From contig JAPSGI010000002.1 of the NCBI GenBank assembly GCA_031177685.1, positions 1 to 64,000 of the forward strand: a DNA stretch of 64,000 bases, written 5' to 3'. Positions 1 to 64,000 of this stretch are shown here, piece after piece. The stretch's first letter is position 1, and every line of letters begins with the position of its first letter. Origin of the DNA: Solirubrobacteraceae bacterium. GTDB taxonomy: Bacteria > Actinomycetota > Thermoleophilia > Solirubrobacterales > Solirubrobacteraceae. Under the pieces are notes generated by a model. It ran no database searches. It worked only from the letters and a program-made list of their open reading frames with translations, and had not been told where the DNA came from. A program made the translations under genes and the position numbers.

Positions 1-2
1 GC

Positions 3-116
3 GGCGACAGACGCCGCCTCGCCCGCAAAGCCACCAGATGGGCGCAAACCCAAACCCTCCACAACGCCGCCGACCAATGGGAAACCCACTTCCAAACCGC
101 CGCCCACAACAAATAA
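3..116 (+). CDS. C-terminal fragment of a glycosyltransferase (cut by window edge)
   Basis: This is the last 37 codons of a gene that begins outside the window, ending at TAA 114-116. The encoded tail (RRRLARKATRWAQTQTLHN...) matches the C-terminal helix of the three complete glycosyltransferases at 6253, 7273 and 8294 (for example KRLARKARKWAKGQTIDA), so it is a fourth paralogue. Its DNA is visibly richer in A and C (aaa, caa, acc codons) than those copies, so it has diverged in codon use or comes from another source. Function as a GT-B-type glycosyltransferase is inferred only from the resemblance of this short tail. Confidence 0.7.
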   Translation, partial: GDRRRLARKATRWAQTQTLHNAADQWETHFQTAAHNK

Positions 117-180
117 ACCGGCAGAAACCAAGAGGCCCACACGTTCCTATCGCATAACGCCTTCCCATTTGGAGAGCCAC

Positions 181-840
181 ATGCCCACCATCCCGCGCCG
201 ATACGCCAAACCCCTCGGCCTCAGCGCCCTCACCGCCATCCTCGCAACCCTCGCCCTCGCCACCCCATCCCACGCCGGCACCATCAAGGCCACCTGCAGC
301 TTCGGCGGCAACGCAAAGATCACGGACAAGGACGACGCCGGATATGGGATCCGGCTCGTTGGCGGCTCAGGGAGCTTTTTCGTCGAATCCTTTGTTGTCT
401 CGTGCTCGGGCGTGAACAAAGGCGCACCTTTCATCGATGTGATCGATGTCGCAGCTAGCGGAATCTACGACAACATAATATGTGGAACCGCCAAGGCGGT
501 CGGTAGTATAGTCGACGTAACCAAGCTTCCTTTTCCGCACGTAGGCTATAAATCGAATCTAGAACCGGCGATCGAGGGTAAGAAGTTCGCTTTAGAGTTC
601 TTTGCATGGTGGCACGGCAGTTTCTATTGGAAGGCTGACGAGTTCGCGAAACCTTCGGTGATCGAGAAAGGCATGACGAGCTCCAAAGCTCCTGATAAAG
701 CCGAGTGGGATTACGCCGGAGAGGTGCACCTGACACCTCCGGCCCCGACATCGAAACCCTTTCCGCAAGTTCCGTCAGATCCGCCGGACAACTGCGCAAA
801 AGCGATCGAGGTCAGCGGGCACATCCTCATCGACGCCTAG
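181..840 (+). CDS. Small exported protein of unknown function
   Basis: The 219-aa product starts with a typical Sec signal peptide: basic MPTIPRR, a hydrophobic stretch to about residue 28 and a likely cut after SHA. I chose ATG 181 because GGAGAG at 171-176 lies 4 nt upstream; an in-frame TTG at 169 is less likely. The mature part is about 185 residues with few cysteines, two Trp-rich turns (FAWWHGSFYW) and a Pro-rich stretch near the C-terminus. I recognise no family. Codon use is more AT-rich than downstream genes, like the fragment at the window start, which suggests that the first 850 bp share a different history. It lies 64 nt after that fragment on the same strand. Confidence 0.7.
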   Translation: MPTIPRRYAKPLGLSALTAILATLALATPSHAGTIKATCSFGGNAKITDKDDAGYGIRLVGGSGSFFVESFVVSCSGVNKGAPFIDVIDVAASGIYDNIICGTAKAVGSIVDVTKLPFPHVGYKSNLEPAIEGKKFALEFFAWWHGSFYWKADEFAKPSVIEKGMTSSKAPDKAEWDYAGEVHLTPPAPTSKPFPQVPSDPPDNCAKAIEVSGHILIDA

Positions 841-872
841 CTTTCTGCGGCTACGGTAGGTGTACCGGGGAC

Positions 873-1703
873 TCAAACCCCGTCGCGCACCCGCACGGTC
901 CATTCCCCGACGCCAGCGATCTGCAGCTTGAAGGTGCCCGCGCCGGTGAAGACGTGGCGTCCTGGGCCGCGCTTGGTCGTGCGGAAGGAGTCTCCGGACT
1001 GGCCGGCGCCCTTGAGCACGAAGCCGATGAGATGCCTGCCGCCGTTGAAGTACTCCACGGACCAGCGGCGCGAGCGCACGGTGAAGGACCTCGTGGTCTT
1101 CAAGGATGCTCCGGTTGCGGTCAGGACGACTCGGCCGTTTCCGCGGGGCAGGGCGGCGGGCTTGCAGTGGCGGCGCACGTACTCCGACAGGGGACTGCCG
1201 CTGGGCGACACGACGATCTCCACCGAGCGCAACCAGGGGATCTGCTGGCGAAGGGTCTCGGCGAGCCGGCTGCTCGTCTCGCGCGTAGCCGTGCACGCAT
1301 CGCGCTTCCCGATCGTCGCGGCCACGGTCGACCCGGAGGACGTCACCGTGACGCGGGGGTCCGCGAAGCCGAAGCGCAAGAGCGTCGCGCGTGCCATTCC
1401 GCGGGTCACACCGGCTCGCTTGCTCCGTGGCAGGCGGGTGAGGGCTCGGGCGAAGAGCTGGTTCGTCGACCCCCGCGCGCCGCTTCGTCGCCGGCCCGGC
1501 GCCGCTGCGCGCGGGTCGCGCGGCGTGCTGCGCTTCCCCTGCGGAGCTGGTCGTCCGGCGGTGGTCTTCGGTGCCGTGGGGACCGACTCGATCGACGCGG
1601 TCGGCCCCGCCGAGTCGTCGCCGCAGCCGGCTACGGGCAGTCCGACGGCGAGGGCCCCCGCCGCTACGGTCGCCGCGCGCGCGACTTTTCGCCTACCGCT
1701 CAT
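873..1703 (-). CDS. Putative lipoprotein of unknown function
   Basis: The 276-aa product has a basic start (MSGRRKVAR), a hydrophobic segment and a lipobox VAGC with Cys27, so it should be lipid-anchored outside the membrane. GGAGAA about 6 nt upstream supports ATG 1703 over the longer frame to 1898. Residues about 30-90 are Pro/Arg/Ser-rich and look like a spacer. The rest forms a two-part globular region with two Cys (RDACT, RRHCK) and a C-terminal beta-rich part (YFNGGRHLIGFVLKG, GTFKLQIAGVGEWTVRV). No family is recognised. It converges on the exported protein at 181. Confidence 0.75.
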   Translation of the reverse strand: MSGRRKVARAATVAAGALAVGLPVAGCGDDSAGPTASIESVPTAPKTTAGRPAPQGKRSTPRDPRAAAPGRRRSGARGSTNQLFARALTRLPRSKRAGVTRGMARATLLRFGFADPRVTVTSSGSTVAATIGKRDACTATRETSSRLAETLRQQIPWLRSVEIVVSPSGSPLSEYVRRHCKPAALPRGNGRVVLTATGASLKTTRSFTVRSRRWSVEYFNGGRHLIGFVLKGAGQSGDSFRTTKRGPGRHVFTGAGTFKLQIAGVGEWTVRVRDGV

Positions 1704-1807
1704 CCCCGTTCTCCGAGCACTGTCCCGCCCATCCAGAGTTGCGAACACCTGCTTGCTCAGCGAGTCTAGAGCAGCCCGCCGAAGCCATGCAAATGCTCTG
1801 ACTAATC

Positions 1808-1816
1808 TGGTACCGT
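1808..1816 (+). promoter_or_regulatory. Extended -10 promoter element, lysyl oxidase-like genes
   Basis: TGGTACCGT has the TGnTAnnnT form of an extended -10 box. It sits about 140 nt upstream of the ATG at 1955 with no gene between. Similar boxes precede the NRPS and sigma genes. No convincing -35 hexamer is seen 17 bp upstream. Confidence 0.4.
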
Positions 1817-1954
1817 TCGCGCAGGGCGGGAGCCGGGTGCTGGGCGGAGCGGGAAGCGGGAATCGCGTTCGCTGCCGACCACGGGAAGCGTTCTCCATCG
1901 CCGTTGCGCGCGGCTTGCCGACCTGAGCAAATCAATGCGGCTAAGGGAGGCACG

Positions 1955-2743
1955 ATGATCTGCAAGGAGAAATGGAAACGCGCGCTAGGGATTCTGAGCT
2001 TTGCTCTTTCCGTGGTCGCGATGATGGCGCCGTCCATGGCCGGCGCCGCGCCGAGATATCCGGACCTACGGACGCTGGAGCCCCGGTCCGTGCACCTCGG
2101 CATGACGACGGTCAACGGGGAGAGCCACTACGTCGTCCGCTTCACGAACGTAATCTGGAACGCGGGAACGGGGCCGCTGGAACTGCATGGGACGCCTCAC
2201 TTCCCCATCGACGGCCTGTTCGATGCGTCGCAGTGGATCTACGACGATACGGTCGGGGTATCGATCGAGCCGGTGGGCGCGTTTGCGTTCCATCCGAGCC
2301 ATCAGCACTTCCACTTCGACGGGTTCGCCCGCTACCAGCTGTGGAAGAAGCGCGACTACGATCGCGCCCTCGCGCGGGACTTCGCCTCTGGCAGCCCGCT
2401 GTACACGAGCCCCAAGGTGAGCTTCTGCATTCTGGATCTCACGCACGTGGATCGGTCGAGCGGGCCTCCCACGCAGGTGTACCGGACGTGCACGCCCGCG
2501 ATGGAAGGCCTCTCGCAGGGATGGGGCGACATCTACGACTACACGCTGCCTGACCAGTTCGTGGACGTCGGTCGCACCCCGCTTCCCGACGGGACGTACG
2601 TCATCAGGTCGATCGCGGATGCCGACAACGTGCTCTTCGAGAGCGCGGGGAAGGCGGATCCGGCCAAGGAGAGTCACGCCGCCAACTCGGCGGTCAAGGA
2701 GATCACGATCACCAACGGCAAGCTGGTCGTTTCCGGTACGTAG
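1955..2743 (+). CDS. Exported lysyl oxidase-like protein
   Basis: The 262-aa product has a signal peptide (to about residue 31, ...SMAGAA) and resembles the bacterial lysyl oxidase family, copper amine oxidases that oxidise lysine side chains. The diagnostic stretch HPSHQHFHFDGFARY carries the His cluster expected to bind copper, followed by a YQLW strand; a later FCILD segment and two conserved Cys (SFC, RTC) also fit the family. ATG 1955 is chosen because AAGGGAGG at 1943-1950 sits 4 nt upstream. A degenerate paralogue follows at 2831, with a hairpin between them. The product likely acts outside the cell on peptides or amines; the true substrate is unknown. Confidence 0.8.
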   Translation: MICKEKWKRALGILSFALSVVAMMAPSMAGAAPRYPDLRTLEPRSVHLGMTTVNGESHYVVRFTNVIWNAGTGPLELHGTPHFPIDGLFDASQWIYDDTVGVSIEPVGAFAFHPSHQHFHFDGFARYQLWKKRDYDRALARDFASGSPLYTSPKVSFCILDLTHVDRSSGPPTQVYRTCTPAMEGLSQGWGDIYDYTLPDQFVDVGRTPLPDGTYVIRSIADADNVLFESAGKADPAKESHAANSAVKEITITNGKLVVSGT

Positions 2744-2757
2744 GGACGTGGACGGGC

Positions 2758-2790
2758 GGCGCACCGTGGTGATCCTCACCGCGGTGCGCC
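2758..2790 (+). terminator. Inter-cistronic hairpin between the two lysyl oxidase-like genes
   Basis: A 9-bp arm GGCGCACCG (2758-2766) pairs with CGGTGCGCC (2782-2790), and an inner GGTGA/TCACC (2768-2772/2776-2780) extends it around a 3-nt loop. No T-run follows, so it may attenuate transcription or stabilise the upstream message rather than act as a full terminator. Confidence 0.5.
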
Positions 2791-2830
2791 GGCCCGACGG
2801 ATGAGTGAGACCAAGCAAGGAGCTTTTGAC

Positions 2831-3604
2831 ATGACTTTCAGACTTACACCAGGACGTGCCTGGATTGCCGGGGTGCTTGTGGCGCTCGCGGTATGCGTGG
2901 CGCCGGCGACCGCCGGGGCCGCTCCGCTATATCCCGACCTGCGTGCGCTGGGGCCGGTCAGCCTTCGTCTCACGAAGGCGACGGTCAGCGGTGAGCAGCG
3001 TCATTTCCTTCGCTTCACGGCGCAGATCTACAACGATGGCGAAGGGGCGATGGAGGTTCAGCGCACGCCGAATGCCAGTGGCCTCGCTGACCTGACGCAG
3101 CGCATCTACGAGGAGCCGGCCGGATTCCAGGAGAAGGCGATCGGGCCGGCGGTGTTCGACCCGCTCGACTTCGTCTTCCCGATTCCGCACATCTCGAAGT
3201 ACGAGCTGTGGACGGCGCGTGCGTTCGAGCGCGCGCAGGCCCGCGGCTTCACGCGTGGCCAGCCGATCGCGATCCGCGACAACGTCAGCCACTGCATCTC
3301 AGACGGGATACAGATCACGGAAGAGGGGCCGTCGATGCCCGTCTACATGACGTGCACCAAGGTGCTGAGCGGCATCTCGGTCGGTTGGGCGGATGTCACG
3401 TCCTGGTTCAACGACGAGCCGGTGATCGACCTGGGCACGAGTCCCCTGCCGGACGGGGAGTACGTAGTCCGCGCCATCGCCGACCCTGAGAACCGGCTGT
3501 ACGAAAGCGCGGAGAAGAGCGATCCGGCCCGCGAAAGCCAGATCGCGAATTCCGGCAGCACGTTCTTCCGCCTGATCGGCGGACAGTTCGCCGGCATCGA
3601 GTAG
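2831..3604 (+). CDS. Degenerate lysyl oxidase-like exported protein
   Basis: This 257-aa protein is a tandem paralogue of the product at 1955. They share the export signal ending in GAAP, the YPDLR.L start of the mature part, YELW/YQLW, a late Cys pair and the motif LPDG.YV.R.IAD followed by N.L.ES. The copper-binding stretch is not conserved: where the first copy has HPSHQHFHFDGF, this one has FDPLDFVFPIPH, losing most of the His cluster. ATG 2831 has AAGGAG (2817-2822) 8 nt upstream; an in-frame ATG at 2801 has no such site. It probably has a non-catalytic or altered role. The gene ends in a GC-rich hairpin. Confidence 0.75.
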   Translation: MTFRLTPGRAWIAGVLVALAVCVAPATAGAAPLYPDLRALGPVSLRLTKATVSGEQRHFLRFTAQIYNDGEGAMEVQRTPNASGLADLTQRIYEEPAGFQEKAIGPAVFDPLDFVFPIPHISKYELWTARAFERAQARGFTRGQPIAIRDNVSHCISDGIQITEEGPSMPVYMTCTKVLSGISVGWADVTSWFNDEPVIDLGTSPLPDGEYVVRAIADPENRLYESAEKSDPARESQIANSGSTFFRLIGGQFAGIE

Positions 3605-3621
3605 TAGGACGACGGTCTTCC

Positions 3622-3651
3622 GGGGGGTTCGCCGTGCGCGGCGAGCCCCCC
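3622..3651 (+). terminator. GC-rich terminator-like hairpin
   Basis: GGGGGGTTCGCC (3622-3633) pairs with GGCGAGCCCCCC (3640-3651) with one G-T wobble and a 6-nt loop, 18 nt after the stop at 3604. No clear T-run follows. Confidence 0.5.
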
Positions 3652-3754
3652 GAGAGGACCCAACAAAACTGACCGTCATGTTTGAGGGCCCTCCCACGTT
3701 CTTTCGGCAGCGGGAAGGTGCAAACGGGCCGCCGAGCTCGAGAGAGGCGACGGA

Positions 3755-6244
3755 ATGTCACGCATGACAAATCGCTGGACGGTTGGAGTCCTCACGCTCA
3801 TCACGGCATGCGCTGTCGGCATGCCGGCGGCCGCGCACGCTCAGGCTCAGCAGAAGCCGACGATCGTCGTCAACACGACGCGAGACATCGTCCCCGACAC
3901 CGACATCGTCGAGCACACGGTGACCCCGACTGTGGGGCTCCACCCCTACGCGGCGGCGTGCCTGGGATACGAGAGCGCGAGCGGCTCGACAGACGGTGGG
4001 GCGCGAGGCGTCCTTCGCAGGACGGAGGACGACCTCAACACCGACAACCCCCCGGGCACTTTCCCCGCCATCCCAGATGTGGGACCAGTGTCCTCGGAGA
4101 CGAAGCTCACGCATCGCTGCTCGCTGCGGATGGCGCTCGCGCTTGCCCCCGCGCTGAGGAACAGCACCGTCGCCGGCATCGGCAGCAGCCTCACCGGCAA
4201 CAACGTTCTCATCGCCTTCGATCTGCCGGACCCGACCGACCGCACCATCGAGCTCGCGGCGAACGCCGCGCCTCTTCCGGCGCTCGTCGATCCCCTCGGG
4301 CTCCCGTTGAATCGCACCGGATCGATCGAGATCGACGGGTGCGCCCGGATCGATGCCGGCTCCGACAAGCCGTGCGTCGACATCAAGCTGCCGTTCGTCT
4401 CGCTGAACGTTCCGGGAATCACCTCCGCCGGCCCGCGCGACCTTCGCCCCGGCCTGGTCGTCGCCGCGCCCAACGTGACGATCAAGCGGCTGGCCTTCCT
4501 GGGAGGGGCCCCCGCGATCGCGTCCGTGCCGAGCCCGATGAACCGCTCCCCGACGGGGCCCACGCTCGTGGAGACGAGCAACAACCTCCAGGTCAAGAGC
4601 TCCTACTTCGGAATGGACCGCAACGGGGCGATGCAGGATTCCTACGCGCCCCAGGTCGGCATCCTGCTTTCGAGCAGCGACGCGCTCGTGGGCGGGGCGA
4701 ATGGCCGCAACGTCTTCGCGACGGGCGGCTTGGGCGTCCTGATCGCGGGCGGGGCGAACAACAAGGTCCAGGGCAACTGGTTCGCCACGGGCGGCGACGG
4801 GCGCGCGCTGTCTGCGAATGCCGACGTCGAGCCTCTCGGCACGGCGATCCGCGTCACCGGCGCGCGCCTCGATCCCGACCGCCTCGACGAGCTCGTCTTC
4901 GGGGTCAGCGAGGTCAACGCGGTGGACAACCCCGTGCCCGACGACGCCGCGGCTCCGGTCCTCGGCGCGGGCGACACCGGAGCGGCCAGCGTGGTCGGAA
5001 CCGGCAATCTCATCGGTGGCGCGCGCGCGGCGGGCGTCTCGCCCGACAGCTGCGTGAACCCCTGCAACGTGATTGCGTCGACGGCTGGAGCGGGGATCGA
5101 CATAGGCGGCCCCGGGCCGCGCGCGTTCCAAGTCGCGGGCGGAGTCGGCGACGTGCCCGCTCCGTCGAAGACCTCCATCCAGGGAAACCGGATCGGCCTC
5201 GACAACGATGGCCGCGTGGCGGGCACCGGTGCCCTGGATGCCGAGCCCGGGATCTGGGTGCGCAACGACGGAGTCGAGACCAAGATCGGCGGCAAGGATC
5301 AGGAGTCAAACGTCATCTCCCACAGCGGTGACGCGGGAGTCCTGGTCGACGAAAGCGCCGGCAAGCGGACTGTGATCGAGCGCAACACCGGCCGCGGAAA
5401 CCGCGGAATGCTCATCGACGTGGGCACTCCCGGCGCCGGCAACCCGCCCGACGGGCCGAGCGGCGGAGTGCAGGCTCCTGAGATCGCGTCGGCGACGCCC
5501 GCCCGGATAAGCGGCACCGCACCTCAGGGATCGGCGATTCACCTGTACCTGGTCCCCGCCGGCGCCGAGCACTCGTCCGGACGCGGTGACGTGGAGCGAT
5601 TCCTGGCATCCGCGACAGCCCGCTCCGACGGCACGTGGGGCGTGGACATGCCGGCGGGCGCGTTGAGCGTGGGCCGCAAGGTGACCGCGACGGCGAACGG
5701 TCCTCGGGGGCTCGGTACGTCCGAGCTGGGCCCGAACCGCACGGTGGCCGAGATCCAGGTCTCGACACCCGCGCCGCCGCCACCGCCCCCGCCGCCGCCG
5801 CCCCCGCCGCCGCCCCCGCCGCCGCCCCCGTCGCGCGACCGCGAGGCTCCCACGCTGGTCGCCGTCTTCGGCCAGCCGGCGTCCTCGCCGCGAGCCCAGA
5901 GCCGTCCGCTGACGGTTCCGCTCCCGAGGAGCGTCGCCGGCCAGGCCACCGACCGCTCGGGCGTCAAGCGAGTGGACGTGGCGCTGGCCCTGCCCATCGG
6001 CAAGGCCAGGCCGCGGCGCAAGCAGGCGTGCCGGTTCGTCGACTTCCGGCGCGCGCGCTACGTGCGGCGCGACTGCGCGAAGCCGCTGTTCGCCAAGGCC
6101 AGGGGAACGGCCTCCTGGCGCCTGCCGGTGTCGCGCAAGGTCCGCAGGGTGCTGCGCAAGCGGCGCCAGTACGTGCTCTACGTGCGCACCACCGACAGGG
6201 TGGGCAACTCGGTCGTCCGCACGATGAAGGTCAGGTTCCGTTAG
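3755..6244 (+). CDS. Large exported beta-helix-like protein with polyproline linker
   Basis: The 829-aa product has a signal peptide cut near AHA/QAQ (residues 25-31). Residues about 120-560 carry recurring GxxNxI, xxNVI and IxGNxxG turns typical of right-handed parallel beta-helices, preceded by a CSLRMAL segment similar to the CSLREA motif found at the start of such exported proteins. Residues 674-692 are 19 consecutive prolines encoded by a GCC/CCG-rich tract. The last 130 residues form a basic Ig-like domain (DRSGVKRVDVAL ... YVRTTDRVGNSV). AGAGAGG at 3741-3747 supports ATG 3755. It is probably a cell-surface or secreted carbohydrate-interacting protein; no catalytic residues could be assigned. 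A glycosyltransferase starts 8 nt later, suggesting cotranscription. Confidence 0.8.
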   Translation: MSRMTNRWTVGVLTLITACAVGMPAAAHAQAQQKPTIVVNTTRDIVPDTDIVEHTVTPTVGLHPYAAACLGYESASGSTDGGARGVLRRTEDDLNTDNPPGTFPAIPDVGPVSSETKLTHRCSLRMALALAPALRNSTVAGIGSSLTGNNVLIAFDLPDPTDRTIELAANAAPLPALVDPLGLPLNRTGSIEIDGCARIDAGSDKPCVDIKLPFVSLNVPGITSAGPRDLRPGLVVAAPNVTIKRLAFLGGAPAIASVPSPMNRSPTGPTLVETSNNLQVKSSYFGMDRNGAMQDSYAPQVGILLSSSDALVGGANGRNVFATGGLGVLIAGGANNKVQGNWFATGGDGRALSANADVEPLGTAIRVTGARLDPDRLDELVFGVSEVNAVDNPVPDDAAAPVLGAGDTGAASVVGTGNLIGGARAAGVSPDSCVNPCNVIASTAGAGIDIGGPGPRAFQVAGGVGDVPAPSKTSIQGNRIGLDNDGRVAGTGALDAEPGIWVRNDGVETKIGGKDQESNVISHSGDAGVLVDESAGKRTVIERNTGRGNRGMLIDVGTPGAGNPPDGPSGGVQAPEIASATPARISGTAPQGSAIHLYLVPAGAEHSSGRGDVERFLASATARSDGTWGVDMPAGALSVGRKVTATANGPRGLGTSELGPNRTVAEIQVSTPAPPPPPPPPPPPPPPPPPPPSRDREAPTLVAVFGQPASSPRAQSRPLTVPLPRSVAGQATDRSGVKRVDVALALPIGKARPRRKQACRFVDFRRARYVRRDCAKPLFAKARGTASWRLPVSRKVRRVLRKRRQYVLYVRTTDRVGNSVVRTMKVRFR
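5774..5830 (+). repeat. Polyproline-coding low-complexity tract
   Basis: Fifty-seven bases of CCG/CCC/CCA codons encode 19 prolines in a row within the beta-helix gene. It separates the helix domain from the C-terminal domain and probably acts as a stiff spacer across the cell wall. Such tracts are prone to length change and stall ribosomes without EF-P. Confidence 0.9.
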
Positions 6245-6252
6245 CCGGTCCC

Positions 6253-7266
6253 ATGCGCCTCGGTGTCGCCTGGATGGACTGCCAGAACGCGTACTACCGC
6301 GCGGTCGACCCCATGCGCGCGATGGAACGGCGTGGACACGAGGTGAGCTGGCCCAGCGACCGTCGCGGCTATGCGGACGTACGCGAGCTCGACGGCTGCG
6401 ACGTGGTGCACGTGTACCGGCGCATCAGCCAGCCCGACGTGCTCGAGCACCTGAAGCAACGGGGCATACCCATCACCTACGACAACGACGACGACTCCTC
6501 GGCCACGCCCAAGCAGAGCCCCGAGTACAGGAATCGTCGCGGCCTGCAGGGGGCGTCGCGTTTCGCGGCGCAGATCAAGGTGGCGCGCACGGCCAGCGTC
6601 TGCACCACGACGAGCGAGGTGCTGGCCGACAAGTACCGGGCCGCGGGCGTGGAGCGCGTCGAGGTGATCGGCAACTACCTAAACCCGGACACCGAGCGGC
6701 CCGCCAACCGCCATGCGGGCATCGTCATCGGCTGGATCGCGGCGCTCGAGCACCGCGCGGACGCGGCGCACATCCGCCTCGCCGAGGCGCTGGAGGCGGT
6801 GCTCGCCAAGCATCCCGAGGTTCGCGTCGAGTGCATCGGGGTGAACCTCGGGCTCTCGCAGCGCTACCGGCACGACGAGTTCGTCGACTTCAAGCTCCTT
6901 CCCCGGCGCATCGCGGGCTTCGACGTCGGCATCGCGCCGCTGACCGACATCCCCTTCAATCGCAGCCGGTCCGACATCAAGGTCAAGGAGTACGCCGCGT
7001 CCGGGGTCCCGTGGGTGGCTTCGCCGGTGGGCCCGTACGCCGGGCTGGGCGAAGACCAGGGCGGGATCCTCGCGCCGGACGACGGCTGGTTCGAGGCGCT
7101 CGATCGCCTGGTGTCGAGCCGCAAGGAGCGCAAGCGGCTGGCGCGCAAGGCACGTAAGTGGGCCAAGGGACAGACCATCGACGCGGTGGCCGAGCGCTGG
7201 GAACGCGTCTTCGCGGAGGCGGCGAGCGGCGCGGCGCGTGCTCCCGCGGTCGCGGTCTCGAAGTAG
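6253..7266 (+). CDS. Glycosyltransferase, paralogue 1
   Basis: The 337-aa protein looks like a GT-B fold (GT4-like) glycosyltransferase. The N-terminal half begins MRLGVAW, has ERRGHEV and GCDVVHVYRR, and an acidic DNDDD at 77-81 after PITY. The C-terminal half has RSDIKVKEYAASGVPW (about 238-254), equivalent to the E-containing donor-binding loop of GT4 enzymes, and a GWFEALD...RKERKRLARKARKWAKGQ helix. The start ATG lies 8 nt after the beta-helix gene stop and the next paralogue starts 6 nt after its end, so these form one operon. Donor and acceptor are unknown; the neighbours suggest a surface glycan or a glycosylated product. Confidence 0.75.
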   Translation: MRLGVAWMDCQNAYYRAVDPMRAMERRGHEVSWPSDRRGYADVRELDGCDVVHVYRRISQPDVLEHLKQRGIPITYDNDDDSSATPKQSPEYRNRRGLQGASRFAAQIKVARTASVCTTTSEVLADKYRAAGVERVEVIGNYLNPDTERPANRHAGIVIGWIAALEHRADAAHIRLAEALEAVLAKHPEVRVECIGVNLGLSQRYRHDEFVDFKLLPRRIAGFDVGIAPLTDIPFNRSRSDIKVKEYAASGVPWVASPVGPYAGLGEDQGGILAPDDGWFEALDRLVSSRKERKRLARKARKWAKGQTIDAVAERWERVFAEAASGAARAPAVAVSK

Positions 7267-7272
7267 GTCGCG

Positions 7273-8283
7273 ATGCACCTGGGGGTAGTCGGCCTGGCGA
7301 ACGCGAACGCGTACTACCGCGCGATCTATCCGCTGCGCGAGATGGAGCGCCGCGGTCACGAGGTCGTGTGGCCGCTGGACTGGAGCGGGACGCCTGCTCC
7401 CACGCACTTCGCCGGCTGCGACGTGGTGCACGTCTACCGGCGCGCGGACGACGAGGCGCGCGCGCTCGTCGCGGGCCTGACGCGCAGCGGCATCCCGATC
7501 ACGTATGACAACGACGACGACTTCACCGCGACCCCCAAGCAGAGTCCCGCCTACAAGGACACCGGCGGGCTGCGAGGCCAGGCCTACTTCTCGGCCACCA
7601 CGAAGATGGCCCGCGTGGCGCAGACCTTCACGACGACCAGCGACGTGCTGGCGGAGAAGTACAGAAGCGCGGGCGTGGAGGAGATCGAGGTGATCGCAAA
7701 CGCGCTGGCGTCTGACGTGTCGCGCCCGACGAACCGGCACCGGGGGGTGGTGGTCGGCTGGATCGCGGCCGCCGAGCACCAGGCCGACCTGGCGCGGATC
7801 GGCATCGTCGACGCGCTCGAGCGCCTGGTCGCCCGCCACGCGGACGTCCGCGTCGAGTGCATCGGCGTAGACCTCAAGCTCAGGGAGCGCTACCGCCACG
7901 ACCCAGACGTCGACTTCGAAGAGCTGCCGCGCCGCATCGCCGGCTTCGACATCGGCATCGCGCCCCTGGCAAACATCCCCTGGAACCGCAGCCGGTCCGA
8001 CATAAAGCTCAAGGAGTACGCCGCCTCAGGCGTCCCATGGCTGGCCTCGCCCGTCGGCCCGTACGCACGGCTCGGCGAGGGCGAAGGCGGGCGGCTCGTG
8101 CCCGACGACGGCTGGTTCGAGGCACTGGACCGGCTGGTGTCGAACCGCAGGGAGCGCAAGCGGCTGGCGCGCAAGGCGCGCAAGTGGGCCAAGGGACAGA
8201 CGATCGACGCCGTGGCCGATCGCTGGGAAGCCGTGTTCGTCGACGCGGCGTCCAGCGGCATGCGGGGCGGCTCGCCCAGCTAG
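7273..8283 (+). CDS. Glycosyltransferase, paralogue 2
   Basis: The 336-aa product is a close copy of the enzyme at 6253, with GCDVVHVYRR, GIPITYDNDDD (79-83), TPKQSP, NRSRSDIKLKEYAASGVPW and the basic C-terminal helix. The pair is tandem with 6 nt between them and clearly arose by duplication. It converges on paralogue 3 (8294) with 10 bp between stops. Differences concentrate at residues 36-70, a region that often contacts the acceptor in GT-B enzymes, so the copies may use different acceptors; this is inference. Confidence 0.75.
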   Translation: MHLGVVGLANANAYYRAIYPLREMERRGHEVVWPLDWSGTPAPTHFAGCDVVHVYRRADDEARALVAGLTRSGIPITYDNDDDFTATPKQSPAYKDTGGLRGQAYFSATTKMARVAQTFTTTSDVLAEKYRSAGVEEIEVIANALASDVSRPTNRHRGVVVGWIAAAEHQADLARIGIVDALERLVARHADVRVECIGVDLKLRERYRHDPDVDFEELPRRIAGFDIGIAPLANIPWNRSRSDIKLKEYAASGVPWLASPVGPYARLGEGEGGRLVPDDGWFEALDRLVSNRRERKRLARKARKWAKGQTIDAVADRWEAVFVDAASSGMRGGSPS

Positions 8284-8293
8284 GCGTCGCGAA

Positions 8294-9274
8294 CTACGCG
8301 GCGGCGATCTCGCGGAACAGCCGCTCCCACTCCGCCGCGGACTGCTCGATCGTCTGCTTGCGCGCCCACTTCTTGGCGCGCCGGGCGAGGCGCCGGCGCT
8401 CCCGCTGCGAGGACACGAGCCGGTCCAGTGCCTCGAACCAGCCGTCGTCGGGCACCAGCCGCCCACCCTCGCGCTCCCCGAGCCCCGCGTACGAGCCGAC
8501 GGGGGAAGCCAGCCACGGCACCCCGGACGCGGCGTACTCCTTCACCTTGATGTCCGATCGCGCGCGGTTGAACGGCGTGTCGGCGAGCGGCGCGATGCCG
8601 ATGTCGAACCCGCCGATGCGGCGCGGAAGGTGCCCGAACGTCAGGATGCGGTCGTGGCGGTAGCGGTCGCCCAGGCCGAGGTGGACCCCGATCGACTCCA
8701 CGCGCACCTCGGCGTGCTTCTCCATCAGCCGTTGCAGCGCCTCGCGTAGTTTCAGCGCGGCGACGTCGGGCTCGTGCTCGCGCCCGGCGATCCACCCGAT
8801 CACGACGCCGGGATGGGCGATCGAGGGCCGCACGAGGTCGTGCGCGAGGTAGTTGCCGATCACCTCCACGCGCTCGACGCCCGCGCGCTGGAACTTGGCC
8901 GCCAGGTGTGCGGTGGTGGTCGTGCAGACCTGGGCCAGCTGCGCCACCTTGATGGTCATCCCGAAGTAGCGCTGCAGCGTCAGCCCGCCGGCTTCGCGAA
9001 ACGACCGGCTCTTGCGCGGCACCGCGGTGAAGTCGTCGTCGTTGTCGTAGACGATCGGCGTACCGGCGCTCCTGAGCTCCTCGTAGGCGCGGATGGCGTA
9101 GGGATGGCGGTAGACGTGCACCACGTCGCACCCGGCCAGCTTGCGAATCGCGTCCTCCGCCGTCGGGTCCTGCAGCCAGACCACCCGGTGTCCGCGGCGC
9201 TCCATCGCCTGGAGGGGATAGATGGCGCGATAGTGGGCGTTCGGCCCGGGCTCGTACACCGCTCCGATGCGCAT
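8294..9274 (-). CDS. Glycosyltransferase, paralogue 3 (inverted)
   Basis: The 326-aa product keeps the family marks: ERRGHRVVW, GCDVVHVYR, YDNDDD (76-81), NRARSDIKVKEYAASGVPW and the GGRLVPDDGWFEALDRLVS block. It is on the opposite strand to copies 1 and 2 and is preceded 12 nt upstream by the TylF-type methyltransferase, with which it probably forms an operon. The inversion and the extra edge copy show that this family has been duplicated and rearranged locally. Confidence 0.75.
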   Translation of the reverse strand: MRIGAVYEPGPNAHYRAIYPLQAMERRGHRVVWLQDPTAEDAIRKLAGCDVVHVYRHPYAIRAYEELRSAGTPIVYDNDDDFTAVPRKSRSFREAGGLTLQRYFGMTIKVAQLAQVCTTTTAHLAAKFQRAGVERVEVIGNYLAHDLVRPSIAHPGVVIGWIAGREHEPDVAALKLREALQRLMEKHAEVRVESIGVHLGLGDRYRHDRILTFGHLPRRIGGFDIGIAPLADTPFNRARSDIKVKEYAASGVPWLASPVGSYAGLGEREGGRLVPDDGWFEALDRLVSSQRERRRLARRAKKWARKQTIEQSAAEWERLFREIAAA

Positions 9275-9286
9275 TCGTCCGCCGCG

Positions 9287-9946
9287 CTAGCTCTTGCACC
9301 AGAAGGCCGCGTGCTCGTCGATCCGGCGCAGCGGCGCCGTGACGCGACGCTGCTCGCGGAAGTCGGCGATCGCCTGCTCGGCCTGCGGGAAGGTGTTGTA
9401 GTCGTCGATGATCACGAAGCCGCCGCGCGACAGGCCGTCGTACAGGTGCTCGAGCGGTGGCATCAACGATTCGTAGAGGTCGCCGTCGAGCCGGATGAGG
9501 CTCCAGCGCCGCCCCGCCAGCTGGGGCATCGTCTTCTCGAACAGTCCCTCCACGAACTCGATGCGGTCGTCGAGCAGCCCGTACCGGGAGAAGTGCTCCT
9601 GCACCTTCTCGCGCGGGACGCCCAGGTATCCGCTGATGCGGTGCAGCTCGTCTCCGTGGTCCCCACGGGGCTGCTTGGGCTTCGGCACGCCTCGGAAGGA
9701 ATCCGCGAGCACCACGTGACGCTTGGTATCGCCATAGGCGTCCAGGACGGCCTTCATGAGCATCGACGCGCCGCCTCGCCACACCCCCGCCTCGATCAGA
9801 TCTCCCTTGACGTTCTTGCGCACGATGTGCGTCACGACCTCCTGCCCGTCGACGTGCCGGCCAGATCGAGAAGAGCCAGCTTCAGGATCTCGAGATGCCG
9901 GGATCGCAGGGCGTCGGTCTTCATCCTCAGTAACAAACACACGCAA
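9287..9946 (-). CDS. TylF/MycF-type O-methyltransferase, N-terminus apparently frameshifted
   Basis: The frame encodes a class I SAM-dependent methyltransferase of the macrocin O-methyltransferase (TylF) family. Visible marks are DLIEAGVWRGGA (SAM site, residues 49-60), RLDGDLYES (152-160) and IDDYNTF (180-186), where the Asp residues match the metal site of MycF-like enzymes. Such enzymes methylate sugar hydroxyls. The first 30 residues here are unlike the family, whereas another frame from ATG 9924 reads MKTDALRSRHLEILKLALLDLAG, which is family-like, but stops at 9832. An indel or deletion near 9850-9870 probably broke the start. The TTG at 9946 is only the longest option. It sits upstream of glycosyltransferase 3. 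Confidence 0.65.
   Translation of the reverse strand: MRVFVTEDEDRRPAIPASRDPEAGSSRSGRHVDGQEVVTHIVRKNVKGDLIEAGVWRGGASMLMKAVLDAYGDTKRHVVLADSFRGVPKPKQPRGDHGDELHRISGYLGVPREKVQEHFSRYGLLDDRIEFVEGLFEKTMPQLAGRRWSLIRLDGDLYESLMPPLEHLYDGLSRGGFVIIDDYNTFPQAEQAIADFREQRRVTAPLRRIDEHAAFWCKS
9832..9924 (-). pseudogene. Displaced N-terminal piece of the TylF-type methyltransferase
   Basis: A 30-codon frame, ATG 9924 to TGA 9832, encodes MKTDALRSRHLEILKLALLD..., an amphipathic helix like the N-terminal helix of TylF-family methyltransferases (pattern LELLK..L.DL.G). It is out of frame with the catalytic domain at 9287-9946 and overlaps it. The family normally has some 40 more residues between this helix and the SAM motif, so a deletion as well as a frameshift is likely. 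GAGG directly abuts the ATG. Confidence 0.5.
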
Positions 9947-10003
9947 GCCCCCGAAAAAATCACGGCGAATCTGATGAATTCGCGCCGCCGCTCAAGAAAC
10001 TAG

Positions 10004-10018
10004 TGGTACGGTTTGCCG
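10004..10018 (+). promoter_or_regulatory. Extended -10 promoter element, NRPS gene
   Basis: TGGTACGGTTTGCCG contains an extended -10 (TG-G-TACGGT) and the downstream TTGCCG seen after the same box before sigma genes at 18381 and 24561. It lies 55 nt before the GTG start at 10074 in an AT-richer stretch between the methyltransferase and the NRPS. Confidence 0.45.
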
Positions 10019-10073
10019 AAGTTCGGGGTTGACCGGATGGGGGCCGGAGCCCCGTAGGGACGGGAGAACCCAG

Positions 10074-13000
10074 GTGAGTCGCGCGCGAACCACCGCCTCC
10101 GTCGAGGAGGCGGTGCTGAACATCTGGAGCGAAGTGCTCGGAACGGCGGAGATCGGGGCCGGCGACGACTTCTTCGCGCTCGGAGGCCAATCCTTGCAGG
10201 CGGTTCAGATAGCCGCGCGCGTGCAGGAGGAGTTCGGCGTCGAGCTACCGGCCGACGTCTTCCTGGACACGTTCACGGTGGCCGGCATGGCCGAGGCCAT
10301 CCGCAGCGCGCGCGGCAAGACGGGCCCTGCGCCTTCGCGAGCGCGCCGCCGGCGCGACGAGCATCCGCTGCTGCTGGCCCAGGAGGGGCTTTGGAGCGTC
10401 AGCGTCGCCTACGCGCCCGACATGAGGCCCCAGACGTACCGGACGTTCCGGCTCGCCGGCCCGGTGGACGCGAGCGCGCTGAGGCACGCGGTCACGGAGA
10501 TCGCGCGGCGCCACGAGAGCCTGCGCACGGTGTTCCGCGTCGACGCGGGGCGACCACGCGCGGTGGTGCTGCCCGAGCCGCGGGTCGAGCTGTCGGTCGT
10601 CCGCGTGCCGGGCGGCGGTCGCGGCGAGGAGCACGCGCGACGCGAGGCCCGCCGCGCCGCCGACGACCCCTTCGAGATCTGGGACGCACCGCCCTGGCGC
10701 GCCGTCCTGGTCTCCATCAAGCCCGACCTTCACCTCTTCGTCCTCGTCCTGCACGAGATCGTCTGCGACGGCTGGTCGTTCGACGTCCTCATCGCGGAGC
10801 TCTCCGACCTCTACGCCGGCCACCTCGACGGCTCGCCGCCGCCGGCGCAGCTGCCGATCCAGCCCGCCGACGTCGCCGACTGGGAGCGCAGCTGGCTCTC
10901 GACGGAGGAAGCGGCGGCTCAGCGCGCGTACTGGGACACGGCGCTGGCGGGCGCGCCGCTCACCTTCGAGCTGCCCTTCCGCGTGACCGACGACGAGTCG
11001 GCGCAGCGGATCCCCCAGCGCATCGCGTCGCCGCTCCCGGACACCGTCTCCGACGCCCTGCGCGACCTGGCCGAGCGCGAGAACGCCAGCCTCTTCACGG
11101 TCTACCTGGCCGCGTTCTTCGTGCTGCTCGCCCGCTACACGGGCGACACCGACCTCGTGGTCGCCTCTCCGACCGCGAACCGCACCCACCTGGACGTCGA
11201 GGGCCTGATCGGCGCCTTCATGCGCAACCTGCCGCTGCGGGCGCGGCTGGATGGCGATCCCAGCTTCCTCGACCTGCTGGGGCAGGTGCGCAGGACGGTG
11301 CTCGACGGAGTTCGCAACGGCCTGCTGGCCAGCGATCAGGGTGCCCTGCTGCTGCGAGAAGACGCCCCCCGCGGACTGCGCACCGACTTCGTCGGCTTCC
11401 GGCTCAGCCATTCCGAGGGCAGTCCCGCGCTGGGCAGCCGCCTCGAGCTCCCGGGCGTGCGCGCGGAGCTGGTCTCGCCTCCACCGGACCCGCCGGCGCG
11501 CCTGGCGCTCGAGATCGTGGCGCCCCCGGGCCGGACCGCAACCGCCACGCTGGCGTTCGACGACGCCCAGCTCGACGCCGCCATGAGCAAGCGGATCCTG
11601 GCCGCCTACGGGAACATCGCGGCGCGCTGTGCGCGAGACCCGGACTCGCCGGTGTCCGAGCTGGGGGCCGCCGCCGAAGACAGGGTGTCCCGGTGGTCGC
11701 CCGCGGACATGCCGCAGCCGGCGGTCGGCTCCGCGCACGAGCTGGTCGAGCGCCTGTCGTCCGAGGCCCTCGCGGTGCGCGGGCCCGCGGGCGACGTGAG
11801 CTTCGCCGAACTGGACGCGCGAGCGAACCAGGTCGCGCACCGGCTGGCCGCGGAGGGCGTCGGTCCGGGGACGACGGTGGGACTCCGCCTGCCGCCGTCC
11901 GCCGACCAGCTGGTGGCCATGGTGGGCGTGCTCAAGACCGGCGCCGCGTGCGCCGCTCCGGGTGTTGCGGACGTCGACGTGAGCGTGGACGCCGAGAGGG
12001 TCCGCGGCGCGCTGGAGCGCGAGCCGATCGGGAGCCTGGACGCGGCGATCGAGCCGGACGCCCCGGCCTTCGTGCTCTCGACGAGCGGTGTCACCGGACC
12101 GCCCCGGCGGATCGTGCTCTCGCACCTGTGCCTGGTCCAGGCAGCGGCCGGTTGTGCGCGCGCGCAGGGCGTGACGGCGGCGGACCGCGTGTTCGCGCTC
12201 GACGGCCCGGGCGTGTCGGGCTGGCCGCTGGCAGTGTGGCCGCACCTCGCCTCGGGCGTCACCGTGGTCGTCCCCGACGGCGCGCCGCACCAGGCCGCCT
12301 CGAGCCTCCTGCGCTGGCTCGCCGACCGCGAGGCCACCGTCGCCGTCGTCGGCGCTCGGCTCGCATCGGAGCTGCTGGCCCTGGAGGACCTGGGTGGGGC
12401 GGGGCTGCGGCTGGTGCTCGTCGCGGGCCCGGGCGCCCTGGACCTGCCGCCCGCTCGATCGCGGGCGCGGGTCGCCGTCGCCCGGCAGTACGGGATCGCC
12501 GAAGCGGGCGGGGTGGTCATGTCCGCGCCGGTGACGCAGCGGCCCACGTCCGAGGCGCCGGCGATCGGGACGGCGAAGTCATCGCGCGCCGCGGTGGCCG
12601 TCCTGGATCCGTGGTCGCGTCCGGCGCCCATCGGGATTCCCGGCGAGCTGTGCCTCGCCGAGGACTGCATCGCCAGCCCGGACGTCTTCGTCGACCACGC
12701 GGGAGAGCGCTGGATCAGGACCGGGGACCTCGCCCGCATGCGCGAGGACGGGACGCTCGAGCTCGTCGGCCGGCGCCGCGACGAGCTGCGCTTTCGCGGC
12801 TTTCGACTCAACTGGCGCCTGGAGGCGCTCGAGTCCTGCCTGCGCTCCCATCCGGGGATCGCGGCCGCCGCGACCGCGTGGGACGCCGCGGACGAGGCGA
12901 TCGTGGCCTACGTGGTGCCACGGCGGGCCCGGCCGCCCGCGCGCAAGGACCTCGATCACTGGGTCAAGCGCAACATGGCGAAATGGGTGCTGCCGGCGCG

Positions 13001-13412
13001 CTACGTCCGGGTCGAGGCCATTCCGGCGCGGCCGGACGGGACGACTGACCGGTCGGCGCTCGGGGGGCTGTTCGGCGAGGTCGTCGGGGACGTCGAGCCG
13101 CCGGGGCCGGCGGTCGAGCGGGCGCAGCAGGCTCTGGCCGCCATCTGGCGCGACCTGCTGGGGCGCCGGCGCGTCGAGGCGAACGACAACTTCTGGACGC
13201 TGGGCGGCGACCTGGTCCTGGGCGTCGAGATGGTTGCGCGAGCGCGCGAGGCGGGCGTGCCGATCGCGGCTCCCCAGGTGTTCGCCAGCCCTACGATCTC
13301 GGAGCTGGTCGAGGAGGTCGAGGGCTCGCTGGACGAGAGCGCAGTGGCGGCGCCCGCCCCGAGCTCGGGAAGGCCGCTGAGCCAGCTCGTCAGGCGGTGG
13401 TCCAAGCGGTGA
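10074..13412 (+). CDS. NRPS with T-C-A-T architecture and lost catalytic residues
   Basis: The 1112-aa protein has a carrier domain (about 10-75, GGQS with Ser40 intact), a condensation domain (about 97-520), an adenylation domain (about 560-1000) and a second carrier domain (about 1020-1085). Three key sites are altered: the C-domain HHxxxDG is HEIVCDG (His227-Glu228), losing the second, catalytic His; the A10 PNGKxDR is PDGTTDR with Thr990 in place of Lys; and the second carrier has GGDL with Leu1047 in place of the phosphopantetheine Ser. Core A3 (TSGVTGPPRR), A7 (TGDL) and A8 are recognisable. GGGAGA before GTG 10074 supports this start. It probably works with the stand-alone ligase at 13954. 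There is no thioesterase domain. Confidence 0.85.
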   Translation: MSRARTTASVEEAVLNIWSEVLGTAEIGAGDDFFALGGQSLQAVQIAARVQEEFGVELPADVFLDTFTVAGMAEAIRSARGKTGPAPSRARRRRDEHPLLLAQEGLWSVSVAYAPDMRPQTYRTFRLAGPVDASALRHAVTEIARRHESLRTVFRVDAGRPRAVVLPEPRVELSVVRVPGGGRGEEHARREARRAADDPFEIWDAPPWRAVLVSIKPDLHLFVLVLHEIVCDGWSFDVLIAELSDLYAGHLDGSPPPAQLPIQPADVADWERSWLSTEEAAAQRAYWDTALAGAPLTFELPFRVTDDESAQRIPQRIASPLPDTVSDALRDLAERENASLFTVYLAAFFVLLARYTGDTDLVVASPTANRTHLDVEGLIGAFMRNLPLRARLDGDPSFLDLLGQVRRTVLDGVRNGLLASDQGALLLREDAPRGLRTDFVGFRLSHSEGSPALGSRLELPGVRAELVSPPPDPPARLALEIVAPPGRTATATLAFDDAQLDAAMSKRILAAYGNIAARCARDPDSPVSELGAAAEDRVSRWSPADMPQPAVGSAHELVERLSSEALAVRGPAGDVSFAELDARANQVAHRLAAEGVGPGTTVGLRLPPSADQLVAMVGVLKTGAACAAPGVADVDVSVDAERVRGALEREPIGSLDAAIEPDAPAFVLSTSGVTGPPRRIVLSHLCLVQAAAGCARAQGVTAADRVFALDGPGVSGWPLAVWPHLASGVTVVVPDGAPHQAASSLLRWLADREATVAVVGARLASELLALEDLGGAGLRLVLVAGPGALDLPPARSRARVAVARQYGIAEAGGVVMSAPVTQRPTSEAPAIGTAKSSRAAVAVLDPWSRPAPIGIPGELCLAEDCIASPDVFVDHAGERWIRTGDLARMREDGTLELVGRRRDELRFRGFRLNWRLEALESCLRSHPGIAAAATAWDAADEAIVAYVVPRRARPPARKDLDHWVKRNMAKWVLPARYVRVEAIPARPDGTTDRSALGGLFGEVVGDVEPPGPAVERAQQALAAIWRDLLGRRRVEANDNFWTLGGDLVLGVEMVARAREAGVPIAAPQVFASPTISELVEEVEGSLDESAVAAPAPSSGRPLSQLVRRWSKR

Positions 13413-14074
13413 CCGCGGCGGGCCAGGTCGACGTCTGGGTCGTGCACCTGCGTGCCGCCCCGGTGCGGCCGCCCGCCCGCCGCGGTTTCCTGCGTTGCGT
13501 GCTGGGCCTTCACCTGGACGAGGATCCCGCCGCCCTGCGCTTCGCCGCGGGTCGCAACGGCAAGCCGCACCTCGTCGGCCGGGCGCTCGAGTTCAGCGCC
13601 AGCAGCTCGGGGGACCTGGCGCTCTGCGCCGTGTCGCGCGAGGCGGTCGGGGTGGACGTCGAGCAGGTCCGCCGTGACGGCTGGCAGGCGGTCGCGCGGT
13701 GCTACCTCTCAGCGGGCGAGCGCGAGGCGATCGGCCGGCACGGCCCGGAGGCCTTTTACCGCGCCTGGACGCGGCGCGAGGCGCTCGTCAAGGCGCGAGG
13801 CGGGACGCTCGCACATGCGCTGCGCGAGCGCCGGACGCCGCACGACGGCCTCACGCTGCACGTGTTGGACATCGCTGACGGCTACGCCGCGAGCCTCGCC
13901 GTCCGCCACGGTCGTCCGTCCGTGCGCGTGCGGGAGTGGAGCCCGCGGCCCGTTCAGGCGGTGCCGGCCGGTGTGGCGGCCGAGGCCAGCTGCGCGAGCG
14001 CTCCGCGCGCGATCTTGCCCGAGCTCGTCCGGGGGAGTCCGTCCACCGGCCGCAGCACGCTCGGAACCTTGTGA
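13409..14074 (+). CDS. Sfp-type 4'-phosphopantetheinyl transferase
   Basis: The 221-aa product carries the Sfp motifs GVDVE (81-85, magnesium site) and WTRREALVKARG (120-131, the W..KEA..K motif). It would transfer phosphopantetheine from CoA to carrier-domain Ser, here most likely Ser40 of the NRPS. GTG 13409 overlaps the NRPS stop as GTGA, the usual sign of translational coupling; an in-frame GTG at 13397 is an alternative. The family's SHS motif is SASSSG here. The last 40 codons overlap the convergent ligase gene by 121 bp and have no family character, so the stop was probably acquired downstream. Confidence 0.8.
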   Translation: MTAAGQVDVWVVHLRAAPVRPPARRGFLRCVLGLHLDEDPAALRFAAGRNGKPHLVGRALEFSASSSGDLALCAVSREAVGVDVEQVRRDGWQAVARCYLSAGEREAIGRHGPEAFYRAWTRREALVKARGGTLAHALRERRTPHDGLTLHVLDIADGYAASLAVRHGRPSVRVREWSPRPVQAVPAGVAAEASCASAPRAILPELVRGSPSTGRSTLGTL

Positions 14075-15237
14075 GGCGCCAGCTCCTGCAGGAGCCGGCG
14101 CCGGAACGCCACCTGGTCGACCGGCGCCTCGAGCTCCAGAAACGCCCACAGCCGCGCGTCGGGGACGGCGCACGCGCAGGCGCGCACCTCCGGCTGTTCC
14201 TCGATGACCGTCTCGATCTCGCGCAGCGCGATCGTGGTCCCGCCGACCTTGACGCGCTCGGAGGCCCGACCTTCCAGGCACAGCCGCCCGTCGCGCGCCA
14301 GCCGGCCCAGGTCCCCGGTGTCGTAAGGGTCGCCGTCCAGTTCCCGTACGAGCACGCGGCCCGGCTGGTCGCCATCCGCGCCGGCCACCTCGATGGCGAT
14401 TCCCGGCAACGCGTGGCCGACCGAACCCGGCACGCCCTCCGGGTCGACGGTGAGCGGACCGGTCTCGGTCGTGCCGTAGTTCTCGCACAGCGGGTGCTCG
14501 TGACTGCGCAGCCACGCCTCGTAGACGTCACGGGGTAGGGACTCGCCGGCCGAGATGGCCAGCCGCGGCCGCAGCTGCGCCACGTCCGCGCTCGCGTACC
14601 AGCGCCACAGGGCCGGGACGGACATGACGACCGAGCCGCCGCCGGCTTCGATCGCGCTCGCGACCCGCTCTGGCGTCGCCGGCACGGGCGGCCGGTTGAA
14701 CGTGGCGCCGGCGAGCAGGGCCGGCAGCAGCGCGGCGTTGACCGCGTAGCTGTGGTGCAGGGGACTGGTGGACACGACGACGTCGTCCGGCTCCAGCGCC
14801 AGCGCCGTGCCCACCGCACTCGCGCTGCGCATCACGGCCGGCCAGGAGCGCGCCGCGATCTGCGGCTCGCCCGTCGCGCCCGAGGTCCGCAGCAGCAGCC
14901 CGCCGGGCATGGCGCCGTTGCCCGGGGCGCCCGCGAGCCTGTGAATCTCGAGACCGTCGCCGTCCGCCGCCAGCATGGCGTCGATGCGCTGCTGGCGCCG
15001 CACGCGCGCCCGCTCGCCCTCCGGCGCCGAGCCGTCGAGCAGGAGCAGGGCGGCGTCCACCTCGGCGGCGGCGAGCACCGCGACGGCGACGTCCACCGCG
15101 CGGTCGGCGACCAGGCACAGGACGGCTCCATCCGAGAGCCCCTGCCGCGACAGGTCGCGCGCGTGTTGCGCGACGAGACCGTCGAGGTCGCCGAACGAGA
15201 CGGCGCGTCCCTCTTCGCGGACCGCCACGCGCGTCAA
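13954..15237 (-). CDS. Stand-alone adenylating enzyme (ANL superfamily)
   Basis: The 427-aa protein has the AMP-binding motif RTSGATGEP (117-125), ENYGTTETGP, YDTGDL, GRASERVKVGG and a C-terminal LPRTSSGKIARG with Lys408, the catalytic Lys that is missing from the NRPS A domain. It is shorter than typical acyl-CoA ligases (about 500), fitting a free-standing carrier-loading enzyme. TTG 15237 overlaps the cupin stop as TTGA; GTG 15228 is an alternative start. The simplest reading is that it activates an acid and loads the intact carrier of the NRPS in trans. Substrate is not predictable by eye. Confidence 0.8.
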   Translation of the reverse strand: MTRVAVREEGRAVSFGDLDGLVAQHARDLSRQGLSDGAVLCLVADRAVDVAVAVLAAAEVDAALLLLDGSAPEGERARVRRQQRIDAMLAADGDGLEIHRLAGAPGNGAMPGGLLLRTSGATGEPQIAARSWPAVMRSASAVGTALALEPDDVVVSTSPLHHSYAVNAALLPALLAGATFNRPPVPATPERVASAIEAGGGSVVMSVPALWRWYASADVAQLRPRLAISAGESLPRDVYEAWLRSHEHPLCENYGTTETGPLTVDPEGVPGSVGHALPGIAIEVAGADGDQPGRVLVRELDGDPYDTGDLGRLARDGRLCLEGRASERVKVGGTTIALREIETVIEEQPEVRACACAVPDARLWAFLELEAPVDQVAFRRRLLQELAPHKVPSVLRPVDGLPRTSSGKIARGALAQLASAATPAGTA

Positions 15238-15659
15238 GGCGCCTCCTCCGCGGTCTCCCGGCCGAGGTAGATCGCCACGAACGTCCCCGACCCCCGCCGC
15301 AGGTTCGCCGCGTGCACGAGCCCCGGCGGTTGCCAGATCGTGGCGGGCGACTCGACGTCGACGTCGTCGCCGCCGAGGTGAAAGGTGTAGGCGAGCTGCC
15401 CGGGCTCACCGATCAGCAGGCATATCTCGCCGAACGGGTGGGAATGCGGCGCGCAGTAGTCCCGCCGGACGTCTTCGGCCTCCTCGGAGATCATGTGAAC
15501 CGCGACGTGAAACGGGCACCCCGGGGGGGTGAAGCGGCTGATTTCCGGAATGTCCCGGTAGCGCGGCGTGCTGGAAAGCGGCGCCGCGACGTTGCGAAAC
15601 ACGTACGGCCCCGGAGCCTGCTCGGAAGCCGGCATCACGCGCGCACCGTCCCACGCCAT
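15234..15659 (-). CDS. Cupin-domain protein
   Basis: The 141-aa product is a single cupin barrel. Motif 1 is HSHPFGEICLLIGEPG (metal ligands H, H, E) and motif 2 is PATIWQPPGLVHAAN (H). It overlaps the adenylating enzyme by 4 nt in the same operon, so its role is presumably in the same pathway, such as oxidising or isomerising the activated acid, or sensing the product; this is inference. The start ATG lies about 33 nt downstream of an extended -10 box. Confidence 0.7.
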   Translation of the reverse strand: MAWDGARVMPASEQAPGPYVFRNVAAPLSSTPRYRDIPEISRFTPPGCPFHVAVHMISEEAEDVRRDYCAPHSHPFGEICLLIGEPGQLAYTFHLGGDDVDVESPATIWQPPGLVHAANLRRGSGTFVAIYLGRETAEEAP

Positions 15660-15692
15660 GGCTCAACCACGCCCGTCCCGTCCATCGCGCCA

Positions 15693-15701
15693 AGGCTACC
15701 A
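15693..15701 (-). promoter_or_regulatory. Extended -10 promoter element, cupin-ligase operon
   Basis: On the minus strand TGGTAGCCT, followed by TGGCG, matches the extended -10 boxes before the NRPS and sigma genes. It lies 33 nt before the cupin ATG (15659). Confidence 0.35.
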
Positions 15702-15734
15702 TGAGACCAAGAAAAGGTTGATCGGGCGTCGGCT

Positions 15735-16406
15735 ATGCTCCTTCACACGGTGAGGCGCCACCTGGCACCCGTGGGCGGGGCTCTCGTAGCCGCTGTCCTC
15801 GTCTCGTTCGCCGCTCCGGCGACCGCGCTCGCCGAGTGCCCCGACGAGAACCTCGTTCCGACGGCGGGCAACCTGGCGCTGGTGGAGAGCGCGGTGCTGT
15901 GCGTGATGAACCGCGAGCGGGCGGCGGCGGGCCTGGTGCCGTTCAACCGCGCGCCGAAGCTCGACCTCAGCGCGCGCTTCCACACCTCGACGATGGTGCG
16001 CAAGCGCTTCCTCGCGCATGAGGTGGAGGGGCACCCTTCCCTGCTCGCGCGCGTGCGCGGGTTCGGCTACTTCGCCGGGTCGCGGGACGGGATCTACGCC
16101 GAGAACGTCGGGGCCGGCCCGACGACCAACGGCACGGCGCGCGCGATGATGACCGCGTGGATGGGCTCCGACACCCACCGCCAGAACATCCTGCACCCGC
16201 CCTTCCGGGACGTGGGGATCGCGGCCTACCCGGCGCCGCCGGACCGTGCCTTCTTCGCCGGCTTCCCGTCGACCGTCTACACCACGGACTTCGGGACCCG
16301 CTACGTCCGCAGGCGCTGCGTCAGGCGCACGGCGAGGACGTCGCCCACGTCGCCGTCCGCCGCGCCGCGCCGGCGCTACTGCCGGACCGTCGCGCGGCGC
16401 GGCTAG
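15735..16406 (+). CDS. Exported CAP (SCP/PR-1) domain protein
   Basis: The 223-aa product has a signal peptide (cut near ALA/EC, residue 33) and a CAP domain at about 45-170. Visible marks are LCVMNRERAAAGLVPF, LDLSARFHTSTMV (helix with the first His), AENVGAG and AWMGSDTHRQNILHPPFRDVGIA, the classic CAP C-terminal signature with HRQNIL. The tail is Arg/Ser-rich with paired Cys. Bacterial CAP proteins are extracellular and bind lipids or glycans; their precise roles are rarely known. No strong ribosome site precedes ATG 15735. Confidence 0.85.
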   Translation: MLLHTVRRHLAPVGGALVAAVLVSFAAPATALAECPDENLVPTAGNLALVESAVLCVMNRERAAAGLVPFNRAPKLDLSARFHTSTMVRKRFLAHEVEGHPSLLARVRGFGYFAGSRDGIYAENVGAGPTTNGTARAMMTAWMGSDTHRQNILHPPFRDVGIAAYPAPPDRAFFAGFPSTVYTTDFGTRYVRRRCVRRTARTSPTSPSAAPRRRYCRTVARRG

Positions 16407-16753
16407 CGGACGCCCGCGGGGATGCGCATCGGGCCGCGGGCGACGGCCACGCGGCCGCCCAGCGCGCCGGTGTAGCCGCCTCCGCGCGTGACGAACTCGT
16501 GGCGGCGCGGCCGGGCCTCGTACGACGTCTGCGCCGGACCGTCCCACACGAGCGCCGGGCCCTGGACCGGCGCCTCCTCCTCGGTCGCGGTGACGTCGAC
16601 GCCGTTGGCCGCGGCGAGATCGCGCTGCACCGCCTCCCAGCAGCGGCGGCGCGCCTCGGGGGAGGCTTCGGGCCAGCGCATCGCGTTCAGGCGCTGGACC
16701 AGCTCGGCGTACCGGCTGTCGTCCACGGGATCGTCGGAGTCGTAGATCGTCAC
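16403..16753 (-). CDS. Small protein with RL..L.WP..P..R motif (sigma-partner family, member 1)
   Basis: The 116-aa protein has an acidic N-terminus and the segment LVQRLNAMRWPEASPEARRRCWEAV (residues 18-42). The same pattern L..RL..L.WP..P...R.R occurs in three other small proteins in this window (21238, 26644, 27155), each next to an N-terminally extended sigma factor. This one is the third gene after sigma 1 (17261) and the lipoprotein (16810), on the same strand, 56 nt downstream. GTG start with AAGG upstream. A role as binding partner or regulator of the sigma factors is inferred from context only; it has no zinc-finger or membrane segment. Confidence 0.6.
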   Translation of the reverse strand: MTIYDSDDPVDDSRYAELVQRLNAMRWPEASPEARRRCWEAVQRDLAAANGVDVTATEEEAPVQGPALVWDGPAQTSYEARPRRHEFVTRGGGYTGALGGRVAVARGPMRIPAGVR

Positions 16754-16809
16754 GGTCCTTGTTCCTCTGACTTAAACACTCCCCAGCCCTCTCCAATGTG
16801 ACGGTGGGT

Positions 16810-17280
16810 TCACTTGAGCGAGCGCTGGAGTTCGGTCTGTGCGTCGTTCGCCGCCGACAGGGCGAGCTGGACTCGCGCGGCGGCCTCCCGCTGGCGGCGC
16901 TGCGGGCGGTTCGCCGCGTAGACGTCCACGAAGCGCCGCAGCCTCCGCACGAACGCCGCGTTGGCCCGCACGTAGCGGCGGAACTTCGACTCGGCCCCGT
17001 CGGGTGGATTCAGCGCCGCGATGCGCCGCGTCACTCCCTCCACCCCCGCCACCTGCTCGCGCAGCGCCCGGATGTCGCTCGCCCGTCCGGGCCGGGCCGC
17101 GCGCAGGACGACCGCCAGCGTCGCGCGCTCCTCGCCGAGGCGCTTGACGAGGGGATTGAGCTTGTCGACGCGAAAGTCACGCTTCTCATTTCCACATCCT
17201 CCGACGAAACCCAGCAGCGCGAGGACGGCGAGGACCGCCGCCGGCGCGCCGGCTGGTCGCTCAAACCGCCAGGAGCGCAC
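16810..17280 (-). CDS. Putative lipoprotein downstream of sigma factor 1
   Basis: The 156-aa product has a hydrophobic N-terminus and the lipobox VGGC (Cys29). The mature part is a long, Arg/Leu/Ala-rich helical region, probably coiled (KRLGEERATLAVVLRAARPG, FVRRLRRFVDVYAAN). The GTG start overlaps the end of sigma 1 by 20 bp, so both are cotranscribed and probably coupled. A surface sensor for the sigma factor would make sense, but this is inference. No known family is recognised. Confidence 0.65.
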   Translation of the reverse strand: MRSWRFERPAGAPAAVLAVLALLGFVGGCGNEKRDFRVDKLNPLVKRLGEERATLAVVLRAARPGRASDIRALREQVAGVEGVTRRIAALNPPDGAESKFRRYVRANAAFVRRLRRFVDVYAANRPQRRQREAAARVQLALSAANDAQTELQRSLK

Positions 17281-18220
17281 GCCGGCGCCGCTGCAGGACC
17301 GGCGTCTGGTGCGTCAGCCGGCCCATCGGGTGGCGATCGTGCATGCGCGGGCTGCGCGTCACGGCCGCCAGCGTCGCGTCCAGGGAGTCGACGGCGGCCC
17401 GATGCAGGCCCGTGGCCTCCGCGGGCGCGATCCGCATGATCTCCGCGATCTCCGCGAAGCTCAGCCCCGCGAAGTAGCGGAGCACCAGCGCGTGGCGTTC
17501 GGGAGTCGGGCGGCGCTCGACCAGCAGGAGCAGATCGTCGTCGCTGAGCCACTGCAGCAGGTCCTCCTCGGGCGGCGTCTCGGACACCGCCTGCGGCCCG
17601 GTGTGCCCGTTCGCATGGACGGCGCGCGCCGCGGACGGCAGGTCCGCGCACGAGGCGTCGTACGCAAGCGCAAACAGCCACGGACGCAGCTCGCTGGGCG
17701 CGGGAGCAACCTCGCGCAGCAATCGCAGCGCTTCGGTGAGCACGGCCGCCACCCGCGACTCCACGTCCGCGCCGCGGTCGGCCGTGACGCGCAGGTACGT
17801 GTAGAGCGGGTCGAACCACCGGCCGTAGAGCTCCTCGAAGCCCCGCTCGCCGGACTGGAAGCGCACGACCGCGCGGACCGCCTCGACGTCGTCGCGGAAA
17901 TGGTCGGGGAGGTCCAGCGCCTCGAAGAACGACAGCTCGGCGACGTGCTGGCGCAGCGACCGCGGGAGGTCGCCGGGGGGCTGGACGGGCACGAGCACCG
18001 CACGGCGCTCGGCGATTCGCCGCCCGGACGCGTAGGCGATCCGTCGGCGATCCGCCGCGGGCGGAACGGACAGGCGGCGCGTCCTGCGGTCGGCGCCGAC
18101 ACGCCGGTCACCGCGGCGGCGCTCCACGACGAGCGCCAATCCCTCCGAGCGCTCCACACCGCGCTCCAGGGCGCGCCGCACTCGACCCGCCACGCTGGGC
18201 GCCATGACGCAGTAGACCAT
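17261..18220 (-). CDS. N-extended ECF-like sigma factor 1 (degenerate region 2)
   Basis: The 319-aa protein has the same three parts as five others nearby: an N-terminal domain beginning VYCV.. with VVERRRGDRR...DRRTRR...GRRIAERRA (1-75), a sigma-70 region 2 (about 115-200) and region 4 (about 230-285, LVERRPTPERHALVLRYFAGLSFAEIAEI), then a PVLQRRRRALL tail. Region 2.2 is eroded: where the others have DDHEAEDV.QQVF, this has GADVESRVAAVLTEAL, so core RNA polymerase binding may be lost or altered. GGAGGT precedes ATG 18220. Heads an operon with the lipoprotein at 16810 and the small WP protein at 16403. Confidence 0.75.
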   Translation of the reverse strand: MVYCVMAPSVAGRVRRALERGVERSEGLALVVERRRGDRRVGADRRTRRLSVPPAADRRRIAYASGRRIAERRAVLVPVQPPGDLPRSLRQHVAELSFFEALDLPDHFRDDVEAVRAVVRFQSGERGFEELYGRWFDPLYTYLRVTADRGADVESRVAAVLTEALRLLREVAPAPSELRPWLFALAYDASCADLPSAARAVHANGHTGPQAVSETPPEEDLLQWLSDDDLLLLVERRPTPERHALVLRYFAGLSFAEIAEIMRIAPAEATGLHRAAVDSLDATLAAVTRSPRMHDRHPMGRLTHQTPVLQRRRRALLAV

Positions 18221-18266
18221 CAGACCTCCCTCATCCCCGCTGGTCCCGATCTCACTTGGTACCGCG

Positions 18267-18280
18267 CGGCAACGCTAACA
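18267..18280 (-). promoter_or_regulatory. Extended -10 promoter element, sigma factor 1
   Basis: The minus strand reads TGTTAGCGTTGCCG, differing at one base from TGGTAGCGTTGCCG before sigma factor 4 and closely resembling TGGTACGGTTGCCG before sigma factor 2. It lies 46 nt upstream of ATG 18220. Confidence 0.45.
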
Positions 18281-18380
18281 GAACGCTTCGAGCGCGTCGA
18301 GCGGCAAGGGCTTCGGAAGGAAAGCGGAACCGGTCGGTTTGGTCTGATCGGTGAACCATCTGCACGCGCTTGACCAGACC

Positions 18381-18394
18381 TGGTACGGTTGCCG
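18381..18394 (+). promoter_or_regulatory. Extended -10 promoter element, sigma factor 2
   Basis: TGGTACGGTTGCCG combines an extended -10 (TG-G-TACGGT) with the TTGCCG that follows it before sigma factors 1 and 4. It is 100 nt upstream of GTG 18495. Confidence 0.45.
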
Positions 18395-18494
18395 CTCCGG
18401 CCGGGGTGGACGGGACTGCCGGCGGAGGAACAGGGTGGGAGCGGTTGACGAGCTACGTCCGCGCAGCGGGGCGCAACGGGGGAACTAGCCCATA

Positions 18495-19430
18495 GTGGGA
18501 AGGGGCACCTTCTACTGCGTCGTTCCCCGTGACCTGGGTGCCGAGGCTTACGAGCTGCTCAGCGCCCACTGGCAGGACGATCCGGGGATCACGGTCGTGC
18601 AAGATCGCCGCCAAGGCGAGCGGCGGCGCACGAACGAGACCGGCGGGCGCCGCGTGACCGAGCGGCGTGGCAGCCAGGTCGTCGAGCCGCCGGTCAAGGT
18701 GCCCCGCAAGCTGTGCGCGTACGTCCAGCGCGTGCGCTTCGGCGTCCGGCGCGACGGCGAGCCCCGCGCGCCCGAGGACGTCGACTCCGACCAGTTGATC
18801 CTGCGCATCCAGCGCGGCGACAAGTCCGCCTTCGACACGCTCTACGTGCGTTACTTCGACCGCGTGTACGCGTACGCGCGCGTCGCGCTGCGCGACGACC
18901 ACGAGGCCGAGGACGTCGCCCAGCAGGTCTTCGGCAACGTGATCCAGGCGCTACCGCGCTACCAGGTGCGCGAGGACTCCTCCTTCCGCGCATGGCTGTT
19001 CCGGATCACGCGCAACGTGGTGCTGCGCACCCTGGCCCGCAACGGGCGGATGCAGCCGCAGGAGCCCGCGGAGCTGGACCGGCGCCTGGAGAGCCCGGTG
19101 CCGCAGGCGCCGTTCGAGCTCGAATGGCTGTCGGACAAAGACCTCGCGATGCTGGTCGAGCGCCTGCCCGTGACCCAGCAGCAGGTGATCCTGCTGCGCT
19201 ACGTCTTCGAGTTCAAGACGAACGAGATCGGCGAGGTGCTCGAGCGCACGCCCGTGGCCATCCGCATGCTCGAGCACCGCGCGATGCGCGCGCTGGAGGC
19301 CCGGCTGCACTCGATGCGCGGGATCACCCGTCGCTGCGACCGCACCCCGATGGTCGCGCTCGCCCGTCCGGCGCCGGTCCTCTTCCGCCGAAGCCTGGCG
19401 CTGCAGGCATACGGCGGCGCGCCGCTGTAG
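18495..19430 (+). CDS. N-extended ECF-like sigma factor 2
   Basis: The 311-aa protein has the N-terminal domain (FYCVVPRDL...HWQDDP...VVQDRRQGERRR...GRRVTERRG, 1-58), sigma region 2 (DTLYVRYFDRVYAYARVALRDDHEAEDVAQQVF, then FRAWLFRITRNVVLR) and region 4 (VERLPVTQQQVILLRYVFEFKTNEIGEVLERTPVAIRMLEHRAMRALEARL), ending with the PAPVLFRRSLAL tail. It is most similar to sigma 4 (24602). Unlike sigma 1, 3, 5 and 6 it has no small WP protein next to it. GTG 18495 starts the coding region; a TrmH-like gene follows 10 nt after the stop. Confidence 0.8.
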   Translation: MGRGTFYCVVPRDLGAEAYELLSAHWQDDPGITVVQDRRQGERRRTNETGGRRVTERRGSQVVEPPVKVPRKLCAYVQRVRFGVRRDGEPRAPEDVDSDQLILRIQRGDKSAFDTLYVRYFDRVYAYARVALRDDHEAEDVAQQVFGNVIQALPRYQVREDSSFRAWLFRITRNVVLRTLARNGRMQPQEPAELDRRLESPVPQAPFELEWLSDKDLAMLVERLPVTQQQVILLRYVFEFKTNEIGEVLERTPVAIRMLEHRAMRALEARLHSMRGITRRCDRTPMVALARPAPVLFRRSLALQAYGGAPL

Positions 19431-19440
19431 AAAGCCGCCC

Positions 19441-20193
19441 ATGACGCAGACGCGCGGCAGCGCGATCGAGCGCATCGGCGCCGCGCGCGGCGACCCGTCG
19501 CTGGCGATCCTCACGGGCTTCCACGCGATCAAGCACGCCGTGCGCTTCGGCGCCGAGCTGCGCGACGTCGTGGCGGTCGACCCCGGGGAGGTCGACGCGC
19601 TCGCCGCGCAGCTGGCACCCGACGTGGCGGACGCCCTGCGCTCCCGCCTGCAGCGCGTGGACGACGCGGCGCTGCGCGAGCTGACCCGCCTGCCGGTGAC
19701 CGGACGCGTCGTCGCGCTCGCGCGGCGGCCGCCGGACCGGGTCGGCGAGCTGGCCGCCGGACCCGGCGGCCCCGATCCCGTGGTGCTCCTGGAGGAGCCG
19801 CGCCACCTGGGCAACGTGGGCGCTTGCGTGCGCGTCGCGGCGGCCGCCGGCGCCGCGGCGCTCGCGACGACCGGCATCGCCGATCCCTGGCACCCGGATG
19901 CGATCCGCGGCGCGGCGGGCCTGCAGTTCGCGCTGCCCGTCGGACGCCTGGAGTCCGCGCGCCAGGTGCGTCGCCCGCTCGTCGCGGTGGACCCCGGCGG
20001 CGAGCCGCTGCGCGCCGGCCTCGTCCCGGCAGGCGCGGTTCTGGCCTTCGGATCCGAGCGGCGCGGCCTGAGCGACGAGCTGCGGGCCCGCGCGGCCGTG
20101 ACCGTCGCGCTGCCGATGCGGCCGGGAGTGTCGAGCCTCAACCTGGCGGCCGCGGTCGCGGCCGTCCTCTACGGGCTGCGGCTCAGTAGGTGA
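19441..20193 (+). CDS. SpoU/TrmH-family RNA 2'-O-methyltransferase
   Basis: The 250-aa product has the SPOUT C-terminal motifs: NVGACVRVAAAAGA (motif 1, about 122-135), AFGSERRGLS (motif 2, about 202) and SSLNLAAAVAAVLYGL (motif 3, about 227), which form the knotted SAM site. The N-terminal part fits the RNA-binding region of rRNA/tRNA ribose methyltransferases. It would methylate a ribose of rRNA or tRNA in the cytoplasm; the exact position is not predictable here. It follows sigma 2 by 10 nt and overlaps the convergent sigma 3 gene by 11 bp. Confidence 0.85.
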   Translation: MTQTRGSAIERIGAARGDPSLAILTGFHAIKHAVRFGAELRDVVAVDPGEVDALAAQLAPDVADALRSRLQRVDDAALRELTRLPVTGRVVALARRPPDRVGELAAGPGGPDPVVLLEEPRHLGNVGACVRVAAAAGAAALATTGIADPWHPDAIRGAAGLQFALPVGRLESARQVRRPLVAVDPGGEPLRAGLVPAGAVLAFGSERRGLSDELRARAAVTVALPMRPGVSSLNLAAAVAAVLYGLRLSR

Positions 20194-21193
20194 GCGCCAG
20201 GCGGCGCGCGAGCGCGACGCGCGACGGGCGCGACCGGCGCCCCATGGACAGGCGGGTGACCGCCGCATCGGGATGGCGTCCCGTGGCGACCACGCGGTCG
20301 CGCAGGTTGGCGAACGCCCGCTGGAGGATCTGGCTGACCGCGTTGGGGCTGCGACCGAGGATCTCCGCGATCTCGTGGACGTCGAAGTCCATCGCGTAGC
20401 GCAGCACGATCACCTGGCGCTGGCCGAGCGGCAGGCCCTGGATCAGCCGCAGCAGCTCCTCGTCGCCGGTCATCTCCAGGCCCGCGAACTCCATCGGAGA
20501 GTGCTCCACGTCCAGCCGGCGCGCGATCTTCTCGGCGTCCATGACCTCGATGCGCCCGTGCTTGCGCGCGTGGTTGATGACCTGGTTGCGCGCGATGCGA
20601 AACAGCCAGGTGCGAAACGGCGCGCCGCAGATCCGGTAGCGCGGAAGGGCCTCCAGCACCCCGACGAAGACCTCGTGAGTGACGTCCTCGGCCTCGTGGT
20701 CGTCGCGCAGCGCGACGCGGACGTACCCGTACACGCGCGTCACGTAGCGCTCGTAGATCTCGTCGAACGCGTCGGGGTCGCCGGCCTGCAGCCGGACCAC
20801 CAGGCGCGCCGTGTCCAGGTCCTCGACGGTCTGAAAGGAAGCCGGCTGGCGCTCCACGAAGCGGATGCGGCGCGCCCACATGCCGGGGGCGTCGAGCGCC
20901 ACCGGAGCCGGGACGGGCACCACGGCCGCGCGGTGCTCGGCCACGCGGCGGCCGGTCGAGTTGCGGATCTGGCGGCGGTCGGGCCGACCGTCGGCGAGCA
21001 CACCGCCCAGCCGCCGGTCCGACACCGTGCGGCGGTCGCGGACCCGGCGCTCGACTATCACGCGCACGTCGCCGCGCTCCGCGAGACGGCGGCGCACCAG
21101 CGACAGCACCGAGGGAGGAGCGGTGCGGGGAACCAGGGAGTAGACGATCGAGTGCCCGCCTGTCCGTGGTGCTTCGCGTCCCGCCTCGGGCAC
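20183..21193 (-). CDS. N-extended ECF-like sigma factor 3
   Basis: The 336-aa protein starts at GTG 21193 (GAGGAGG upstream); the frame stays open into lysS but that part is antisense to it. Parts: N-terminal domain with IVYSLVPR...VRVIVERRVRDRR...DRR...PDRRQ...GRRVAEHRA, sigma region 2 (DEIYERYVTRVYGYVRVALRDDHEAEDVTHEVF; FRTWLFRIARNQVINHAR), region 4 (IQGLPLGQRQVIVLRYAMDFDVHEIAEILGRSPNAVSQILQRA) and a PSRVALARRLAL tail. Diverges from the small WP protein at 21238; their -10 boxes overlap. Confidence 0.8.
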   Translation of the reverse strand: MPEAGREAPRTGGHSIVYSLVPRTAPPSVLSLVRRRLAERGDVRVIVERRVRDRRTVSDRRLGGVLADGRPDRRQIRNSTGRRVAEHRAAVVPVPAPVALDAPGMWARRIRFVERQPASFQTVEDLDTARLVVRLQAGDPDAFDEIYERYVTRVYGYVRVALRDDHEAEDVTHEVFVGVLEALPRYRICGAPFRTWLFRIARNQVINHARKHGRIEVMDAEKIARRLDVEHSPMEFAGLEMTGDEELLRLIQGLPLGQRQVIVLRYAMDFDVHEIAEILGRSPNAVSQILQRAFANLRDRVVATGRHPDAAVTRLSMGRRSRPSRVALARRLALTY

Positions 21194-21225
21194 CGTCCCC
21201 GCCTCCTCCTCGTTGCTCGCCGTAG

Positions 21226-21232
21226 TAGTGTA
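21226..21232. promoter_or_regulatory. Overlapping divergent -10 boxes (sigma 3 and small WP protein)
   Basis: TAGTGTA reads as TAGTGT on the plus strand (21226-21231, 6 nt before GTG 21238) and as TACACT on the minus strand (21232-21227, 33 nt before GTG 21193). Both fit TAnnnT. Polymerase could occupy only one direction at a time. Confidence 0.45.
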
Positions 21233-21237
21233 ACGGG

Positions 21238-21456
21238 GTGACCCGAAGTCGAGACAACGGGTGGCGCCGGCGCCGGACGCGCCGCCTGGACGCTCCGCCG
21301 AAGGACCACGTCTTCGCTGCGGTGGACGAGCAGCTCGCACAGCGACTGCGCCAGCTGCGCTTACCGGAGCCGCCGCCCACGCTGCGCGAGCGCGATCGTC
21401 GCACCTACGACGCCTGGCTGAGCTCCGACGCGGTCCGCAACCGCTGGCGCGACTAG
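21238..21456 (+). CDS. Small protein with RL..L.LP..P..R motif (sigma-partner family, member 2)
   Basis: The 72-aa basic protein carries LAQRLRQLRLPEPPPTLRERDRRTY (about 33-57), matching the L..RLR.L.WP..PP..R.R motif of the proteins at 16403, 26644 and 27155, with Leu in place of Trp. It is divergent from sigma 3 with 44 bp between starts. A -10 box ends 6 nt before the GTG, so the message is probably leaderless. Its stop TAG directly abuts the lysS stop on the other strand. The N-terminus is Arg-rich (WRRRRTRRL). Function unknown. Confidence 0.6.
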   Translation: MTRSRDNGWRRRRTRRLDAPPKDHVFAAVDEQLAQRLRQLRLPEPPPTLRERDRRTYDAWLSSDAVRNRWRD

Positions 21457-22995
21457 CTAGCGGCCGCTCACGCCGAGCGAGCGCATCGCCGGGAACAGCA
21501 CGACGTCGCGCAGCGACTCGCGCCCGGTGAGCAGCATGACCAGCCGGTCGATGCCCAAACCGGCCCCGGCCGCCGGGAGCATCCCGTACTCCAGGGCGCG
21601 CACGAAGTCCTCGTCGTAGGGGTGGCCGTCGTCGCGATCGCCCGCGCGGTCGTGGCGCTGCTCGAGGAAGCGGGCGCGCTGCTCGTCGGGGTCGTTGAGA
21701 TCCGACGAGCCGCTGGCCAGCTCCAGGCCGCCGACGAGCGCGTCGAACCCCTCCACCAGGCGGGGATCGCCGTCCACCGGGCGCCCGACCGCCCACAGCT
21801 CCGCCGGGTAGTCCAGGACGAAGGTGGGCTCGATCATCTGCGGCTCCACGTGCTTGGAGAACAGCTTGGCCACCAAGCGGTCCCACGTCGCGCCGGGCTG
21901 GGCCTCCTCGCCGATGGCCTGGGCGATCTCCGCGGTGTTCGCGCTCAGCACGTCGACGCCGGTTGCGTCGCGGATCGAGTCGCACAGCGTGACCCGCCGC
22001 CACGGCGGGGCGAGGTCGATCCGGTGGCCGCCGCGCTCGATCACGGTCGTGCCCAGGACCTCGGAAGCCACGCCGGCCACCATGCGCTCGATGAACGCGA
22101 TCACGTCCAGGTAGTCCGCGTAGGCCTGAAACCACTCGACGATCGTGAACTCGGGGTTGTGGCGGTGCGAGAGTCCCTCGTTGCGGAAGCACTTGGAGAG
22201 GTCGTAGACGTTCTCCAGGCCGCCGACCAGGCAGCGCTTGAGGTAGAGCTCCATGGCGATCCGCAGGTAGAGCGGCCGGTCGAGCGCGTTGTGGTGGGTG
22301 ACGAAGGGGCGGGCCAGGGCCCCGCCGTAGAGCGGCTGCAGGACCGGCGTCTCGACCTCGACGAAACCCTCGCCGTCGAAGAAGCGCCGGACGGCCGAGA
22401 TGATCTTGGCCCGCGTCACGAACACGTCGCGCGACTCCCGGTTGGCCATCAGGTCCAGCTCGCGGCGGCGCGAGCGGGTCTCGACGTCCGAGAGTCCGTG
22501 GTACTTCTCCGGCGGCGGCCGCAGCGCCTTGCACAGCAGGGTCGTCTCGTCGACCTTGATCGCCAGCTCCCCGCGCTTGGTCACGTACACGCAGCCGTCC
22601 GCGCCCACGATGTCGCCGACGTCCAGCGCGACGATGCGCCCGTAGGCCTCCTCGCCGACGTCGTCCTCGCGGGCGTAGAGCTGGATCGTCCCCGACCCGT
22701 CGACCAGGTCCAGGAAGGTCGTCTTGCCGTGCTCGCGCCGGGCGGTCATGCGCCCGGCCACGCGGTAGCGGAAGTCCGGGTACTCGCCGGCGTCGCTGCG
22801 CTCGCCGTGCGCGTCGTGCACCGCCGCGATCGCCGTGCGGCCGGGAAACTTGCCCTGGAACGGCTCGATCCCGGCGCGGCGTAGTCGCTCGACCTTCTCG
22901 CGGCGCTCGCCCAGCAGCTGTGCCTCGTGCTGGCCGGAGTCCGCGAGCTGCGCGGCCGCGACCTGCTCCTTGACCCGTGCTTCCGTGCTGCTCAT
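21457..22995 (-). CDS. lysS: Lysyl-tRNA synthetase (class II)
   Basis: The 512-aa enzyme joins lysine to tRNA-Lys. It has an N-terminal OB fold (RYRVAGRMTARREHGKTTFLDL, about 76-100), class II motif 2 (FRNEGLSHRHNPEFTIVEW) and motif 3 (GAGLGIDRLVMLLTGRESLRDVVLFP) at the C-terminus, all intact. AGGAG 5 nt upstream supports ATG 22995 over the longer frame to 23109. The length is usual for bacterial LysS. It lies 114 bp from, and divergent to, the tRNA-Lys gene at 23110, so enzyme and substrate genes are neighbours. Confidence 0.95.
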   Translation of the reverse strand: MSSTEARVKEQVAAAQLADSGQHEAQLLGERREKVERLRRAGIEPFQGKFPGRTAIAAVHDAHGERSDAGEYPDFRYRVAGRMTARREHGKTTFLDLVDGSGTIQLYAREDDVGEEAYGRIVALDVGDIVGADGCVYVTKRGELAIKVDETTLLCKALRPPPEKYHGLSDVETRSRRRELDLMANRESRDVFVTRAKIISAVRRFFDGEGFVEVETPVLQPLYGGALARPFVTHHNALDRPLYLRIAMELYLKRCLVGGLENVYDLSKCFRNEGLSHRHNPEFTIVEWFQAYADYLDVIAFIERMVAGVASEVLGTTVIERGGHRIDLAPPWRRVTLCDSIRDATGVDVLSANTAEIAQAIGEEAQPGATWDRLVAKLFSKHVEPQMIEPTFVLDYPAELWAVGRPVDGDPRLVEGFDALVGGLELASGSSDLNDPDEQRARFLEQRHDRAGDRDDGHPYDEDFVRALEYGMLPAAGAGLGIDRLVMLLTGRESLRDVVLFPAMRSLGVSGR

Positions 22996-23109
22996 GGCGC
23001 TCCTGCGGCTTCCACTGGAACAAAGAACCCGCGAGGCCCCCGATTCGTAACGCCCCCCCGCATCGAACTCGCGGTCCGGCCTCGCATTTGCGAGCATGCG
23101 CCGTTCCAT

Positions 23110-23181
23110 GCGCGTCTAGCTCAACTGGTAGAGCTCCGGACTTTTAATCCGGCGGACGGGGTTCGAGTCCCCGGACGCGCA
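23110..23181 (+). tRNA. tRNA-Lys (anticodon TTT)
   Basis: The acceptor arms GCGCGTC (23110-23116) and GACGCGC (23174-23180) pair perfectly, with discriminator A. The D-arm is GCTC...GAGC, the anticodon stem CCGGA/TCCGG encloses loop CTTTTAA with anticodon TTT, and the T-arm CGGGG-TTCGAGT-CCCCG is intact. CCA is not encoded. Confidence 0.95.
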
Positions 23182-23506
23182 CTTCTTCTTCGCTCAAGGG
23201 CAATCCACCGTTACGCATCGGTGGTCTACCGGATTCTTAGGGGTGTGGACGGCCGTACGGGCCGCCGCAGAGGGACGGAGAGAAGTGGCCCCTAGCGTCT
23301 GGAACGCGAAGCAGCATCCGAAGGACCGGCTCGACCTCGGTGTCGAGCCGCCGGCTTCGCGCGGGATCAAACGCTAGCGGCGCCCGCCCTCGGGGCGGCG
23401 CCGCACCCGGTTGCACGGCGACCGCGGCCAGGGTCGTCGCGCCAGGGGACTGGCCTGGGGATGCGTCCCCATGTCCGAGTCGATTCTGCGAGGAGGAGTC
23501 ATTTCC
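23182..23506. other. 325-bp gene-free region, highly structured
   Basis: Between tRNA-Lys and the desaturase start there is no convincing coding frame. The stretch holds a nested set of inverted repeats at 23292-23404 and a short hairpin GGGGA-TGCG-TCCCC at 23457-23470 just before the desaturase ribosome site. The first 100 bp show nothing recognisable. Confidence 0.6.
23292..23404 (+). ncRNA. Candidate structured RNA / 5' leader of the desaturase gene
   Basis: Three nested perfect stems are visible: CTAGCGT 23292-23298 with ACGCTAG 23371-23377; CGCGAAGC 23305-23312 with GCTTCGCG 23354-23361; CGGCTCGAC 23327-23335 with GTCGAGCCG 23342-23350 around a 6-nt loop. They are followed directly by a GC-rich hairpin (GCGGCGCC...GGCGCCGC, about 23377-23404). 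This may be a cis-regulatory leader for the desaturase, a processed small RNA, or an elaborate terminator behind tRNA-Lys. It matches no riboswitch class that I recognise, and strand is assumed from the downstream gene. Confidence 0.4.
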
Positions 23507-24493
23507 ATGCCAAACCAAGCCGTGGCCGAGCTCATCGAGGAGAACGTCGGCCCGCCGCTCACGAAGATCGCCAAGCCCCGCGAACTACCGCAGGAGCTGT
23601 TCCAGCGCAAGTCCCGCCTGTTCCTGGCGAAGTTCGGCTTCGCGTACGGGGTGATCGCGGCCGGATGGGTGGCGATCGCCATGAACCTCCACCTGGCGCT
23701 CAGCGCCGCCGCGGTGGTCGTGGTCGGGCTGATGTACGCGCACCTGGTGGAGCTGCAGCACGAGTGCCTGCACGAGCACGCCTTCCGCAGCCGGCAGATG
23801 AACCGCATCTTCGGCTTTCTGTGCGGGATGTTCATGTTCAGCTCGTTCTCGCACTACAAGTACGAGCACCTGCGCCACCACGCGCTGCTGGGCCGCGACG
23901 AGAACAAGGAGTTCTTCAACTACCGGTTCAACCGCCTCGACTCCCCGCTGGGGTTCGTGCGCGGGGCGTGGCACCTGGGTCGCTACGCCGACGTGCTGCG
24001 CCACGTGGCGCGCTCGCTGACGGGCCGCCCGATCGAGGGCGTCAAGCGGCCCACGACCAACCGGCGGATCAAGGCCGAGTACCGGCTGTTCGTCGTGCTG
24101 TTCGCCGGCGCGGTGGCGTTCACGGCCCTGACCGGGGACACGCTGCTGGTGTGGGCGTGGCTGCTGCCGCTGCTGCTGGTGGCCGAGCCGATGCACTTCC
24201 TGATCGAGCTGCCCGAGCACTTCGGCCTGAACACGCAACACGACCCCAGCGTGCTCACCAACACGCGCACCGTGAAGGCGGGCCCGTTCCTGGAGTGGTT
24301 CACGAACGGCAACAACCTGCACACCACGCATCACGCCCATCCCGGCGTGCCGATGGAGAACGTGCCGGTCCTGAGCGCCCAGATCCTGCCCCACTTCGAG
24401 GTGGTGGAGGACAGCTACTGGACGTTCTACAAGAAGGTCGTGACCGGAGAGGTCCGCTACGAGGACTTCTCCGCGACCTGCATGACGCGGTAG
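23507..24493 (+). CDS. Membrane fatty acid desaturase
   Basis: The 328-aa integral membrane protein has the three His boxes of the FA_desaturase family: HECLHEH (about residue 84), HLRHH (about 122) and HTTHH (about 274), which hold the di-iron centre. Hydrophobic segments lie at about 45-78, 97-108 and 200-235. It would introduce a double bond into acyl chains using oxygen and a reductant, adjusting membrane fluidity or carotenoid-like lipids. AGGAGGAG at 23491-23498, 8 nt upstream, supports ATG 23507 over an in-frame ATG at 23471. The structured leader upstream suggests post-transcriptional control. Confidence 0.85.
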   Translation: MPNQAVAELIEENVGPPLTKIAKPRELPQELFQRKSRLFLAKFGFAYGVIAAGWVAIAMNLHLALSAAAVVVVGLMYAHLVELQHECLHEHAFRSRQMNRIFGFLCGMFMFSSFSHYKYEHLRHHALLGRDENKEFFNYRFNRLDSPLGFVRGAWHLGRYADVLRHVARSLTGRPIEGVKRPTTNRRIKAEYRLFVVLFAGAVAFTALTGDTLLVWAWLLPLLLVAEPMHFLIELPEHFGLNTQHDPSVLTNTRTVKAGPFLEWFTNGNNLHTTHHAHPGVPMENVPVLSAQILPHFEVVEDSYWTFYKKVVTGEVRYEDFSATCMTR

Positions 24494-24560
24494 GCGCCTG
24501 GCGGCCCGGTCCCGCGTCGGCGGGGCCGGGCCGCATTTCTCCCAGCGGCGTTGCCAACAC

Positions 24561-24574
24561 TGGTAGCGTTGCCG
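24561..24574 (+). promoter_or_regulatory. Extended -10 promoter element, sigma factor 4
   Basis: TGGTAGCGTTGCCG has the extended -10 form TG-G-TAGCGT plus TTGCCG, near-identical to the boxes before sigma 1 and sigma 2. It lies 28 nt before TTG 24602. GCGTTGCC also occurs just upstream at 24548-24555 as a direct repeat. Confidence 0.45.
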
Positions 24575-24601
24575 CGGCCAAGCGGAGGTGAGACGAGCCT
24601 G

Positions 24602-25594
24602 TTGCCGGTGGGGAGGACCGTGTACTGCATCGTCCCGCGCGATCTCGCGCCGGAGCTGCACGAGTACCTCCGCCGCCACTGGCGCTCCGACCGTTCCGTG
24701 GTCGTCGTGGTGGAGCGCCGCCAGGCCGAGCGCCGGCGCGGCGAGCGCCGCGCCTCGGTGACCGCGCTGCCCGACCGTCGCGACCGGCGCCGCGCGGGGA
24801 GCCGGCTGGGGCGCCGCGTCGAGGATCGCCGCAGCGCCGAGCCGGCGCCCACCCCGCTCGAGCTGCCCGAGCAGGTGCGGCCGTTCGCCGACCGGCTGGT
24901 CTTCCTGGAGCGCCTCACGCCCCTGAGCCGTGCGGCCGAGGACGCCGACACCGACCGCCTCGTCGCGCGCTTCCAGAGTGGCGACGTCCATGCCTTCGAC
25001 GCGGTCTACCTGCGCTACTACGACCGTGTCTACGCCTACGCGCGGGTGGCGCTACGCGACACGCACGAGGCCGAGGACGTCGCCCAGCAGGTGTTCGGGA
25101 ACGTGATCGAGGCGCTCCCGCGCTACCAGGCGCGCCCCGGCACGCCGTTCCGGGCCTGGCTGTTTCGGATCACGCGCAACGTCGTGCTGCGCAGCCTGCA
25201 GCGCACCGGCCGGGTGAGTCCGCAGGAGCCGGCGGAGCTCGAGCAGCGCATGGACGTGCCCGCGCCGGCGGCGCCGCTGGGGCTGGAGTGGCTGTCGGAC
25301 GGGGACCTCGCGACGCAAGTCGAACGGCTGCCGCTCACCCAGCGCCAGGTGATCCTGCTGCGCTTCGTCTTCGAGCTCGACACGCGCGAGATCGCCGATG
25401 CGCTCGAGCGCACGCCGGTGGCGATCCGCATGCTCGAACACCGCGCCATGCGTGCCCTGGAGGCCCGCCTCGACGCGCTGCGCGGCGGGTCCGGCGGCCA
25501 GTTCCGCACGCCGGCGACGCGCCGGTTCCCGGTGCTGCCCGTCCTCGCCGCGCGCCGGCTGGCGCTGCACACGCCCGGCGGCGTGGTGCTGTAG
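24602..25594 (+). CDS. N-extended ECF-like sigma factor 4
   Basis: The product (about 330 aa) has the N-terminal domain VYCIVPRDLAPELHEYLRRHW...[16 protein letters not shown]...DRRDRRR...GRRVEDRRS, sigma region 2 (DAVYLRYYDRVYAYARVALRDTHEAEDVAQQVF; FRAWLFRITRNVVLR) and region 4 (ERLPLTQRQVILLRFVFELDTREIADALERTPVAIRMLEHRAMRALEARL), ending PVLPVLAARRLALH. It is a close paralogue of sigma 2, also without a small WP neighbour and with the same promoter element. GGAGGTGA at 24584-24591 favours TTG 24602; GTG 24608 is possible. Converges on sigma 5 with 6 bp between stops. Confidence 0.8.
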   Translation: MPVGRTVYCIVPRDLAPELHEYLRRHWRSDRSVVVVVERRQAERRRGERRASVTALPDRRDRRRAGSRLGRRVEDRRSAEPAPTPLELPEQVRPFADRLVFLERLTPLSRAAEDADTDRLVARFQSGDVHAFDAVYLRYYDRVYAYARVALRDTHEAEDVAQQVFGNVIEALPRYQARPGTPFRAWLFRITRNVVLRSLQRTGRVSPQEPAELEQRMDVPAPAAPLGLEWLSDGDLATQVERLPLTQRQVILLRFVFELDTREIADALERTPVAIRMLEHRAMRALEARLDALRGGSGGQFRTPATRRFPVLPVLAARRLALHTPGGVVL

Positions 25595-25600
25595 CCGCCG

Positions 25601-26641
25601 CTAGCGGGCGTACGTCGGCTGGCGCACGATGAAGCGGTCGCGCCGCGCGGCCAGGGTCGGCCGCCAGGCGCCGCGCATCGGGACGCGCAGGCTCGGCGTG
25701 TCGGCCCCGCGACCCAGCGCCTCCAACCGCGAGCGCAGCGAGCTGAGCGCGCGCTGGTGCAGCTGGCGCACCGCCTCCGGCGAGCGGTACAGGATCTCCG
25801 CGATCTCCTGGAAGCTCAGGTCGAGCATGTAGCGCAGCAGCAGCACCTGGCGCTGGGCCAGCGGCAGGCGCTCGACCAGGACGACGACATCGGTGTCGGT
25901 CATCCACTCCAGGACGTCCGGGCGGACGCCCTCGTCGCGGGCCTCGCGGCGCTGGTCGACCGTGCTGGGCTCCTCGACCCGCATGCGCCCGGAGCGGCGG
26001 GCGTGGCTGATCGCGTGGTTGCGCACGATCCGGAACAGCCAGCCGCGGACGGGCGTGGCGCGCAGCTCGTAGCGTCCGAGCGCCTCCATCATCTGGATGA
26101 AGACCTGCTGCGTCGCGTCCTCGGCCTCGTGGCTGTCGTTCAGGGCCACGCGCAGGTAGCTGTAGACGCGGTTGAAGTAGCGCTCGTAGATCTCGGCGAA
26201 GACGGCGCGGTCGCCCGCCTGCCAGCGCGTGACGATCCGGGCGGTGTCGAGGTCCTCGCGCAGCTCCTCGCCGATGTCGATGCGCTCGACGAAGACGAGC
26301 CGCTCGGCGTAGGCCGCGGCGCGCCGCGGCAGCACGCCGGGCGCGGCGACGGGGATCAGCGTGGCGCGGCGCTCGCCGACTCGCCGGCCGCCCAAATTGT
26401 GGACCCGCCGGCGCTCGGCGTCGGGGGCCTCCGCCTGGTCGCCGGGCCAGGCGACGTTGCGGCGCTCCGCGGCTGCGCGGCGGTCATTGCGGCGCCGTTC
26501 GAGGACCACCTCGACGCCGTGCTCGAGGCCGTGGCGGCGCAGCGTCGGCTCCAGGCGCGCGAGATCCGGCGGCAGCAGGCATTGGACCGGCTCCGCCGTG
26601 CCGACGTGGTCGCCGCCCCGCGTGGCCGTGTCGGAGGACAC
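25601..26641 (-). CDS. N-extended ECF-like sigma factor 5
   Basis: The 346-aa protein carries the N-terminal domain (VQCLLPPDLARLEPTLRRHG, VEVVLERRRNDRR...AERR...AERRRV...GGRRVGERRA), sigma region 2 (AEIYERYFNRVYSYLRVALNDSHEAEDATQQVF; RGWLFRIVRNHAISHAR), region 4 (VERLPLAQRQVLLLRYMLDLSFQEIAEILYRSPEAVRQLHQRALSSLRSRLEAL) and the PTLAARRDRF tail. The GTG start comes 2 nt after the stop of the small WP protein gene (26644), so the pair is one transcriptional and probably translational unit with the partner made first. Confidence 0.8.
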   Translation of the reverse strand: MSSDTATRGGDHVGTAEPVQCLLPPDLARLEPTLRRHGLEHGVEVVLERRRNDRRAAAERRNVAWPGDQAEAPDAERRRVHNLGGRRVGERRATLIPVAAPGVLPRRAAAYAERLVFVERIDIGEELREDLDTARIVTRWQAGDRAVFAEIYERYFNRVYSYLRVALNDSHEAEDATQQVFIQMMEALGRYELRATPVRGWLFRIVRNHAISHARRSGRMRVEEPSTVDQRREARDEGVRPDVLEWMTDTDVVVLVERLPLAQRQVLLLRYMLDLSFQEIAEILYRSPEAVRQLHQRALSSLRSRLEALGRGADTPSLRVPMRGAWRPTLAARRDRFIVRQPTYAR

Positions 26642-26643
26642 GG

Positions 26644-26961
26644 TTACGCCGACAGCAGGGGACGAGCGTGGGCCAGCGCGGGGACGTGCGACGGACGCCG
26701 CGACCAGCCGTGCGCGACGGCGAGCCGCGAAGGGATCAGCCGGCGTGAGAAGTCATAGCGTTCGCCCGTGTCGCGCACGGCGGCGGCCGGCGGCGCGGGC
26801 GAGTTGTCCTCGAGCGTCGCCATGCGCGCGTTGATGCGCTGCCAGCAGCGCGTGCGCACGTCGTTGGGGACTTCGGCCCATTGCAGCCCCCGGAGGCGGC
26901 GAACCAGTGGGTCGCTGTCGAGGTCTACCCAATCGGCGTCGAGTCCGTGTACCACACCCAT
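26644..26961 (-). CDS. Small protein with RL..L.W..P..R motif (sigma-partner family, member 3)
   Basis: The 105-aa product has an acidic start and LVRRLRGLQWAEVPNDVRTRCWQRINARM (about 19-47), matching the family motif; RCWQ...RM parallels RCWEAVQ in member 1 at 16403. It is directly upstream of sigma 5 with 2 nt between the genes. AGGAGG precedes ATG 26961. The C-terminal half is Arg/His/Ala-rich and less conserved. It diverges from member 4 at 27155, so two partner-sigma operons are arranged back to back. Confidence 0.65.
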   Translation of the reverse strand: MGVVHGLDADWVDLDSDPLVRRLRGLQWAEVPNDVRTRCWQRINARMATLEDNSPAPPAAAVRDTGERYDFSRRLIPSRLAVAHGWSRRPSHVPALAHARPLLSA

Positions 26962-27023
26962 CGCACGCCTCCTCTCGTTTACGGTCTCACCCCTACAACA
27001 AGCTTGCGCGACGTTTTGTGACG

Positions 27024-27035
27024 CGGAAATTTCCG
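27024..27035. promoter_or_regulatory. 12-bp palindrome in the divergent sigma 5 / sigma 6 control region
   Basis: CGGAAATTTCCG is a perfect palindrome in an AT-richer patch between the two divergent partner-sigma operons, flanked on both sides by GCG-rich bases. It lies upstream of a TAAGGT -10-like box (27059-27064) for the rightward operon. A regulator-binding site is plausible, not shown. Confidence 0.35.
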
Positions 27036-27154
27036 GCGCGTTCGCGAAAGCCGTCCACTAAGGTGTTTCGGACGAGTAGGGGAGGTCGGCGGCGGGTACC
27101 CCCGAAGGGGTGCATCCTCAGGGGATGATGCCTTTGGGAATCGGATTGTTGACC

Positions 27155-27334
27155 ATGAGTAGCCTCGCGCACGACAACGACGCCTTCGACGACGAGCGGG
27201 AGCTCGAGCGCTTCCGCCCGCTCGAAGACCGGCTGCGCCGCCTGAACTGGCCGCAGCCGCCCCCCGGCGTGCGCGAGCGCACGCTGGAAGAGCTGCACCG
27301 CATGCTCGACGAGCACGCCCGCAGCGGCCGGTAA
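27155..27334 (+). CDS. Small protein with RL..L.WP..P..R motif (sigma-partner family, member 4)
   Basis: The 59-aa acidic protein carries LEDRLRRLNWPQPPPGVRERTLEELHRML (about 22-50), the clearest form of the motif. In-frame starts at 27110, 27125 and 27128 exist, but ATG 27155 gives an N-terminus like the other members. The leader contains CCCC-GAA-GGGG (27100-27110) and GCATC/GATGC hairpins. It lies 48 nt upstream of sigma 6 on the same strand. It is short, soluble, has no Cys and looks like two helices around a WPxPP kink. Confidence 0.65.
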   Translation: MSSLAHDNDAFDDERELERFRPLEDRLRRLNWPQPPPGVRERTLEELHRMLDEHARSGR

Positions 27335-27356
27335 CGCACGCCCTAGGACGCGCTCC

Positions 27357-27362
27357 TATACT
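27357..27362 (+). promoter_or_regulatory. -10 box, internal promoter of sigma factor 6
   Basis: TATACT, the best -10 hexamer near this gene, lies 20 nt before GTG 27383 and after the small partner gene, so sigma 6 may also be transcribed on its own. No good -35 is seen. Confidence 0.4.
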
Positions 27363-27382
27363 CCATTCAGAGGAGGGAGCGG

Positions 27383-28366
27383 GTGTCTCGGACGAGCCCC
27401 ATCATCTACTGCGTCATCCCGGCGGACCTAGCCGACGAGCTGCACGAGGGGCTTCGCGAGCACTACCGCGACGACCCGCAGGTCCAGGTCGTCGTCGAGC
27501 AGCGCCAGTCCGACCGCCGCCGCGGCCGCGACCGGCGGCGACGCCCGCTCGGCGCCGTCGAGCGCGAGCGCCGGCAGGTGCGCGCGCGCAGCGGCCGGCG
27601 CGTGGAGCAGCGCCGCGCGGAGCTGACGCCGGCCGCCCCGCCCTCCCTGCCCGAGCCGCTCGAGCCCTTTCGCGACCGGCTGCGGTTCGTGGTGCGCGAG
27701 GAGCCCACGACGCTCGCGCGCGAGGACGCCGACACGGCGCGGCTGGTCGTGCGCATCCAGGGCGGCGACAAGGACCTGATCGGGCCGCTGTACCTGCGCT
27801 ACTTCGATCGCGTCTACGCCTACCTCAAGATCACGCTGCAGGACCAGCACGAGGCCGAGGACGCGGCGCAGGCCGTCTTCATGCGCGTCCTCGAGGCACT
27901 GCCGGGCTACGAGCGCCGCGACGTCCCGTTCCGCGCGTGGCTGTTCCGGATCGTGCGCAACGACGCGATCAACCGGCTGCGTCAGCGCCAGCGGCTGACC
28001 GTCGAGAGCCCGGCCGACCTGGCCGAGCGCGGGGACCGGGCCACGCCGCCAACCGGGCCGGAGGAGATCGACTGGATCGGCGACGCCAAGCTGCTCGCGC
28101 TCGTGGAGCGGCTGCCGCTCGGCCAGCGCCAGGTGATCGTCCTGCGCTACATGATGGACTTCAACACCATCGAGATCGCGGAGCTGCTCGACCGCTCGCC
28201 CGAGGCGGTGCGCCAGCTCCACCACCGGGCCATGCGCTACCTTCGCCAGCGCATGAGTCGCGACGACGGCGAGCAGGGGTTCCGGCGCTCGCAGCGCAAG
28301 GCGGTCACCCGCCTTCCGCGCCATTCGCCGGTGCTGCAGGCGCGCAAGCGCGCGGCGCTCGGCTGA
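27383..28366 (+). CDS. N-extended ECF-like sigma factor 6
   Basis: The 327-aa protein has the N-terminal domain IIYCVIPADLADELHEGLREHYRDDP...VVVEQRQSDRRRGRDRRRR...RERRQV...GRRVEQRRA, sigma region 2 (GPLYLRYFDRVYAYLKITLQDQHEAEDAAQAVF; FRAWLFRIVRNDAINRLR), region 4 (VERLPLGQRQVIVLRYMMDFNTIEIAELLDRSPEAVRQLHHRAMRYLRQRM) and the HSPVLQARKRAALG tail. AGGAGGGAG at 27371-27379 sets the GTG start. The small WP protein gene lies just upstream. A GNAT gene follows 13 nt after the stop. Confidence 0.8.
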   Translation: MSRTSPIIYCVIPADLADELHEGLREHYRDDPQVQVVVEQRQSDRRRGRDRRRRPLGAVERERRQVRARSGRRVEQRRAELTPAAPPSLPEPLEPFRDRLRFVVREEPTTLAREDADTARLVVRIQGGDKDLIGPLYLRYFDRVYAYLKITLQDQHEAEDAAQAVFMRVLEALPGYERRDVPFRAWLFRIVRNDAINRLRQRQRLTVESPADLAERGDRATPPTGPEEIDWIGDAKLLALVERLPLGQRQVIVLRYMMDFNTIEIAELLDRSPEAVRQLHHRAMRYLRQRMSRDDGEQGFRRSQRKAVTRLPRHSPVLQARKRAALG

Positions 28367-28379
28367 GCCGGCGCCGGGG

Positions 28380-28835
28380 ATGGCGGAGCGGACCTTCGAC
28401 ATACGCGAGGCGCGCGCGGGCGAGCAGGACGCCGTGCTGGCGCTGTACGAGTGGCTGTTCGCCCCGCCGGGGGTGCGCCCGCCCGGCTGGGACCCCGGGC
28501 GCGCCCGCCGGGCGCTGCGCGGGGCGATGGAGTCGCCGCGCGCGGCGGTGCTCGTGGCCGACGACGGGGAGCTGGTCGGGCTGTGCACCGCGTACCTGGA
28601 CCTCGACTCCGTGCGCTTCGGCCCGCGCTGCTGGGTCGAGGACCTCGCCGTGGCGCCGGCGCGACGCTCGCGGGGCATCGGGTCGGCGCTGCTGAGCGCC
28701 GCGCGCGACTGGGCGCGCGCGCGAGGCGCGACGCACCTGGAGCTCGACACCGGCCAGGCGCGCCTCGACGCCCAGCGCTTCTACGAGCGCGAGACGCCCA
28801 GCTGGCGCTCGATCGGCTACGCCTGGACGCTGTGA
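28380..28835 (+). CDS. GNAT-family N-acetyltransferase
   Basis: The 151-aa product has the GNAT fold: FDIREARAGEQDAVLALY (beta1-alpha1), WVEDLAVAPARRSRGIGSALLSAARDWAR with the acetyl-CoA loop R-S-R-G-I-G-S-A (about 95-112), and a C-terminal FYERETPSWRSIGYAW. It would move an acetyl group from acetyl-CoA to an amine; substrate unknown. The stop overlaps the next start by 1 nt (TGATG). Confidence 0.85.
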   Translation: MAERTFDIREARAGEQDAVLALYEWLFAPPGVRPPGWDPGRARRALRGAMESPRAAVLVADDGELVGLCTAYLDLDSVRFGPRCWVEDLAVAPARRSRGIGSALLSAARDWARARGATHLELDTGQARLDAQRFYERETPSWRSIGYAWTL

Positions 28836-29443
28836 TGCCCGAGGTGGCGCTGGCGCTGTGGGCGCTGTACGGGGCCGCAGCACTCGGCTGGCGCGTCGCG
28901 GTGCAGCTGCGCCGCAGCGGCACGACGGGGCTCGTCGCGGTCAGGGCAAGGCCGCCGTCGCTGGCCTGGTGGGCCGACGTGGGCCAGGGGCTGGGGATCG
29001 TGCTCGGCCTGGCCGCGCCGCTGCTCGACCTGTGGGACGCCGTCGAGCCGGTTGGCTGGCTGGACCGCACGCCGGTGCACGTCGCCGGGCTCGTGGTCTT
29101 CGCCGCCGGGCTGGCCGGGGTCGTCGCGTCGCAGTCGGCCATGGGCGCCTCGTGGCGCATCGGAACCGATCCCGGCGAGCGCACAGACCTCGTGACGAGC
29201 GGCCCCTTCGCGCTGGTGCGCAATCCGATCTACACGGCGCTGATCCCCACGCTGCTGGGGCTGGCGCTGCTGGTGCCCAGCGCACTGGCGCTGGGATCGG
29301 TGGCGCTGTTCGCCGCGGCGACCGAGGTGCAGGTGCGCGGCATCGAGGAGCCGCACCTGCTGCGCGTGCACGGGCGCGAGTACGCGCAGTACGCCGCCCG
29401 GGTGGGACGGTTCGTGCCCCGACTCGGGCGCAGGGCACGATGA
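28835..29443 (+). CDS. Isoprenylcysteine methyltransferase-like membrane protein
   Basis: The 202-aa product has four to five hydrophobic segments and the C-terminal signature of the ICMT/phospholipid methyltransferase-like family: LVTSGPFALVRNPIYTALIPTLLGLALL (about 128-155) and EEPHLLRVHGREYAQYAARVGRFVP. In bacteria these SAM-dependent enzymes methylate unidentified lipids or proteins at the membrane. The start ATG 28835 overlaps the GNAT stop, indicating coupling. Confidence 0.8.
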   Translation: MPEVALALWALYGAAALGWRVAVQLRRSGTTGLVAVRARPPSLAWWADVGQGLGIVLGLAAPLLDLWDAVEPVGWLDRTPVHVAGLVVFAAGLAGVVASQSAMGASWRIGTDPGERTDLVTSGPFALVRNPIYTALIPTLLGLALLVPSALALGSVALFAAATEVQVRGIEEPHLLRVHGREYAQYAARVGRFVPRLGRRAR

Positions 29444-29500
29444 GCACCGCAGGAGATCGAGCGTTACGCCGCGGCCTGCTGGGCGGTTATTCCAAGCGGA

Positions 29501-30106
29501 ATGGGATTGACGCTGCACAGGGACAAGGTCCGCATGCTCAGCGCACCGCCCGGCAAGAAGATCGTGCTGCACGTGGGGTGCGGATCTCCGCGCCCGGAGC
29601 ACCTTCATCCCAGCTTCCGCGGCTCGGAGTGGCACGAGGTCCGGCTCGACATCAATCCGCGGGTAAGGCCGGACATCGTCGCCAGCATCGTGGACCTGGC
29701 GCCGGTCCCGTCGGACAGCGTGGACGCCGTCTGGTCGTCGCACAACCTGGAGCACGTCGCGGCGCACGAGGTCCCGCTGGTGCTCAGCGCGTTCCTTCGC
29801 GTCCTGCGGCCCGGGGGGGAGGCGCTGATCACCCTGCCCGATCTGCAGGAGGCCGCACGGCTCATCGCGGCCGGCAAGCTGGAGGACACCGCGTACATGT
29901 CCCCGGCCGGGCCGATCGCGCCGCTCGACATCGTCTACGGCCACCGCAACTCGGTCGCGCGCGGAAACGAATTCATGGGGCACCGGACGGGGTTCACGGC
30001 GAAGACGCTCAAGCAGAAACTGCTTGACGCGGGCTTCGTGAACGTGAGGATCGCGCGACCCGGCGAGTTCGCCATCTGGGCCACGGCGCGCAAACCCGCC
30101 GGCTAG
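29501..30106 (+). CDS. Class I SAM-dependent methyltransferase
   Basis: The 201-aa protein has the Rossmann-type SAM motif [11 protein letters not shown] (about 20-29), an acidic turn [18 protein letters not shown], the [12 protein letters not shown] segment (Methyltransf_11-like) and [15 protein letters not shown] (motif III). It resembles predicted methyltransferases found near glycan genes. The substrate is unknown. The stop shares CTAG with the convergent trpB-like gene. An internal ATG at 29534 is an alternative start. Confidence 0.8.
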
Positions 30107-31470
30107 GCGATCGCCGGCACGTCGTCCGGCAGGCGTTCCAGCGCCGCCTGCATGTCGGCCTCCGAGAACTCCGGGTCCTCGAGCTGGCCGGCCAGGTAGG
30201 CGTCGTAGGCGGCCAGGTCGAAGTGGCCGTGGCCGCACAGGTTGAGCAGGATCACGCGCTCCTCGCCGGCCTGCTTGGCCGCCTCGGCCTCCTCCAGCAC
30301 CGCGCGGATCGCGTGGGCGGGCTCGGGCGCCGGGATGACGCCCTCGGTGCGCGCGAAGCGCAGCGCCGCCTCGAACGTCTCGTTCTGGCGGTAGGCCCGC
30401 GCCTCCACGAGGCCCTCCTTCACCAGCCCGCACAGCATCGGCGCGTCGCCGTGGTAGCGCAGCCCGCCGGCGTGCACGGGCGGCGGGACGAAGTCGTGGC
30501 CCAGCGTGTACATCGGCATCAGCGGCGTCATCCCGACGGTGTCGCCGAAGTCGTAGCGATAGGCGCCGCGGGTGAGCGTCGGGCACGCGGCCGGCTCGGC
30601 GGCCACGAAGCGCGTGGAGGCCTCGCCGCGCAGGACGCGCCGCACGAAGGGAAACGCGATCCCGGCGAAGTTCGACCCGCCGCCCACACAGCCCACGACC
30701 ACGTCGGGCTCCTCCCCGGCCATCTCCATCTGGGCCATCGCCTCCTGGCCGATCACCGTCTGGTGCAGCAGCACGTGGTTGAGCACCGAGCCCAGCGCGT
30801 AGTTGGCGCGCTCGTCGCCAGCCGCGACCTCGACCGCCTCGGAGATCGCGATCCCCAGCGAGCCCGTCGCGTGCTCGGCCTGCGAGCGCCCCGCCTGCGT
30901 CTCGGAGCTCGGCGAGCGGTGCACGGTCGCGCCCCACGTCTGCATCATCGAGCGCCGGTAGGGCTTCTGGTCGTAGGAGGAGCCCACCATGAACACCTCG
31001 CACTCCAGGCCGAACAGCCCGCAGGCGAAGGCCAGCGCGGAGCCCCACTGCCCGGCGCCCGTCTCGGTGACGAGCTTGCGGATGCCCTCGCGGGCGTTCT
31101 CGAACGCCTGCGGGACCGCCGTGTTGGGCTTGTGCGAGCCGGCCGGCGAGCCGCCCTCGTACTTGTAGTAGAGGTGCGCCGGGGTGTCGAGCGCGCGCTC
31201 CAGCCGGCGCGCGCGGAACAGCGGGGTGGGGCGCCACAGCTTGTAGGCCTCGCGCACCTCGGGCGGGATCTCCACCAGCGGCTCGGGAGAGACCTCCTGC
31301 CCGATGAGCCCCATGGGGAAGATCGGCGTCAAATCCTCGGGGCCGGCGGGCTGCTTGGTCTGGGGATTGAGCGGCGGCAGCGGCTCGCCGGGCAGGTCGG
31401 GGAGCAGGTTCACCCAGTGGGTGGGGACGTCGCGCTCAGAGAGCAGGAACTTCGTCGGGGCGTCGCTCAT
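30103..31470 (-). CDS. Tryptophan synthase beta-like PLP enzyme (TrpB2 type)
   Basis: The 455-aa protein is a fold-type II PLP enzyme of the TrpB2 group, longer than TrpB1 (about 400) because of an N-terminal extension. The Schiff-base Lys lies in [12 protein letters not shown] (about 117), and the phosphate-binding loop is [11 protein letters not shown] (about 248). TrpB2 condenses serine and indole; stand-alone copies may salvage indole or use other substrates. There is no trpA or other trp gene nearby. A TATGCT -10 box 6 nt upstream suggests a leaderless message. Confidence 0.9.
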
Positions 31471-31476
31471 GGCGCG

Positions 31477-31482
31477 AGCATA
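31477..31482 (-). promoter_or_regulatory. -10 box of the leaderless trpB2 message
   Basis: On the minus strand TATGCT lies 6 nt upstream of ATG 31470, leaving no space for a ribosome-binding site. Confidence 0.45.
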
Positions 31483-31492
31483 GCCCCGAACG

Positions 31493-31528
31493 ACGCGAAG
31501 GCCCCCGGGTTACCGAGGGCCTTCGCGT
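31493..31528 (-). terminator. Terminator-like hairpin after the cysteine-repeat gene
   Basis: ACGCGAAGGCCC (31493-31504) pairs perfectly with GGGCCTTCGCGT (31517-31528) over 12 bp. A second hairpin (CGCCGCCCG/CGGGCGGCG, 31559-31583) precedes it in the direction of the gene ending at 31599. Confidence 0.55.
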
Positions 31529-31598
31529 GCTTTCCGCCGGAGCGACGTTCCGGCGTCCCGCCGCCCGGTGCCTGCGGGCGGCGAGAAGGGTCAGCGCC

Positions 31599-32132
31599 TT
31601 ACGACTGGGCGCGCGCCTGCTGGGAGACGCACTTGCCGAAGGCGTTGGACTTGTTGCGGTTTGTGCCGTACTTCGCACGGAACGCGGCCGCGTCCTGACG
31701 CTGCTCGGCGCGGCACGTCCGGGCGGCGTTCAGGCGGTCCTGCTGCTGCTCCTCCGTGGCCGCGCGGGCCTTGGACGACACGCACTTGCCGAACGCGTTG
31801 CGGTTGTTGCGGTTGGTCCCGTAGAACTCCGCGAACGTCTTGCCGTCATGCGTGGCGGGGAAGTTCGCGTCCGCACGCTCGGCACGGCACTGCTTCGCCG
31901 CGTTGTCCGTGTTGGCGTCCTGGCTGCGCGCTTGCTTGGACACGCACTTGCCGAAGGCGTTGGACTTGTTGCGGTTGGTGCCGTAGGCGTTCTTGAAGTT
32001 GGTCTCGCCCATCGCGGTGCGCTCCGCGCGACACTGCTGGGCCGGGCTGTTGGGATCCGGCGTGGTGCCGGCGCTGGCGGCGGCCGGCACGGCCAGGGCC
32101 GCGAGCACGCCCGCGATCAGGATCTTTCTCAT
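31599..32132 (-). CDS. Exported protein with three cysteine-containing repeats
   Basis: The 177-aa product has a signal peptide (MRKILIAGVLAALAVPAAASA) and three repeats of about 45 residues, each with QCRAER or TCRAEQ, then F..(A/F)YGTNRN(K/N)(S/R)NAFGKCVS and AR. Each unit has two Cys, probably one disulphide per unit. GGGAGTG supports ATG 32132 over a longer frame. It lies 72 bp downstream of the sigma/anti-sigma fusion on the same strand and may belong to its regulon. The repeat (YGTNRNKSNAFGKCV) is of no family that I can name. Confidence 0.75.
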   Translation of the reverse strand: MRKILIAGVLAALAVPAAASAGTTPDPNSPAQQCRAERTAMGETNFKNAYGTNRNKSNAFGKCVSKQARSQDANTDNAAKQCRAERADANFPATHDGKTFAEFYGTNRNNRNAFGKCVSSKARAATEEQQQDRLNAARTCRAEQRQDAAAFRAKYGTNRNKSNAFGKCVSQQARAQS

Positions 32133-32204
32133 ATTCACTCCCAGGGTTGCGTCGTCCATGTGTCCGTACGAACGCAAGAAACCGAGAGAGGTTGGGAAGT
32201 TCCG

Positions 32205-33572
32205 CTAGGGGGCGGCGGTCACGGAGTCCGTGACCACTCCGCGCACGGGGGCGTCGGCGCCGGAGCGCCCGCGCGTGGTGCGCGGGGTACGGGGGGGGGG
32301 GGGGGCCGTCGGGCGGCGGCTGCGCGAGCGGCTACGGGGTGCGGGCGCGCGCAGTCCGCCGCGCGCCGAGCCCGAGCGCCCACGCTCGGTGCTGCGCCGC
32401 GAACGCGCTCGGCTCGGGGCGCTGCGGGCGCGCCCCGGCGCCGTGCGCGCGCGGCCGGGGCTGGTGCCCGCGCGGCCGGGACTCGTGCCGGCCCGCCCGG
32501 GCGCGGTCGCGGAGCGACCGCGGTCGCCCTTGGGACTGCGGCCGTTGGCGACGCCGCCCGTGCGCTTGCCGGGCGCGTGGGCGCCGCGAGCGCGAGTGGG
32601 CTCGGCGGATGTGACGCGCTGGCCGGTGAGGGCCTCGCGCGTAGCCGCCGGGGACGAGGTTGGGGCGGGCGCGACGAGGCGCGCGGGCTCGGTGCCGCGG
32701 TCGTCGATCGCCTGGACGGCGGCCACGCCGCCGACGCCGCCGCCGGCCGCCACCGTGGCGGCCACGAGGAGCTTCGCCGCGCCGCCGCCGGCCAGCACGG
32801 AGGCGATGCCGCCGCCGCCCGCGACGCCCGTCGCCGCGGCGCCGGCCCCGATGCCCGACAGCACGCCCGCCTTCAGGCCGGCGGTCGGCAGGACCGGCAG
32901 CAGGATCGCCATCGCCGCGCGCTGGTGCTTGACCTGGTCTCGGAACTCGCGGCAGCCGGCGCACTCGCGCAGGTGGCGGCGCAGCGTCGTGCGCCGCAGC
33001 GAGCCGCCGGACAGCGTCGCGAGCTGCTCGCGGATCTCCGCGCAGGAGGTGTCGCGGGCCTGGCGGCTGGCGGCGAGCGAGGAGCGGGCCTGGAACACGA
33101 GCGCCTTCACCTTCCCCTTCGGGCAGTCGAGCACGCCCGCGATCTCGTCGTGGGAGAGGTCTCCCAGCTCGGCCAGGACCAGCGCCGCGCGCTGGTCCTC
33201 GGGTAGGCGCGCGAGGTCGCGCAGCACGTCGCGCAGGTCGGCGCGGCGCTGTACCTCGGCGGCCAGGCCCTCGACCGAGGGCTCGGCGTCCTCCAGCGAG
33301 GACTGCTCGCGGCGCGTGCGCAGCTGCGAGAGGCAGTGGTTGCGGGCGATCGTGTAGAGCCACGGGCGCAGCTGCAGGTCGCGGTCGCCGGCGCGGATCC
33401 CGTTGTAGGCGGAGAGGAACGCCTGCTGGACGGCGTCCTCGGCTTCCTCGCGCGACCCGAGCATGTGGCGGCAGAAGGACAGGATGGGGCGCTGGTAGCG
33501 CTCGAAGAGCGCCTCGAAGGCCCGGTCGTCGCCCGCGCGCACGCGCGCGACGAGACGCTCGTCGCTGGCCAT
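32205..33572 (-). CDS. ECF sigma factor fused to zinc-finger anti-sigma domain and basic tail
   Basis: The 455-aa protein has sigma region 2 (FEALFERYQRPILSFCRHMLGSREEAEDAVQQAFL, then LRPWLYTIARNHCLSQLR), region 4 (LARLPEDQRAALVLAELGDLSHDEIAGVLDCPKGKVKALVFQARSSL), a zf-HC2-like domain (LRRHLRECAGCREF, about 200-215: H...C..C), one membrane-spanning Gly/Ala/Val segment (about 235-285) and an extracytoplasmic tail rich in PGRA(G/R)TSPGRA repeats. Sigma and anti-sigma are in one chain, so release probably needs proteolysis. ATG 33572 is chosen for the MASDERLVARVRAGD start; ATG 33638 is possible. Confidence 0.85.
   Translation of the reverse strand: MASDERLVARVRAGDDRAFEALFERYQRPILSFCRHMLGSREEAEDAVQQAFLSAYNGIRAGDRDLQLRPWLYTIARNHCLSQLRTRREQSSLEDAEPSVEGLAAEVQRRADLRDVLRDLARLPEDQRAALVLAELGDLSHDEIAGVLDCPKGKVKALVFQARSSLAASRQARDTSCAEIREQLATLSGGSLRRTTLRRHLRECAGCREFRDQVKHQRAAMAILLPVLPTAGLKAGVLSGIGAGAAATGVAGGGGIASVLAGGGAAKLLVAATVAAGGGVGGVAAVQAIDDRGTEPARLVAPAPTSSPAATREALTGQRVTSAEPTRARGAHAPGKRTGGVANGRSPKGDRGRSATAPGRAGTSPGRAGTSPGRARTAPGRARSAPSRARSRRSTERGRSGSARGGLRAPAPRSRSRSRRPTAPPPPRTPRTTRGRSGADAPVRGVVTDSVTAAP
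32291..32305. repeat. 15-bp homopolymeric G (C) tract
   Basis: Fifteen consecutive G on the plus strand encode APPPPR in the tail of the sigma/anti-sigma fusion. A gain or loss of one base would change the last 25-30 residues. It may also be a sequencing-length error. Confidence 0.85.
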
Positions 33573-33719
33573 GCGCCGGAGCGGACCGGGCGTGCCGCGC
33601 CCTCCGTGTGCGCGCGCACGAAGGGCATGTGCCTCCATGTGTCGATTATGCCGCTCGCTGCAATCTTTTCCATCGATACCTCGCTGATTGCAACGCTTCG
33701 CGGCACGCGAGGTTGGCGG

Positions 33720-35288
33720 GTGGGGAACAATGTCGGTGCCGTGCCGCTCCTTCCCGTGGACTGGCTGTACCGGCGCTTCGGGAGGCACTACCCCGTCGCG
33801 TTCTTCCTCCTCCAACTTTCGGTGGGGCTGCTGGTGACGGCCGGATCGCTGGGGCTGGTGATGCTCTACTACGACGCGTCGGCGGGCGAGCTGCTGCGGC
33901 TGCTGGCCATGGTCGAGGCGCTGACGGTGGCCGGATTGAGCATCGGGTTCGCCCGCGCCGTTCCGCGACTGCGGCCGATCAAGGCGTGGATCAACGGCGA
34001 GCGCGGGCACGACGCCACGCTGGCCGCGTGGGACGCGGCCGTCAACCTGCCGATCCGCGTGCTGCGCCGCGACGCGTGCCTGCCCGCCGCCCTGGTGTTC
34101 CCGCCCGCGGCCGTGATGACCGTCCTGGTGCTCGATTTGGAGTGGGTCAGCCTCGTCCCGCTGCTGGCCGCCGCGGCCGTGGCGTCCGCCTACGCGGCGG
34201 TGCTGCAGTACTTCGCGATCGAGCTCGGCCTGCAGCCGGTGGTGGACGAGATCGCCGACCGCCTGCCGCCGGACTTCCGCTTCGAGGCGAAGGGGCTCTC
34301 GCTGCGGCTCAAGCTGATCGCGGGCCTGCCCCTGTTCAGCGTGATCACGGGGCTGATCGTCGCCGCCTTCACGTCGCGCTCGGGCGACTCCAGCCTGGGC
34401 CTGAGCGTGGGCGTCACGCTGGTGGTGGCGTTCACGGTGGCGCTGGAGCTGGCGATGCTGCTGGCCAACTCGATCACGCGTCCGCTGGCCGCGATCGAGA
34501 AGGGGATGGCCGCGGTGCGCGAGGGCCGCTACGAGACGCAGGTGCCGGTGACCACCAGCGACGAGCTGGGCGAGCTGGCCGACGGGTTCAACCGGATGGC
34601 CGCGGGGCTGGCCGAGCGCGAGCGCCTGCGCGAGGCCTTCGGCACGTACCTGGACCGCGACGTGGCCGAGTACATCCTCAGCGAGGGGATCTCGCCGCGC
34701 GGCGTGGAGGTCGAGGTGTCGCTGCTGTTCTGCGACGTGCGCGACTTCACCGGGTTCGCCGAGCGCGCGGACGCGACCGAGGTCGTCGCGTGCCTGAACG
34801 CGCTGTTCGAGGCGGTCGTGCCGGTGATCGCCGGCCATGGCGGGCACGTGGACAAGTTCATCGGCGACGGGCTGCTGGCCGTGTTCGGGGCGCCCGAGCC
34901 GTGGCGCGACCACGCCGACCGCGCGCTGGCCGCGGCGGTGGAGATCCTCGAGGTGACGGAGGCCGGCGCGGCCGGCGAGCTGCGCGTCGGCGTGGGGATC
35001 AACTCGGGCGCGGTCGTCGCGGGCGCGATCGGCGGCGCGGGGCGCCTGAACTTCAGCGTGATCGGCGATCCGGTGAACGTGGCCGCGCGCGTGGAGGCGG
35101 TGACGCGTGAGACCGGCGACGGCGTCCTGCTCACGGGCGCCACGCGCGACCGCCTGACGCGCGACGTGCCGCTGGTGGCGCGCGGGACCGCGGAGCTGCG
35201 GGGACGCGACGAGCCGATCGAGCTGTTCACGCCGGGCCGCGCCGTCGTGGCGCCGCCGTCCGCCGCCGCCGCGCTGCGCTCCGCGTGA
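33720..35288 (+). CDS. Membrane class III adenylate/guanylate cyclase with HAMP domain
   Basis: The product (about 522 aa) has several membrane segments (about 25-175), a second hydrophobic pair (about 200-255), a HAMP domain (SITRPLAAIEKGMAAVREGRYETQVPV..SDELGELADGFNRMAAGL) and a catalytic domain with the metal Asp in LLFCDVRDFTGFAE and DKFIGDGLLAVFG and the INSGAVVAGAIGG and FSVIGDPVNVAARVE loops. Key residues are intact, so it should make cAMP (or cGMP). Start is uncertain: GTG 33720 has GAGGT nearby, ATG 33648 and GTG 33741 are alternatives. The stop overlaps the DUF72 start (GTGA). Confidence 0.8.
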   Translation: MGNNVGAVPLLPVDWLYRRFGRHYPVAFFLLQLSVGLLVTAGSLGLVMLYYDASAGELLRLLAMVEALTVAGLSIGFARAVPRLRPIKAWINGERGHDATLAAWDAAVNLPIRVLRRDACLPAALVFPPAAVMTVLVLDLEWVSLVPLLAAAAVASAYAAVLQYFAIELGLQPVVDEIADRLPPDFRFEAKGLSLRLKLIAGLPLFSVITGLIVAAFTSRSGDSSLGLSVGVTLVVAFTVALELAMLLANSITRPLAAIEKGMAAVREGRYETQVPVTTSDELGELADGFNRMAAGLAERERLREAFGTYLDRDVAEYILSEGISPRGVEVEVSLLFCDVRDFTGFAERADATEVVACLNALFEAVVPVIAGHGGHVDKFIGDGLLAVFGAPEPWRDHADRALAAAVEILEVTEAGAAGELRVGVGINSGAVVAGAIGGAGRLNFSVIGDPVNVAARVEAVTRETGDGVLLTGATRDRLTRDVPLVARGTAELRGRDEPIELFTPGRAVVAPPSAAAALRSA

Positions 35289-36025
35289 AGCCGGTCCGCA
35301 TCGGGTGCTCGGGCTGGAACTACGGGTCCTGGCGCGAGAGCTTCTATCCGCGCGGGGTGCCGCCGCGGCGCTGGCTGGCCCACTACGCGGGCGCGTTCGA
35401 CACCGTGGAGATCAACAACACCTTCTACCGCCTGCCCTCGCGCGACGCGGTCGCTCGCTGGGTGGAGGAGTCTCCCGAGGGGTTCGTCTTCGCGCTGAAG
35501 GCCAGCCGCTACCTGACGCACATGAAGCGGCTGACCGACATGGGGGAGGGCGTGGAGCGCTACTACGAGCGCATCGAGCCGCTGGCGGAGTCGCCCAAGC
35601 TGGGGCCGGTCGTGTGGCAGCTGCCGCCCAACTTCCACCGCGACGACGAGCGGCTGGCCGGCGCGCTGCGCGCCCTGCCGCCGGGGCGCCACTGCTTCGA
35701 GTTCCGCCACGCGTCGTGGTTCGTCCCCGACGTGTACGCGCTGCTGCGCGAGCACGGCGTGGCGCTGGTGATCGGGGATCGCCGCGGCCTGGAGTTCCAG
35801 TCGCACGAGCACACGGCGGACTGGACGCTCGTGCGCTTCCACTACGGCCACCGCGGCCGGCGCGGCAACTACAGCGCCGCGGAGATCGCGCAGTGGGCCG
35901 AGCGGATCCGCGCCTGGCGCCGGCGCATCGAGGTGTACGCGTACTTCAACAACGACTGGGAGGAGTTCGCCCCGCGCAACGCGCAGGCGCTGCACCGGGC
36001 GCTTGGGACGTCGCCGTACGGGTAG
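35285..36025 (+). CDS. DUF72 family protein
   Basis: The 246-aa product is a TIM-barrel-like DUF72 protein: start VRIGCSGWNYGSWRESFYP, middle YA.FDTVEINNTFYRLPS, and FVFALKASRYLTHMKRL, all typical of the family, plus W-rich YAYFNNDW near the end. Its biochemical role is unknown. GTG 35285 overlaps the cyclase stop by 4 nt, so translation is coupled. Confidence 0.9.
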   Translation: MKPVRIGCSGWNYGSWRESFYPRGVPPRRWLAHYAGAFDTVEINNTFYRLPSRDAVARWVEESPEGFVFALKASRYLTHMKRLTDMGEGVERYYERIEPLAESPKLGPVVWQLPPNFHRDDERLAGALRALPPGRHCFEFRHASWFVPDVYALLREHGVALVIGDRRGLEFQSHEHTADWTLVRFHYGHRGRRGNYSAAEIAQWAERIRAWRRRIEVYAYFNNDWEEFAPRNAQALHRALGTSPYG

Positions 36026-36034
36026 TCCGCGGCT

Positions 36035-36241
36035 ATGGTCTCGCCCGACCAGACCCCGCGCGGCGACCCCGCCTTCGCGGACGACGATCGCCTCACGCAC
36101 GAGCCCGTCGTGGAGGAGGAGCGCGGCGCGACGGTCCCCGGCGACGACGATCCTCGCCGGCCGTTCCCGTGGGCGCTGGCGATCACGGCGCTGGCGCTGT
36201 CGATCGCGGCGATCGTGGTCGTCGCGCTGTTCGCGGCCTAG
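36035..36241 (+). CDS. Small acidic single-pass membrane protein
   Basis: The 68-aa product has about 45 hydrophilic, Asp/Glu-rich residues (DDDRLTHEPVVEEER) followed by one membrane segment WALAITALALSIAAIVVVALFAA. It follows the DUF72 gene by 9 nt. Its stop codon TAG is the outer end of the left arm of the 164-bp inverted-repeat element. Function unknown. Confidence 0.6.
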   Translation: MVSPDQTPRGDPAFADDDRLTHEPVVEEERGATVPGDDDPRRPFPWALAITALALSIAAIVVVALFAA

Positions 36242-36402
36242 TGTCCTGAGTCGTCAGTTCGCCGCCGCTTCCCGGCGTCTGGCCGCGCCTGCCGCCACCC
36301 GCGGGAATCGCCGATGCTTCGGCATCGACTCATCCCGCGTGCGTCGTCAGCCACGCCCAGCCACTCGGGAAGCTGCAGCCGGACTTCCGACTCAGGCCAC
36401 TA
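36239..36402. repeat. 164-bp element with 15-bp terminal inverted repeats and nested hairpins
   Basis: TAGTGTCCTGAGTCG (36239-36253) and CGACTCAGGCCACTA (36388-36402) are inverted repeats with one mismatch. Inside are GCTTCCCG/CGGGAAGC (36267-36274/36366-36373), GCGGGA/TCCCGC (36301-36306/36333-36338) and CGATGC-TTCG-GCATCG (36312-36327) with a stable UUCG-type loop. No coding frame is seen. The ends supply the stop codons of both flanking convergent genes. It could be a MITE-like element or a bidirectional terminator. Confidence 0.65.
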
Positions 36403-37038
36403 GAGCGTGCGGATGTAGCGCAGGCCGTCGGCGACGTAGCGGCGCGTCTCCGCGTACGGCGGGACGCGGCGGTGCTTGGCCGCGTAGGCGGGGCCGGCGT
36501 TGTAGGAGGCGAGCACCAGGTCGGTGCGCGCGCCGACGACCCGCGTGAGCGCGGCTATGAGCCGCCCCGCGGCCGGCACGGCGTCGGCGGGGTCGTAGAC
36601 CGACGTCCTTCCGTCCCCGTTGCCGTCTATCGCGTACGCCCGCCACGTGTTCCCGCACGAGCGCACCGTGCAGAACTGCATCGGCCCGGCGCAGCAGCGC
36701 GCGAAGTTCAGCCCCGCGTGGACACCGGGCGCCCGCGAGCGCCCGTGGTCGGACTCGTTCTTGCCGATCGCGGCCAGGACGCGCCAGTCGACGCCGTAGG
36801 TCCTGCCTGCGGCGCGATACAGCCGCAGGTAGGCGGCGGGGACGTCGCCGCGTCGCGGCCCGGCGGTCGCGGGAGGCGGAACCTGTCGCGTCGGGTCCGA
36901 CCCGCCCGTCGCGCCCCCGGAGGGTGCGCTCGAAGATCCCGCCAGCGTCCCGCCGCTCGCCCCCGCCGCGGAGGCTGCGGGAACGGCAAGCGCAAGCAGG
37001 ACGGCGCAGAGGCCGAGCGATCGGAGGAGCAGGAGCAC
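36400..37038 (-). CDS. Exported lytic transglycosylase-like protein
   Basis: The 212-aa product has a signal peptide and a Ser/Gly/Pro-rich spacer (to about residue 65), then an SLT-like domain: YGVDWRVLAAIGKNESDHGRS with the catalytic Glu (about 94), CAGPMQFC, DPADAVPAAGRLI and LASYNAGPAYA. It would cleave peptidoglycan with 1,6-anhydro ring formation. Two Cys pairs may give a disulphide. GTG start without a clear ribosome site. Its stop codon falls in the right arm of the inverted-repeat element. Confidence 0.8.
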   Translation of the reverse strand: MLLLLRSLGLCAVLLALAVPAASAAGASGGTLAGSSSAPSGGATGGSDPTRQVPPPATAGPRRGDVPAAYLRLYRAAGRTYGVDWRVLAAIGKNESDHGRSRAPGVHAGLNFARCCAGPMQFCTVRSCGNTWRAYAIDGNGDGRTSVYDPADAVPAAGRLIAALTRVVGARTDLVLASYNAGPAYAAKHRRVPPYAETRRYVADGLRYIRTL

Positions 37039-37128
37039 GGCGGTCCGTATCGACGGCCCCGGCCCCGCCCTTGACGCGGGCGGTCAGCGTCTAGACGTGC
37101 CGCACGATTCCCTGCAAGCTCGGCGCGA

Positions 37129-37213
37129 TGCGGATGAGAGGACTCGAACCTCCACGTCCCGAAGGACACAGGCACCTGAAGCCTGCGCGTCTACCAAATT
37201 CCGCCACATCCGC
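37129..37213 (-). tRNA. tRNA-Leu (anticodon CAG)
   Basis: On the minus strand acceptor arms GCGGATG and CATCCGC pair fully with discriminator A. The anticodon stem CAGGC/GCCTG holds loop TTCAGGT with anticodon CAG. A long variable arm (TGTCC-TTCG-GGACG) is typical of tRNA-Leu, and the T-loop TTCGAGT is intact. CCA is not encoded. Confidence 0.95.
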
Positions 37214-37282
37214 GCGGCCGCCGACGATAGCAACGAGACCGGGGTCGAGCCGGCCCGGATTGCTACCCTGCCGCCGGCACCC

Positions 37283-37355
37283 GCCGCTATCGTCTAGGGG
37301 ACTAGGACGCCGCCCTCTCACGGCGGAAACCCGGGTTCGAATCCCGGTAGCGGTA
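37283..37355 (+). tRNA. tRNA-Glu (anticodon CTC)
   Basis: Acceptor arm GCCGCTA pairs with TAGCGGT (first pair G-U). The anticodon stem CCGCC/GGCGG has loop CTCTCAC with anticodon CTC; the T-arm CCGGG-TTCGAAT-CCCGG is intact. Discriminator is A. Confidence 0.93.
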
Positions 37356-37363
37356 CTGAAAGG

Positions 37364-37391
37364 CCCCCGCAGGCGCGGGGGTTCTGTCGTT
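37364..37391 (+). terminator. Rho-independent terminator of tRNA-Glu
   Basis: CCCCCGC (37364-37370), loop AGGC and GCGGGGG (37375-37381) form a 7-bp GC stem followed by TTCTGTCGTTT. Confidence 0.75.
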
Positions 37392-37475
37392 TCTGGAGCG
37401 AGCGTGCGACAGCTGGTGAGTCAGGCCGAAAGCCAGGCGGGCAGCCTCATCGCACCGCCACGACGGCGTAGTTGC

Positions 37476-37504
37476 TTGCCGAGATCCTCGACTGCGGCTA
37501 ATGT
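37476..37504 (+). promoter_or_regulatory. Sigma-70-type promoter of the first toxin-antitoxin operon
   Basis: TTGCCG (37476-37481) and TAATGT (37499-37504) are separated by 17 bp, 21 nt before the ATG at 37526. Confidence 0.55.
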
Positions 37505-37525
37505 ATCCCTCAGCAGGGAAAGATT

Positions 37526-38185
37526 ATGGCTCGAGGACCGTCAACCACAGCTCAGCGCAGAGCAACGCGCGGATCGAGGCGCCGCAGGCGCGGGAATCCG
37601 ACCGGTGACAGCTTTCTGTTCTCGACGCGCGAGGCTGCCGTGCTCGGGGGCGTGACTATCCGCGGCGTTAACAAGGCGATCGAGCAGGGGGTCATCCAGG
37701 CGACCAAGGTCGGGCGGCAGACGGCGATCCCGGACACTGAATTGGCGCCCTTGGCGCTGCTCGACGAGGTCTCCAAGTCGCTCCGCTTGGCTCTCGATCA
37801 CAAGCGGCAGATCCGGAATTGGCTGGCCCACCTGCCGATTACCCAACTCGAGAAGACTGAGCAGTTCGAGCTCGCGCCTGCGCTCATGGTGTTCATCGAC
37901 CAGCGGGTCGCCGAGCGGGTGCGAGAGGCCGTTCGATACGCGGAGTTGCGTGAGAAATACATCGACTCCGACCCCGAGACCAAGGGTGGCGTTCCAGTGA
38001 TCCGCGGAACCCGCCTGACTGCCAGCGCCGTAGCCGCTCGTCTTGATGCCGGGGACAGCATCGAGAGCCTCATGGAGGACTATCCGGATGTGCCGGGAGA
38101 AGCGCTCGAGGTTGCGGCGACCTATGCGCGGACCCACCCGCGGCGGGGTCGCCCGCCGCGACCCTCTCGCCCCGTGGGGCGATGA
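37526..38185 (+). CDS. Antitoxin with HTH-like N-terminus and DUF433 domain
   Basis: The 219-aa protein has a basic start, an HTH/excisionase-like segment (FSTREAAVLGGVTIRGVNKAIEQGVIQATKVGRQTAIP, about 31-68) and a C-terminal DUF433 domain (GGVPVIRGTRLTASAVAARLDAGDSIESLMEDYPDVPGEALEVAATYA). DUF433 proteins are antitoxins of DUF5615 PIN-like toxins. GGGAAAG lies just before ATG 37526. It overlaps the toxin by 4 nt (ATGA), the usual order of antitoxin first. GC content is lower than in neighbours and tRNA genes lie upstream, suggesting an acquired module. Confidence 0.8.
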   Translation: MARGPSTTAQRRATRGSRRRRRGNPTGDSFLFSTREAAVLGGVTIRGVNKAIEQGVIQATKVGRQTAIPDTELAPLALLDEVSKSLRLALDHKRQIRNWLAHLPITQLEKTEQFELAPALMVFIDQRVAERVREAVRYAELREKYIDSDPETKGGVPVIRGTRLTASAVAARLDAGDSIESLMEDYPDVPGEALEVAATYARTHPRRGRPPRPSRPVGR

Positions 38186-38568
38186 GGGTCTTCATCGACG
38201 AGGACCTTACGCCCAGACTCACCGAGACCGCCCAAGGAGCGGGCTACGAATCGAGCTGCATCACCCATCGCAACCTGTCGGGAATCAAGGACTGGGACCT
38301 CGCGACCATGCTCCTCGAGGGCGAGTGGGTCTTGGTTACCAACAATGCCGGTGACTTTCTCAAGATCGCCAAGAAGGAGGGCGTGCATCCGGGCCTGATC
38401 TTCATGGAGGAAGGTTCGATCGCGGAGGAGCAGGCCTGGCTCGCTGTGGCCTTGGAGCACATCCATATACGGGCGCGAGTAGAGGGCCAAATCGAAGCCG
38501 CTTTCATGCTCAACCGCGTCATCGACGTCGCGCGGGACGGCAGTTGCGAGGACTACGCCTGGCCGTAG
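38182..38568 (+). CDS. DUF5615 PIN-like toxin
   Basis: The 128-aa product starts MRVFIDEDLTPRLTE with the acidic DED of the PIN-like fold, has KDWDLATMLL and VLVTNNAGDFLK (second acidic site), and is the length typical for DUF5615. Such proteins are the presumed ribonuclease toxins of VapBC-like pairs. It is translationally coupled to the antitoxin before it. Confidence 0.8.
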   Translation: MRVFIDEDLTPRLTETAQGAGYESSCITHRNLSGIKDWDLATMLLEGEWVLVTNNAGDFLKIAKKEGVHPGLIFMEEGSIAEEQAWLAVALEHIHIRARVEGQIEAAFMLNRVIDVARDGSCEDYAWP

Positions 38569-38663
38569 CCGAACGCCGTGTGGAGCGTCCGGCGGGGCTC
38601 TTCTGCGCAACATTTGCAGGACAGTAGATTCATTGAGCAACGAGTCTCTCGCGGTGCGGAGGT

Positions 38664-39716
38664 ATGCGAGCATTCCGCGCTGTGGTCTTGCACGTCTTCA
38701 TCGATACGAACGTCTACCTCGACTTCTTCCGGTTCGGGCAGGACACGCTCGACGCGCTGAGGAAGCTCGCGACCGCGATCCGCGACGACCACGTGAAGCT
38801 ATGGACGACGGAGCAGGTTCGCGACGAGCTGCGCCGGAGCCGTGAGGGGAGGGTCGACGAGTCATTGAAGGCGTTGGACGAGCTTCGTCCGACGAGCCGG
38901 ATGCCAAGCATCGCGCGGAACCTGCCTGGCTATCAGGCGTTGGAGCAGGCGCGAAGTGCGTTCGACCACCAGTTGAGCGATGCCCGCCAGGAGCTCGTCG
39001 AGCAGTTCGACGACGGCAAGCTCGCGGCGGACTTGGTGCTTGAGGAGCTGCTGAGTCTGACTCACACGATCCCCGTCAGCGATGAGATCCTGGAGGCCGC
39101 GCGGCGTCGCGTAGACCGCGGCAACCCGCCAGGGAAGAAGGGCTCGCTCGGCGACGCCATCAACTGGGAAGCCCTGCTCTCGGCATGCAAGCCGAAGGAG
39201 AACCTCTATCTGGTCACGCGCGACGGCGACTACGGAGCGCACATGGACAAGGAGCGCGTGTCTGAGTTCCTCGTCCATGAGTGGCGCAGAGAGAAGGAAT
39301 CGGAGATCAAGGCGTACCAGCGTATCTCCAGCTTCACAGCAGACGTGCTGCCGGAGATCATGCTCGCGACGGAGCGCGAGAAGGAGACGCGCATAGGGAA
39401 CCTCATCAATAGCGGCAGCTTCGAGCAGACGCACAGGGCGATTGCCGCCTTGCGACAGTACTCCGACTTCACCGAGCAGCAAGTTGCCGACCTGCTGGCC
39501 GCGGCGGCGAGCAACTCACAGATCGGCTGGATCGCCAGGGATGACGATGTGCAGGCGTTCTACCGCCGGCTACTCGCCGTCCACGGCGGCAACCTGGATC
39601 ACGCGGCGCGAGAGCGGTACGACGATTTGTTCGCCGACGCCGATGCTGATGATGATGATGATTCCGCGTACACCGACGCTTCGGACTACTACGTCGACGA
39701 CCGAGATGAGTGGTGA
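38664..39716 (+). CDS. PIN-domain protein with acidic tail
   Basis: The 350-aa protein begins with a PIN domain: HVFIDTNVYLDFFRFG (first Asp, about 14), a middle helical region, SLGDAINWEALL (about 163-174) and LYLVTRDGDYG (second acidic cluster). This fits the larger PIN_like group (DUF4935-type). The last 30 residues are almost all Asp/Ala/Tyr (DADADDDDDSAYTD), encoded partly by GAT repeats. It may be a lone RNase toxin or defence effector; no partner gene is evident. GGAGGT abuts ATG 38664; GTG 38682 is an alternative. Confidence 0.7.
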   Translation: MRAFRAVVLHVFIDTNVYLDFFRFGQDTLDALRKLATAIRDDHVKLWTTEQVRDELRRSREGRVDESLKALDELRPTSRMPSIARNLPGYQALEQARSAFDHQLSDARQELVEQFDDGKLAADLVLEELLSLTHTIPVSDEILEAARRRVDRGNPPGKKGSLGDAINWEALLSACKPKENLYLVTRDGDYGAHMDKERVSEFLVHEWRREKESEIKAYQRISSFTADVLPEIMLATEREKETRIGNLINSGSFEQTHRAIAALRQYSDFTEQQVADLLAAAASNSQIGWIARDDDVQAFYRRLLAVHGGNLDHAARERYDDLFADADADDDDDSAYTDASDYYVDDRDEW

Positions 39717-39912
39717 CGCCAGTGCGGGCCTGGGCGTTGCCTGCCCTGGAACGTGCGGGACGATGCCTCAATCCGGAACCGATTAGCGCAGCCTCACCCG
39801 CCGGAGCGATCCGATGCAAGCGATCCTTTCGCTTGTCGTGTTTCTGGGTGCCCATTCCGGCCGCTCTCGAGCTCGTCGTGGGAGACTTCGGTAAACGAGG
39901 CGGGGAGGGGAC

Positions 39913-40533
39913 ATGGACGACAGTCGGCTCTATCACGCGGGTTCGCGTGAGCTTCAGGACCGGTTCGACACGCGCCGGATCGCGGACAGGCTCGAGCGCG
40001 TGGACCTGCACCAGGCGTTCACCGACGCCGAGAGGGAGATGATCGAGTCGGCGCCGATGTTCTTCCTGGCCACCGTCGATCCCGACGGGCTGCCGGACGT
40101 CTCCTACAAGGGAGGGGTGCCCGGGTTCGTCCGAGTCGTCGGCGACTCGACGCTCGCGTTTCCCAACTACGACGGCAACGGGATGTACAAGAGCCTGGGC
40201 AACGTGCGCGCCGACCCCCGTGTCGGCGTCCTGTTCGTCCGCTGGAGCGAGCGCCCGAAGAAGCTGCGGGTGCAGGGTCGCGCGTCGTTGCACTTCGAGC
40301 ACGACCTGCTCGACGAGATGCCGGGGGCGCAGCTGATCGTGGAGGTGCGCGCCGAACGGGTCTTCGACAACTGCCCGCGCTACCTGCACCGGATGGAGCT
40401 GCAGGAGTACTCGCGCTACGCGCCGCGGCCCGAGCACGAGCCGCCGATTCCCGACTGGAAGCGCAAGCCGGCATACCGCGACGCCCTCTCCGAGCGCGAC
40501 CTGGCCGCGCTGGCGGAGGAAGAGGCGCGGTAA
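39913..40533 (+). CDS. Pyridoxamine 5'-phosphate oxidase-like flavoprotein
   Basis: The 206-aa product has the split-barrel FMN-binding fold: MIESAPMFFLATVDPDGLPDVSYKGG (about 43-68), LAFPNYDGNGMYKSLGNVRADPRVGVLFV and LRVQGRASL. It is related to general-stress PPOX-type proteins that bind FMN or F420 and reduce small molecules. GGAGGGG supports ATG 39913. It sits between the two toxin-antitoxin modules but looks like an ordinary metabolic gene. Confidence 0.8.
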   Translation: MDDSRLYHAGSRELQDRFDTRRIADRLERVDLHQAFTDAEREMIESAPMFFLATVDPDGLPDVSYKGGVPGFVRVVGDSTLAFPNYDGNGMYKSLGNVRADPRVGVLFVRWSERPKKLRVQGRASLHFEHDLLDEMPGAQLIVEVRAERVFDNCPRYLHRMELQEYSRYAPRPEHEPPIPDWKRKPAYRDALSERDLAALAEEEAR

Positions 40534-40555
40534 CGCCGCCGCTCAGTGCAGGGGA

Positions 40556-40915
40556 TCAGAGCCAGTGGCGCAGGCTCCTCGGCTCGCCGCGGGGATGGTC
40601 GTTGAGAAGTCCATCAAGCTCCGTGACCAAACGGCCGATCGTGCGCGGGTTGCCGCGGGGATACTTGGCGGGGTCGACGAGGATCAGACCGTGGTGAGCG
40701 CGTCCTCGCTGGTCGACGGCGTCGGCGATCGAGCTGAAGTCGCCGATGTTCTCGGTGACGACCGCGCGGCCCTCTTCCTGCGCGGTGGCGAAGACAGCTT
40801 CGTCCGGGAGCGCGCGCAGCTCGGGTCGCGCGGTCACGGCGACGACGTCGTGGTCGCGGGCGCGTAGCTGCTCTGCGATGGCCGCGGGGTACATCTCGTC
40901 GAGCAAAAGCCTCAA
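40556..40915 (-). CDS. DUF5615 PIN-like toxin, second copy
   Basis: The 119-aa product starts MRLLLDEMYPAAIAEQLRARDHDVVAV with the acidic D-E of the PIN-like fold and has AVFATAQEEGRAVVTENIGDFSSI with the second acidic site. TTG 40915 overlaps the antitoxin stop (TTGA). Same toxin family as 38182 but distant in sequence. Likely an RNase held inactive by the product of 40912. Confidence 0.8.
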   Translation of the reverse strand: MRLLLDEMYPAAIAEQLRARDHDVVAVTARPELRALPDEAVFATAQEEGRAVVTENIGDFSSIADAVDQRGRAHHGLILVDPAKYPRGNPRTIGRLVTELDGLLNDHPRGEPRSLRHWL

Positions 40916-41346
40916 GCGAGCGCTGCCTGCGCTCGCTCCCACGTGGCGCGCTGGCGCTCGGCCTCCTGGCGGTTGAGCAGGATTCGCCCGTCGACCTCTT
41001 CGCGGAAGTCGGCGTAGTAGCGCACGGCGGCGCGCACCTGGAGGGGAGTCAGGTTGCCCCATTCGGCCGTTGCCGCCACCGCCTCCTCGCCGCCGAGCCC
41101 CGTGCCTTGCAGCGTCTCGATGACTTCCCAGACGTCAGGTCCCGCGGCGACCGCGGCGCGGCGTCCCGTTGGTCCGTCGCGGAAGACGATGCCGGGGTGG
41201 TCCTCCATCCGCAGGCCCTCGTCGATGAGTCGTTCGGCGGTACGAGCCTTCGCCTCGCCCCGGCGGCGGGCGCCGAGGTCGAGGCGGTCGAGCGTCCGCT
41301 CGCTCATGCGAATCGAGAACGGCTTCTGGGACGATCGGCGAGTCAT
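40912..41346 (-). CDS. Antitoxin, ribbon-helix-helix-like with DUF433-like C-terminus
   Basis: The 144-aa product starts MTRRSSQKPFSIRMSERTLDRLDLGARRRGEAKARTAERLIDEGLRM, an RHH-like DNA-binding stretch, followed by PGIVFRDGPTGRRAAVAAGPDVWEVIETL and LTPLQVRAAVRYYADFREEVD, a DUF433-like module. ATG 41346 has a TACACT -10 box 7 nt upstream, so it is probably leaderless; that box lies in an inverted repeat suited to autoregulation. Cotranscribed with the toxin at 40556. Confidence 0.75.
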   Translation of the reverse strand: MTRRSSQKPFSIRMSERTLDRLDLGARRRGEAKARTAERLIDEGLRMEDHPGIVFRDGPTGRRAAVAAGPDVWEVIETLQGTGLGGEEAVAATAEWGNLTPLQVRAAVRYYADFREEVDGRILLNRQEAERQRATWERAQAALA

Positions 41347-41373
41347 GTAGTGAAGTGTAGTCGACTCCACTAC
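41347..41373. promoter_or_regulatory. Inverted-repeat operator over the antitoxin promoter
   Basis: GTAGTGAAG (41347-41355) and CTCCACTAC (41365-41373) form a 9-bp inverted repeat with one mismatch and 9-bp spacer. It covers the leftward -10 TACACT (41359-41354) and touches a rightward TACGCT (41371-41376) before the YjbR gene. Confidence 0.5.
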
Positions 41374-41388
41374 GCTTAGCATGGACGC

Positions 41389-41778
41389 GTGGCAACCTGG
41401 GACGATGTGCAGCGCCTCGCGCTGGCGCTGCCCGAGACGGGGGAGCGGGAGTCGCGCGGGCTGCGGCAGTGGGTGGTGCGCGACCGGTTGTTCGTGTGGG
41501 AGCGGCCGCTGCGCCGGGCGGATCTGGACGCGCTGGGAGACGCGGCGCCGGAGGGGCCGATCCTGGGCGCGCGGGTGGAGCACGAGGGTGCGAAGGAGGC
41601 GCTGATCGCCGACGACGCGAGCGTGTTCTTCACGACGCCGCACTTCGACGGCTATCCGGCGGTCCTGGTGCGCCTGGACGCGATCGCGCCCGACGTCCTG
41701 GAGGAGGTGATCGTCGAGGCGTGGCTCGTGCGTGCCCCGATGCGGCTCGCGCGCGAGTACCTCGACGCGCGGCCCTAG
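41389..41778 (+). CDS. MmcQ/YjbR family protein
   Basis: The 129-aa product fits the YjbR-like fold: WDDVQRLALALPETGERESRGLRQWVVRDRLFVWERP at the start, then FFTTPHFDGYPAVLVRLDAI and EEVIVEAWLVRAPMRLAREY at the end. These proteins have a DNA-binding-like fold but no proven biochemical role. The GTG start lies 12 nt after a TACGCT box. The stop shares CTAG with the convergent gene. Confidence 0.85.
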   Translation: MATWDDVQRLALALPETGERESRGLRQWVVRDRLFVWERPLRRADLDALGDAAPEGPILGARVEHEGAKEALIADDASVFFTTPHFDGYPAVLVRLDAIAPDVLEEVIVEAWLVRAPMRLAREYLDARP

Positions 41779-44276
41779 CGGTGCAGGACCGTGGTGGCCG
41801 AGACGTGGCGGGCCGCGCGCGGCGCCACGGGCCGGGCGAGGAGCCGCACACGCAGGCCGCGCGGGTTGGCGCGCAGCAGGCGCCGGCCGGCCGCGGTGAG
41901 GCGGACCTTCACGACGGCGGTCCGGCGGCCACGGGCTAGGGCGCTCCCGCGGCCGACCCGGCGACGGCCGGCCAGCGCGGTGACCGCGCAGCGGCGGGCC
42001 TGCGCGAGGCGGCAGCCGACCGTGAAGGCGCCGCGGCGGACGCGGGTGTGGCGGCGGACGAGGAGTCGCGCGGCGGAGCGGCGGGTGCGCGGACGGGTCC
42101 GCCGGGCCTGGCCGCGCGGCGGGTGAGTGGCCCCCGGCGGGCGGCTGGACGGGCCGGGCGGGTCGCCGGACGGGCCGGGCGGGCGGCCCGACGGCGGTGG
42201 GTCGTTGGGAGGCGGATCGCCGTCGCCGTCATCCCCGGGCGGCGGGCCGAAGACGATGCGCTCGCGCTCCGGCGGTCCGACCGTCGCGACCAGCGGCTTC
42301 TCGAACCCCCGGCCGTAGCGCTCGCCGACGTTCCCCGGATCGCCCGGGAGCATGACCATGCGCTGCTCGGACACGATCTCGGTCAGCGGGACCGTCAGGC
42401 GCGCGTTGTCGGACTCCGCGACGAACAGCAGGTGCACCCCGTGCGTGGCGATCGAGCCCTGGAACAGCGTCGGATCGCTGCCCTGCGGCGTCCCGTCCGA
42501 CATCGTCCAGCAGCGCCGGCCCTCGCGCGGCTCGTCGGCCTCGCCGGGCCGCAGTCGCGGCCCCGGGTCCGACCCGGTCCCGTCGTCGAAGCACGAGTCG
42601 TCGCGGTAGTACGGCACGGCCACCACCGCCTGCGCCGCGCCGCCCGGCGTGAGGTCGGTGGCCCGCTCGATCTGGAAGCGGTCGACGATGGTCCCCGCCG
42701 GCCCGCTGGTCTGGCTCCAGCTCAGTGACGCGTTGGCCTCGGAGAAGGTCGGGTCGAACACGTCGACGCTCTGGTGATAGGGCGAACGGCACAGCTGCAG
42801 CTGGCGGTAGAGCTGGCGGTAGCCCTGGTCCGTGTCGCCCGTGTCGTTGCCGTCGTAGTTGACGTTGCAGGGGTCGTCGAGGTTGCCGAACACCTCGTCG
42901 TTGCGCCCATCCACCGCCACGCCCCCGGGCCTGCGCATGTTGTAGAAGCGCGTCATCACGCCTGCGTTGAAGTCCCACTGCGCATAGATGCCGTCCAGCG
43001 GTGGGATCGGGTGGACGCGCAGCCACGACTTCTGGCGCACCTCGTCGCGGTAGAAGGTCTCGCGGCGGACGACGTTGGTCCCGGAGTCGGCGCCCCAGGT
43101 CTCGCGGATCGTGCGCACAGGGCCGCTGAGCTCGCCGAGCAGCGTGCTGGAGCCGCCCCAGTTGACGTCCTCGTCCTCGAAGCCGCAGCACGGCGTCTCA
43201 GACCCCGGGTCCTGCGCGAAGGCGCGGGCCTTCCAGCGGTCCACGAGGTCCGGGCCGTACGTCTCACCGCCGTCGGGCGAGATGCGGATGCCGGTCATCA
43301 GCCAGCGGCCGTCGTAGCGGAAGCGGTAGCGCGGCGTGGTCACCGTGGCGTAGTCGCGCGGACGGCGCTTCCAGTTGCCGATCACCTTGCCCTCGGCGTC
43401 GCAGTACGGCCCCTTGGCGGCGTTGCCGTAGCTCGCGTAGTTGGACTCCGAGCGCTCGTACAGGTCGGCGATCGGGTCGCGCTCGTAGCGGACGTAGCCG
43501 TTGCCGGCGTCGAACGCGGGCCGCGGGCCGCCGTCCCCGGCGAGCATCACGTAGACGAAGCGCGTCGCGCCGGTCAGCGGGTCGGCGACGGGGACCGCCC
43601 GCGCGCTCTCGATGCCCTCGGGCAGCGGCGTGCCGGACGGGGCGGCCTCGCCCGCATCGGAGGCCATGAACGCCAGCTCGTCGTCGTGGTCCAGGCCCGC
43701 CACGGGGTCGGCCATGGTGCTCACCCCGTCCTGCGGCCTGGCCACGCACGGGTTGTCCGGGTCGTGGGTCGTGAAGCGCCACCCCTCGCGGTCGAAGGCG
43801 TAGGACGTGTGGCGGTCCTGGCCCGAATACGCGGCGAACCCCGACGCCGAGTTGTCGAGGTAGCGCTCGAACACCTCGTCCACCTGGAAGGGGACCTGGA
43901 CCCAGCGGCCGCGTTCCCAGCGGTAGCCGAGCAGCCGGTCCACCGGCTCGCCCTCCGGCGCCGGACCGTCCGCGGTCTCGGCCTCCGGCTCGGCGTAGTG
44001 GTTGTGCGCGCACTCGTCGCGGTCGTGCTGGAGCTCGTTGCAGTCGCGCAGGTCGGTCAGCGGCAGCTTGGCCGTGACGTTCCGGGGTACCGACCACTCG
44101 CCGAACGCCGCGCCCGTGAGGACGACCGGCTCGGTCTCGCGGTTGGCGGCGACGTCGGGAGGATCCGGCGGCGCCTGCCCCCAGGCCAAGGCCGGCGCAC
44201 ACAGCAGCGCGAGCAGCGCGGCCGCGGCAACCGGCCGCCGGCGCACCGCGCCGGGTCTCCCCCTGCATCGACGCAT
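41775..44276 (-). CDS. Large exported protein of unknown function
   Basis: The 833-aa product has a signal peptide (RRRPVAAAALLALLCAPALAWG) and a long extracellular domain (about 35-690) with many Trp/Tyr/Asp residues, several Cys pairs and phrases such as WVQVPFQVDEVFERY, GYRWERGRW and RFYNMRRPGG. A Pro/Gly/Asp-rich linker (about 690-740, PPGPSGDPPGPSSRPPG) leads to a highly basic tail (about 745-833). The layout, globular domain plus cationic C-terminus, suggests a surface protein bound to acidic wall polymers. I do not recognise the family. Confidence 0.75.
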   Translation of the reverse strand: MRRCRGRPGAVRRRPVAAAALLALLCAPALAWGQAPPDPPDVAANRETEPVVLTGAAFGEWSVPRNVTAKLPLTDLRDCNELQHDRDECAHNHYAEPEAETADGPAPEGEPVDRLLGYRWERGRWVQVPFQVDEVFERYLDNSASGFAAYSGQDRHTSYAFDREGWRFTTHDPDNPCVARPQDGVSTMADPVAGLDHDDELAFMASDAGEAAPSGTPLPEGIESARAVPVADPLTGATRFVYVMLAGDGGPRPAFDAGNGYVRYERDPIADLYERSESNYASYGNAAKGPYCDAEGKVIGNWKRRPRDYATVTTPRYRFRYDGRWLMTGIRISPDGGETYGPDLVDRWKARAFAQDPGSETPCCGFEDEDVNWGGSSTLLGELSGPVRTIRETWGADSGTNVVRRETFYRDEVRQKSWLRVHPIPPLDGIYAQWDFNAGVMTRFYNMRRPGGVAVDGRNDEVFGNLDDPCNVNYDGNDTGDTDQGYRQLYRQLQLCRSPYHQSVDVFDPTFSEANASLSWSQTSGPAGTIVDRFQIERATDLTPGGAAQAVVAVPYYRDDSCFDDGTGSDPGPRLRPGEADEPREGRRCWTMSDGTPQGSDPTLFQGSIATHGVHLLFVAESDNARLTVPLTEIVSEQRMVMLPGDPGNVGERYGRGFEKPLVATVGPPERERIVFGPPPGDDGDGDPPPNDPPPSGRPPGPSGDPPGPSSRPPGATHPPRGQARRTRPRTRRSAARLLVRRHTRVRRGAFTVGCRLAQARRCAVTALAGRRRVGRGSALARGRRTAVVKVRLTAAGRRLLRANPRGLRVRLLARPVAPRAARHVSATTVLHR

Positions 44277-44324
44277 GACCCTCGTTTACCCCGCCGCGCG
44301 GGGGCGCCGAAACCTGTGTCGCGC

Positions 44325-44933
44325 TCAGGGAGCGGCGCAGATGACGTACACGCGCCCGGTCTTCCCGGCCCCGTCGCTGGTATGGATCTCGCCCGCCCAC
44401 CCGGTGGGCGTGGCGCCCTGGGCGGGGAAAGTGTTGCCGGAGGAGTCCTCGGGGCCGGAGTAGCGCACCGCATCGCCCGACCCCGGCGACTGCGTCCAGC
44501 CGATGCCGCCGCCGACCGCGCGCTCGCCCGCCTGGCACGCGACGCTCTCGTGGGACGAGTTGCCGCTCGAGTCCGACGTGAAGGTGGCGAAGCGGATGAC
44601 GACGTTGGTGGCGCCCGCCGCACCGGCCGCGCCGTCGAGCCCGTTCGTCCCGTTCGTCCCGTTCGTCCCCTTGGCCCCGGGGAGGCCGCGCAGCCCGCGC
44701 AGGCCGCGCCGGTTCCACGACAGGCGCCGCTCCCTCGATCCGCACCGCCCCGCCAGACCCGGGCGCGCCGGATCGATCACCCGCAGGATGCCGGTCGTCT
44801 TCCCGTAGCAGGCGCGCACGACCCCGCCCCGGTCCGGGATGGAGGCGACGCCGACTCCGGCCGCGGCCAGCACGAGCGCGGCCAGCGCGACCGTCAGCGA
44901 CGGCGAGGGGAGAAGACGTGCGAGCGTCGCCAT
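44325..44933 (-). CDS. Exported protein with short collagen-like segment
   Basis: The 202-aa product has a signal-like hydrophobic N-terminus (LTVALAALVLAAAGVGVAS), a Cys pair (RACYGK, GRCGS), then about ten Gly-X-Y triplets (GLRGLRGLPGAKGTNGTNGTNGLDG, about 78-110) and a C-terminal globular domain with ACQAGERAVGGGIGW and VYVICAAP. The GTN triplets are encoded by 9-bp tandem repeats. The start overlaps the glyoxalase stop by 1 nt (TGATG). Likely a secreted trimeric adhesin-like protein; inference. Confidence 0.7.
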   Translation of the reverse strand: MATLARLLPSPSLTVALAALVLAAAGVGVASIPDRGGVVRACYGKTTGILRVIDPARPGLAGRCGSRERRLSWNRRGLRGLRGLPGAKGTNGTNGTNGLDGAAGAAGATNVVIRFATFTSDSSGNSSHESVACQAGERAVGGGIGWTQSPGSGDAVRYSGPEDSSGNTFPAQGATPTGWAGEIHTSDGAGKTGRVYVICAAP

Positions 44934-45310
44934 CACGAGCGCTCGATCAGCTCGATCCGGTAGCCGTCGGGGTCGCGGACGAAGCACAGCCGCGAGCCGC
45001 CCTCGCGGACCGTGTAGGGCGGCTTCTCGGGCTGGATGCCCTGCTCGGCCAGGTCGGCGAGGCGGGCGTCGAGGTCGGGCGTGGCGATCGCGATGTGCCC
45101 GTAGCCCGTGCCGATGTCGTAGGAGTCCACGCCGAAGTTGTAGGTCAGCTCCAGCCGCGGCGAGTCGCCGTCGCCCGGGATGTTCATGAAGACGTTGATG
45201 GCCTCGTCGCGGATCGGGACGCGACCTACCTCCTCGAACCCGAGCGCCTCGTAGAAGGCGACCGACCGGTCGACGTCGGTGATGCGGTAGCAAGTGTGGA
45301 TCAGGGCCAT
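44933..45310 (-). CDS. Glyoxalase I-like VOC protein
   Basis: The 125-aa product has two VOC modules: LIHTCYRITDVDRSVAFYEALGF with metal His, EL..NFG (Glu), GYGHIAIATPDLDA (His) and RDPDGYRIELIE (Glu). This matches lactoylglutathione lyase-type enzymes, which detoxify methylglyoxal; the thiol cofactor in such bacteria may not be glutathione. ATG 45310 lies 7 nt after a TAGGGT -10 box (minus strand), so the message is probably leaderless. Divergent from an MBL hydrolase that could serve as glyoxalase II. Confidence 0.85.
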   Translation of the reverse strand: MALIHTCYRITDVDRSVAFYEALGFEEVGRVPIRDEAINVFMNIPGDGDSPRLELTYNFGVDSYDIGTGYGHIAIATPDLDARLADLAEQGIQPEKPPYTVREGGSRLCFVRDPDGYRIELIERS

Positions 45311-45317
45311 GGCGCGC

Positions 45318-45335
45318 ACCCTACCCCGCTAGGCT
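45318..45335. promoter_or_regulatory. Divergent -10 boxes between glyoxalase and MBL hydrolase
   Basis: TAGGGT on the minus strand (45323-45318) and TAGGCT on the plus strand (45330-45335) are 6 bp apart; each is 6-7 nt from its start codon. Both transcripts look leaderless and should compete for polymerase. Confidence 0.45.
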
Positions 45336-45341
45336 CGGCGC

Positions 45342-46076
45342 GTGATCCTCGAGCGCTCGATGAACGAGCAGTTCCTGTCCAACACCTATCTGGTGGCCGA
45401 CGAGGACGGCGGGACGGCGGCGATGATCGACGCGGGCGGGCCGGTCGGGCCGCTGCTGCAGGCGATCGACGCGCGCGGTCTCACCCTGTCGCACGTCCTG
45501 CTCACGCACCACCACTACGACCACGTGTGCGAGCTGGGCCAGGTCCTCGCGCGCCATCCGGACGCCCAGGTGCTGGCCCACGAGCTCGAGGAGGTCGAGG
45601 GGCGCACCGGCACGCTGGCGCCCGGCGACGCCGTCGAGGTGGGCGGACTGCGGATCGAGGCGATCCACACGCCCGGGCACACCGCCGGGATGCTGAGCTT
45701 CCTCGTGGACGGAAACGTCTTCACGGGGGACACGCTGTTCCGCAACTCGGTCGGCGGCGTGCGCGCCCCCGGCCACACGACGTTCGAGGACATCCGCGCC
45801 TCGATCATGGACCGCCTGCTCGAGCTCCCGCCCGAGACGCGCATACACCCCGGCCACACCGATCCCACGACCGTGGCCGACGAATGGGAGACCAACGCCT
45901 TCGTGCGCGTGTGGCGCGGGCTGGACCCCGAGGGCGACGAGCCCTGCACCGCGCTGGGCGAGCCGGCGCGCCTCGTGCTGCTGGGCGACGACTACGACGG
46001 CGGACACAAGGCGTGGGTGCGCTGGCCCGACGGGCGCGACGACATAGTGCCGGGGTCGCAGGTCCAGCGCGGTTAG
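45342..46076 (+). CDS. MBL-fold hydrolase (glyoxalase II-like)
   Basis: The 244-aa product has the metallo-beta-lactamase motifs THHHYDHV (about 55), HTPGHTAG (about 109), GDTLF (about 129) and HPGH (about 168), which bind two metal ions. It resembles hydroxyacylglutathione hydrolases and would hydrolyse a thioester such as the product of the divergent glyoxalase. The C-terminus is longer than in the smallest members. GTG start 6 nt after TAGGCT. Confidence 0.85.
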   Translation: MILERSMNEQFLSNTYLVADEDGGTAAMIDAGGPVGPLLQAIDARGLTLSHVLLTHHHYDHVCELGQVLARHPDAQVLAHELEEVEGRTGTLAPGDAVEVGGLRIEAIHTPGHTAGMLSFLVDGNVFTGDTLFRNSVGGVRAPGHTTFEDIRASIMDRLLELPPETRIHPGHTDPTTVADEWETNAFVRVWRGLDPEGDEPCTALGEPARLVLLGDDYDGGHKAWVRWPDGRDDIVPGSQVQRG

Positions 46077-46139
46077 ATGGCCGATTCCACGGCCCCCACG
46101 GCCGCGCGGGCCATGGACTCGACCATCTAGCCTGTCGCC

Positions 46140-47528
46140 ATGGGCCAGGACAAGATCCCGACCTCGCGCGTGCGGCGCACGGCCCGGGTGGGGCGGGTCG
46201 CGGCCTCCCAGGCGGTCAAGCAGGCGGGGACCAAAGCCGCCAACTTCACCCGCTCGGACGAGGCGTCCGCGCGGGCGCTGGAGAAGCGCCACATCGAGAC
46301 CGCCGAGCAGATCGTGACCGTCCTGGGGACGATGAAGGGCGCCGCGATGAAGCTCGGCCAGGTGATGTCGTTCCTGGACGTCGGCCTGGTGCCCGAGGAG
46401 TACCGCGAGGAGTTCCAGCGCAAGCTCGGCGAGCTGCGCGACGCGGCGCCCAAGGTCCGCTTCGACGACATGCGCAAGGTGATCGAGCAGGAGCTGGACG
46501 GCCCGCTCGACGAGGAGTTCTCCGACTTCGACACCGACCCGATCGCGGCCGCGTCGATCGGCCAGGTCTACCGCGCCACGCTGCACGACGGCCGCGACGT
46601 GGCGGTGAAGGTCCAGTACCCCGGCGTGGCCGGCGCGGTGCGCGCGGACATGCAGAACCTCGGGTTGATCCTGCGGCTGCTCAAGCGCGTGGCGCCCGGG
46701 ATCGACGTGCGCGCGATCGCCGACGAGGTGCGCAAGCGCATCAACGAGGAGCTCGACTACGAGCTGGAGGCGCAGAACCAGCGCGCGCTGTCGCGCATCT
46801 ACCGCCGCCACCCGTTCATCGTCGTCCCCGACGTGATCACCCGCCTGTCCCGCGAGCGCGTGCTGGTGACCGAGTTCGTCGAGGGGACCGGCTTCGAGGA
46901 GCACAAGGGGCTGACGCAGGCCGAGCGCGACCGCATCGGCGAGGTCATCTTCCGCTTCTACATGGGCTGCCTGTACCGCCACCACCAGTTCTCCGGCGAC
47001 CCGCACCCCGGCAATTACATGCTGCTGGAGGACGGGCGCCTGGCCTTCCTGGACTTCGGCCTGTTCAAGCGCATGGACGCCGAGGACGTGGAGCTCGAGC
47101 TGCACTGCCAGCGCGCCGTCGTGGAGGACGACCGCGAGCTGCTGCACCGGCTGCTCGGCGAGGCGGGCTTCCTGCCGCATCCCGAGCGCGTGGACTCCGA
47201 GGTGCTGATGGAGTACGTGCGCGACTCGATCTGGTGGTACACCGTCGACGAGGAGATCGAGTTGACGCCCGAGATCGCCACAGAGGTGATGATCGAGGCC
47301 TCCGATCCGCGCTCCTCGCACTTCCGCCAGATGCGCCACCAGGACATGCGCCCGGAGCACCTGTTCGGCCGGCGCATGGAGATGCTGACGCTCGCGGTCC
47401 TCGGCCAGCTGCACGCCACCGCGAACTGGCACCGGATCGCGCGCGAGTGGATGTACGGGGACGAGCCGGTCACCGAGCTGGGGCGCCTCGAGGCCGAGTT
47501 CTACGGCGGAGCGCGCGCCCCCGCGTGA
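46140..47528 (+). CDS. ABC1/UbiB-type atypical kinase
   Basis: The 462-aa protein has the UbiB family signature: KGAAMKLGQ (the KxGQ motif, about 62-70), an Ala-rich loop AAASIGQVYRA (in place of the P-loop), VAVKVQYPG with the catalytic Lys, and HPGNYMLLEDGRLAFLDFGL with the Asn and Asp of the active site. These proteins support isoprenoid-quinone lipid biosynthesis or lipid extraction. The TAGCCT box 6 nt before ATG suggests a leaderless message. Overlaps the next gene by 4 nt (GTGA). Confidence 0.9.
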   Translation: MGQDKIPTSRVRRTARVGRVAASQAVKQAGTKAANFTRSDEASARALEKRHIETAEQIVTVLGTMKGAAMKLGQVMSFLDVGLVPEEYREEFQRKLGELRDAAPKVRFDDMRKVIEQELDGPLDEEFSDFDTDPIAAASIGQVYRATLHDGRDVAVKVQYPGVAGAVRADMQNLGLILRLLKRVAPGIDVRAIADEVRKRINEELDYELEAQNQRALSRIYRRHPFIVVPDVITRLSRERVLVTEFVEGTGFEEHKGLTQAERDRIGEVIFRFYMGCLYRHHQFSGDPHPGNYMLLEDGRLAFLDFGLFKRMDAEDVELELHCQRAVVEDDRELLHRLLGEAGFLPHPERVDSEVLMEYVRDSIWWYTVDEEIELTPEIATEVMIEASDPRSSHFRQMRHQDMRPEHLFGRRMEMLTLAVLGQLHATANWHRIAREWMYGDEPVTELGRLEAEFYGGARAPA

Positions 47529-48196
47529 GCCCGCGCCTGCGCGCCGTCCTGCTCCTGGCCGGGGTGGGCGCCGCCGCGACGCTCGTCTTCTTCACCGTCG
47601 CACGCTCGCCCGACACGGTCCGCGACACGGTCGACGGGTTCGGGGTCGCCGGCCCCCTGGTCTTCGTGGCCGTGGCGGCGCCGCTGTCGTGCGCGTTCTT
47701 CCCGGGCCCGCTGCTGGCGGGCGCCAGCGGCCTGCTGTTCGGGACCGCGCTGGGCACGCCGGTGGCGGTCGCATCCGGTACCGCCTCGGCCGCGCTGGCT
47801 TACACGCTCTCGCGCCACGGCGCGCGCCCGCTGGTGGAGGAGCTGACCAGCGAGCGGATCCGCCGCTGGCGGGCCTGGGTGGAGCGGCGCGGCTTCGTCG
47901 CCGTCCTGTACGCGCGCATCGCGCCCGGGATGCCGTTCACGGTCGTCAACTACGCCGCCGGGCTGACCCGTCTGCCGCTCGCCGTCTTCCTGGCGGCGAC
48001 GGCCGTCGGGATCGCGCCGCGCGCCTTCGCCTACGCCGCGCTGGGCGGCAGCCTCGACGATCTTGGCTCGCCCGAGGCGATCGTCGCGCTCTGCGTCCTG
48101 GTCGCGATGGCGCTGGGTGGCCTCGTCGTGCTCAGACGTGCTGCACCTGGAAGAGGCTCGTCGTCCCCGGCCGCCCGCTCGGCAGCCCCGCGGTGA
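47525..48196 (+). CDS. TVP38/DedA-like membrane protein (SNARE-associated family)
   Basis: The 223-aa protein has four to five membrane segments and the VTT domain: FFPGPLLAGASGLLFGTALGTPVAVASGTASAALAY (about 57-93) and RGFVAVLYARIAPGMPFTVVNYAAGLTRLPLAVFLAATAVGI, with the conserved R-(I/L)-x-P-G. DedA-like proteins move phospholipids across the membrane. GTG 47525 overlaps the kinase stop, so both lipid-related genes are coupled. The C-terminus overlaps pyk by 65 bp. Confidence 0.85.
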   Translation: MSPRLRAVLLLAGVGAAATLVFFTVARSPDTVRDTVDGFGVAGPLVFVAVAAPLSCAFFPGPLLAGASGLLFGTALGTPVAVASGTASAALAYTLSRHGARPLVEELTSERIRRWRAWVERRGFVAVLYARIAPGMPFTVVNYAAGLTRLPLAVFLAATAVGIAPRAFAYAALGGSLDDLGSPEAIVALCVLVAMALGGLVVLRRAAPGRGSSSPAARSAAPR

Positions 48197-49541
48197 CGCC
48201 GACGCGATCGCCCGGCTGCACCCAGCCCAGCTCGACGACGCGGCGCGTGGCGTCCGCGATCAGCTCCTCGGTCACCTCGTGGCGGCGCATCCGGGCGGCC
48301 TGCACGCCCCACATCAGCGAGCAGCGGCGCACCGTCTCCTTGCCCGGAGACAGCGCGAGGATCGGCACCTGGGGACGGTGGGCGCTGATGATGCGCGCGG
48401 AGCGCCCCGACAGCGTGGGGATGACCAGCGCCGCCAGCTCGAGCTGGCGCGCGGCCGCGCACGCGTTGTAGGCGACGGTGTACGCGGGGTCCTGGTCGCT
48501 GCGCTCCAGCCGGCGCACCCGGCGCTCGTTCCACTCCTCGTAGGGGAGCGCGCGCTCGGTGGTCTCGGCGATCGAGGCCATCATCGCCACCGTCTCCACG
48601 GGGTGGGCGCCCACCGCGGTCTCCTGGGAGAGCATCAGCGCGTCGGTGCCGTCCAGGATCGCGTTGGCCACGTCGGTCACCTCCGCCCGGGTCGGCCGGC
48701 TGGACGTGACCATGGAGTCGAGCATCTGCGTCGCGGTGATGACGGGCCGCGCCAGCGCGCCCGCCAGCGCGATCACGCTCTTCTGGACCAGCGGCACCTC
48801 CTCGATGCGCAGCTCGATGCCCAGGTCGCCGCGCGCCACCATCAGGCAGTCGGCCGAGTGGGTGATCGCCTCGGCGTTGTCGACCGCCTGGGGCTTCTCG
48901 ATCTTGGCGATCAGCGGCACGCGGGTGTGCTGGCGCACCGCCTCGATGTCCGCCGCGCGGCGCACGAACGACAGCGCGACCATGTCCACGCCGATCGACT
49001 CGCCAAAGCGCAGCATCTCCAGGTCCTCCTCCTGCACGGACGGCAGGGAGGCGAGCTCACCGGGGATGTTCAAGCCCTGGCGCGACGCGACGGCACCGCC
49101 GAGCTCGACCACCGCCTCGATCTCGCGGTCGCGCACGTCCTCGACGCGCAGGCGGACCGTCCCGTCGGCGAGGTAGAAGACGTCGTCGGGCTCGACGGCC
49201 TCGGCGAGGCCGGGCCAGGCGACGGTCATGTGCCGCGCGTCGCCGGTCTCCTCCGTGCCACAGGCGAACACGACGCGGTCGCTGGGCTTGAGCTCCGCCA
49301 CGCCGTCGCGCAGCGGGCCGATGCGCAGCTTGGGGCCGGGCAGGTCCTGCAGCACAGCGACCTGACGGCCGGCCCGGTCGGCCGCGGTGCGTAGCCGCGC
49401 GGCGGTCTCGGCCTTCTCCTGCGGCGTGCCGTGCGAGAAGTTCAGACGCGCCACGTCCATCCCCGCGTCGATCATCCGCACGAGCGTCTCGTGGTCGTCG
49501 CACGCGGGGCCGATGGTGGCCACGATCTTGGTTCGGCGCAT
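48132..49541 (-). CDS. pyk: Pyruvate kinase
   Basis: The 469-aa enzyme makes pyruvate and ATP from PEP and ADP. It starts MRRTKIVATIGPA, has ARLNFSHG, the Lys-containing IAKIEKPQAVDN, MVARGDLGIE and the ATQMLDSM.TSSRPTRAEVTDVANAILDG.DALMLS.ETA block. ATG 49541 begins the KIVATIGPA start; a TACGGT box lies 10 nt upstream. Length is normal. Convergent with the DedA gene, which it overlaps at the end. Confidence 0.95.
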   Translation of the reverse strand: MRRTKIVATIGPACDDHETLVRMIDAGMDVARLNFSHGTPQEKAETAARLRTAADRAGRQVAVLQDLPGPKLRIGPLRDGVAELKPSDRVVFACGTEETGDARHMTVAWPGLAEAVEPDDVFYLADGTVRLRVEDVRDREIEAVVELGGAVASRQGLNIPGELASLPSVQEEDLEMLRFGESIGVDMVALSFVRRAADIEAVRQHTRVPLIAKIEKPQAVDNAEAITHSADCLMVARGDLGIELRIEEVPLVQKSVIALAGALARPVITATQMLDSMVTSSRPTRAEVTDVANAILDGTDALMLSQETAVGAHPVETVAMMASIAETTERALPYEEWNERRVRRLERSDQDPAYTVAYNACAAARQLELAALVIPTLSGRSARIISAHRPQVPILALSPGKETVRRCSLMWGVQAARMRRHEVTEELIADATRRVVELGWVQPGDRVGVTAGLPSGRPGTTSLFQVQHV

Positions 49542-49580
49542 GGGCCGCGGAACCGTACACGCCGCCGCCGCCAACCGCCG

Positions 49581-50789
49581 CTAGGCGGCGGCGCGTTCGA
49601 GCGCGGCGCGGACGTCGCCCGTCAGCGCGCCGCCGTGGCTGGGCAGCGCGAGCGCGGGCTCCAGCGCCGCGAGCTTGCGCATGCTCGCGCGCGCGACCTC
49701 GAGGTCCTGGCTGAACGCGGCCGGCGGGGCGAGCGCGACGGCGCTGGGCCGCAGCCGGATCGCGTCGAACATGTAGAAGCAGTCGCCGGCGATCGCGACG
49801 CGGTCGGACGCGCGCCACAGGCCGATCAACCCGGGCGCGTGGCCGGGCAGGTGCACGACCTCGAACCCGGCGATCTCGTCGCCCTCCTCCAGCGTGCCGG
49901 CGATCGGGACCGGTCCCCCGTCCCACCGCGGGTGCATGGCGCGGTAGACCCAGCGGGCCGGGATGGGCAGCGCGGGGTAGTCGATGTAGGAGATGCCGCC
50001 GTCGCCCTCGGCGTCGGCGCGCTCCTCGGGATGGCAGAGGATCGGGATGCCCGGCAGGCCGGCGGCGCCGCCGCGATGGTCGACGTGGGAATGGCCCAGC
50101 ACGATGCGCGTCAATCCGCCCAGCGAGGCGCCTGTGGAGGCCAGGCCGGGCGCCATCGGGCGGCTGCCGGTGTCATAGACCAGCACGCCGTCGCCGTCGC
50201 GTACGAAGTACGTGTTGAACCCGCGGGCCGGCAGGCCGCCCCGCACCAGCCACACGCCGTCGGCCACCTCGCGCGGCGCCTCGCACATGCGCTGCGCCGC
50301 CCGCGTGCGCAGGTTGATCAGGCCGGTCATCCGGCGCTCGGCGGCGGAGTCCGCGGGCGGCAGCGCGCCGAGCTGGCGGGCCAGGTCGGCCCCGTCCAGA
50401 TAGGCGTGCAGGCTGGCCACGCGGCCCTCGCGGACCACCATCAGGTCGCAGCCCTCGACCGCGACGCGCGCGCCGGTGGGATCCAGGCCGCGGAAGCTGC
50501 CCGGTCCGGCGAACGTGCCGGTGATCTCCCAGCGCACGGCACAGCGCTCGTCCTGCGCGGTGACGTCGAGCGCGCGCAGCGAGAAGTCCGGGAACGTGGC
50601 GTACAGCTCGCCGAAGAAGTCGCGGATGCCGTCCGGCGCGACGAGGTCGGCCAGGCCGACGATGCGCCCGACGCCGCCGGGCTCCCACAGGTCGGCGACC
50701 GCGTCGACATCGCGGCGCTCGTGCGCCGCGAAGTACGCGCGCCCGACGCGCTCGGCGTCCGTCGTCTCGTCCCGCGCCCCGAGGGCCAT
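49581..50789 (-). CDS. Fusion of SnoaL-like and MBL-fold domains
   Basis: The 402-aa protein has a SnoaL-like cone domain at 10-140 (RVGRAYFAAHERRDVDAVADLW, IRDFFGELYATFPDFSLRALDVTAQDERCAVRWEITGT) and an MBL domain at 170-400 with HSHVDHRGG (HxHxDH), HLPGHAPG, GDCF and PSHGG. The two are usually separate proteins. A bifunctional hydrolase/isomerase or a substrate-binding add-on is possible. ATG 50789 is favoured; ATG 50819 would overlap the divergent start. Confidence 0.8.
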   Translation of the reverse strand: MALGARDETTDAERVGRAYFAAHERRDVDAVADLWEPGGVGRIVGLADLVAPDGIRDFFGELYATFPDFSLRALDVTAQDERCAVRWEITGTFAGPGSFRGLDPTGARVAVEGCDLMVVREGRVASLHAYLDGADLARQLGALPPADSAAERRMTGLINLRTRAAQRMCEAPREVADGVWLVRGGLPARGFNTYFVRDGDGVLVYDTGSRPMAPGLASTGASLGGLTRIVLGHSHVDHRGGAAGLPGIPILCHPEERADAEGDGGISYIDYPALPIPARWVYRAMHPRWDGGPVPIAGTLEEGDEIAGFEVVHLPGHAPGLIGLWRASDRVAIAGDCFYMFDAIRLRPSAVALAPPAAFSQDLEVARASMRKLAALEPALALPSHGGALTGDVRAALERAAA

Positions 50790-50817
50790 CCCGCGGCGGA
50801 GGCTATCGTGCCGCGCC

Positions 50818-51801
50818 ATGGCGAAGCGCGAGCTTGGGCGCGGCGAGCGCGTGCTCCCCGGGGTGTGGCGGCTGCGCCTGCCGCTGCCGTGGCCGGGCGT
50901 GCCGCACTGCAACGCGTGGGCGCTGGCGGCCGGCGACGGCATCGTCCTGGTCGACACGGGCATGCACGAGCCGGGCTCGCTGGCGCACCTGGAGCTGGCG
51001 CTGAGCCAGGTCCGCCTGCGGCTCGAGCTCGTACGCCTGGTGGCCTGCACGCACGCCCACTCCGACCACTACGGGCAGGCGGCCACGGTGATGGAGCGCT
51101 CGGGCGCGCGGCTGTGGATGCATCCCGATCACGACCACATGACCCGCTCCGCCAAGGACCCCGAGGCGGCCTGGGCGCGCCGGGTCGAGGTCGCACGCCA
51201 GTCCGGCGTCCCGGAGGAGCCGCTGCGCCGCTACGCGGAGTCGCGCAAGGGGCAGGGCTTCGGCGTGGCGGCGATCGTGGAGCCCGACCGCGAGCTGGTG
51301 GAGGGCGTGACGATCGAGACCGACCTCGGGGTGTGGGAGGTCCACGAGACGCCCGGGCACGCGCCGTCCCACGTGTGCCTGTTCCAGCCCGACCGCCGCC
51401 TGCTGATCTCGGGCGACCACCTGCTTGGGCGCGTGTCCACCTACTACGACTACGGCTGGACGCCCGATCCGGCCGGCGAGTTCCTGGACTCGCTGGACAA
51501 GGTGGACCGCCTCGGCGCGCGCCTGTGCCTGTCGGGGCACGGCAAGCCGTTCACCGACGTCGGCGGCCACGTGCAGGCCAACCGCGACCTGGTGCACGAG
51601 CGGCTGGAGAAGGCCGCTGGCGCGATCGCGGATGGCGCGCGCACCGCCGTGGAGGTCGTGCCGCACGTCTACGGCGAGCCGCTCAACGCGATGACCGCGT
51701 CGTGGTGGCTGGCCGAGACGCTTTCCTACCTGACCCACCTCGAGCGCGCCGGCGCCGCCCGGCGCGTCGAGGGCGAACCCGAACGCTGGGAGGCCGCGTG
51801 A
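50818..51801 (+). CDS. MBL-fold hydrolase
   Basis: The 327-aa product has THAHSDHYGQA (HxHxDH, about 80), ETPGHAPSHV, ISGDHLLG and LSGHGKPF, all metal ligands of the MBL fold, and a C-terminal helical region (TASWWLAETLSYLTHLERAG) like the LACTB2/hydroxyacyl hydrolase group. It is divergent from the SnoaL-MBL fusion with 28 bp between starts. Its stop overlaps the GNAT start by 1 nt (TGATG). Confidence 0.85.
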   Translation: MAKRELGRGERVLPGVWRLRLPLPWPGVPHCNAWALAAGDGIVLVDTGMHEPGSLAHLELALSQVRLRLELVRLVACTHAHSDHYGQAATVMERSGARLWMHPDHDHMTRSAKDPEAAWARRVEVARQSGVPEEPLRRYAESRKGQGFGVAAIVEPDRELVEGVTIETDLGVWEVHETPGHAPSHVCLFQPDRRLLISGDHLLGRVSTYYDYGWTPDPAGEFLDSLDKVDRLGARLCLSGHGKPFTDVGGHVQANRDLVHERLEKAAGAIADGARTAVEVVPHVYGEPLNAMTASWWLAETLSYLTHLERAGAARRVEGEPERWEAA

Positions 51802-52541
51802 TGGACGACGCCGCGCTCTACGAGCGCCTGCTGGACTCGATGGAGGTTTGGTTCGCCGAGGTCGCCGAGGACATCGTGCGCCACGACGGCGTGCTGGCCT
51901 CGGTCTGCCCGTCGATCCCGGACCGCTCGGTGTTCAACAGCGTGGTCTACCGCGACCGCGAGGCGCTGATCGCGCGCATCCCCGAGCTGGCCCGCGCGTA
52001 CGACGAGGCCGGCGTGCGGGCGTGGACGGTGTGGGTCCCGCGCGCGGACGCGCCCGTGGCCACGGCGCTGGAGGACGCGGGGCACGTGCTGGATGCCACG
52101 CCCGAGGCGATGGCGGCGCCACTGGAGGAGCTGGACCTGGGACGCGGCGCGGAGGGGCTGGACTGGACGGCCCCCGGCGACGTGGACGAGATGTGCTCGA
52201 TCCTCGAGGAGGCGTTCCACTGGCCGCCGGCGCCGGCGGCGGCGCTGATGCGCTCGCTGGAGCACGTCTACGTCGCGCGGCTGGACGGCGAGCCCGTGGC
52301 CTGCGTGGCCGCGCTGGACCATGCCGGGGACTGCGGGATCTGGAACGTGGGCACGCGCGAGGCCGCCCGCGGGCGGGGCCTGGCGAGCGGGCTGATGCGC
52401 CAGGCGCTGCGCGACGCGCGCGAGCGCGGGTGCGAGACCACCTCGCTGCAGGCCACGCAGCTGGGCCGGCCGGTCTACCGGCGCATCGGCTACCGCGAGC
52501 TGGACCCGATCGACATGTGGGAGCGCCGGCGCCTGGACTGA
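51801..52541 (+). CDS. GNAT-family acetyltransferase
   Basis: The 246-aa product has a C-terminal GNAT domain (about 120-246) with VACVAALDHAGDCGIWNVGTREAARGRGLASGLMRQAL, where RGRGLAS is the acetyl-CoA loop, and YRRIGYRELDPIDMW at the end. The first 110 residues are a separate N-terminal region, as in two-module GNAT proteins. ATG 51801 overlaps the MBL gene stop. Substrate unknown. Confidence 0.8.
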   Translation: MDDAALYERLLDSMEVWFAEVAEDIVRHDGVLASVCPSIPDRSVFNSVVYRDREALIARIPELARAYDEAGVRAWTVWVPRADAPVATALEDAGHVLDATPEAMAAPLEELDLGRGAEGLDWTAPGDVDEMCSILEEAFHWPPAPAAALMRSLEHVYVARLDGEPVACVAALDHAGDCGIWNVGTREAARGRGLASGLMRQALRDARERGCETTSLQATQLGRPVYRRIGYRELDPIDMWERRRLD

Positions 52542-52549
52542 GCGCCGCC

Positions 52550-52555
52550 TAAACT
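52550..52555 (+). promoter_or_regulatory. -10 box of leaderless metF message
   Basis: TAAACT lies 6 nt before ATG 52562, with no space for a ribosome-binding site. Confidence 0.45.
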
Positions 52556-52561
52556 GCTCCG

Positions 52562-53467
52562 ATGCGCATCGACGAGATCCTCGAGGCGGCGACCGAGCCC
52601 GTCTTCTCTTTCGAGTTCTTCCCGCCCAAGACGCCGGAGGGCGAGGTGATGCTGCGCGAGACGCTGACCACGCTGGGCGACCTGGGGCCCGACTTCGTCT
52701 CGGTGACCTACGGGGCCGGCGGCACCACGCGTGCGCGCACGGTGGAGATCACCAAGTGGATCAAGCAGGACCTGGGCATCGAGGCCATGGCGCACCTCAG
52801 CTGCGTCGGCGAGTCGGTGGAGCGCCTGCGCGAGATCCTCGGCGAGGTGGGCGAGGCAGGCATCGAGAACGTGCTCGCCCTGCGGGGCGACCCGCCGCGC
52901 GGCGAGACGGAATGGAGGCCGCATCCCGGCGGGCTGGAGTACTCCACGCAGCTGGCCGCGCTGATCGCCTCCGACTACGGCTACAGCATCGGGGCCGCCT
53001 GCTTCCCCGAGGTGCATCCCGAGGCGACGGACCTGGCGTCGGACCTGCGCTTCCTCAAGGAGAAGGTCCAGGCCGGCGCGCGCTTTCTCATCACGCAGCT
53101 GTTCTTCGACAACGAGCTGTACTTCGACTTCGTCCGCGAGGCGCGGGCCGCCGGCATCGACGTGCCGATCCTCGCCGGGATCATGCCGGTAACCAACTTC
53201 AAGCAGATCACCACGATCACCGGCATGTGCGGAGCGTCGATTCCCGAGGGCTTGCGCGCGGAACTGGACCGCCGCGCCGACGATCCCGACGCGGTCCTGC
53301 AGTTCGGCGTCGCGTACGCGACCGAGCAGTGCGCGGACCTCCTGCGCCGCGGCGCCCCCGGGATCCACTTCTACACGCTCAACCGCTCGCCCGCCACGCG
53401 GGCGATCCTCGCGTCGCTGCGGCTGCACCGCCCGTGGGACCGCCGCGAGGCCCCCGCGGCGCTCTAG
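52562..53467 (+). CDS. metF: Methylenetetrahydrofolate reductase
   Basis: The 301-aa TIM-barrel flavoprotein reduces 5,10-methylene-THF to 5-methyl-THF for methionine synthesis. Typical marks are FSFEFFPPKTPEGE (catalytic Glu near residue 19), DFVSVTYGAGGTTR, AHLSCVGES, LALRGDPP, FLITQLFFDN and GIHFYTLNRS. Length matches bacterial MetF. Shares CTAG with the convergent gene at 53464. Confidence 0.95.
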   Translation: MRIDEILEAATEPVFSFEFFPPKTPEGEVMLRETLTTLGDLGPDFVSVTYGAGGTTRARTVEITKWIKQDLGIEAMAHLSCVGESVERLREILGEVGEAGIENVLALRGDPPRGETEWRPHPGGLEYSTQLAALIASDYGYSIGAACFPEVHPEATDLASDLRFLKEKVQAGARFLITQLFFDNELYFDFVREARAAGIDVPILAGIMPVTNFKQITTITGMCGASIPEGLRAELDRRADDPDAVLQFGVAYATEQCADLLRRGAPGIHFYTLNRSPATRAILASLRLHRPWDRREAPAAL

Positions 53468-53748
53468 CCGGGCGGCGGCTCGATGTCCAGGGCGTGGGCC
53501 ACCCGCGGCCGCCCGCCGGACTCGTAGCGCACGTCGACGGAGTCGTTGCGGCGGTAGGTCCCGATCCCCCAGGCGCCGAGGAACCAGCGCCACAGGCTCA
53601 GACGGCCCTCCTTGGCCAGCGGGCGGTCGAACAGCAGGGCCCCCTTGGCCACCTCGTAGTCGGTGCCCTCGCGTTGCGGGACGCCGTTGACGTACACCTC
53701 GAAGGGCGGGCGCACGCCGGGCGGCAGCTTGACGCGCCATCGGTCCAT
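53464..53748 (-). CDS. Small conserved-looking protein of unknown function
   Basis: The 94-aa product is beta-rich with no signal peptide or membrane segment: RVKLPPGVRPPFEVYVNGVPQREGTDYEV, ALLFDRPLAKEGRLSLWRWFLGAWGIGTYRRNDSVDVRYE. The WRWFLGAWGIGTYR stretch followed by DSVDVRY is compact and non-random. It is between metF and the YgjP-like gene, with 29 bp to the divergent start. I recognise no family. Confidence 0.65.
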   Translation of the reverse strand: MDRWRVKLPPGVRPPFEVYVNGVPQREGTDYEVAKGALLFDRPLAKEGRLSLWRWFLGAWGIGTYRRNDSVDVRYESGGRPRVAHALDIEPPPG

Positions 53749-53777
53749 CGGCGCCGCAGCCTAGCCTTGCCGGGCCG

Positions 53778-54431
53778 GTGAGCGAGATCCCGTACCGCAT
53801 CCGCCGCTCCGACCGCGCCCGCCGGGTGCGCGTCAGCGTGGACGCGGCGGAGGGCGTCGAGGTCGTCCTGCCGCGCCGCGCGACGGAGCGCGACGCCCGC
53901 GAGGCGATGCGCGAGCTGGGGCCGTGGGTGACGCGACGCCTGGCCGCGATCGACCGCGCGCGCGCGGAGCTGGGCCGCCGCGACGGGTTCGTGCCGTACC
54001 TGGGGGGCGAGCTGGAGCTCGTGCACGAGCCCGGCCGCCAGCGGGCGCATCGGCGCGGCGACGTCCTCCTCGCGCCGGCGGGCGAGTGGCGCGCCGCCGC
54101 CGAGCGCTGGTACCGGCGCGCCGCGCGCGCGGAGATCGCGCCGCGGCTGGACCGGGCCTGCGAGGCCGCCGGCGTGCGGTGGAGCGGCCTGTCGATCCGC
54201 GGTCAGCGGACGCGCTGGGCGAGCTGCGCCTCGTCGGGCGCCATGAGCTTCAACTGGCGGCTGCTGCTCGCGCCCGCCGAGGTGCTCGACGCCGTGGTCT
54301 GGCACGAGGTCTGCCACCTCGACGTGCCCGACCACTCGCCGCGCTTCTGGGCCCTGCTGGAGCGCCGCTGCCCGGAGTACCGCGCCCACCAGCGCTGGCT
54401 GCGCCGCTACGGGCCGGCGCTGGTCCTCTAG
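53778..54431 (+). CDS. YgjP-like zinc metallopeptidase
   Basis: The 217-aa product has the zinc motif WHEVCHL.VPDHSPRFW (HExxH plus a downstream His) at about 174-190, and RWASCASSGAMSFNWRLLLAP, typical of the YgjP/DUF45 metal-dependent hydrolase family. The N-terminus (RRSDRARRVRVSVDAAEGVEVVLP) also fits. Its substrates are unknown. GTG start 10 nt after a TAGCCT box followed by TTGCCG (53762-53772). Confidence 0.85.
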   Translation: MSEIPYRIRRSDRARRVRVSVDAAEGVEVVLPRRATERDAREAMRELGPWVTRRLAAIDRARAELGRRDGFVPYLGGELELVHEPGRQRAHRRGDVLLAPAGEWRAAAERWYRRAARAEIAPRLDRACEAAGVRWSGLSIRGQRTRWASCASSGAMSFNWRLLLAPAEVLDAVVWHEVCHLDVPDHSPRFWALLERRCPEYRAHQRWLRRYGPALVL

Positions 54432-54763
54432 CCGCCGAGCGCGCGGCGCAGCGCGTCGTAGGGCGACTCGCCGTCGCGCTGCTCGACCAGGCGCCGGCGG
54501 ATGCGGCCGGTGAAGGCCTCGGCGGACCCGTCGCCGCGCACGTCCACGCCCGCGTGCAGGCGTCCGGGCCCGGACACCTCGACCCGTGCGGCGACCTGGG
54601 CGACCGGCGCGAACTCGCGGTAGCGCAGGTCGACCGTGCCGCGGCGCTCGCCCTGCGACAGCACGCGGGCCTCGCGCTCGAGGTCGTCCAGCGCCTCATC
54701 CAGGCTCTCGAAGCGCTCGCGGCGGACCTCCGAGCCGGCGCGGACGGTCACGCGGAAGCTCAT
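54428..54763 (-). CDS. Small protein of unknown function, coupled to PadR gene
   Basis: The 111-aa product starts MSFRVTVRAGSEVRRERFESLDEALDDLEREARVL and ends SGPGRLHAGVDVRGDGSAEAFTGRIRRRLVEQ. It looks like a beta-alpha-beta fold with no membrane segment. ATG 54763 overlaps the PadR stop (ATGA), so it is translated with the regulator. Shares CTAG with YgjP. No family recognised. Confidence 0.7.
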   Translation of the reverse strand: MSFRVTVRAGSEVRRERFESLDEALDDLEREARVLSQGERRGTVDLRYREFAPVAQVAARVEVSGPGRLHAGVDVRGDGSAEAFTGRIRRRLVEQRDGESPYDALRRALGG

Positions 54764-55269
54764 CCCGCGAGGCGCTCCCAGAAGCGGATCCACTCGCGCT
54801 GGTGCCCGATCCCGGCCTCCAGCGCCAGGCGCGGCCCCGCCAGCTCCTGCAGCCGCGGCGAGCGGTGCAGCTCCTCGTAGTCGGCCAGCTTGGCGCGGTG
54901 GGATTCCAGCTGCACCTGTGCCAGCGCGGCCGGATCGGCGCCGAAGAACAGCTTGAGCAGGCCGGGATCGCGCAGCTCGGTCAGCTCGCCCGTGGGCTCC
55001 GCGATCCACGCGCGCAGCGCGGCGCGGCCCGCGGCGGTGACGCGGTAGCGCTTGCGCCGGCGCCCGCCCGCCTCGCGCGTCTCGGTCAGCAGGCCCGCGC
55101 GGGCCAGGCGCTCGGGCTCGGTGTAGAGCTGGGCGTGCTGCAGCGACCAGAAGTTCCCCACTGAGCTCGCGACGAGGCGCTTGAGGTCGTACGGGGTCGC
55201 CTCCCCGGCCCGGCTGAGCAGGCCCAGGACGATGTACGAAACCGGGGTGAGGCGGATTTCCTCTTGCAA
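54760..55269 (-). CDS. PadR-family transcriptional regulator
   Basis: The 169-aa product has the PadR winged helix (LTPVSYIVLGLLSRAGEATPYDLKRLVASSVGNFWSLQHAQLYTEPERLARAGLLTETREAGGRRRKRYRVTAAGRAAL) and a C-terminal helical dimerisation domain. TTG 55269 is the likely start. It is divergent from the carotenoid oxygenase and its promoter region overlaps that gene's, so it probably represses the oxygenase and itself in response to a ligand. Confidence 0.85.
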   Translation of the reverse strand: MQEEIRLTPVSYIVLGLLSRAGEATPYDLKRLVASSVGNFWSLQHAQLYTEPERLARAGLLTETREAGGRRRKRYRVTAAGRAALRAWIAEPTGELTELRDPGLLKLFFGADPAALAQVQLESHRAKLADYEELHRSPRLQELAGPRLALEAGIGHQREWIRFWERLAG

Positions 55270-55292
55270 TGGTCTAGTTTGGACGGTATGGT
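55264..55292 (+). promoter_or_regulatory. Promoter of carotenoid oxygenase gene with repeated ATGGTCT
   Basis: TTGCAA (55264-55269) and TATGGT (55287-55292) are 17 bp apart, and ATG 55300 follows 7 nt after the -10 box, so the message is leaderless. ATGGTCT occurs twice (55269-55275 and 55288-55294), 19 bp apart, as a possible PadR-binding site. Confidence 0.6.
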
Positions 55293-55299
55293 CTGATCC

Positions 55300-56709
55300 A
55301 TGATTGTAGACACGAAGACGGACCCCACCCTCGGCTTCACCTCGCAGGACCACGAGACCGCCTTCGATTCGCTGCCCGTGGAGGGGGAGCTGCCGCGCTG
55401 GCTGACCGGCTCGCTCGTGCGCACCGGCCCGGCCAAGTTCGAGGTGGGCGACCGTCCCGTGCGCCACTGGTTCGACGGCCTGGCCATGCTGCACCGCTAC
55501 ACCTTCGGCGACGGCGAGGTGTCCTACGGCAGCCGCTTCCTGCGCAGCCGCGCCTTCCGCGCCGCCCAGGAGAAGGGCGAGCTGCGCTACCAGGAGTTCG
55601 CGACCGACCCGTGCCGCTCGCTGTTCGCCCGCGCGTCCACGCTGTTTCGCCCGGCGCTCACGGACAACGGCGTGGTGAACGTCTCGCGCGTGGGCGACGA
55701 GTTCATCGCGATGACCGAGACGCCGCTGCCGGTGGTCTTCGACCCGCGCACGCTGGAGGCGGCGGGCGTGGCCTACGAGCCGCCCGGCGTGCTGACGACG
55801 GCGCACCCGCACCACGACCCGGTGCGCAGGGAGCTCGTCAACTTCGCCGCCCAGCTGGGCCCGCGGTCCCAGTACCGCTTCTACGCCCAGCGCTCGCGCA
55901 CCGAGCAGCGGCGCCTGGCCAAGGCGACCGTGCGCGAGCCCGCCTACGTCCACTCGTTCGGGATGACCGAGCGCTACCTGATCCTGGCCGAGGGCCCGTT
56001 CGTCGTGAACCCGCTCAAGCTGGCGCTGTCCGGGCGCCCGTACATCGAGAACTACCGCTGGGAGCCCGAGCGCGGCGCGCGCTTTTTGGTCTTCGAGCGC
56101 GACGGCGGGGCGCTGCGCGGCGAGTACCGCACCGACGCGTTCTTCACGTTCCACCACGTCAACGCGTGCGAGCGCGACGGCGAGCTGGTGGTCGACCTGT
56201 GCGCGTACGACGACCCGTCGATCATCGACGCCCTCTACCTCGACCGGCTGCGGACGGGGAACGACATCCCCAAGGCGCGGCTGCGCCGCTTCCGCCTGGA
56301 CCTGGACGGCGGGCGCGTGAACGGCGAGGAGCTGGCCGACACCGACCTGGAGCTGCCGCGCATCGACTACCGCCGGCGCAACGGGCGGTCCTACCGCTAC
56401 GTCTACGGCCTGGCCGCCCATGAGGAGTTCGTGGGACGCGTGGTCAAGGTCGACGTGGAGCGCGGCGAGCACGTCGGGTGGTCGCAGGACGGGTGCTGGG
56501 CCGGCGAGCCGGTGTTCGTGCCCGAGCCCGGTCGCGACGAGGAGGACGCGGGCGTGCTGCTGTCGGTCGTGCTCGACGCGGGGCGCGGCGAGTCGTTCCT
56601 GCTCGTGCTGGACGCGAAGACGCTGGAGGAACGGGCGCGCGCGCGTGTCCCGCATCGCGTTCCCTTCTCCTTCCATGGGCAATTCTTCGGCGGTGAGCTT
56701 CCCAGCTGA
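55300..56709 (+). CDS. Carotenoid oxygenase
   Basis: The 469-aa protein belongs to the carotenoid cleavage (RPE65/CCD) family, seven-bladed propellers with an iron bound by four His. Candidate ligands lie in TAHPHHDP (about 168), YVHSFGMTE (about 220), FFTFHHVNACE (about 287) and FSFHGQFFGG (about 461), all at the expected order. DNA supports a leaderless start at ATG 55300. It would cut a carotenoid into apocarotenals such as retinal. The overlap with the cyclase gene (35 bp) suggests an operon. Confidence 0.9.
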   Translation: MIVDTKTDPTLGFTSQDHETAFDSLPVEGELPRWLTGSLVRTGPAKFEVGDRPVRHWFDGLAMLHRYTFGDGEVSYGSRFLRSRAFRAAQEKGELRYQEFATDPCRSLFARASTLFRPALTDNGVVNVSRVGDEFIAMTETPLPVVFDPRTLEAAGVAYEPPGVLTTAHPHHDPVRRELVNFAAQLGPRSQYRFYAQRSRTEQRRLAKATVREPAYVHSFGMTERYLILAEGPFVVNPLKLALSGRPYIENYRWEPERGARFLVFERDGGALRGEYRTDAFFTFHHVNACERDGELVVDLCAYDDPSIIDALYLDRLRTGNDIPKARLRRFRLDLDGGRVNGEELADTDLELPRIDYRRRNGRSYRYVYGLAAHEEFVGRVVKVDVERGEHVGWSQDGCWAGEPVFVPEPGRDEEDAGVLLSVVLDAGRGESFLLVLDAKTLEERARARVPHRVPFSFHGQFFGGELPS

Positions 56710-58225
56710 GCGGAATCCGGCGGGGGAGCCGTCGGGCGCCGAGCTGGCCGCCGGCGTCGCGCGGCGCCTGCGCCGCGCGGGCCTGATCGCCAACGCGACC
56801 GGGGCGATCGACGCCTTCCTCTTCCTACTCTTCCTCGTCCCGATCTCGGGCCCGACCACGGGACGGCCCTCGACCGTGATCGCGGTCAACGCGGCGGTGG
56901 GCGCGCTGTTTTTGTCGTGGACGCTGTGGTTCGCCGCGCGCTGGGGGCAGCGCGAGTACCTCGCGCGCACCACATGGCTGCGCGCGGAGCGCCCGGCCAC
57001 CGAGGAGGAGCGCGACGAGGTCCTGCGCTATCCCGTGACGGCTGCGGGGATCTCGGTCGCGATGTGGGTACTCGCCGCCCTGACGTTCACGTCGCTCAAC
57101 GCATTCCTGCTGCCGGCGCGGGCGGTGGCGGTCAGCTGCGTGACGCTCCTGCTGGCGGGAATGACCACCGCCGCGATCACGTACCTGCTGGCCGAGCGCA
57201 ACCTGCGGCCGGTGACGGCGCGGGCGCTGGCCTCGGGGCCGCCGCCGCGGCCGGCCTCGCTCGGCGTCTCGGCGCGGCTGCTGGTCGCGTGGACGCTGGC
57301 GACCGGCGTGCCGGTCCTGGGGATCGGCGCGGTCGCGCTCGCCGACATCGCGCGCGGGGAGGCCGAGGGCGGCACGGTGGCCGGGGCGACGCTGTTCCTG
57401 GTCGTGCTGGCCCTGGGCGTCGGCCTGCTGGCGATCGTGCTGGCCGCGCGCTCGGTGGCCGAGCCGCTCGCCGCCGTGCGCGTTGCGGCGGAGCGGGTCG
57501 CGGCGGGCGACTACAGCGCGCGCGTGGAGGTGGACGACGCCAGCGAGGTGGGGCTGCTGGAGGCGGGGTTCAACCGGATGGCCGCGGGCCTGGAGGAGCG
57601 CGAGCGCCTGCGCGACCTGTTCGGCCGCCACGTCGGCGCGGACGTCGCCCGGGCGGCGATGGAGCGCGAGGTGCGCCTCGGCGGCGAGGAGCGCGAGGTC
57701 GCGGCTCTGTTCGTCGACCTGGTGGGCTCCACGGCGCTGGCCGCGCGCCGGCCGCCCGCGGAGGTCGTCGAGCTGCTCAACCGTTTCTTCCGCGCCGTGG
57801 TGGAGACCGTGGAGGCGCACGGCGGCCTGGTCAACAAGTTCCAGGGCGACGCGGCGCTGTGCGTGTTCGGCGCGCCGGTGGAGCGGGAGCGTCCGGCGGC
57901 CGACGCCCTGGCCGCGGCGCGGCGGCTGCGCGCCCGCCTGCACGCCGAGGTGCCGGACCTCGACTTCGGCATCGGCGTGTCGGCCGGCACCGCGGTGGCG
58001 GGGAACGTCGGCGCCGAGCGGCGCTTCGAATACACGGTGATCGGCGATCCCGTCAACGAGGCGGCGCGCCTGTGCGACCTGGCCAAGCAGCGTTCCGAGC
58101 GCCTACTGGCCTCGGAAGCCGCGGTCCGCGACGCGGGGGTCCCCGAGGCGGGCCAGTGGGAGGTGGGCGAGCCGGTCGTCCTGCGCGGACGCGACGCGGC
58201 CACGCGCCTCGCGACGGCCGTGTAG
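56675..58225 (+). CDS. Membrane class III cyclase with HAMP domain, second copy
   Basis: The 516-aa product has an N-terminal six-helix membrane region (about 30-260), a HAMP domain (SVAEPLAAVRVAAERVAAGDYSARVEVDDASEVGLLEAGFNRMAAGL) and a cyclase domain with LFVDLVGSTALAAR (metal Asp), NKFQGDAALCVFGAP and YTVIGDPVNEAARL. Lys and Asp specificity residues fit an adenylate cyclase. It resembles the protein at 33720. ATG 56675 overlaps the oxygenase; GTG 56693 is possible. A link between apocarotenoid formation and cAMP signalling is a guess from gene order. Confidence 0.8.
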   Translation: MGNSSAVSFPAERNPAGEPSGAELAAGVARRLRRAGLIANATGAIDAFLFLLFLVPISGPTTGRPSTVIAVNAAVGALFLSWTLWFAARWGQREYLARTTWLRAERPATEEERDEVLRYPVTAAGISVAMWVLAALTFTSLNAFLLPARAVAVSCVTLLLAGMTTAAITYLLAERNLRPVTARALASGPPPRPASLGVSARLLVAWTLATGVPVLGIGAVALADIARGEAEGGTVAGATLFLVVLALGVGLLAIVLAARSVAEPLAAVRVAAERVAAGDYSARVEVDDASEVGLLEAGFNRMAAGLEERERLRDLFGRHVGADVARAAMEREVRLGGEEREVAALFVDLVGSTALAARRPPAEVVELLNRFFRAVVETVEAHGGLVNKFQGDAALCVFGAPVERERPAADALAAARRLRARLHAEVPDLDFGIGVSAGTAVAGNVGAERRFEYTVIGDPVNEAARLCDLAKQRSERLLASEAAVRDAGVPEAGQWEVGEPVVLRGRDAATRLATAV

Positions 58226-58264
58226 TTTCGCCCGACACGGATGTCCCGAGCGAAGGAGGGGGAG

Positions 58265-58720
58265 ATGCACGCAGGCACGGCGAGGGTGGTCGGCCCGAAG
58301 GGCGACTTCGCGCTCGTCGAGCACCCGATGCCGCCGCGCGCGCTGGCCGCGCCGCTGCACCGGCACACCCGCGAGGACGAGTACAGCTTCGTGCTCGAGG
58401 GCCGGATGGGCGCGCTGCTGGGCGAGGAGGTGCTGGAGGCGGGCCCGGGCGACCTCGTCTTCAAGCCGCGCGACCAGTGGCACACGTCCTGGAACGCCGG
58501 CGACGAGCCCTGCCGGATTCTCGAGATCGTCGCCCCGGCCGGGTTCGAGCGGTTCTTCGCCGAGCTGGTCGACCTGGGGGGCGCCGCGACCGCGCCGCCC
58601 GACGAGCTGGGCGCGCTGGCCCAGCGCTACGGGCTCGAGCTGCAGCCGGAGTCCATCCCCGAGCTGCTCGAGCGCTTCGACCTGCGGATGGGCGACCCCG
58701 CGACCGTCGGGCTCGGCTGA
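58265..58720 (+). CDS. Cupin-domain protein
   Basis: The 151-aa product has a cupin barrel: LHRHTREDEYSFVLEGRMGALLG (metal ligands H, H, E, about 31-53) and GDLVFKPRDQWHTSWNAG (H). The C-terminal helices (about 100-150) are typical of quercetinase-like actinobacterial cupins. AAGGAGGGG sets ATG 58265; an in-frame ATG at 58241 is less likely. Substrate unknown. Confidence 0.8.
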   Translation: MHAGTARVVGPKGDFALVEHPMPPRALAAPLHRHTREDEYSFVLEGRMGALLGEEVLEAGPGDLVFKPRDQWHTSWNAGDEPCRILEIVAPAGFERFFAELVDLGGAATAPPDELGALAQRYGLELQPESIPELLERFDLRMGDPATVGLG

Positions 58721-58752
58721 GCCGGTCGTCGAGCCCGAGGCACGGGACGGAC

Positions 58753-59736
58753 GTGGGAATCGAGTTCGACGTCGAGCCGCATCGCGCGGAATGGAGTCCG
58801 GGGGAGGAGGTGACCGGGGAGATCGTCGTCGCCCGCGGCGGCGACGCCGGCGCCACCACCGTCTATCTGCGCTACGTGGCGCACCAGCCCGGCGTGCGCG
58901 ACCGGGTGCTGCGCGAGGCGGTGGTGGAGACGCTGCGCCGGGGCGCGCTGGCCGATGGCGAGCGCCTGCCGTTTCGCCTCGCGCTTCCGCCGGACGCCCT
59001 CCCGAATGTGGGGACGGGCGAGACGCGCCGCGCGTGGTCGGTGGGCGCCAAGATCGCCGCGGCGTCCGGCCCGGTGCACGGTGCGCGCGACATCGACGTC
59101 GCGGCAGGGCCGGGCGCGGCGCCCGCGCAGGCGACCGGTACCGCGGGCCGCCGCCTGCTGCGCGAGCGCCTCGGCTTCGGCGGCACCTGGGCGCTGGCGG
59201 CCGCCGTCCTGTTCGGCCTCGCGTTCTACCTCCTGGCCGCCGGGATCCTCGTCGCGACGCTGGGCGACGCCTCGGGCGGGGAACGCTGGCTGCTGGTGGT
59301 CGCGGGCGCGCTCGCGCTGGCGGCCGGCTCCCTCGGTTTGGCGATCACGGTGCCGCGGCGGGCCAAGCACCTCGATCTGGCGCTGGACTTCGCCGAGCTT
59401 CCCGCGGGCGGCACGGTGTCGGGAACGCTGTGGAACCGCGAACCGGGGACGCCGGTCGAGCTCGCGGCCGTGTGCCGGCGCACGACGGCGCGGTTCGGCC
59501 GGTTCGGGGAGTCCGGGCCGCTGGGTTCCTGGGCGTCGCAGTCCACGCTCGCGGCGTGTCCGGCGCGTGTGGATCCGGCGGCCGCCGAGCAGCGCTTCTC
59601 CATCGACCTGCCCGCCGAAGGGCCGCAATCGGGTCGCGGCGGTCTGTCCACGACGACGTGGTGGGTCGTCGCGAAGGTCCCGGCGAGCGGACGCCGGTAC
59701 GCCTGCGTGCTGGAGCTGCTCGACGTGGGGGCCTAG
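58753..59736 (+). CDS. Membrane protein with arrestin-like N-terminal domain
   Basis: The 327-aa product begins GIEFDVEPHRAEWSPGEEVTGEIVVARGG and RLPFRLALPPDALPNVGTGETRRAWSVGAKI, the pattern of SpoOM/arrestin-like beta sandwiches. Two membrane segments follow (about 140-165, TWALAAAVLFGLAFYLLAAGILVAT; about 175-198), then a second beta-rich domain with GTVSGTLWNREPG. The function is unknown; a scaffold or surface role is possible. Start GTG 58753. Shares CTAG with bioD. Confidence 0.65.
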   Translation: MGIEFDVEPHRAEWSPGEEVTGEIVVARGGDAGATTVYLRYVAHQPGVRDRVLREAVVETLRRGALADGERLPFRLALPPDALPNVGTGETRRAWSVGAKIAAASGPVHGARDIDVAAGPGAAPAQATGTAGRRLLRERLGFGGTWALAAAVLFGLAFYLLAAGILVATLGDASGGERWLLVVAGALALAAGSLGLAITVPRRAKHLDLALDFAELPAGGTVSGTLWNREPGTPVELAAVCRRTTARFGRFGESGPLGSWASQSTLAACPARVDPAAAEQRFSIDLPAEGPQSGRGGLSTTTWWVVAKVPASGRRYACVLELLDVGA

Positions 59737-60404
59737 AGCCAGTCGTCGAGCGGGAGGTCCGCGCCCGCCTCGGCCAGGTCGGCCGGGTCGGAGGACGTCC
59801 GGCGCAGGCCGGTCACGGTGACGTAGCCGATGCGGGCGATCGTCTCGCGGTTGGAGCGCTCGAGTTCCGAGGGGTCGCCTGGCCACGGGGTCAGCACGAC
59901 CCCCGCGACGGGGAGCCCGACCGCGCGCAGCGCCTCCAGCGTGAGCAGCGTGTGGTTGATCGTGCCGAGGCCCGGCGCCGCGGCGACGACGACCGGCAGG
60001 CCTAGGTCGCGGGCCAGGTCGCGGACGAGGTAGCCCGCGGTCAGCGGGACCAGGATCCCTCCGACGCCCTCGGCCACCAGCACGCGTTCGGCCGCCGCCG
60101 CGCGGGCTGCGCGCAGCAGCTCGGCCGGCTCGATCTTCTCGCCGGCGAGCCGGGCCGCCAGATGCGGCGCGACCGGCGGCCCGAAGCGCAGCGGCCCGAC
60201 CGCCTGGGGCTCTCCGCCGGCCGCCGCGGCGAGCAGCTCGTGGTCCGCGGGCCAGCCGTCCGCCGGCGGCGCGTCGGTGCCGGTGACCACGGGCTTCCAC
60301 GCCACGACCGGCTCGCCCCGCGAGCGCAGCGCCGCGCACACCGCGGCGGCGACGACGGTCTTGCCGACGCCCGTCCCGGTCCCCGTGACGAACAGTCCGC
60401 GCAT
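59733..60404 (-). CDS. bioD: Dethiobiotin synthetase
   Basis: The 223-aa enzyme forms the ureido ring of biotin from DAPA, CO2 and ATP. It has the Walker A FVTGTGTGVGKTVV (about 5-18), AWKPVVTG, VAEGVGGILVPL and GTINHTLLTLEALR. Last gene of the bioB-bioF-bioD operon, 56 nt after bioF. No bioA is present in the window. Confidence 0.93.
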   Translation of the reverse strand: MRGLFVTGTGTGVGKTVVAAAVCAALRSRGEPVVAWKPVVTGTDAPPADGWPADHELLAAAAGGEPQAVGPLRFGPPVAPHLAARLAGEKIEPAELLRAARAAAAERVLVAEGVGGILVPLTAGYLVRDLARDLGLPVVVAAAPGLGTINHTLLTLEALRAVGLPVAGVVLTPWPGDPSELERSNRETIARIGYVTVTGLRRTSSDPADLAEAGADLPLDDWL

Positions 60405-60460
60405 CTATCCGCCCACCGCCGTGGACTTGACCGCGTATATCGCGGCTAACTCCACAACGC

Positions 60461-61681
<1,221 letters not shown>

Positions 61682-61687
61682 CGCTGG

Positions 61688-62833
61688 CTACCCGGCGTTC
61701 AGCGCGCCGTCCGGGCGCGGGGGGACCTTGGCCTTCTTGGCGAAGCGCAGCTGGCTCGAGGGGTCCCAGAGCCGGACCTCGACCTCGCCCGCGGGCGTGG
61801 CCGCGTCCAGGTAGTCCTCGACCACGTCGGGCGTCGGCCCCTCCAGCCACCCGGCCCGGTTGTCCGGGCGGGGGTTGGAGCCGTTGTCGGGCTGGCGCGC
61901 GACGTTTAGGCCGAGGTGCTCGAACATCGCGCGGTCCTCCTCGGGCGTGTTGCCCAGCGTGGTGAGGAAGTTGCCCATCATCACGCCGTTGACGCCGGCC
62001 TTGACGGCCAGCGGCTGCAGGTCGCCGATGTTCTCCACGCGCCCGCCGCACAGGCGGAACAGCGCGCGGGGGAGGATCAGGCGGAAGATCGCGATCCACT
62101 TGACCGCCTCCCACGGGTCCATGAAGTCGCGGTCGCCGAACTTCGTGCCGGGCCGCGGGTTGAGCAGGTTGATCGGGACGGAGTCGGGGTCGATCTCGGA
62201 CAGCTCGAAGGCCATCTCCACCCGCTGCTCGGGCGTCTCGCCGAGGTTGAGGATCCCGCCCACGCACGTCTCCAGGCCGGCCTCCTTGACCGCCTCGATC
62301 GTGCGCAGACGGCCCTCGTAGCGCACGGTGCTGGAGACCTCGGGGTAGTAGGAGCGCGCGGTCTCGACGTTGTGGTGCACGCGCTGGATCCCCGCCTCCT
62401 TGAGCGCCTGCGCGCGCGCGACCGACATGTGCCCGATCGACGCGCAGCGCTTGAGGTTGGTGTTCTCCGCCACCAGTCGCGCGCCCGCGAGGATCTTCTC
62501 GAAGTCGCGCTTGGACAGGCCCTGGCCCTGCGTGACCATGCAGAAGCGGTGCGCGCCCGCGGCCTCGGCGGCGCGCGCGTGCTCGAGGATCTGCTCGGGG
62601 TCCATCATCGCGTGCATGGGCGTTTCGGCCTCGGCGAAGCGCGACTGCGCACAGAAGCCGCAGTCCTCGGCGCAGCCGCCGGACTTGGCGTTGACCAGCG
62701 AGCACATGTCGGTGGAGTCGCCGAAGCGCTCGACGCGCGCCTGCCAGGCACGCTCGACCAGCGCCTCGATCGCTTGGGGGTCGCGGAGCAGGCCGAGCTC
62801 CAGCGCCTCCTCCCGGGAGATGAGGGGGGGCAT
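61688..62833 (-). CDS. bioB: Biotin synthase
   Basis: The 381-aa radical SAM enzyme inserts sulphur into dethiobiotin. It has CAEDCGFCAQS (the CxxxCxxC cluster ligands, about 54-61), VTQGQGLS, HHNVETA, GGILNLGET and LNPRPGT. The C-terminal 45 residues go beyond shorter homologues. It heads the bioBFD operon; a 24-bp palindrome with a -10 box lies directly upstream. Confidence 0.95.
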   Translation of the reverse strand: MPPLISREEALELGLLRDPQAIEALVERAWQARVERFGDSTDMCSLVNAKSGGCAEDCGFCAQSRFAEAETPMHAMMDPEQILEHARAAEAAGAHRFCMVTQGQGLSKRDFEKILAGARLVAENTNLKRCASIGHMSVARAQALKEAGIQRVHHNVETARSYYPEVSSTVRYEGRLRTIEAVKEAGLETCVGGILNLGETPEQRVEMAFELSEIDPDSVPINLLNPRPGTKFGDRDFMDPWEAVKWIAIFRLILPRALFRLCGGRVENIGDLQPLAVKAGVNGVMMGNFLTTLGNTPEEDRAMFEHLGLNVARQPDNGSNPRPDNRAGWLEGPTPDVVEDYLDAATPAGEVEVRLWDPSSQLRFAKKAKVPPRPDGALNAG

Positions 62834-62834
62834 G

Positions 62835-62858
62835 GGCGCGGAGCCTAGGCTCCGCGCC
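62835..62858. promoter_or_regulatory. 24-bp perfect palindrome upstream of bioB
   Basis: GGCGCGGAGCCTAGGCTCCGCGCC starts one base upstream of the bioB ATG (62833). On the minus strand it contains TAGGCT (62847-62842), a -10 box 8 nt from the start, so the bioB message may be leaderless. It may be a regulatory site or a hairpin ending the upstream gene. It does not resemble BirA, BioR or BioQ sites. Confidence 0.55.
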
Positions 62859-62864
62859 GGACGA

Positions 62865-63914
62865 CTAGCTCACGCCCGCACCGACCTGCGCGAGCGGCGC
62901 CTCGGGCCGCATGCAGTAGGCGCCCTCGGAGTATCCCTCGCCGCGAATTCCCAGCGCCCAGTAGCAGCGAGCCCGGTAGTTCTCCAGCGCGATCGCCGAG
63001 GTCAGCTCGACCAGCTGCGCCTCGTCGAAGTGCTCGCGCAGCTGCGCGAACAGCTCGTCGCTGACCTCCACCGGCGTGCGCGAGATCCCCGCGGCGTAGT
63101 CGAGCACCAGCTTCTCGACCTCGCTGAAGCGGTCGGACTCGCGGTAGTGGGGCAGCGCGCGCATGTCGTCGTCGGAGATGCCGTGGTCGCGCAGCTCCTG
63201 CGAGCCGAAGTCCAGGCACCACTCGCAGCCTGCCAGCGCGGCGGCCTTCATCGCGCCCAGGTCCTTTATCCGCACCGGGACGCGGCGCGAGCGCTCGGTC
63301 GCCAGCTCGAGCAGTCCCCAGCCCGCGAGCAGCGGCGGGTGGTGGGCGAACACGGCCACCGGTGCGGCCACGCGCCCGGTCATGCGCCGGCTCTGGCGGA
63401 AGGCGTAGCGCACGATCGGGTTGCGCGAGCGCTCCACCCGGCGGATCCGGGCGTCGCCGTCGCCTGGCCGCGCACCGGCGGCCGCGGGCCGCCCGGCCCG
63501 CGCCAGCAGCGCAACCAGGACCAAGGGCGCCAGCACCGTGAGCGCGAGCGTCACCACGTTGCCCACCGCGTCCGTCGTGCTGTAGGGCTCCAGCTCGCCC
63601 AGGTGCCAGACCGCGTGCGGGACCGCCCACAGCAGCCACGAGACGAGCGCGATCCACACCAGCGTGCGCCCCAGCAGGACGGCCGCGGCCAGCATCAGCA
63701 GGCCGGTGGCCAGGAACAGCGCGCCCACGTCGGTCAGCAGGTGCTCGTTGTACGCGGGCAGCGCCGACACCCAGCCGCCGCGCCCGGCGGGGAAGTCGTC
63801 GTAGAAGGACTGCGGGAAGAACAGCGCCCAGACGCCGTTCATGGTCTGGATGAGGCCAAGCGACGCCAGCACGGCGCGGAAGGCCAGGGGATGGGGTACG
63901 GGACGCTCAGGCAT
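62865..63914 (-). CDS. Fusion of four-helix membrane domain and AhpD/CMD-like domain
   Basis: The 349-aa protein has four hydrophobic segments in residues 10-140 (FRAVLASLGLIQTMNGVWALFF; GALFLATGLLMLAAAVLL; LVWIALVSWLLWAVPHAVWHL; VTLALTVLAPLVLVALL), then a carboxymuconolactone decarboxylase/AhpD-like domain with CEWCLDFG (the CxxC redox pair, about 227-234) and a helical end. AhpD-like proteins reduce peroxidase partners; the membrane part is like DUF4345-type domains. Its start overlaps the end of a TetR-like gene by 8 nt. Confidence 0.8.
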   Translation of the reverse strand: MPERPVPHPLAFRAVLASLGLIQTMNGVWALFFPQSFYDDFPAGRGGWVSALPAYNEHLLTDVGALFLATGLLMLAAAVLLGRTLVWIALVSWLLWAVPHAVWHLGELEPYSTTDAVGNVVTLALTVLAPLVLVALLARAGRPAAAGARPGDGDARIRRVERSRNPIVRYAFRQSRRMTGRVAAPVAVFAHHPPLLAGWGLLELATERSRRVPVRIKDLGAMKAAALAGCEWCLDFGSQELRDHGISDDDMRALPHYRESDRFSEVEKLVLDYAAGISRTPVEVSDELFAQLREHFDEAQLVELTSAIALENYRARCYWALGIRGEGYSEGAYCMRPEAPLAQVGAGVS

Positions 63915-64000
63915 GGGCGGGGCTCCTTTGCTCGACGAGGCGTTCGACCAGGGCGAGGGCTCCCTCGACCCAGGCGGCGACGAAGCGGTCCTCGTCGACG
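63907..64000 (-). CDS. C-terminus of a gene running off the right edge (TetR-like)
   Basis: About 31 codons, ending VAAWVEGALALVERLVEQRSPAHA and stop TGA at 63907, are present. The helical, regulator-like tail and its 8-nt overlap with the membrane-CMD gene suggest a TetR-type repressor of that gene. Only the end is visible, so the family is a guess. Confidence 0.45.
   Translation of the reverse strand, partial: VDEDRFVAAWVEGALALVERLVEQRSPAHA

Follow-up and report, generated by a model that had tools for sequence, protein, structure and literature searches.

A T-C-A-T nonribosomal peptide synthetase module in Solirubrobacteraceae with lost catalytic residues, an intact first carrier and, probably, a changed function

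Introduction

Single dead domains in nonribosomal peptide synthetases (NRPSs) are already known. In albicidin biosynthesis, an inactive in-line adenylation (A) domain is complemented in trans (PMC8949500); in assembly lines of this type, among them those for ramoplanin and enduracidin, an A domain is present but its core motifs are degenerate, so that a separate activating enzyme is needed, and that domain is the only dead one in a large working line. CmnI, which acts in capreomycin biosynthesis, has a carrier (T) domain with no A domain of its own that is loaded by the A domain of another module (PMC12400406). Condensation (C) domains, too, have departed from the canonical HHxxxDG motif: streptothricin ORF18 has HQxxxDM and joins a PCP-bound donor to a soluble aminoglycoside, with stand-alone A domains encoded in its cluster (PMC11546977), and the X domains of glycopeptide synthetases keep the C fold with a broken motif, HRxxxDD, and recruit P450s (PMC11546977, PMC8949500). 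According to the title of a study listed among the references of PMC8795117, the inactive C1 domain of VibF is used for dimerization.

The window studied here, the first 64,000 nucleotides of contig JAPSGI010000002.1 of a Solirubrobacteraceae bacterium, encodes a T-C-A-T protein in which the A domain and the second carrier (T2) are disabled, the C domain is altered and the first carrier (T1) is kept, with most of the losses common to two genera. The protein resembles the albicidin-type lines in its degenerate A domain but goes beyond them, in that both A and T2 are without catalytic residues and the altered C domain is the only one detected in the genome. Its closest likeness to ORF18 lies in an intact carrier (Ser40) joined to a C domain whose second motif His is replaced (Glu228), with a stand-alone ligase nearby and no predicted need for a second carrier; it differs in having Glu rather than Gln, in keeping the motif Gly and in its degenerate A-T2 tail. 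With the X domain it shares a conserved C fold and a broken catalytic motif, which reads HE...DG rather than HR...DD. Like VibF C1, its C domain may be a noncatalytic domain retained for structure, one of the two roles considered below; VibF is otherwise an active synthetase. CmnI, in which a C part likewise accompanies a carrier that is loaded in trans, as proposed for the window protein, differs in belonging to a complete NRPS line and in lacking a degenerate A-T tail.

Domain organization

The preliminary description of this DNA had placed the gene correctly, with respect to coordinates, frame, length and residue numbers: 1,112 codons without an internal stop run from a GTG at 10074, which lies downstream of a GGGAG at 10062-10066, to a stop at 13410-13412 (Table 1). 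Pfam recognizes two PP-binding domains, a Condensation, an AMP-binding and an AMP-binding_C domain in the ORF. An AF2 model (mean pLDDT 79.6) has a full NRPS module fold, with LgrA, Txo2, SrfA-C and EntF among its best structure matches, and the C-A-T domain order and folds of an NRPS elongation module are present; by fold and descent, the protein is an NRPS module. The leader at 10040-10075 was considered as a riboswitch and rejected, having no Rfam match up to E 1 and folding no better than shuffles.

Table 1. Features of the T-C-A-T gene and its neighbors, in window coordinates
Feature	Position	Strand	Remarks
TylF-family methyltransferase	9287..9946	-	divergent neighbor; membership in the module's pathway putative
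T-C-A-T protein	10074..13412	+	1112 aa, GTG start, intact frame
T1 carrier domain	10095..10313	+	Ser40 intact, codon 10191-10193 (GGQSL)
C domain	10356..11663	+	C3 motif HEIVCDG at 10752-10772 (H227-E228)
A domain	11721..13073	+	without A3 Lys, A4 Asp, full A6 loop and A10 Lys
T2 carrier-like domain	13107..13325	+	without attachment Ser; Leu1047, codon 13212-13214 (GGDLV)
4'-Phosphopantetheinyl transferase (PPTase)	13397..14074	+	GVDVE and WTRREA motifs intact
Stand-alone AMP-forming ligase, 427 aa	13954..15237	-	A10 Lys present; candidate T1 loader
Small cupin-like protein	15234..15659	-	best PDB match E 0.0015

Loss of catalytic residues

When the protein is aligned with 33 NRPS segments taken from relatives, Ser40, the HE motif, Thr990 and Leu1047, all singled out by the preliminary description, fall at catalytic columns. 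Glu228 replaces the second His of motif C3, which is His in 24 of 26 ordinary NRPS comparators; Thr990 (PDGTTDR, codon 13041-13043) replaces the A10 Lys, kept in 29 of 30; and Leu1047 stands in the T2 attachment column, where Ser is found in 27 of 27. The three losses listed at the outset are thus all real, but they are an undercount. The A3 Lys has become Arg678 and the C5 Asn Arg384 (Asn in 24 of 26 ungapped comparators), and Ser715 takes the place of the A4 Asp, which in canonical A domains binds the amino group. The A6-A7 loop comprises 27 residues against a comparator median of 40 (range 37-46), and every comparator is longer both there and in A2-A3. Several motif residues are unchanged: the first C3 His, C3 Asp-Gly, A5 Glu, A7 Asp and A8 Arg.

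Ordinary NRPSs show at least 90% conservation at 78 alignment positions, of which the window protein has lost 27 (35%), against a median loss of 3% among ordinary NRPSs in the same alignment; measured at these sites, its losses exceed chance. One A-T row of the alignment (L039) has lost 32% of them, without catalytic losses in the motifs examined. Lacking HHxxxDG, the A3, A4 and A10 residues and the Ser of its own T2 carrier, the window protein should not, on this reading of its motifs, be annotated as an amino-acid-incorporating module.

A distant orthologue

We sought orthologues at four taxonomic levels (family, 146 genomes; order, 232; class, 399; phylum, 396), in sets that overlap and are a sample, and among plasmids and viral contigs; the search returned a single orthologue and no third member in any of these sets. 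It lies in a genome of another genus in the same family (G053, L037:9950-13372) and aligns with the window protein over its full length at 43% identity. The preliminary description had reasoned that canonical residues in orthologues would mark the window copy as simply decaying, and the sole orthologue is without them. Its C3 motif reads HEVVCDG, with Glu at the second His as in the window; its A3 Lys is replaced by Arg and its T2 Ser by Leu, both identical to the window; and Trp, Met and Arg stand in place of the A4 Asp, the C5 Asn and the A10 Lys, respectively. The A6-A7 loop is shorter still, whereas the T1 Ser is present and the frame is open. In a tree, the two proteins form one clade (support 100/99), with tip branches about twice the median.

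Matches in Saccharothrix, Caldilineaceae and Litorilinea contigs and in genomes G140, G142, G151, G157, G311, G328 and G382 were rejected as orthologues, being ordinary NRPSs. Every aligned C domain of these candidates has the second His, bar one in G142 (PH...DG), and the A10 Lys and the carrier Ser are present wherever aligned. Separately, an IMG/VR contig carries an ordinary A-T NRPS segment (L105:79-1752), and Litorilinea MAGs of the Chloroflexota (L036, L034) encode series of individual A-T proteins, each about 640-710 aa long, with carrier domains that closely resemble one another.

The orthologue has lost 28 of the 78 conserved sites, and 22 sites are lost in both proteins where 9.7 would be expected if losses were independent (P = 1.2e-9), and most of the losses were therefore probably shared before the two lineages diverged. 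Despite about 57% amino acid divergence, both frames are open over about 1,100 codons, with no stops. Between the two genes, identity is 59% at codon position 1 and 60% at position 2, as compared with 36% and 26% in shuffles. Identical residues use the same codon at a frequency of 0.59, near the 0.55 given by codon usage alone, and synonymous sites are thus saturated while the protein sequence is kept; because of this saturation, with GC3 at 93-97%, the NG86 method gave no usable dN/dS ratio. As far as two sequences on long branches can tell, the codon-position pattern is one of purifying selection in kind, without a ratio, and the substitution rate is raised in the pair. The shared losses, the saturated synonymous sites, the conserved positions 1 and 2 and the lack of stops make recent decay and sequencing error unlikely, and we rejected sequencing error or a chimera because an independent genome carries the same replacements. 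An orthologue with the same losses, the T1 Ser and an open frame favors a long-maintained, changed protein over simple decay or error, and the module is probably kept for a changed job rather than encoded by a dying gene.

The losses are unevenly distributed along the protein. T1 of the window protein retains 15 of its 16 canonical sites, and the N-lobe of the C domain has lost, in both proteins, only the second His of its nine most conserved sites. In the A domain, 18 of 59 sites are lost in both (11 of 42 in the A core and 7 of 17 in the A sub-domain), as are 2 of 7 in T2. Judged by these counts, conservation centers on T1 and C, where a single pointed substitution touches the C active site, and degeneration is concentrated in A-T2. 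Identity between the two proteins is, however, 45% in T2 and 47% in T1, and the A sub-domain is as conserved between them as T1; T2, being as conserved as T1, is not plainly vestigial.

Gene neighborhoods

The start of the PPTase gene overlaps the T-C-A-T stop by 16 bases. This PPTase is one of two ACPS-family matches in the genome; the other, on another contig beside glmS- and nnr-like genes, is probably AcpS. The AMP-forming ligase gene, convergent with that of the PPTase, encodes Gln at the A3 Lys position and has no counterpart in other genomes among 299 of the class at E 1e-30. The cupin-like gene overlaps the ligase start by 4 bases, and the two form a probable operon.

Several other features of the window were noted in passing. 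Two similar, convergent glycosyltransferase-like genes occupy 7273-9274, beside the methyltransferase gene and, like it, on the divergent side of the T-C-A-T gene. An 829-aa protein encoded at 3755-6244, for which Pfam gave no match, contains a long run of prolines toward its C-terminal end. Five sigma-70-like genes lie between 17261 and 28366 (17261-18220 on the minus strand, 18495-19430 and 24551-25594 on the plus strand, 25601-26641 on the minus strand and 27383-28366 on the plus strand); at least three of their products have a common N-terminal stretch with a run like ERRxxERRR, and the product of 17261-18220 has a weak region 4 match only, with no region 2 match.

The window and the G053 locus show no synteny, their neighborhoods sharing nothing but the module gene. 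A ligase adjoins the gene with the degenerate A domain in the window, whereas in G053 neither a ligase nor a PPTase directly adjoins it, so that trans loading by a neighbor is suggested in the window only. Instead, a transglutaminase-like gene (L037:8984-9895) lies 54 bases upstream of the G053 module gene; its product matches Transglut_core at E 3e-8 and, judged by eye, retains Cys, His and Asp where they are expected. Carrier, ligase and asparagine synthase genes 16 kb from the G053 module gene were judged to be a separate cluster.

Discussion

Weighing these comparisons, we incline, by a modest degree, to a repurposed T-C-A-T module in which T1 would be the sole carrier able to hold cargo. 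We posit that the overlapping PPTase makes T1 holo and that a ligase acting in trans, most simply, in the window, the neighboring AMP-forming enzyme, puts an acyl or aminoacyl group on it. The C-A-T2 body would no longer activate or accept a second building block but would keep its fold and hold T1, once loaded, for either a partner enzyme or a soluble acceptor; A and T2 would be noncatalytic, and C could be either (i) a docking platform or (ii) a noncanonical condensation site for a soluble acceptor. What is observed is an intact frame, the T1 Ser, the PPTase motifs and catalytic losses common to a distant orthologue. Against the repurposing model, conservation rests on one comparison between two members, and tips of this length would also come from relaxed constraint; the Gln at A3 of the window ligase, the unshared gene neighborhoods and a T2 conserved to the degree of T1 count against it as well. 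The preliminary description had argued for a repurposed scaffold under selection: the shared losses of the sole orthologue bear out a part of this proposal, but the term scaffold may claim too much, given that the second His is the only one of nine highly conserved C N-lobe sites to be lost and that C domains with this His replaced can be active, as in ORF18 (PMC11546977).

If C is given a catalytic role, T1-C would form a working unit whose C domain is of a new subtype, in which Glu takes the place of the second His and the T1 group passes to a soluble acceptor, A and T2 being unneeded. This sub-case of the repurposed-module explanation is a tentative one. Of nine C N-lobe residues, the second His alone is lost in both proteins, each time in favor of Glu, ORF18 provides a precedent for such a transfer and for stand-alone A domains in the same cluster, and mutation of the second His leaves activity in some C domains (PMC11546977); yet the C5 Asn is gone as well, the term HExxxDG was not found in the literature searched, and an HExxxDG pattern scan covering 299 genomes of the class yielded no additional C domain in those matches that were inspected. 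The fuller proposal, that Glu replaces the catalytic His in a new C subtype while A and T2 persist as a noncatalytic body, seems doubtful. Alternatively, the C-like domain could be an X-domain-type docking platform that recruits tailoring enzymes to the T1 cargo, a reading we consider conceivable rather than probable. X domains (4tx2, 4tx3, 6m7l; Z ~40), whose broken motif and P450 recruitment supply the precedent, rank with the solved folds nearest to the C part of the model, but fold similarity is general to the superfamily, the sequence of the C part places it closer to ordinary C domains (5u89, Txo1, Txo2) than it does to X domains, and no P450 was recognized among the neighbors scanned beside the module gene of the window or that of G053. 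Either role, platform or active HE variant, may apply to the C domain, and the present evidence does not separate them.

The long tips, the raised substitution rate and the rarity and patchiness of the gene (one relative in 146 family genomes) would also fit slow decay, in which function was lost in the common ancestor and both copies then drifted, their frames staying open by chance or through selection on T1 alone. We think this unlikely: the frames have stayed open at the divergence given above, codon positions 1 and 2 are far above shuffles across the whole gene, and T1 is no better conserved than T2 and the A sub-domain. It is less likely still that in G053 the transglutaminase-like enzyme took over condensation, in the manner of AdmF, reportedly the transglutaminase-like condensation enzyme of andrimid. 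The AdmF study is among those cited by PMC5216899. The position of its gene, its Transglut_core match and its kept Cys, His and Asp speak for such a takeover, but no relative was found in the window genome or in 60 relatives, and it therefore cannot be a mechanism common to both proteins.

A repurposed module of the kind proposed here would show that a synthetase module can be retained for a role other than peptide-bond formation. For genome mining, it counsels caution, in that neither an amino acid nor a peptide bond necessarily follows from a T-C-A-T call.
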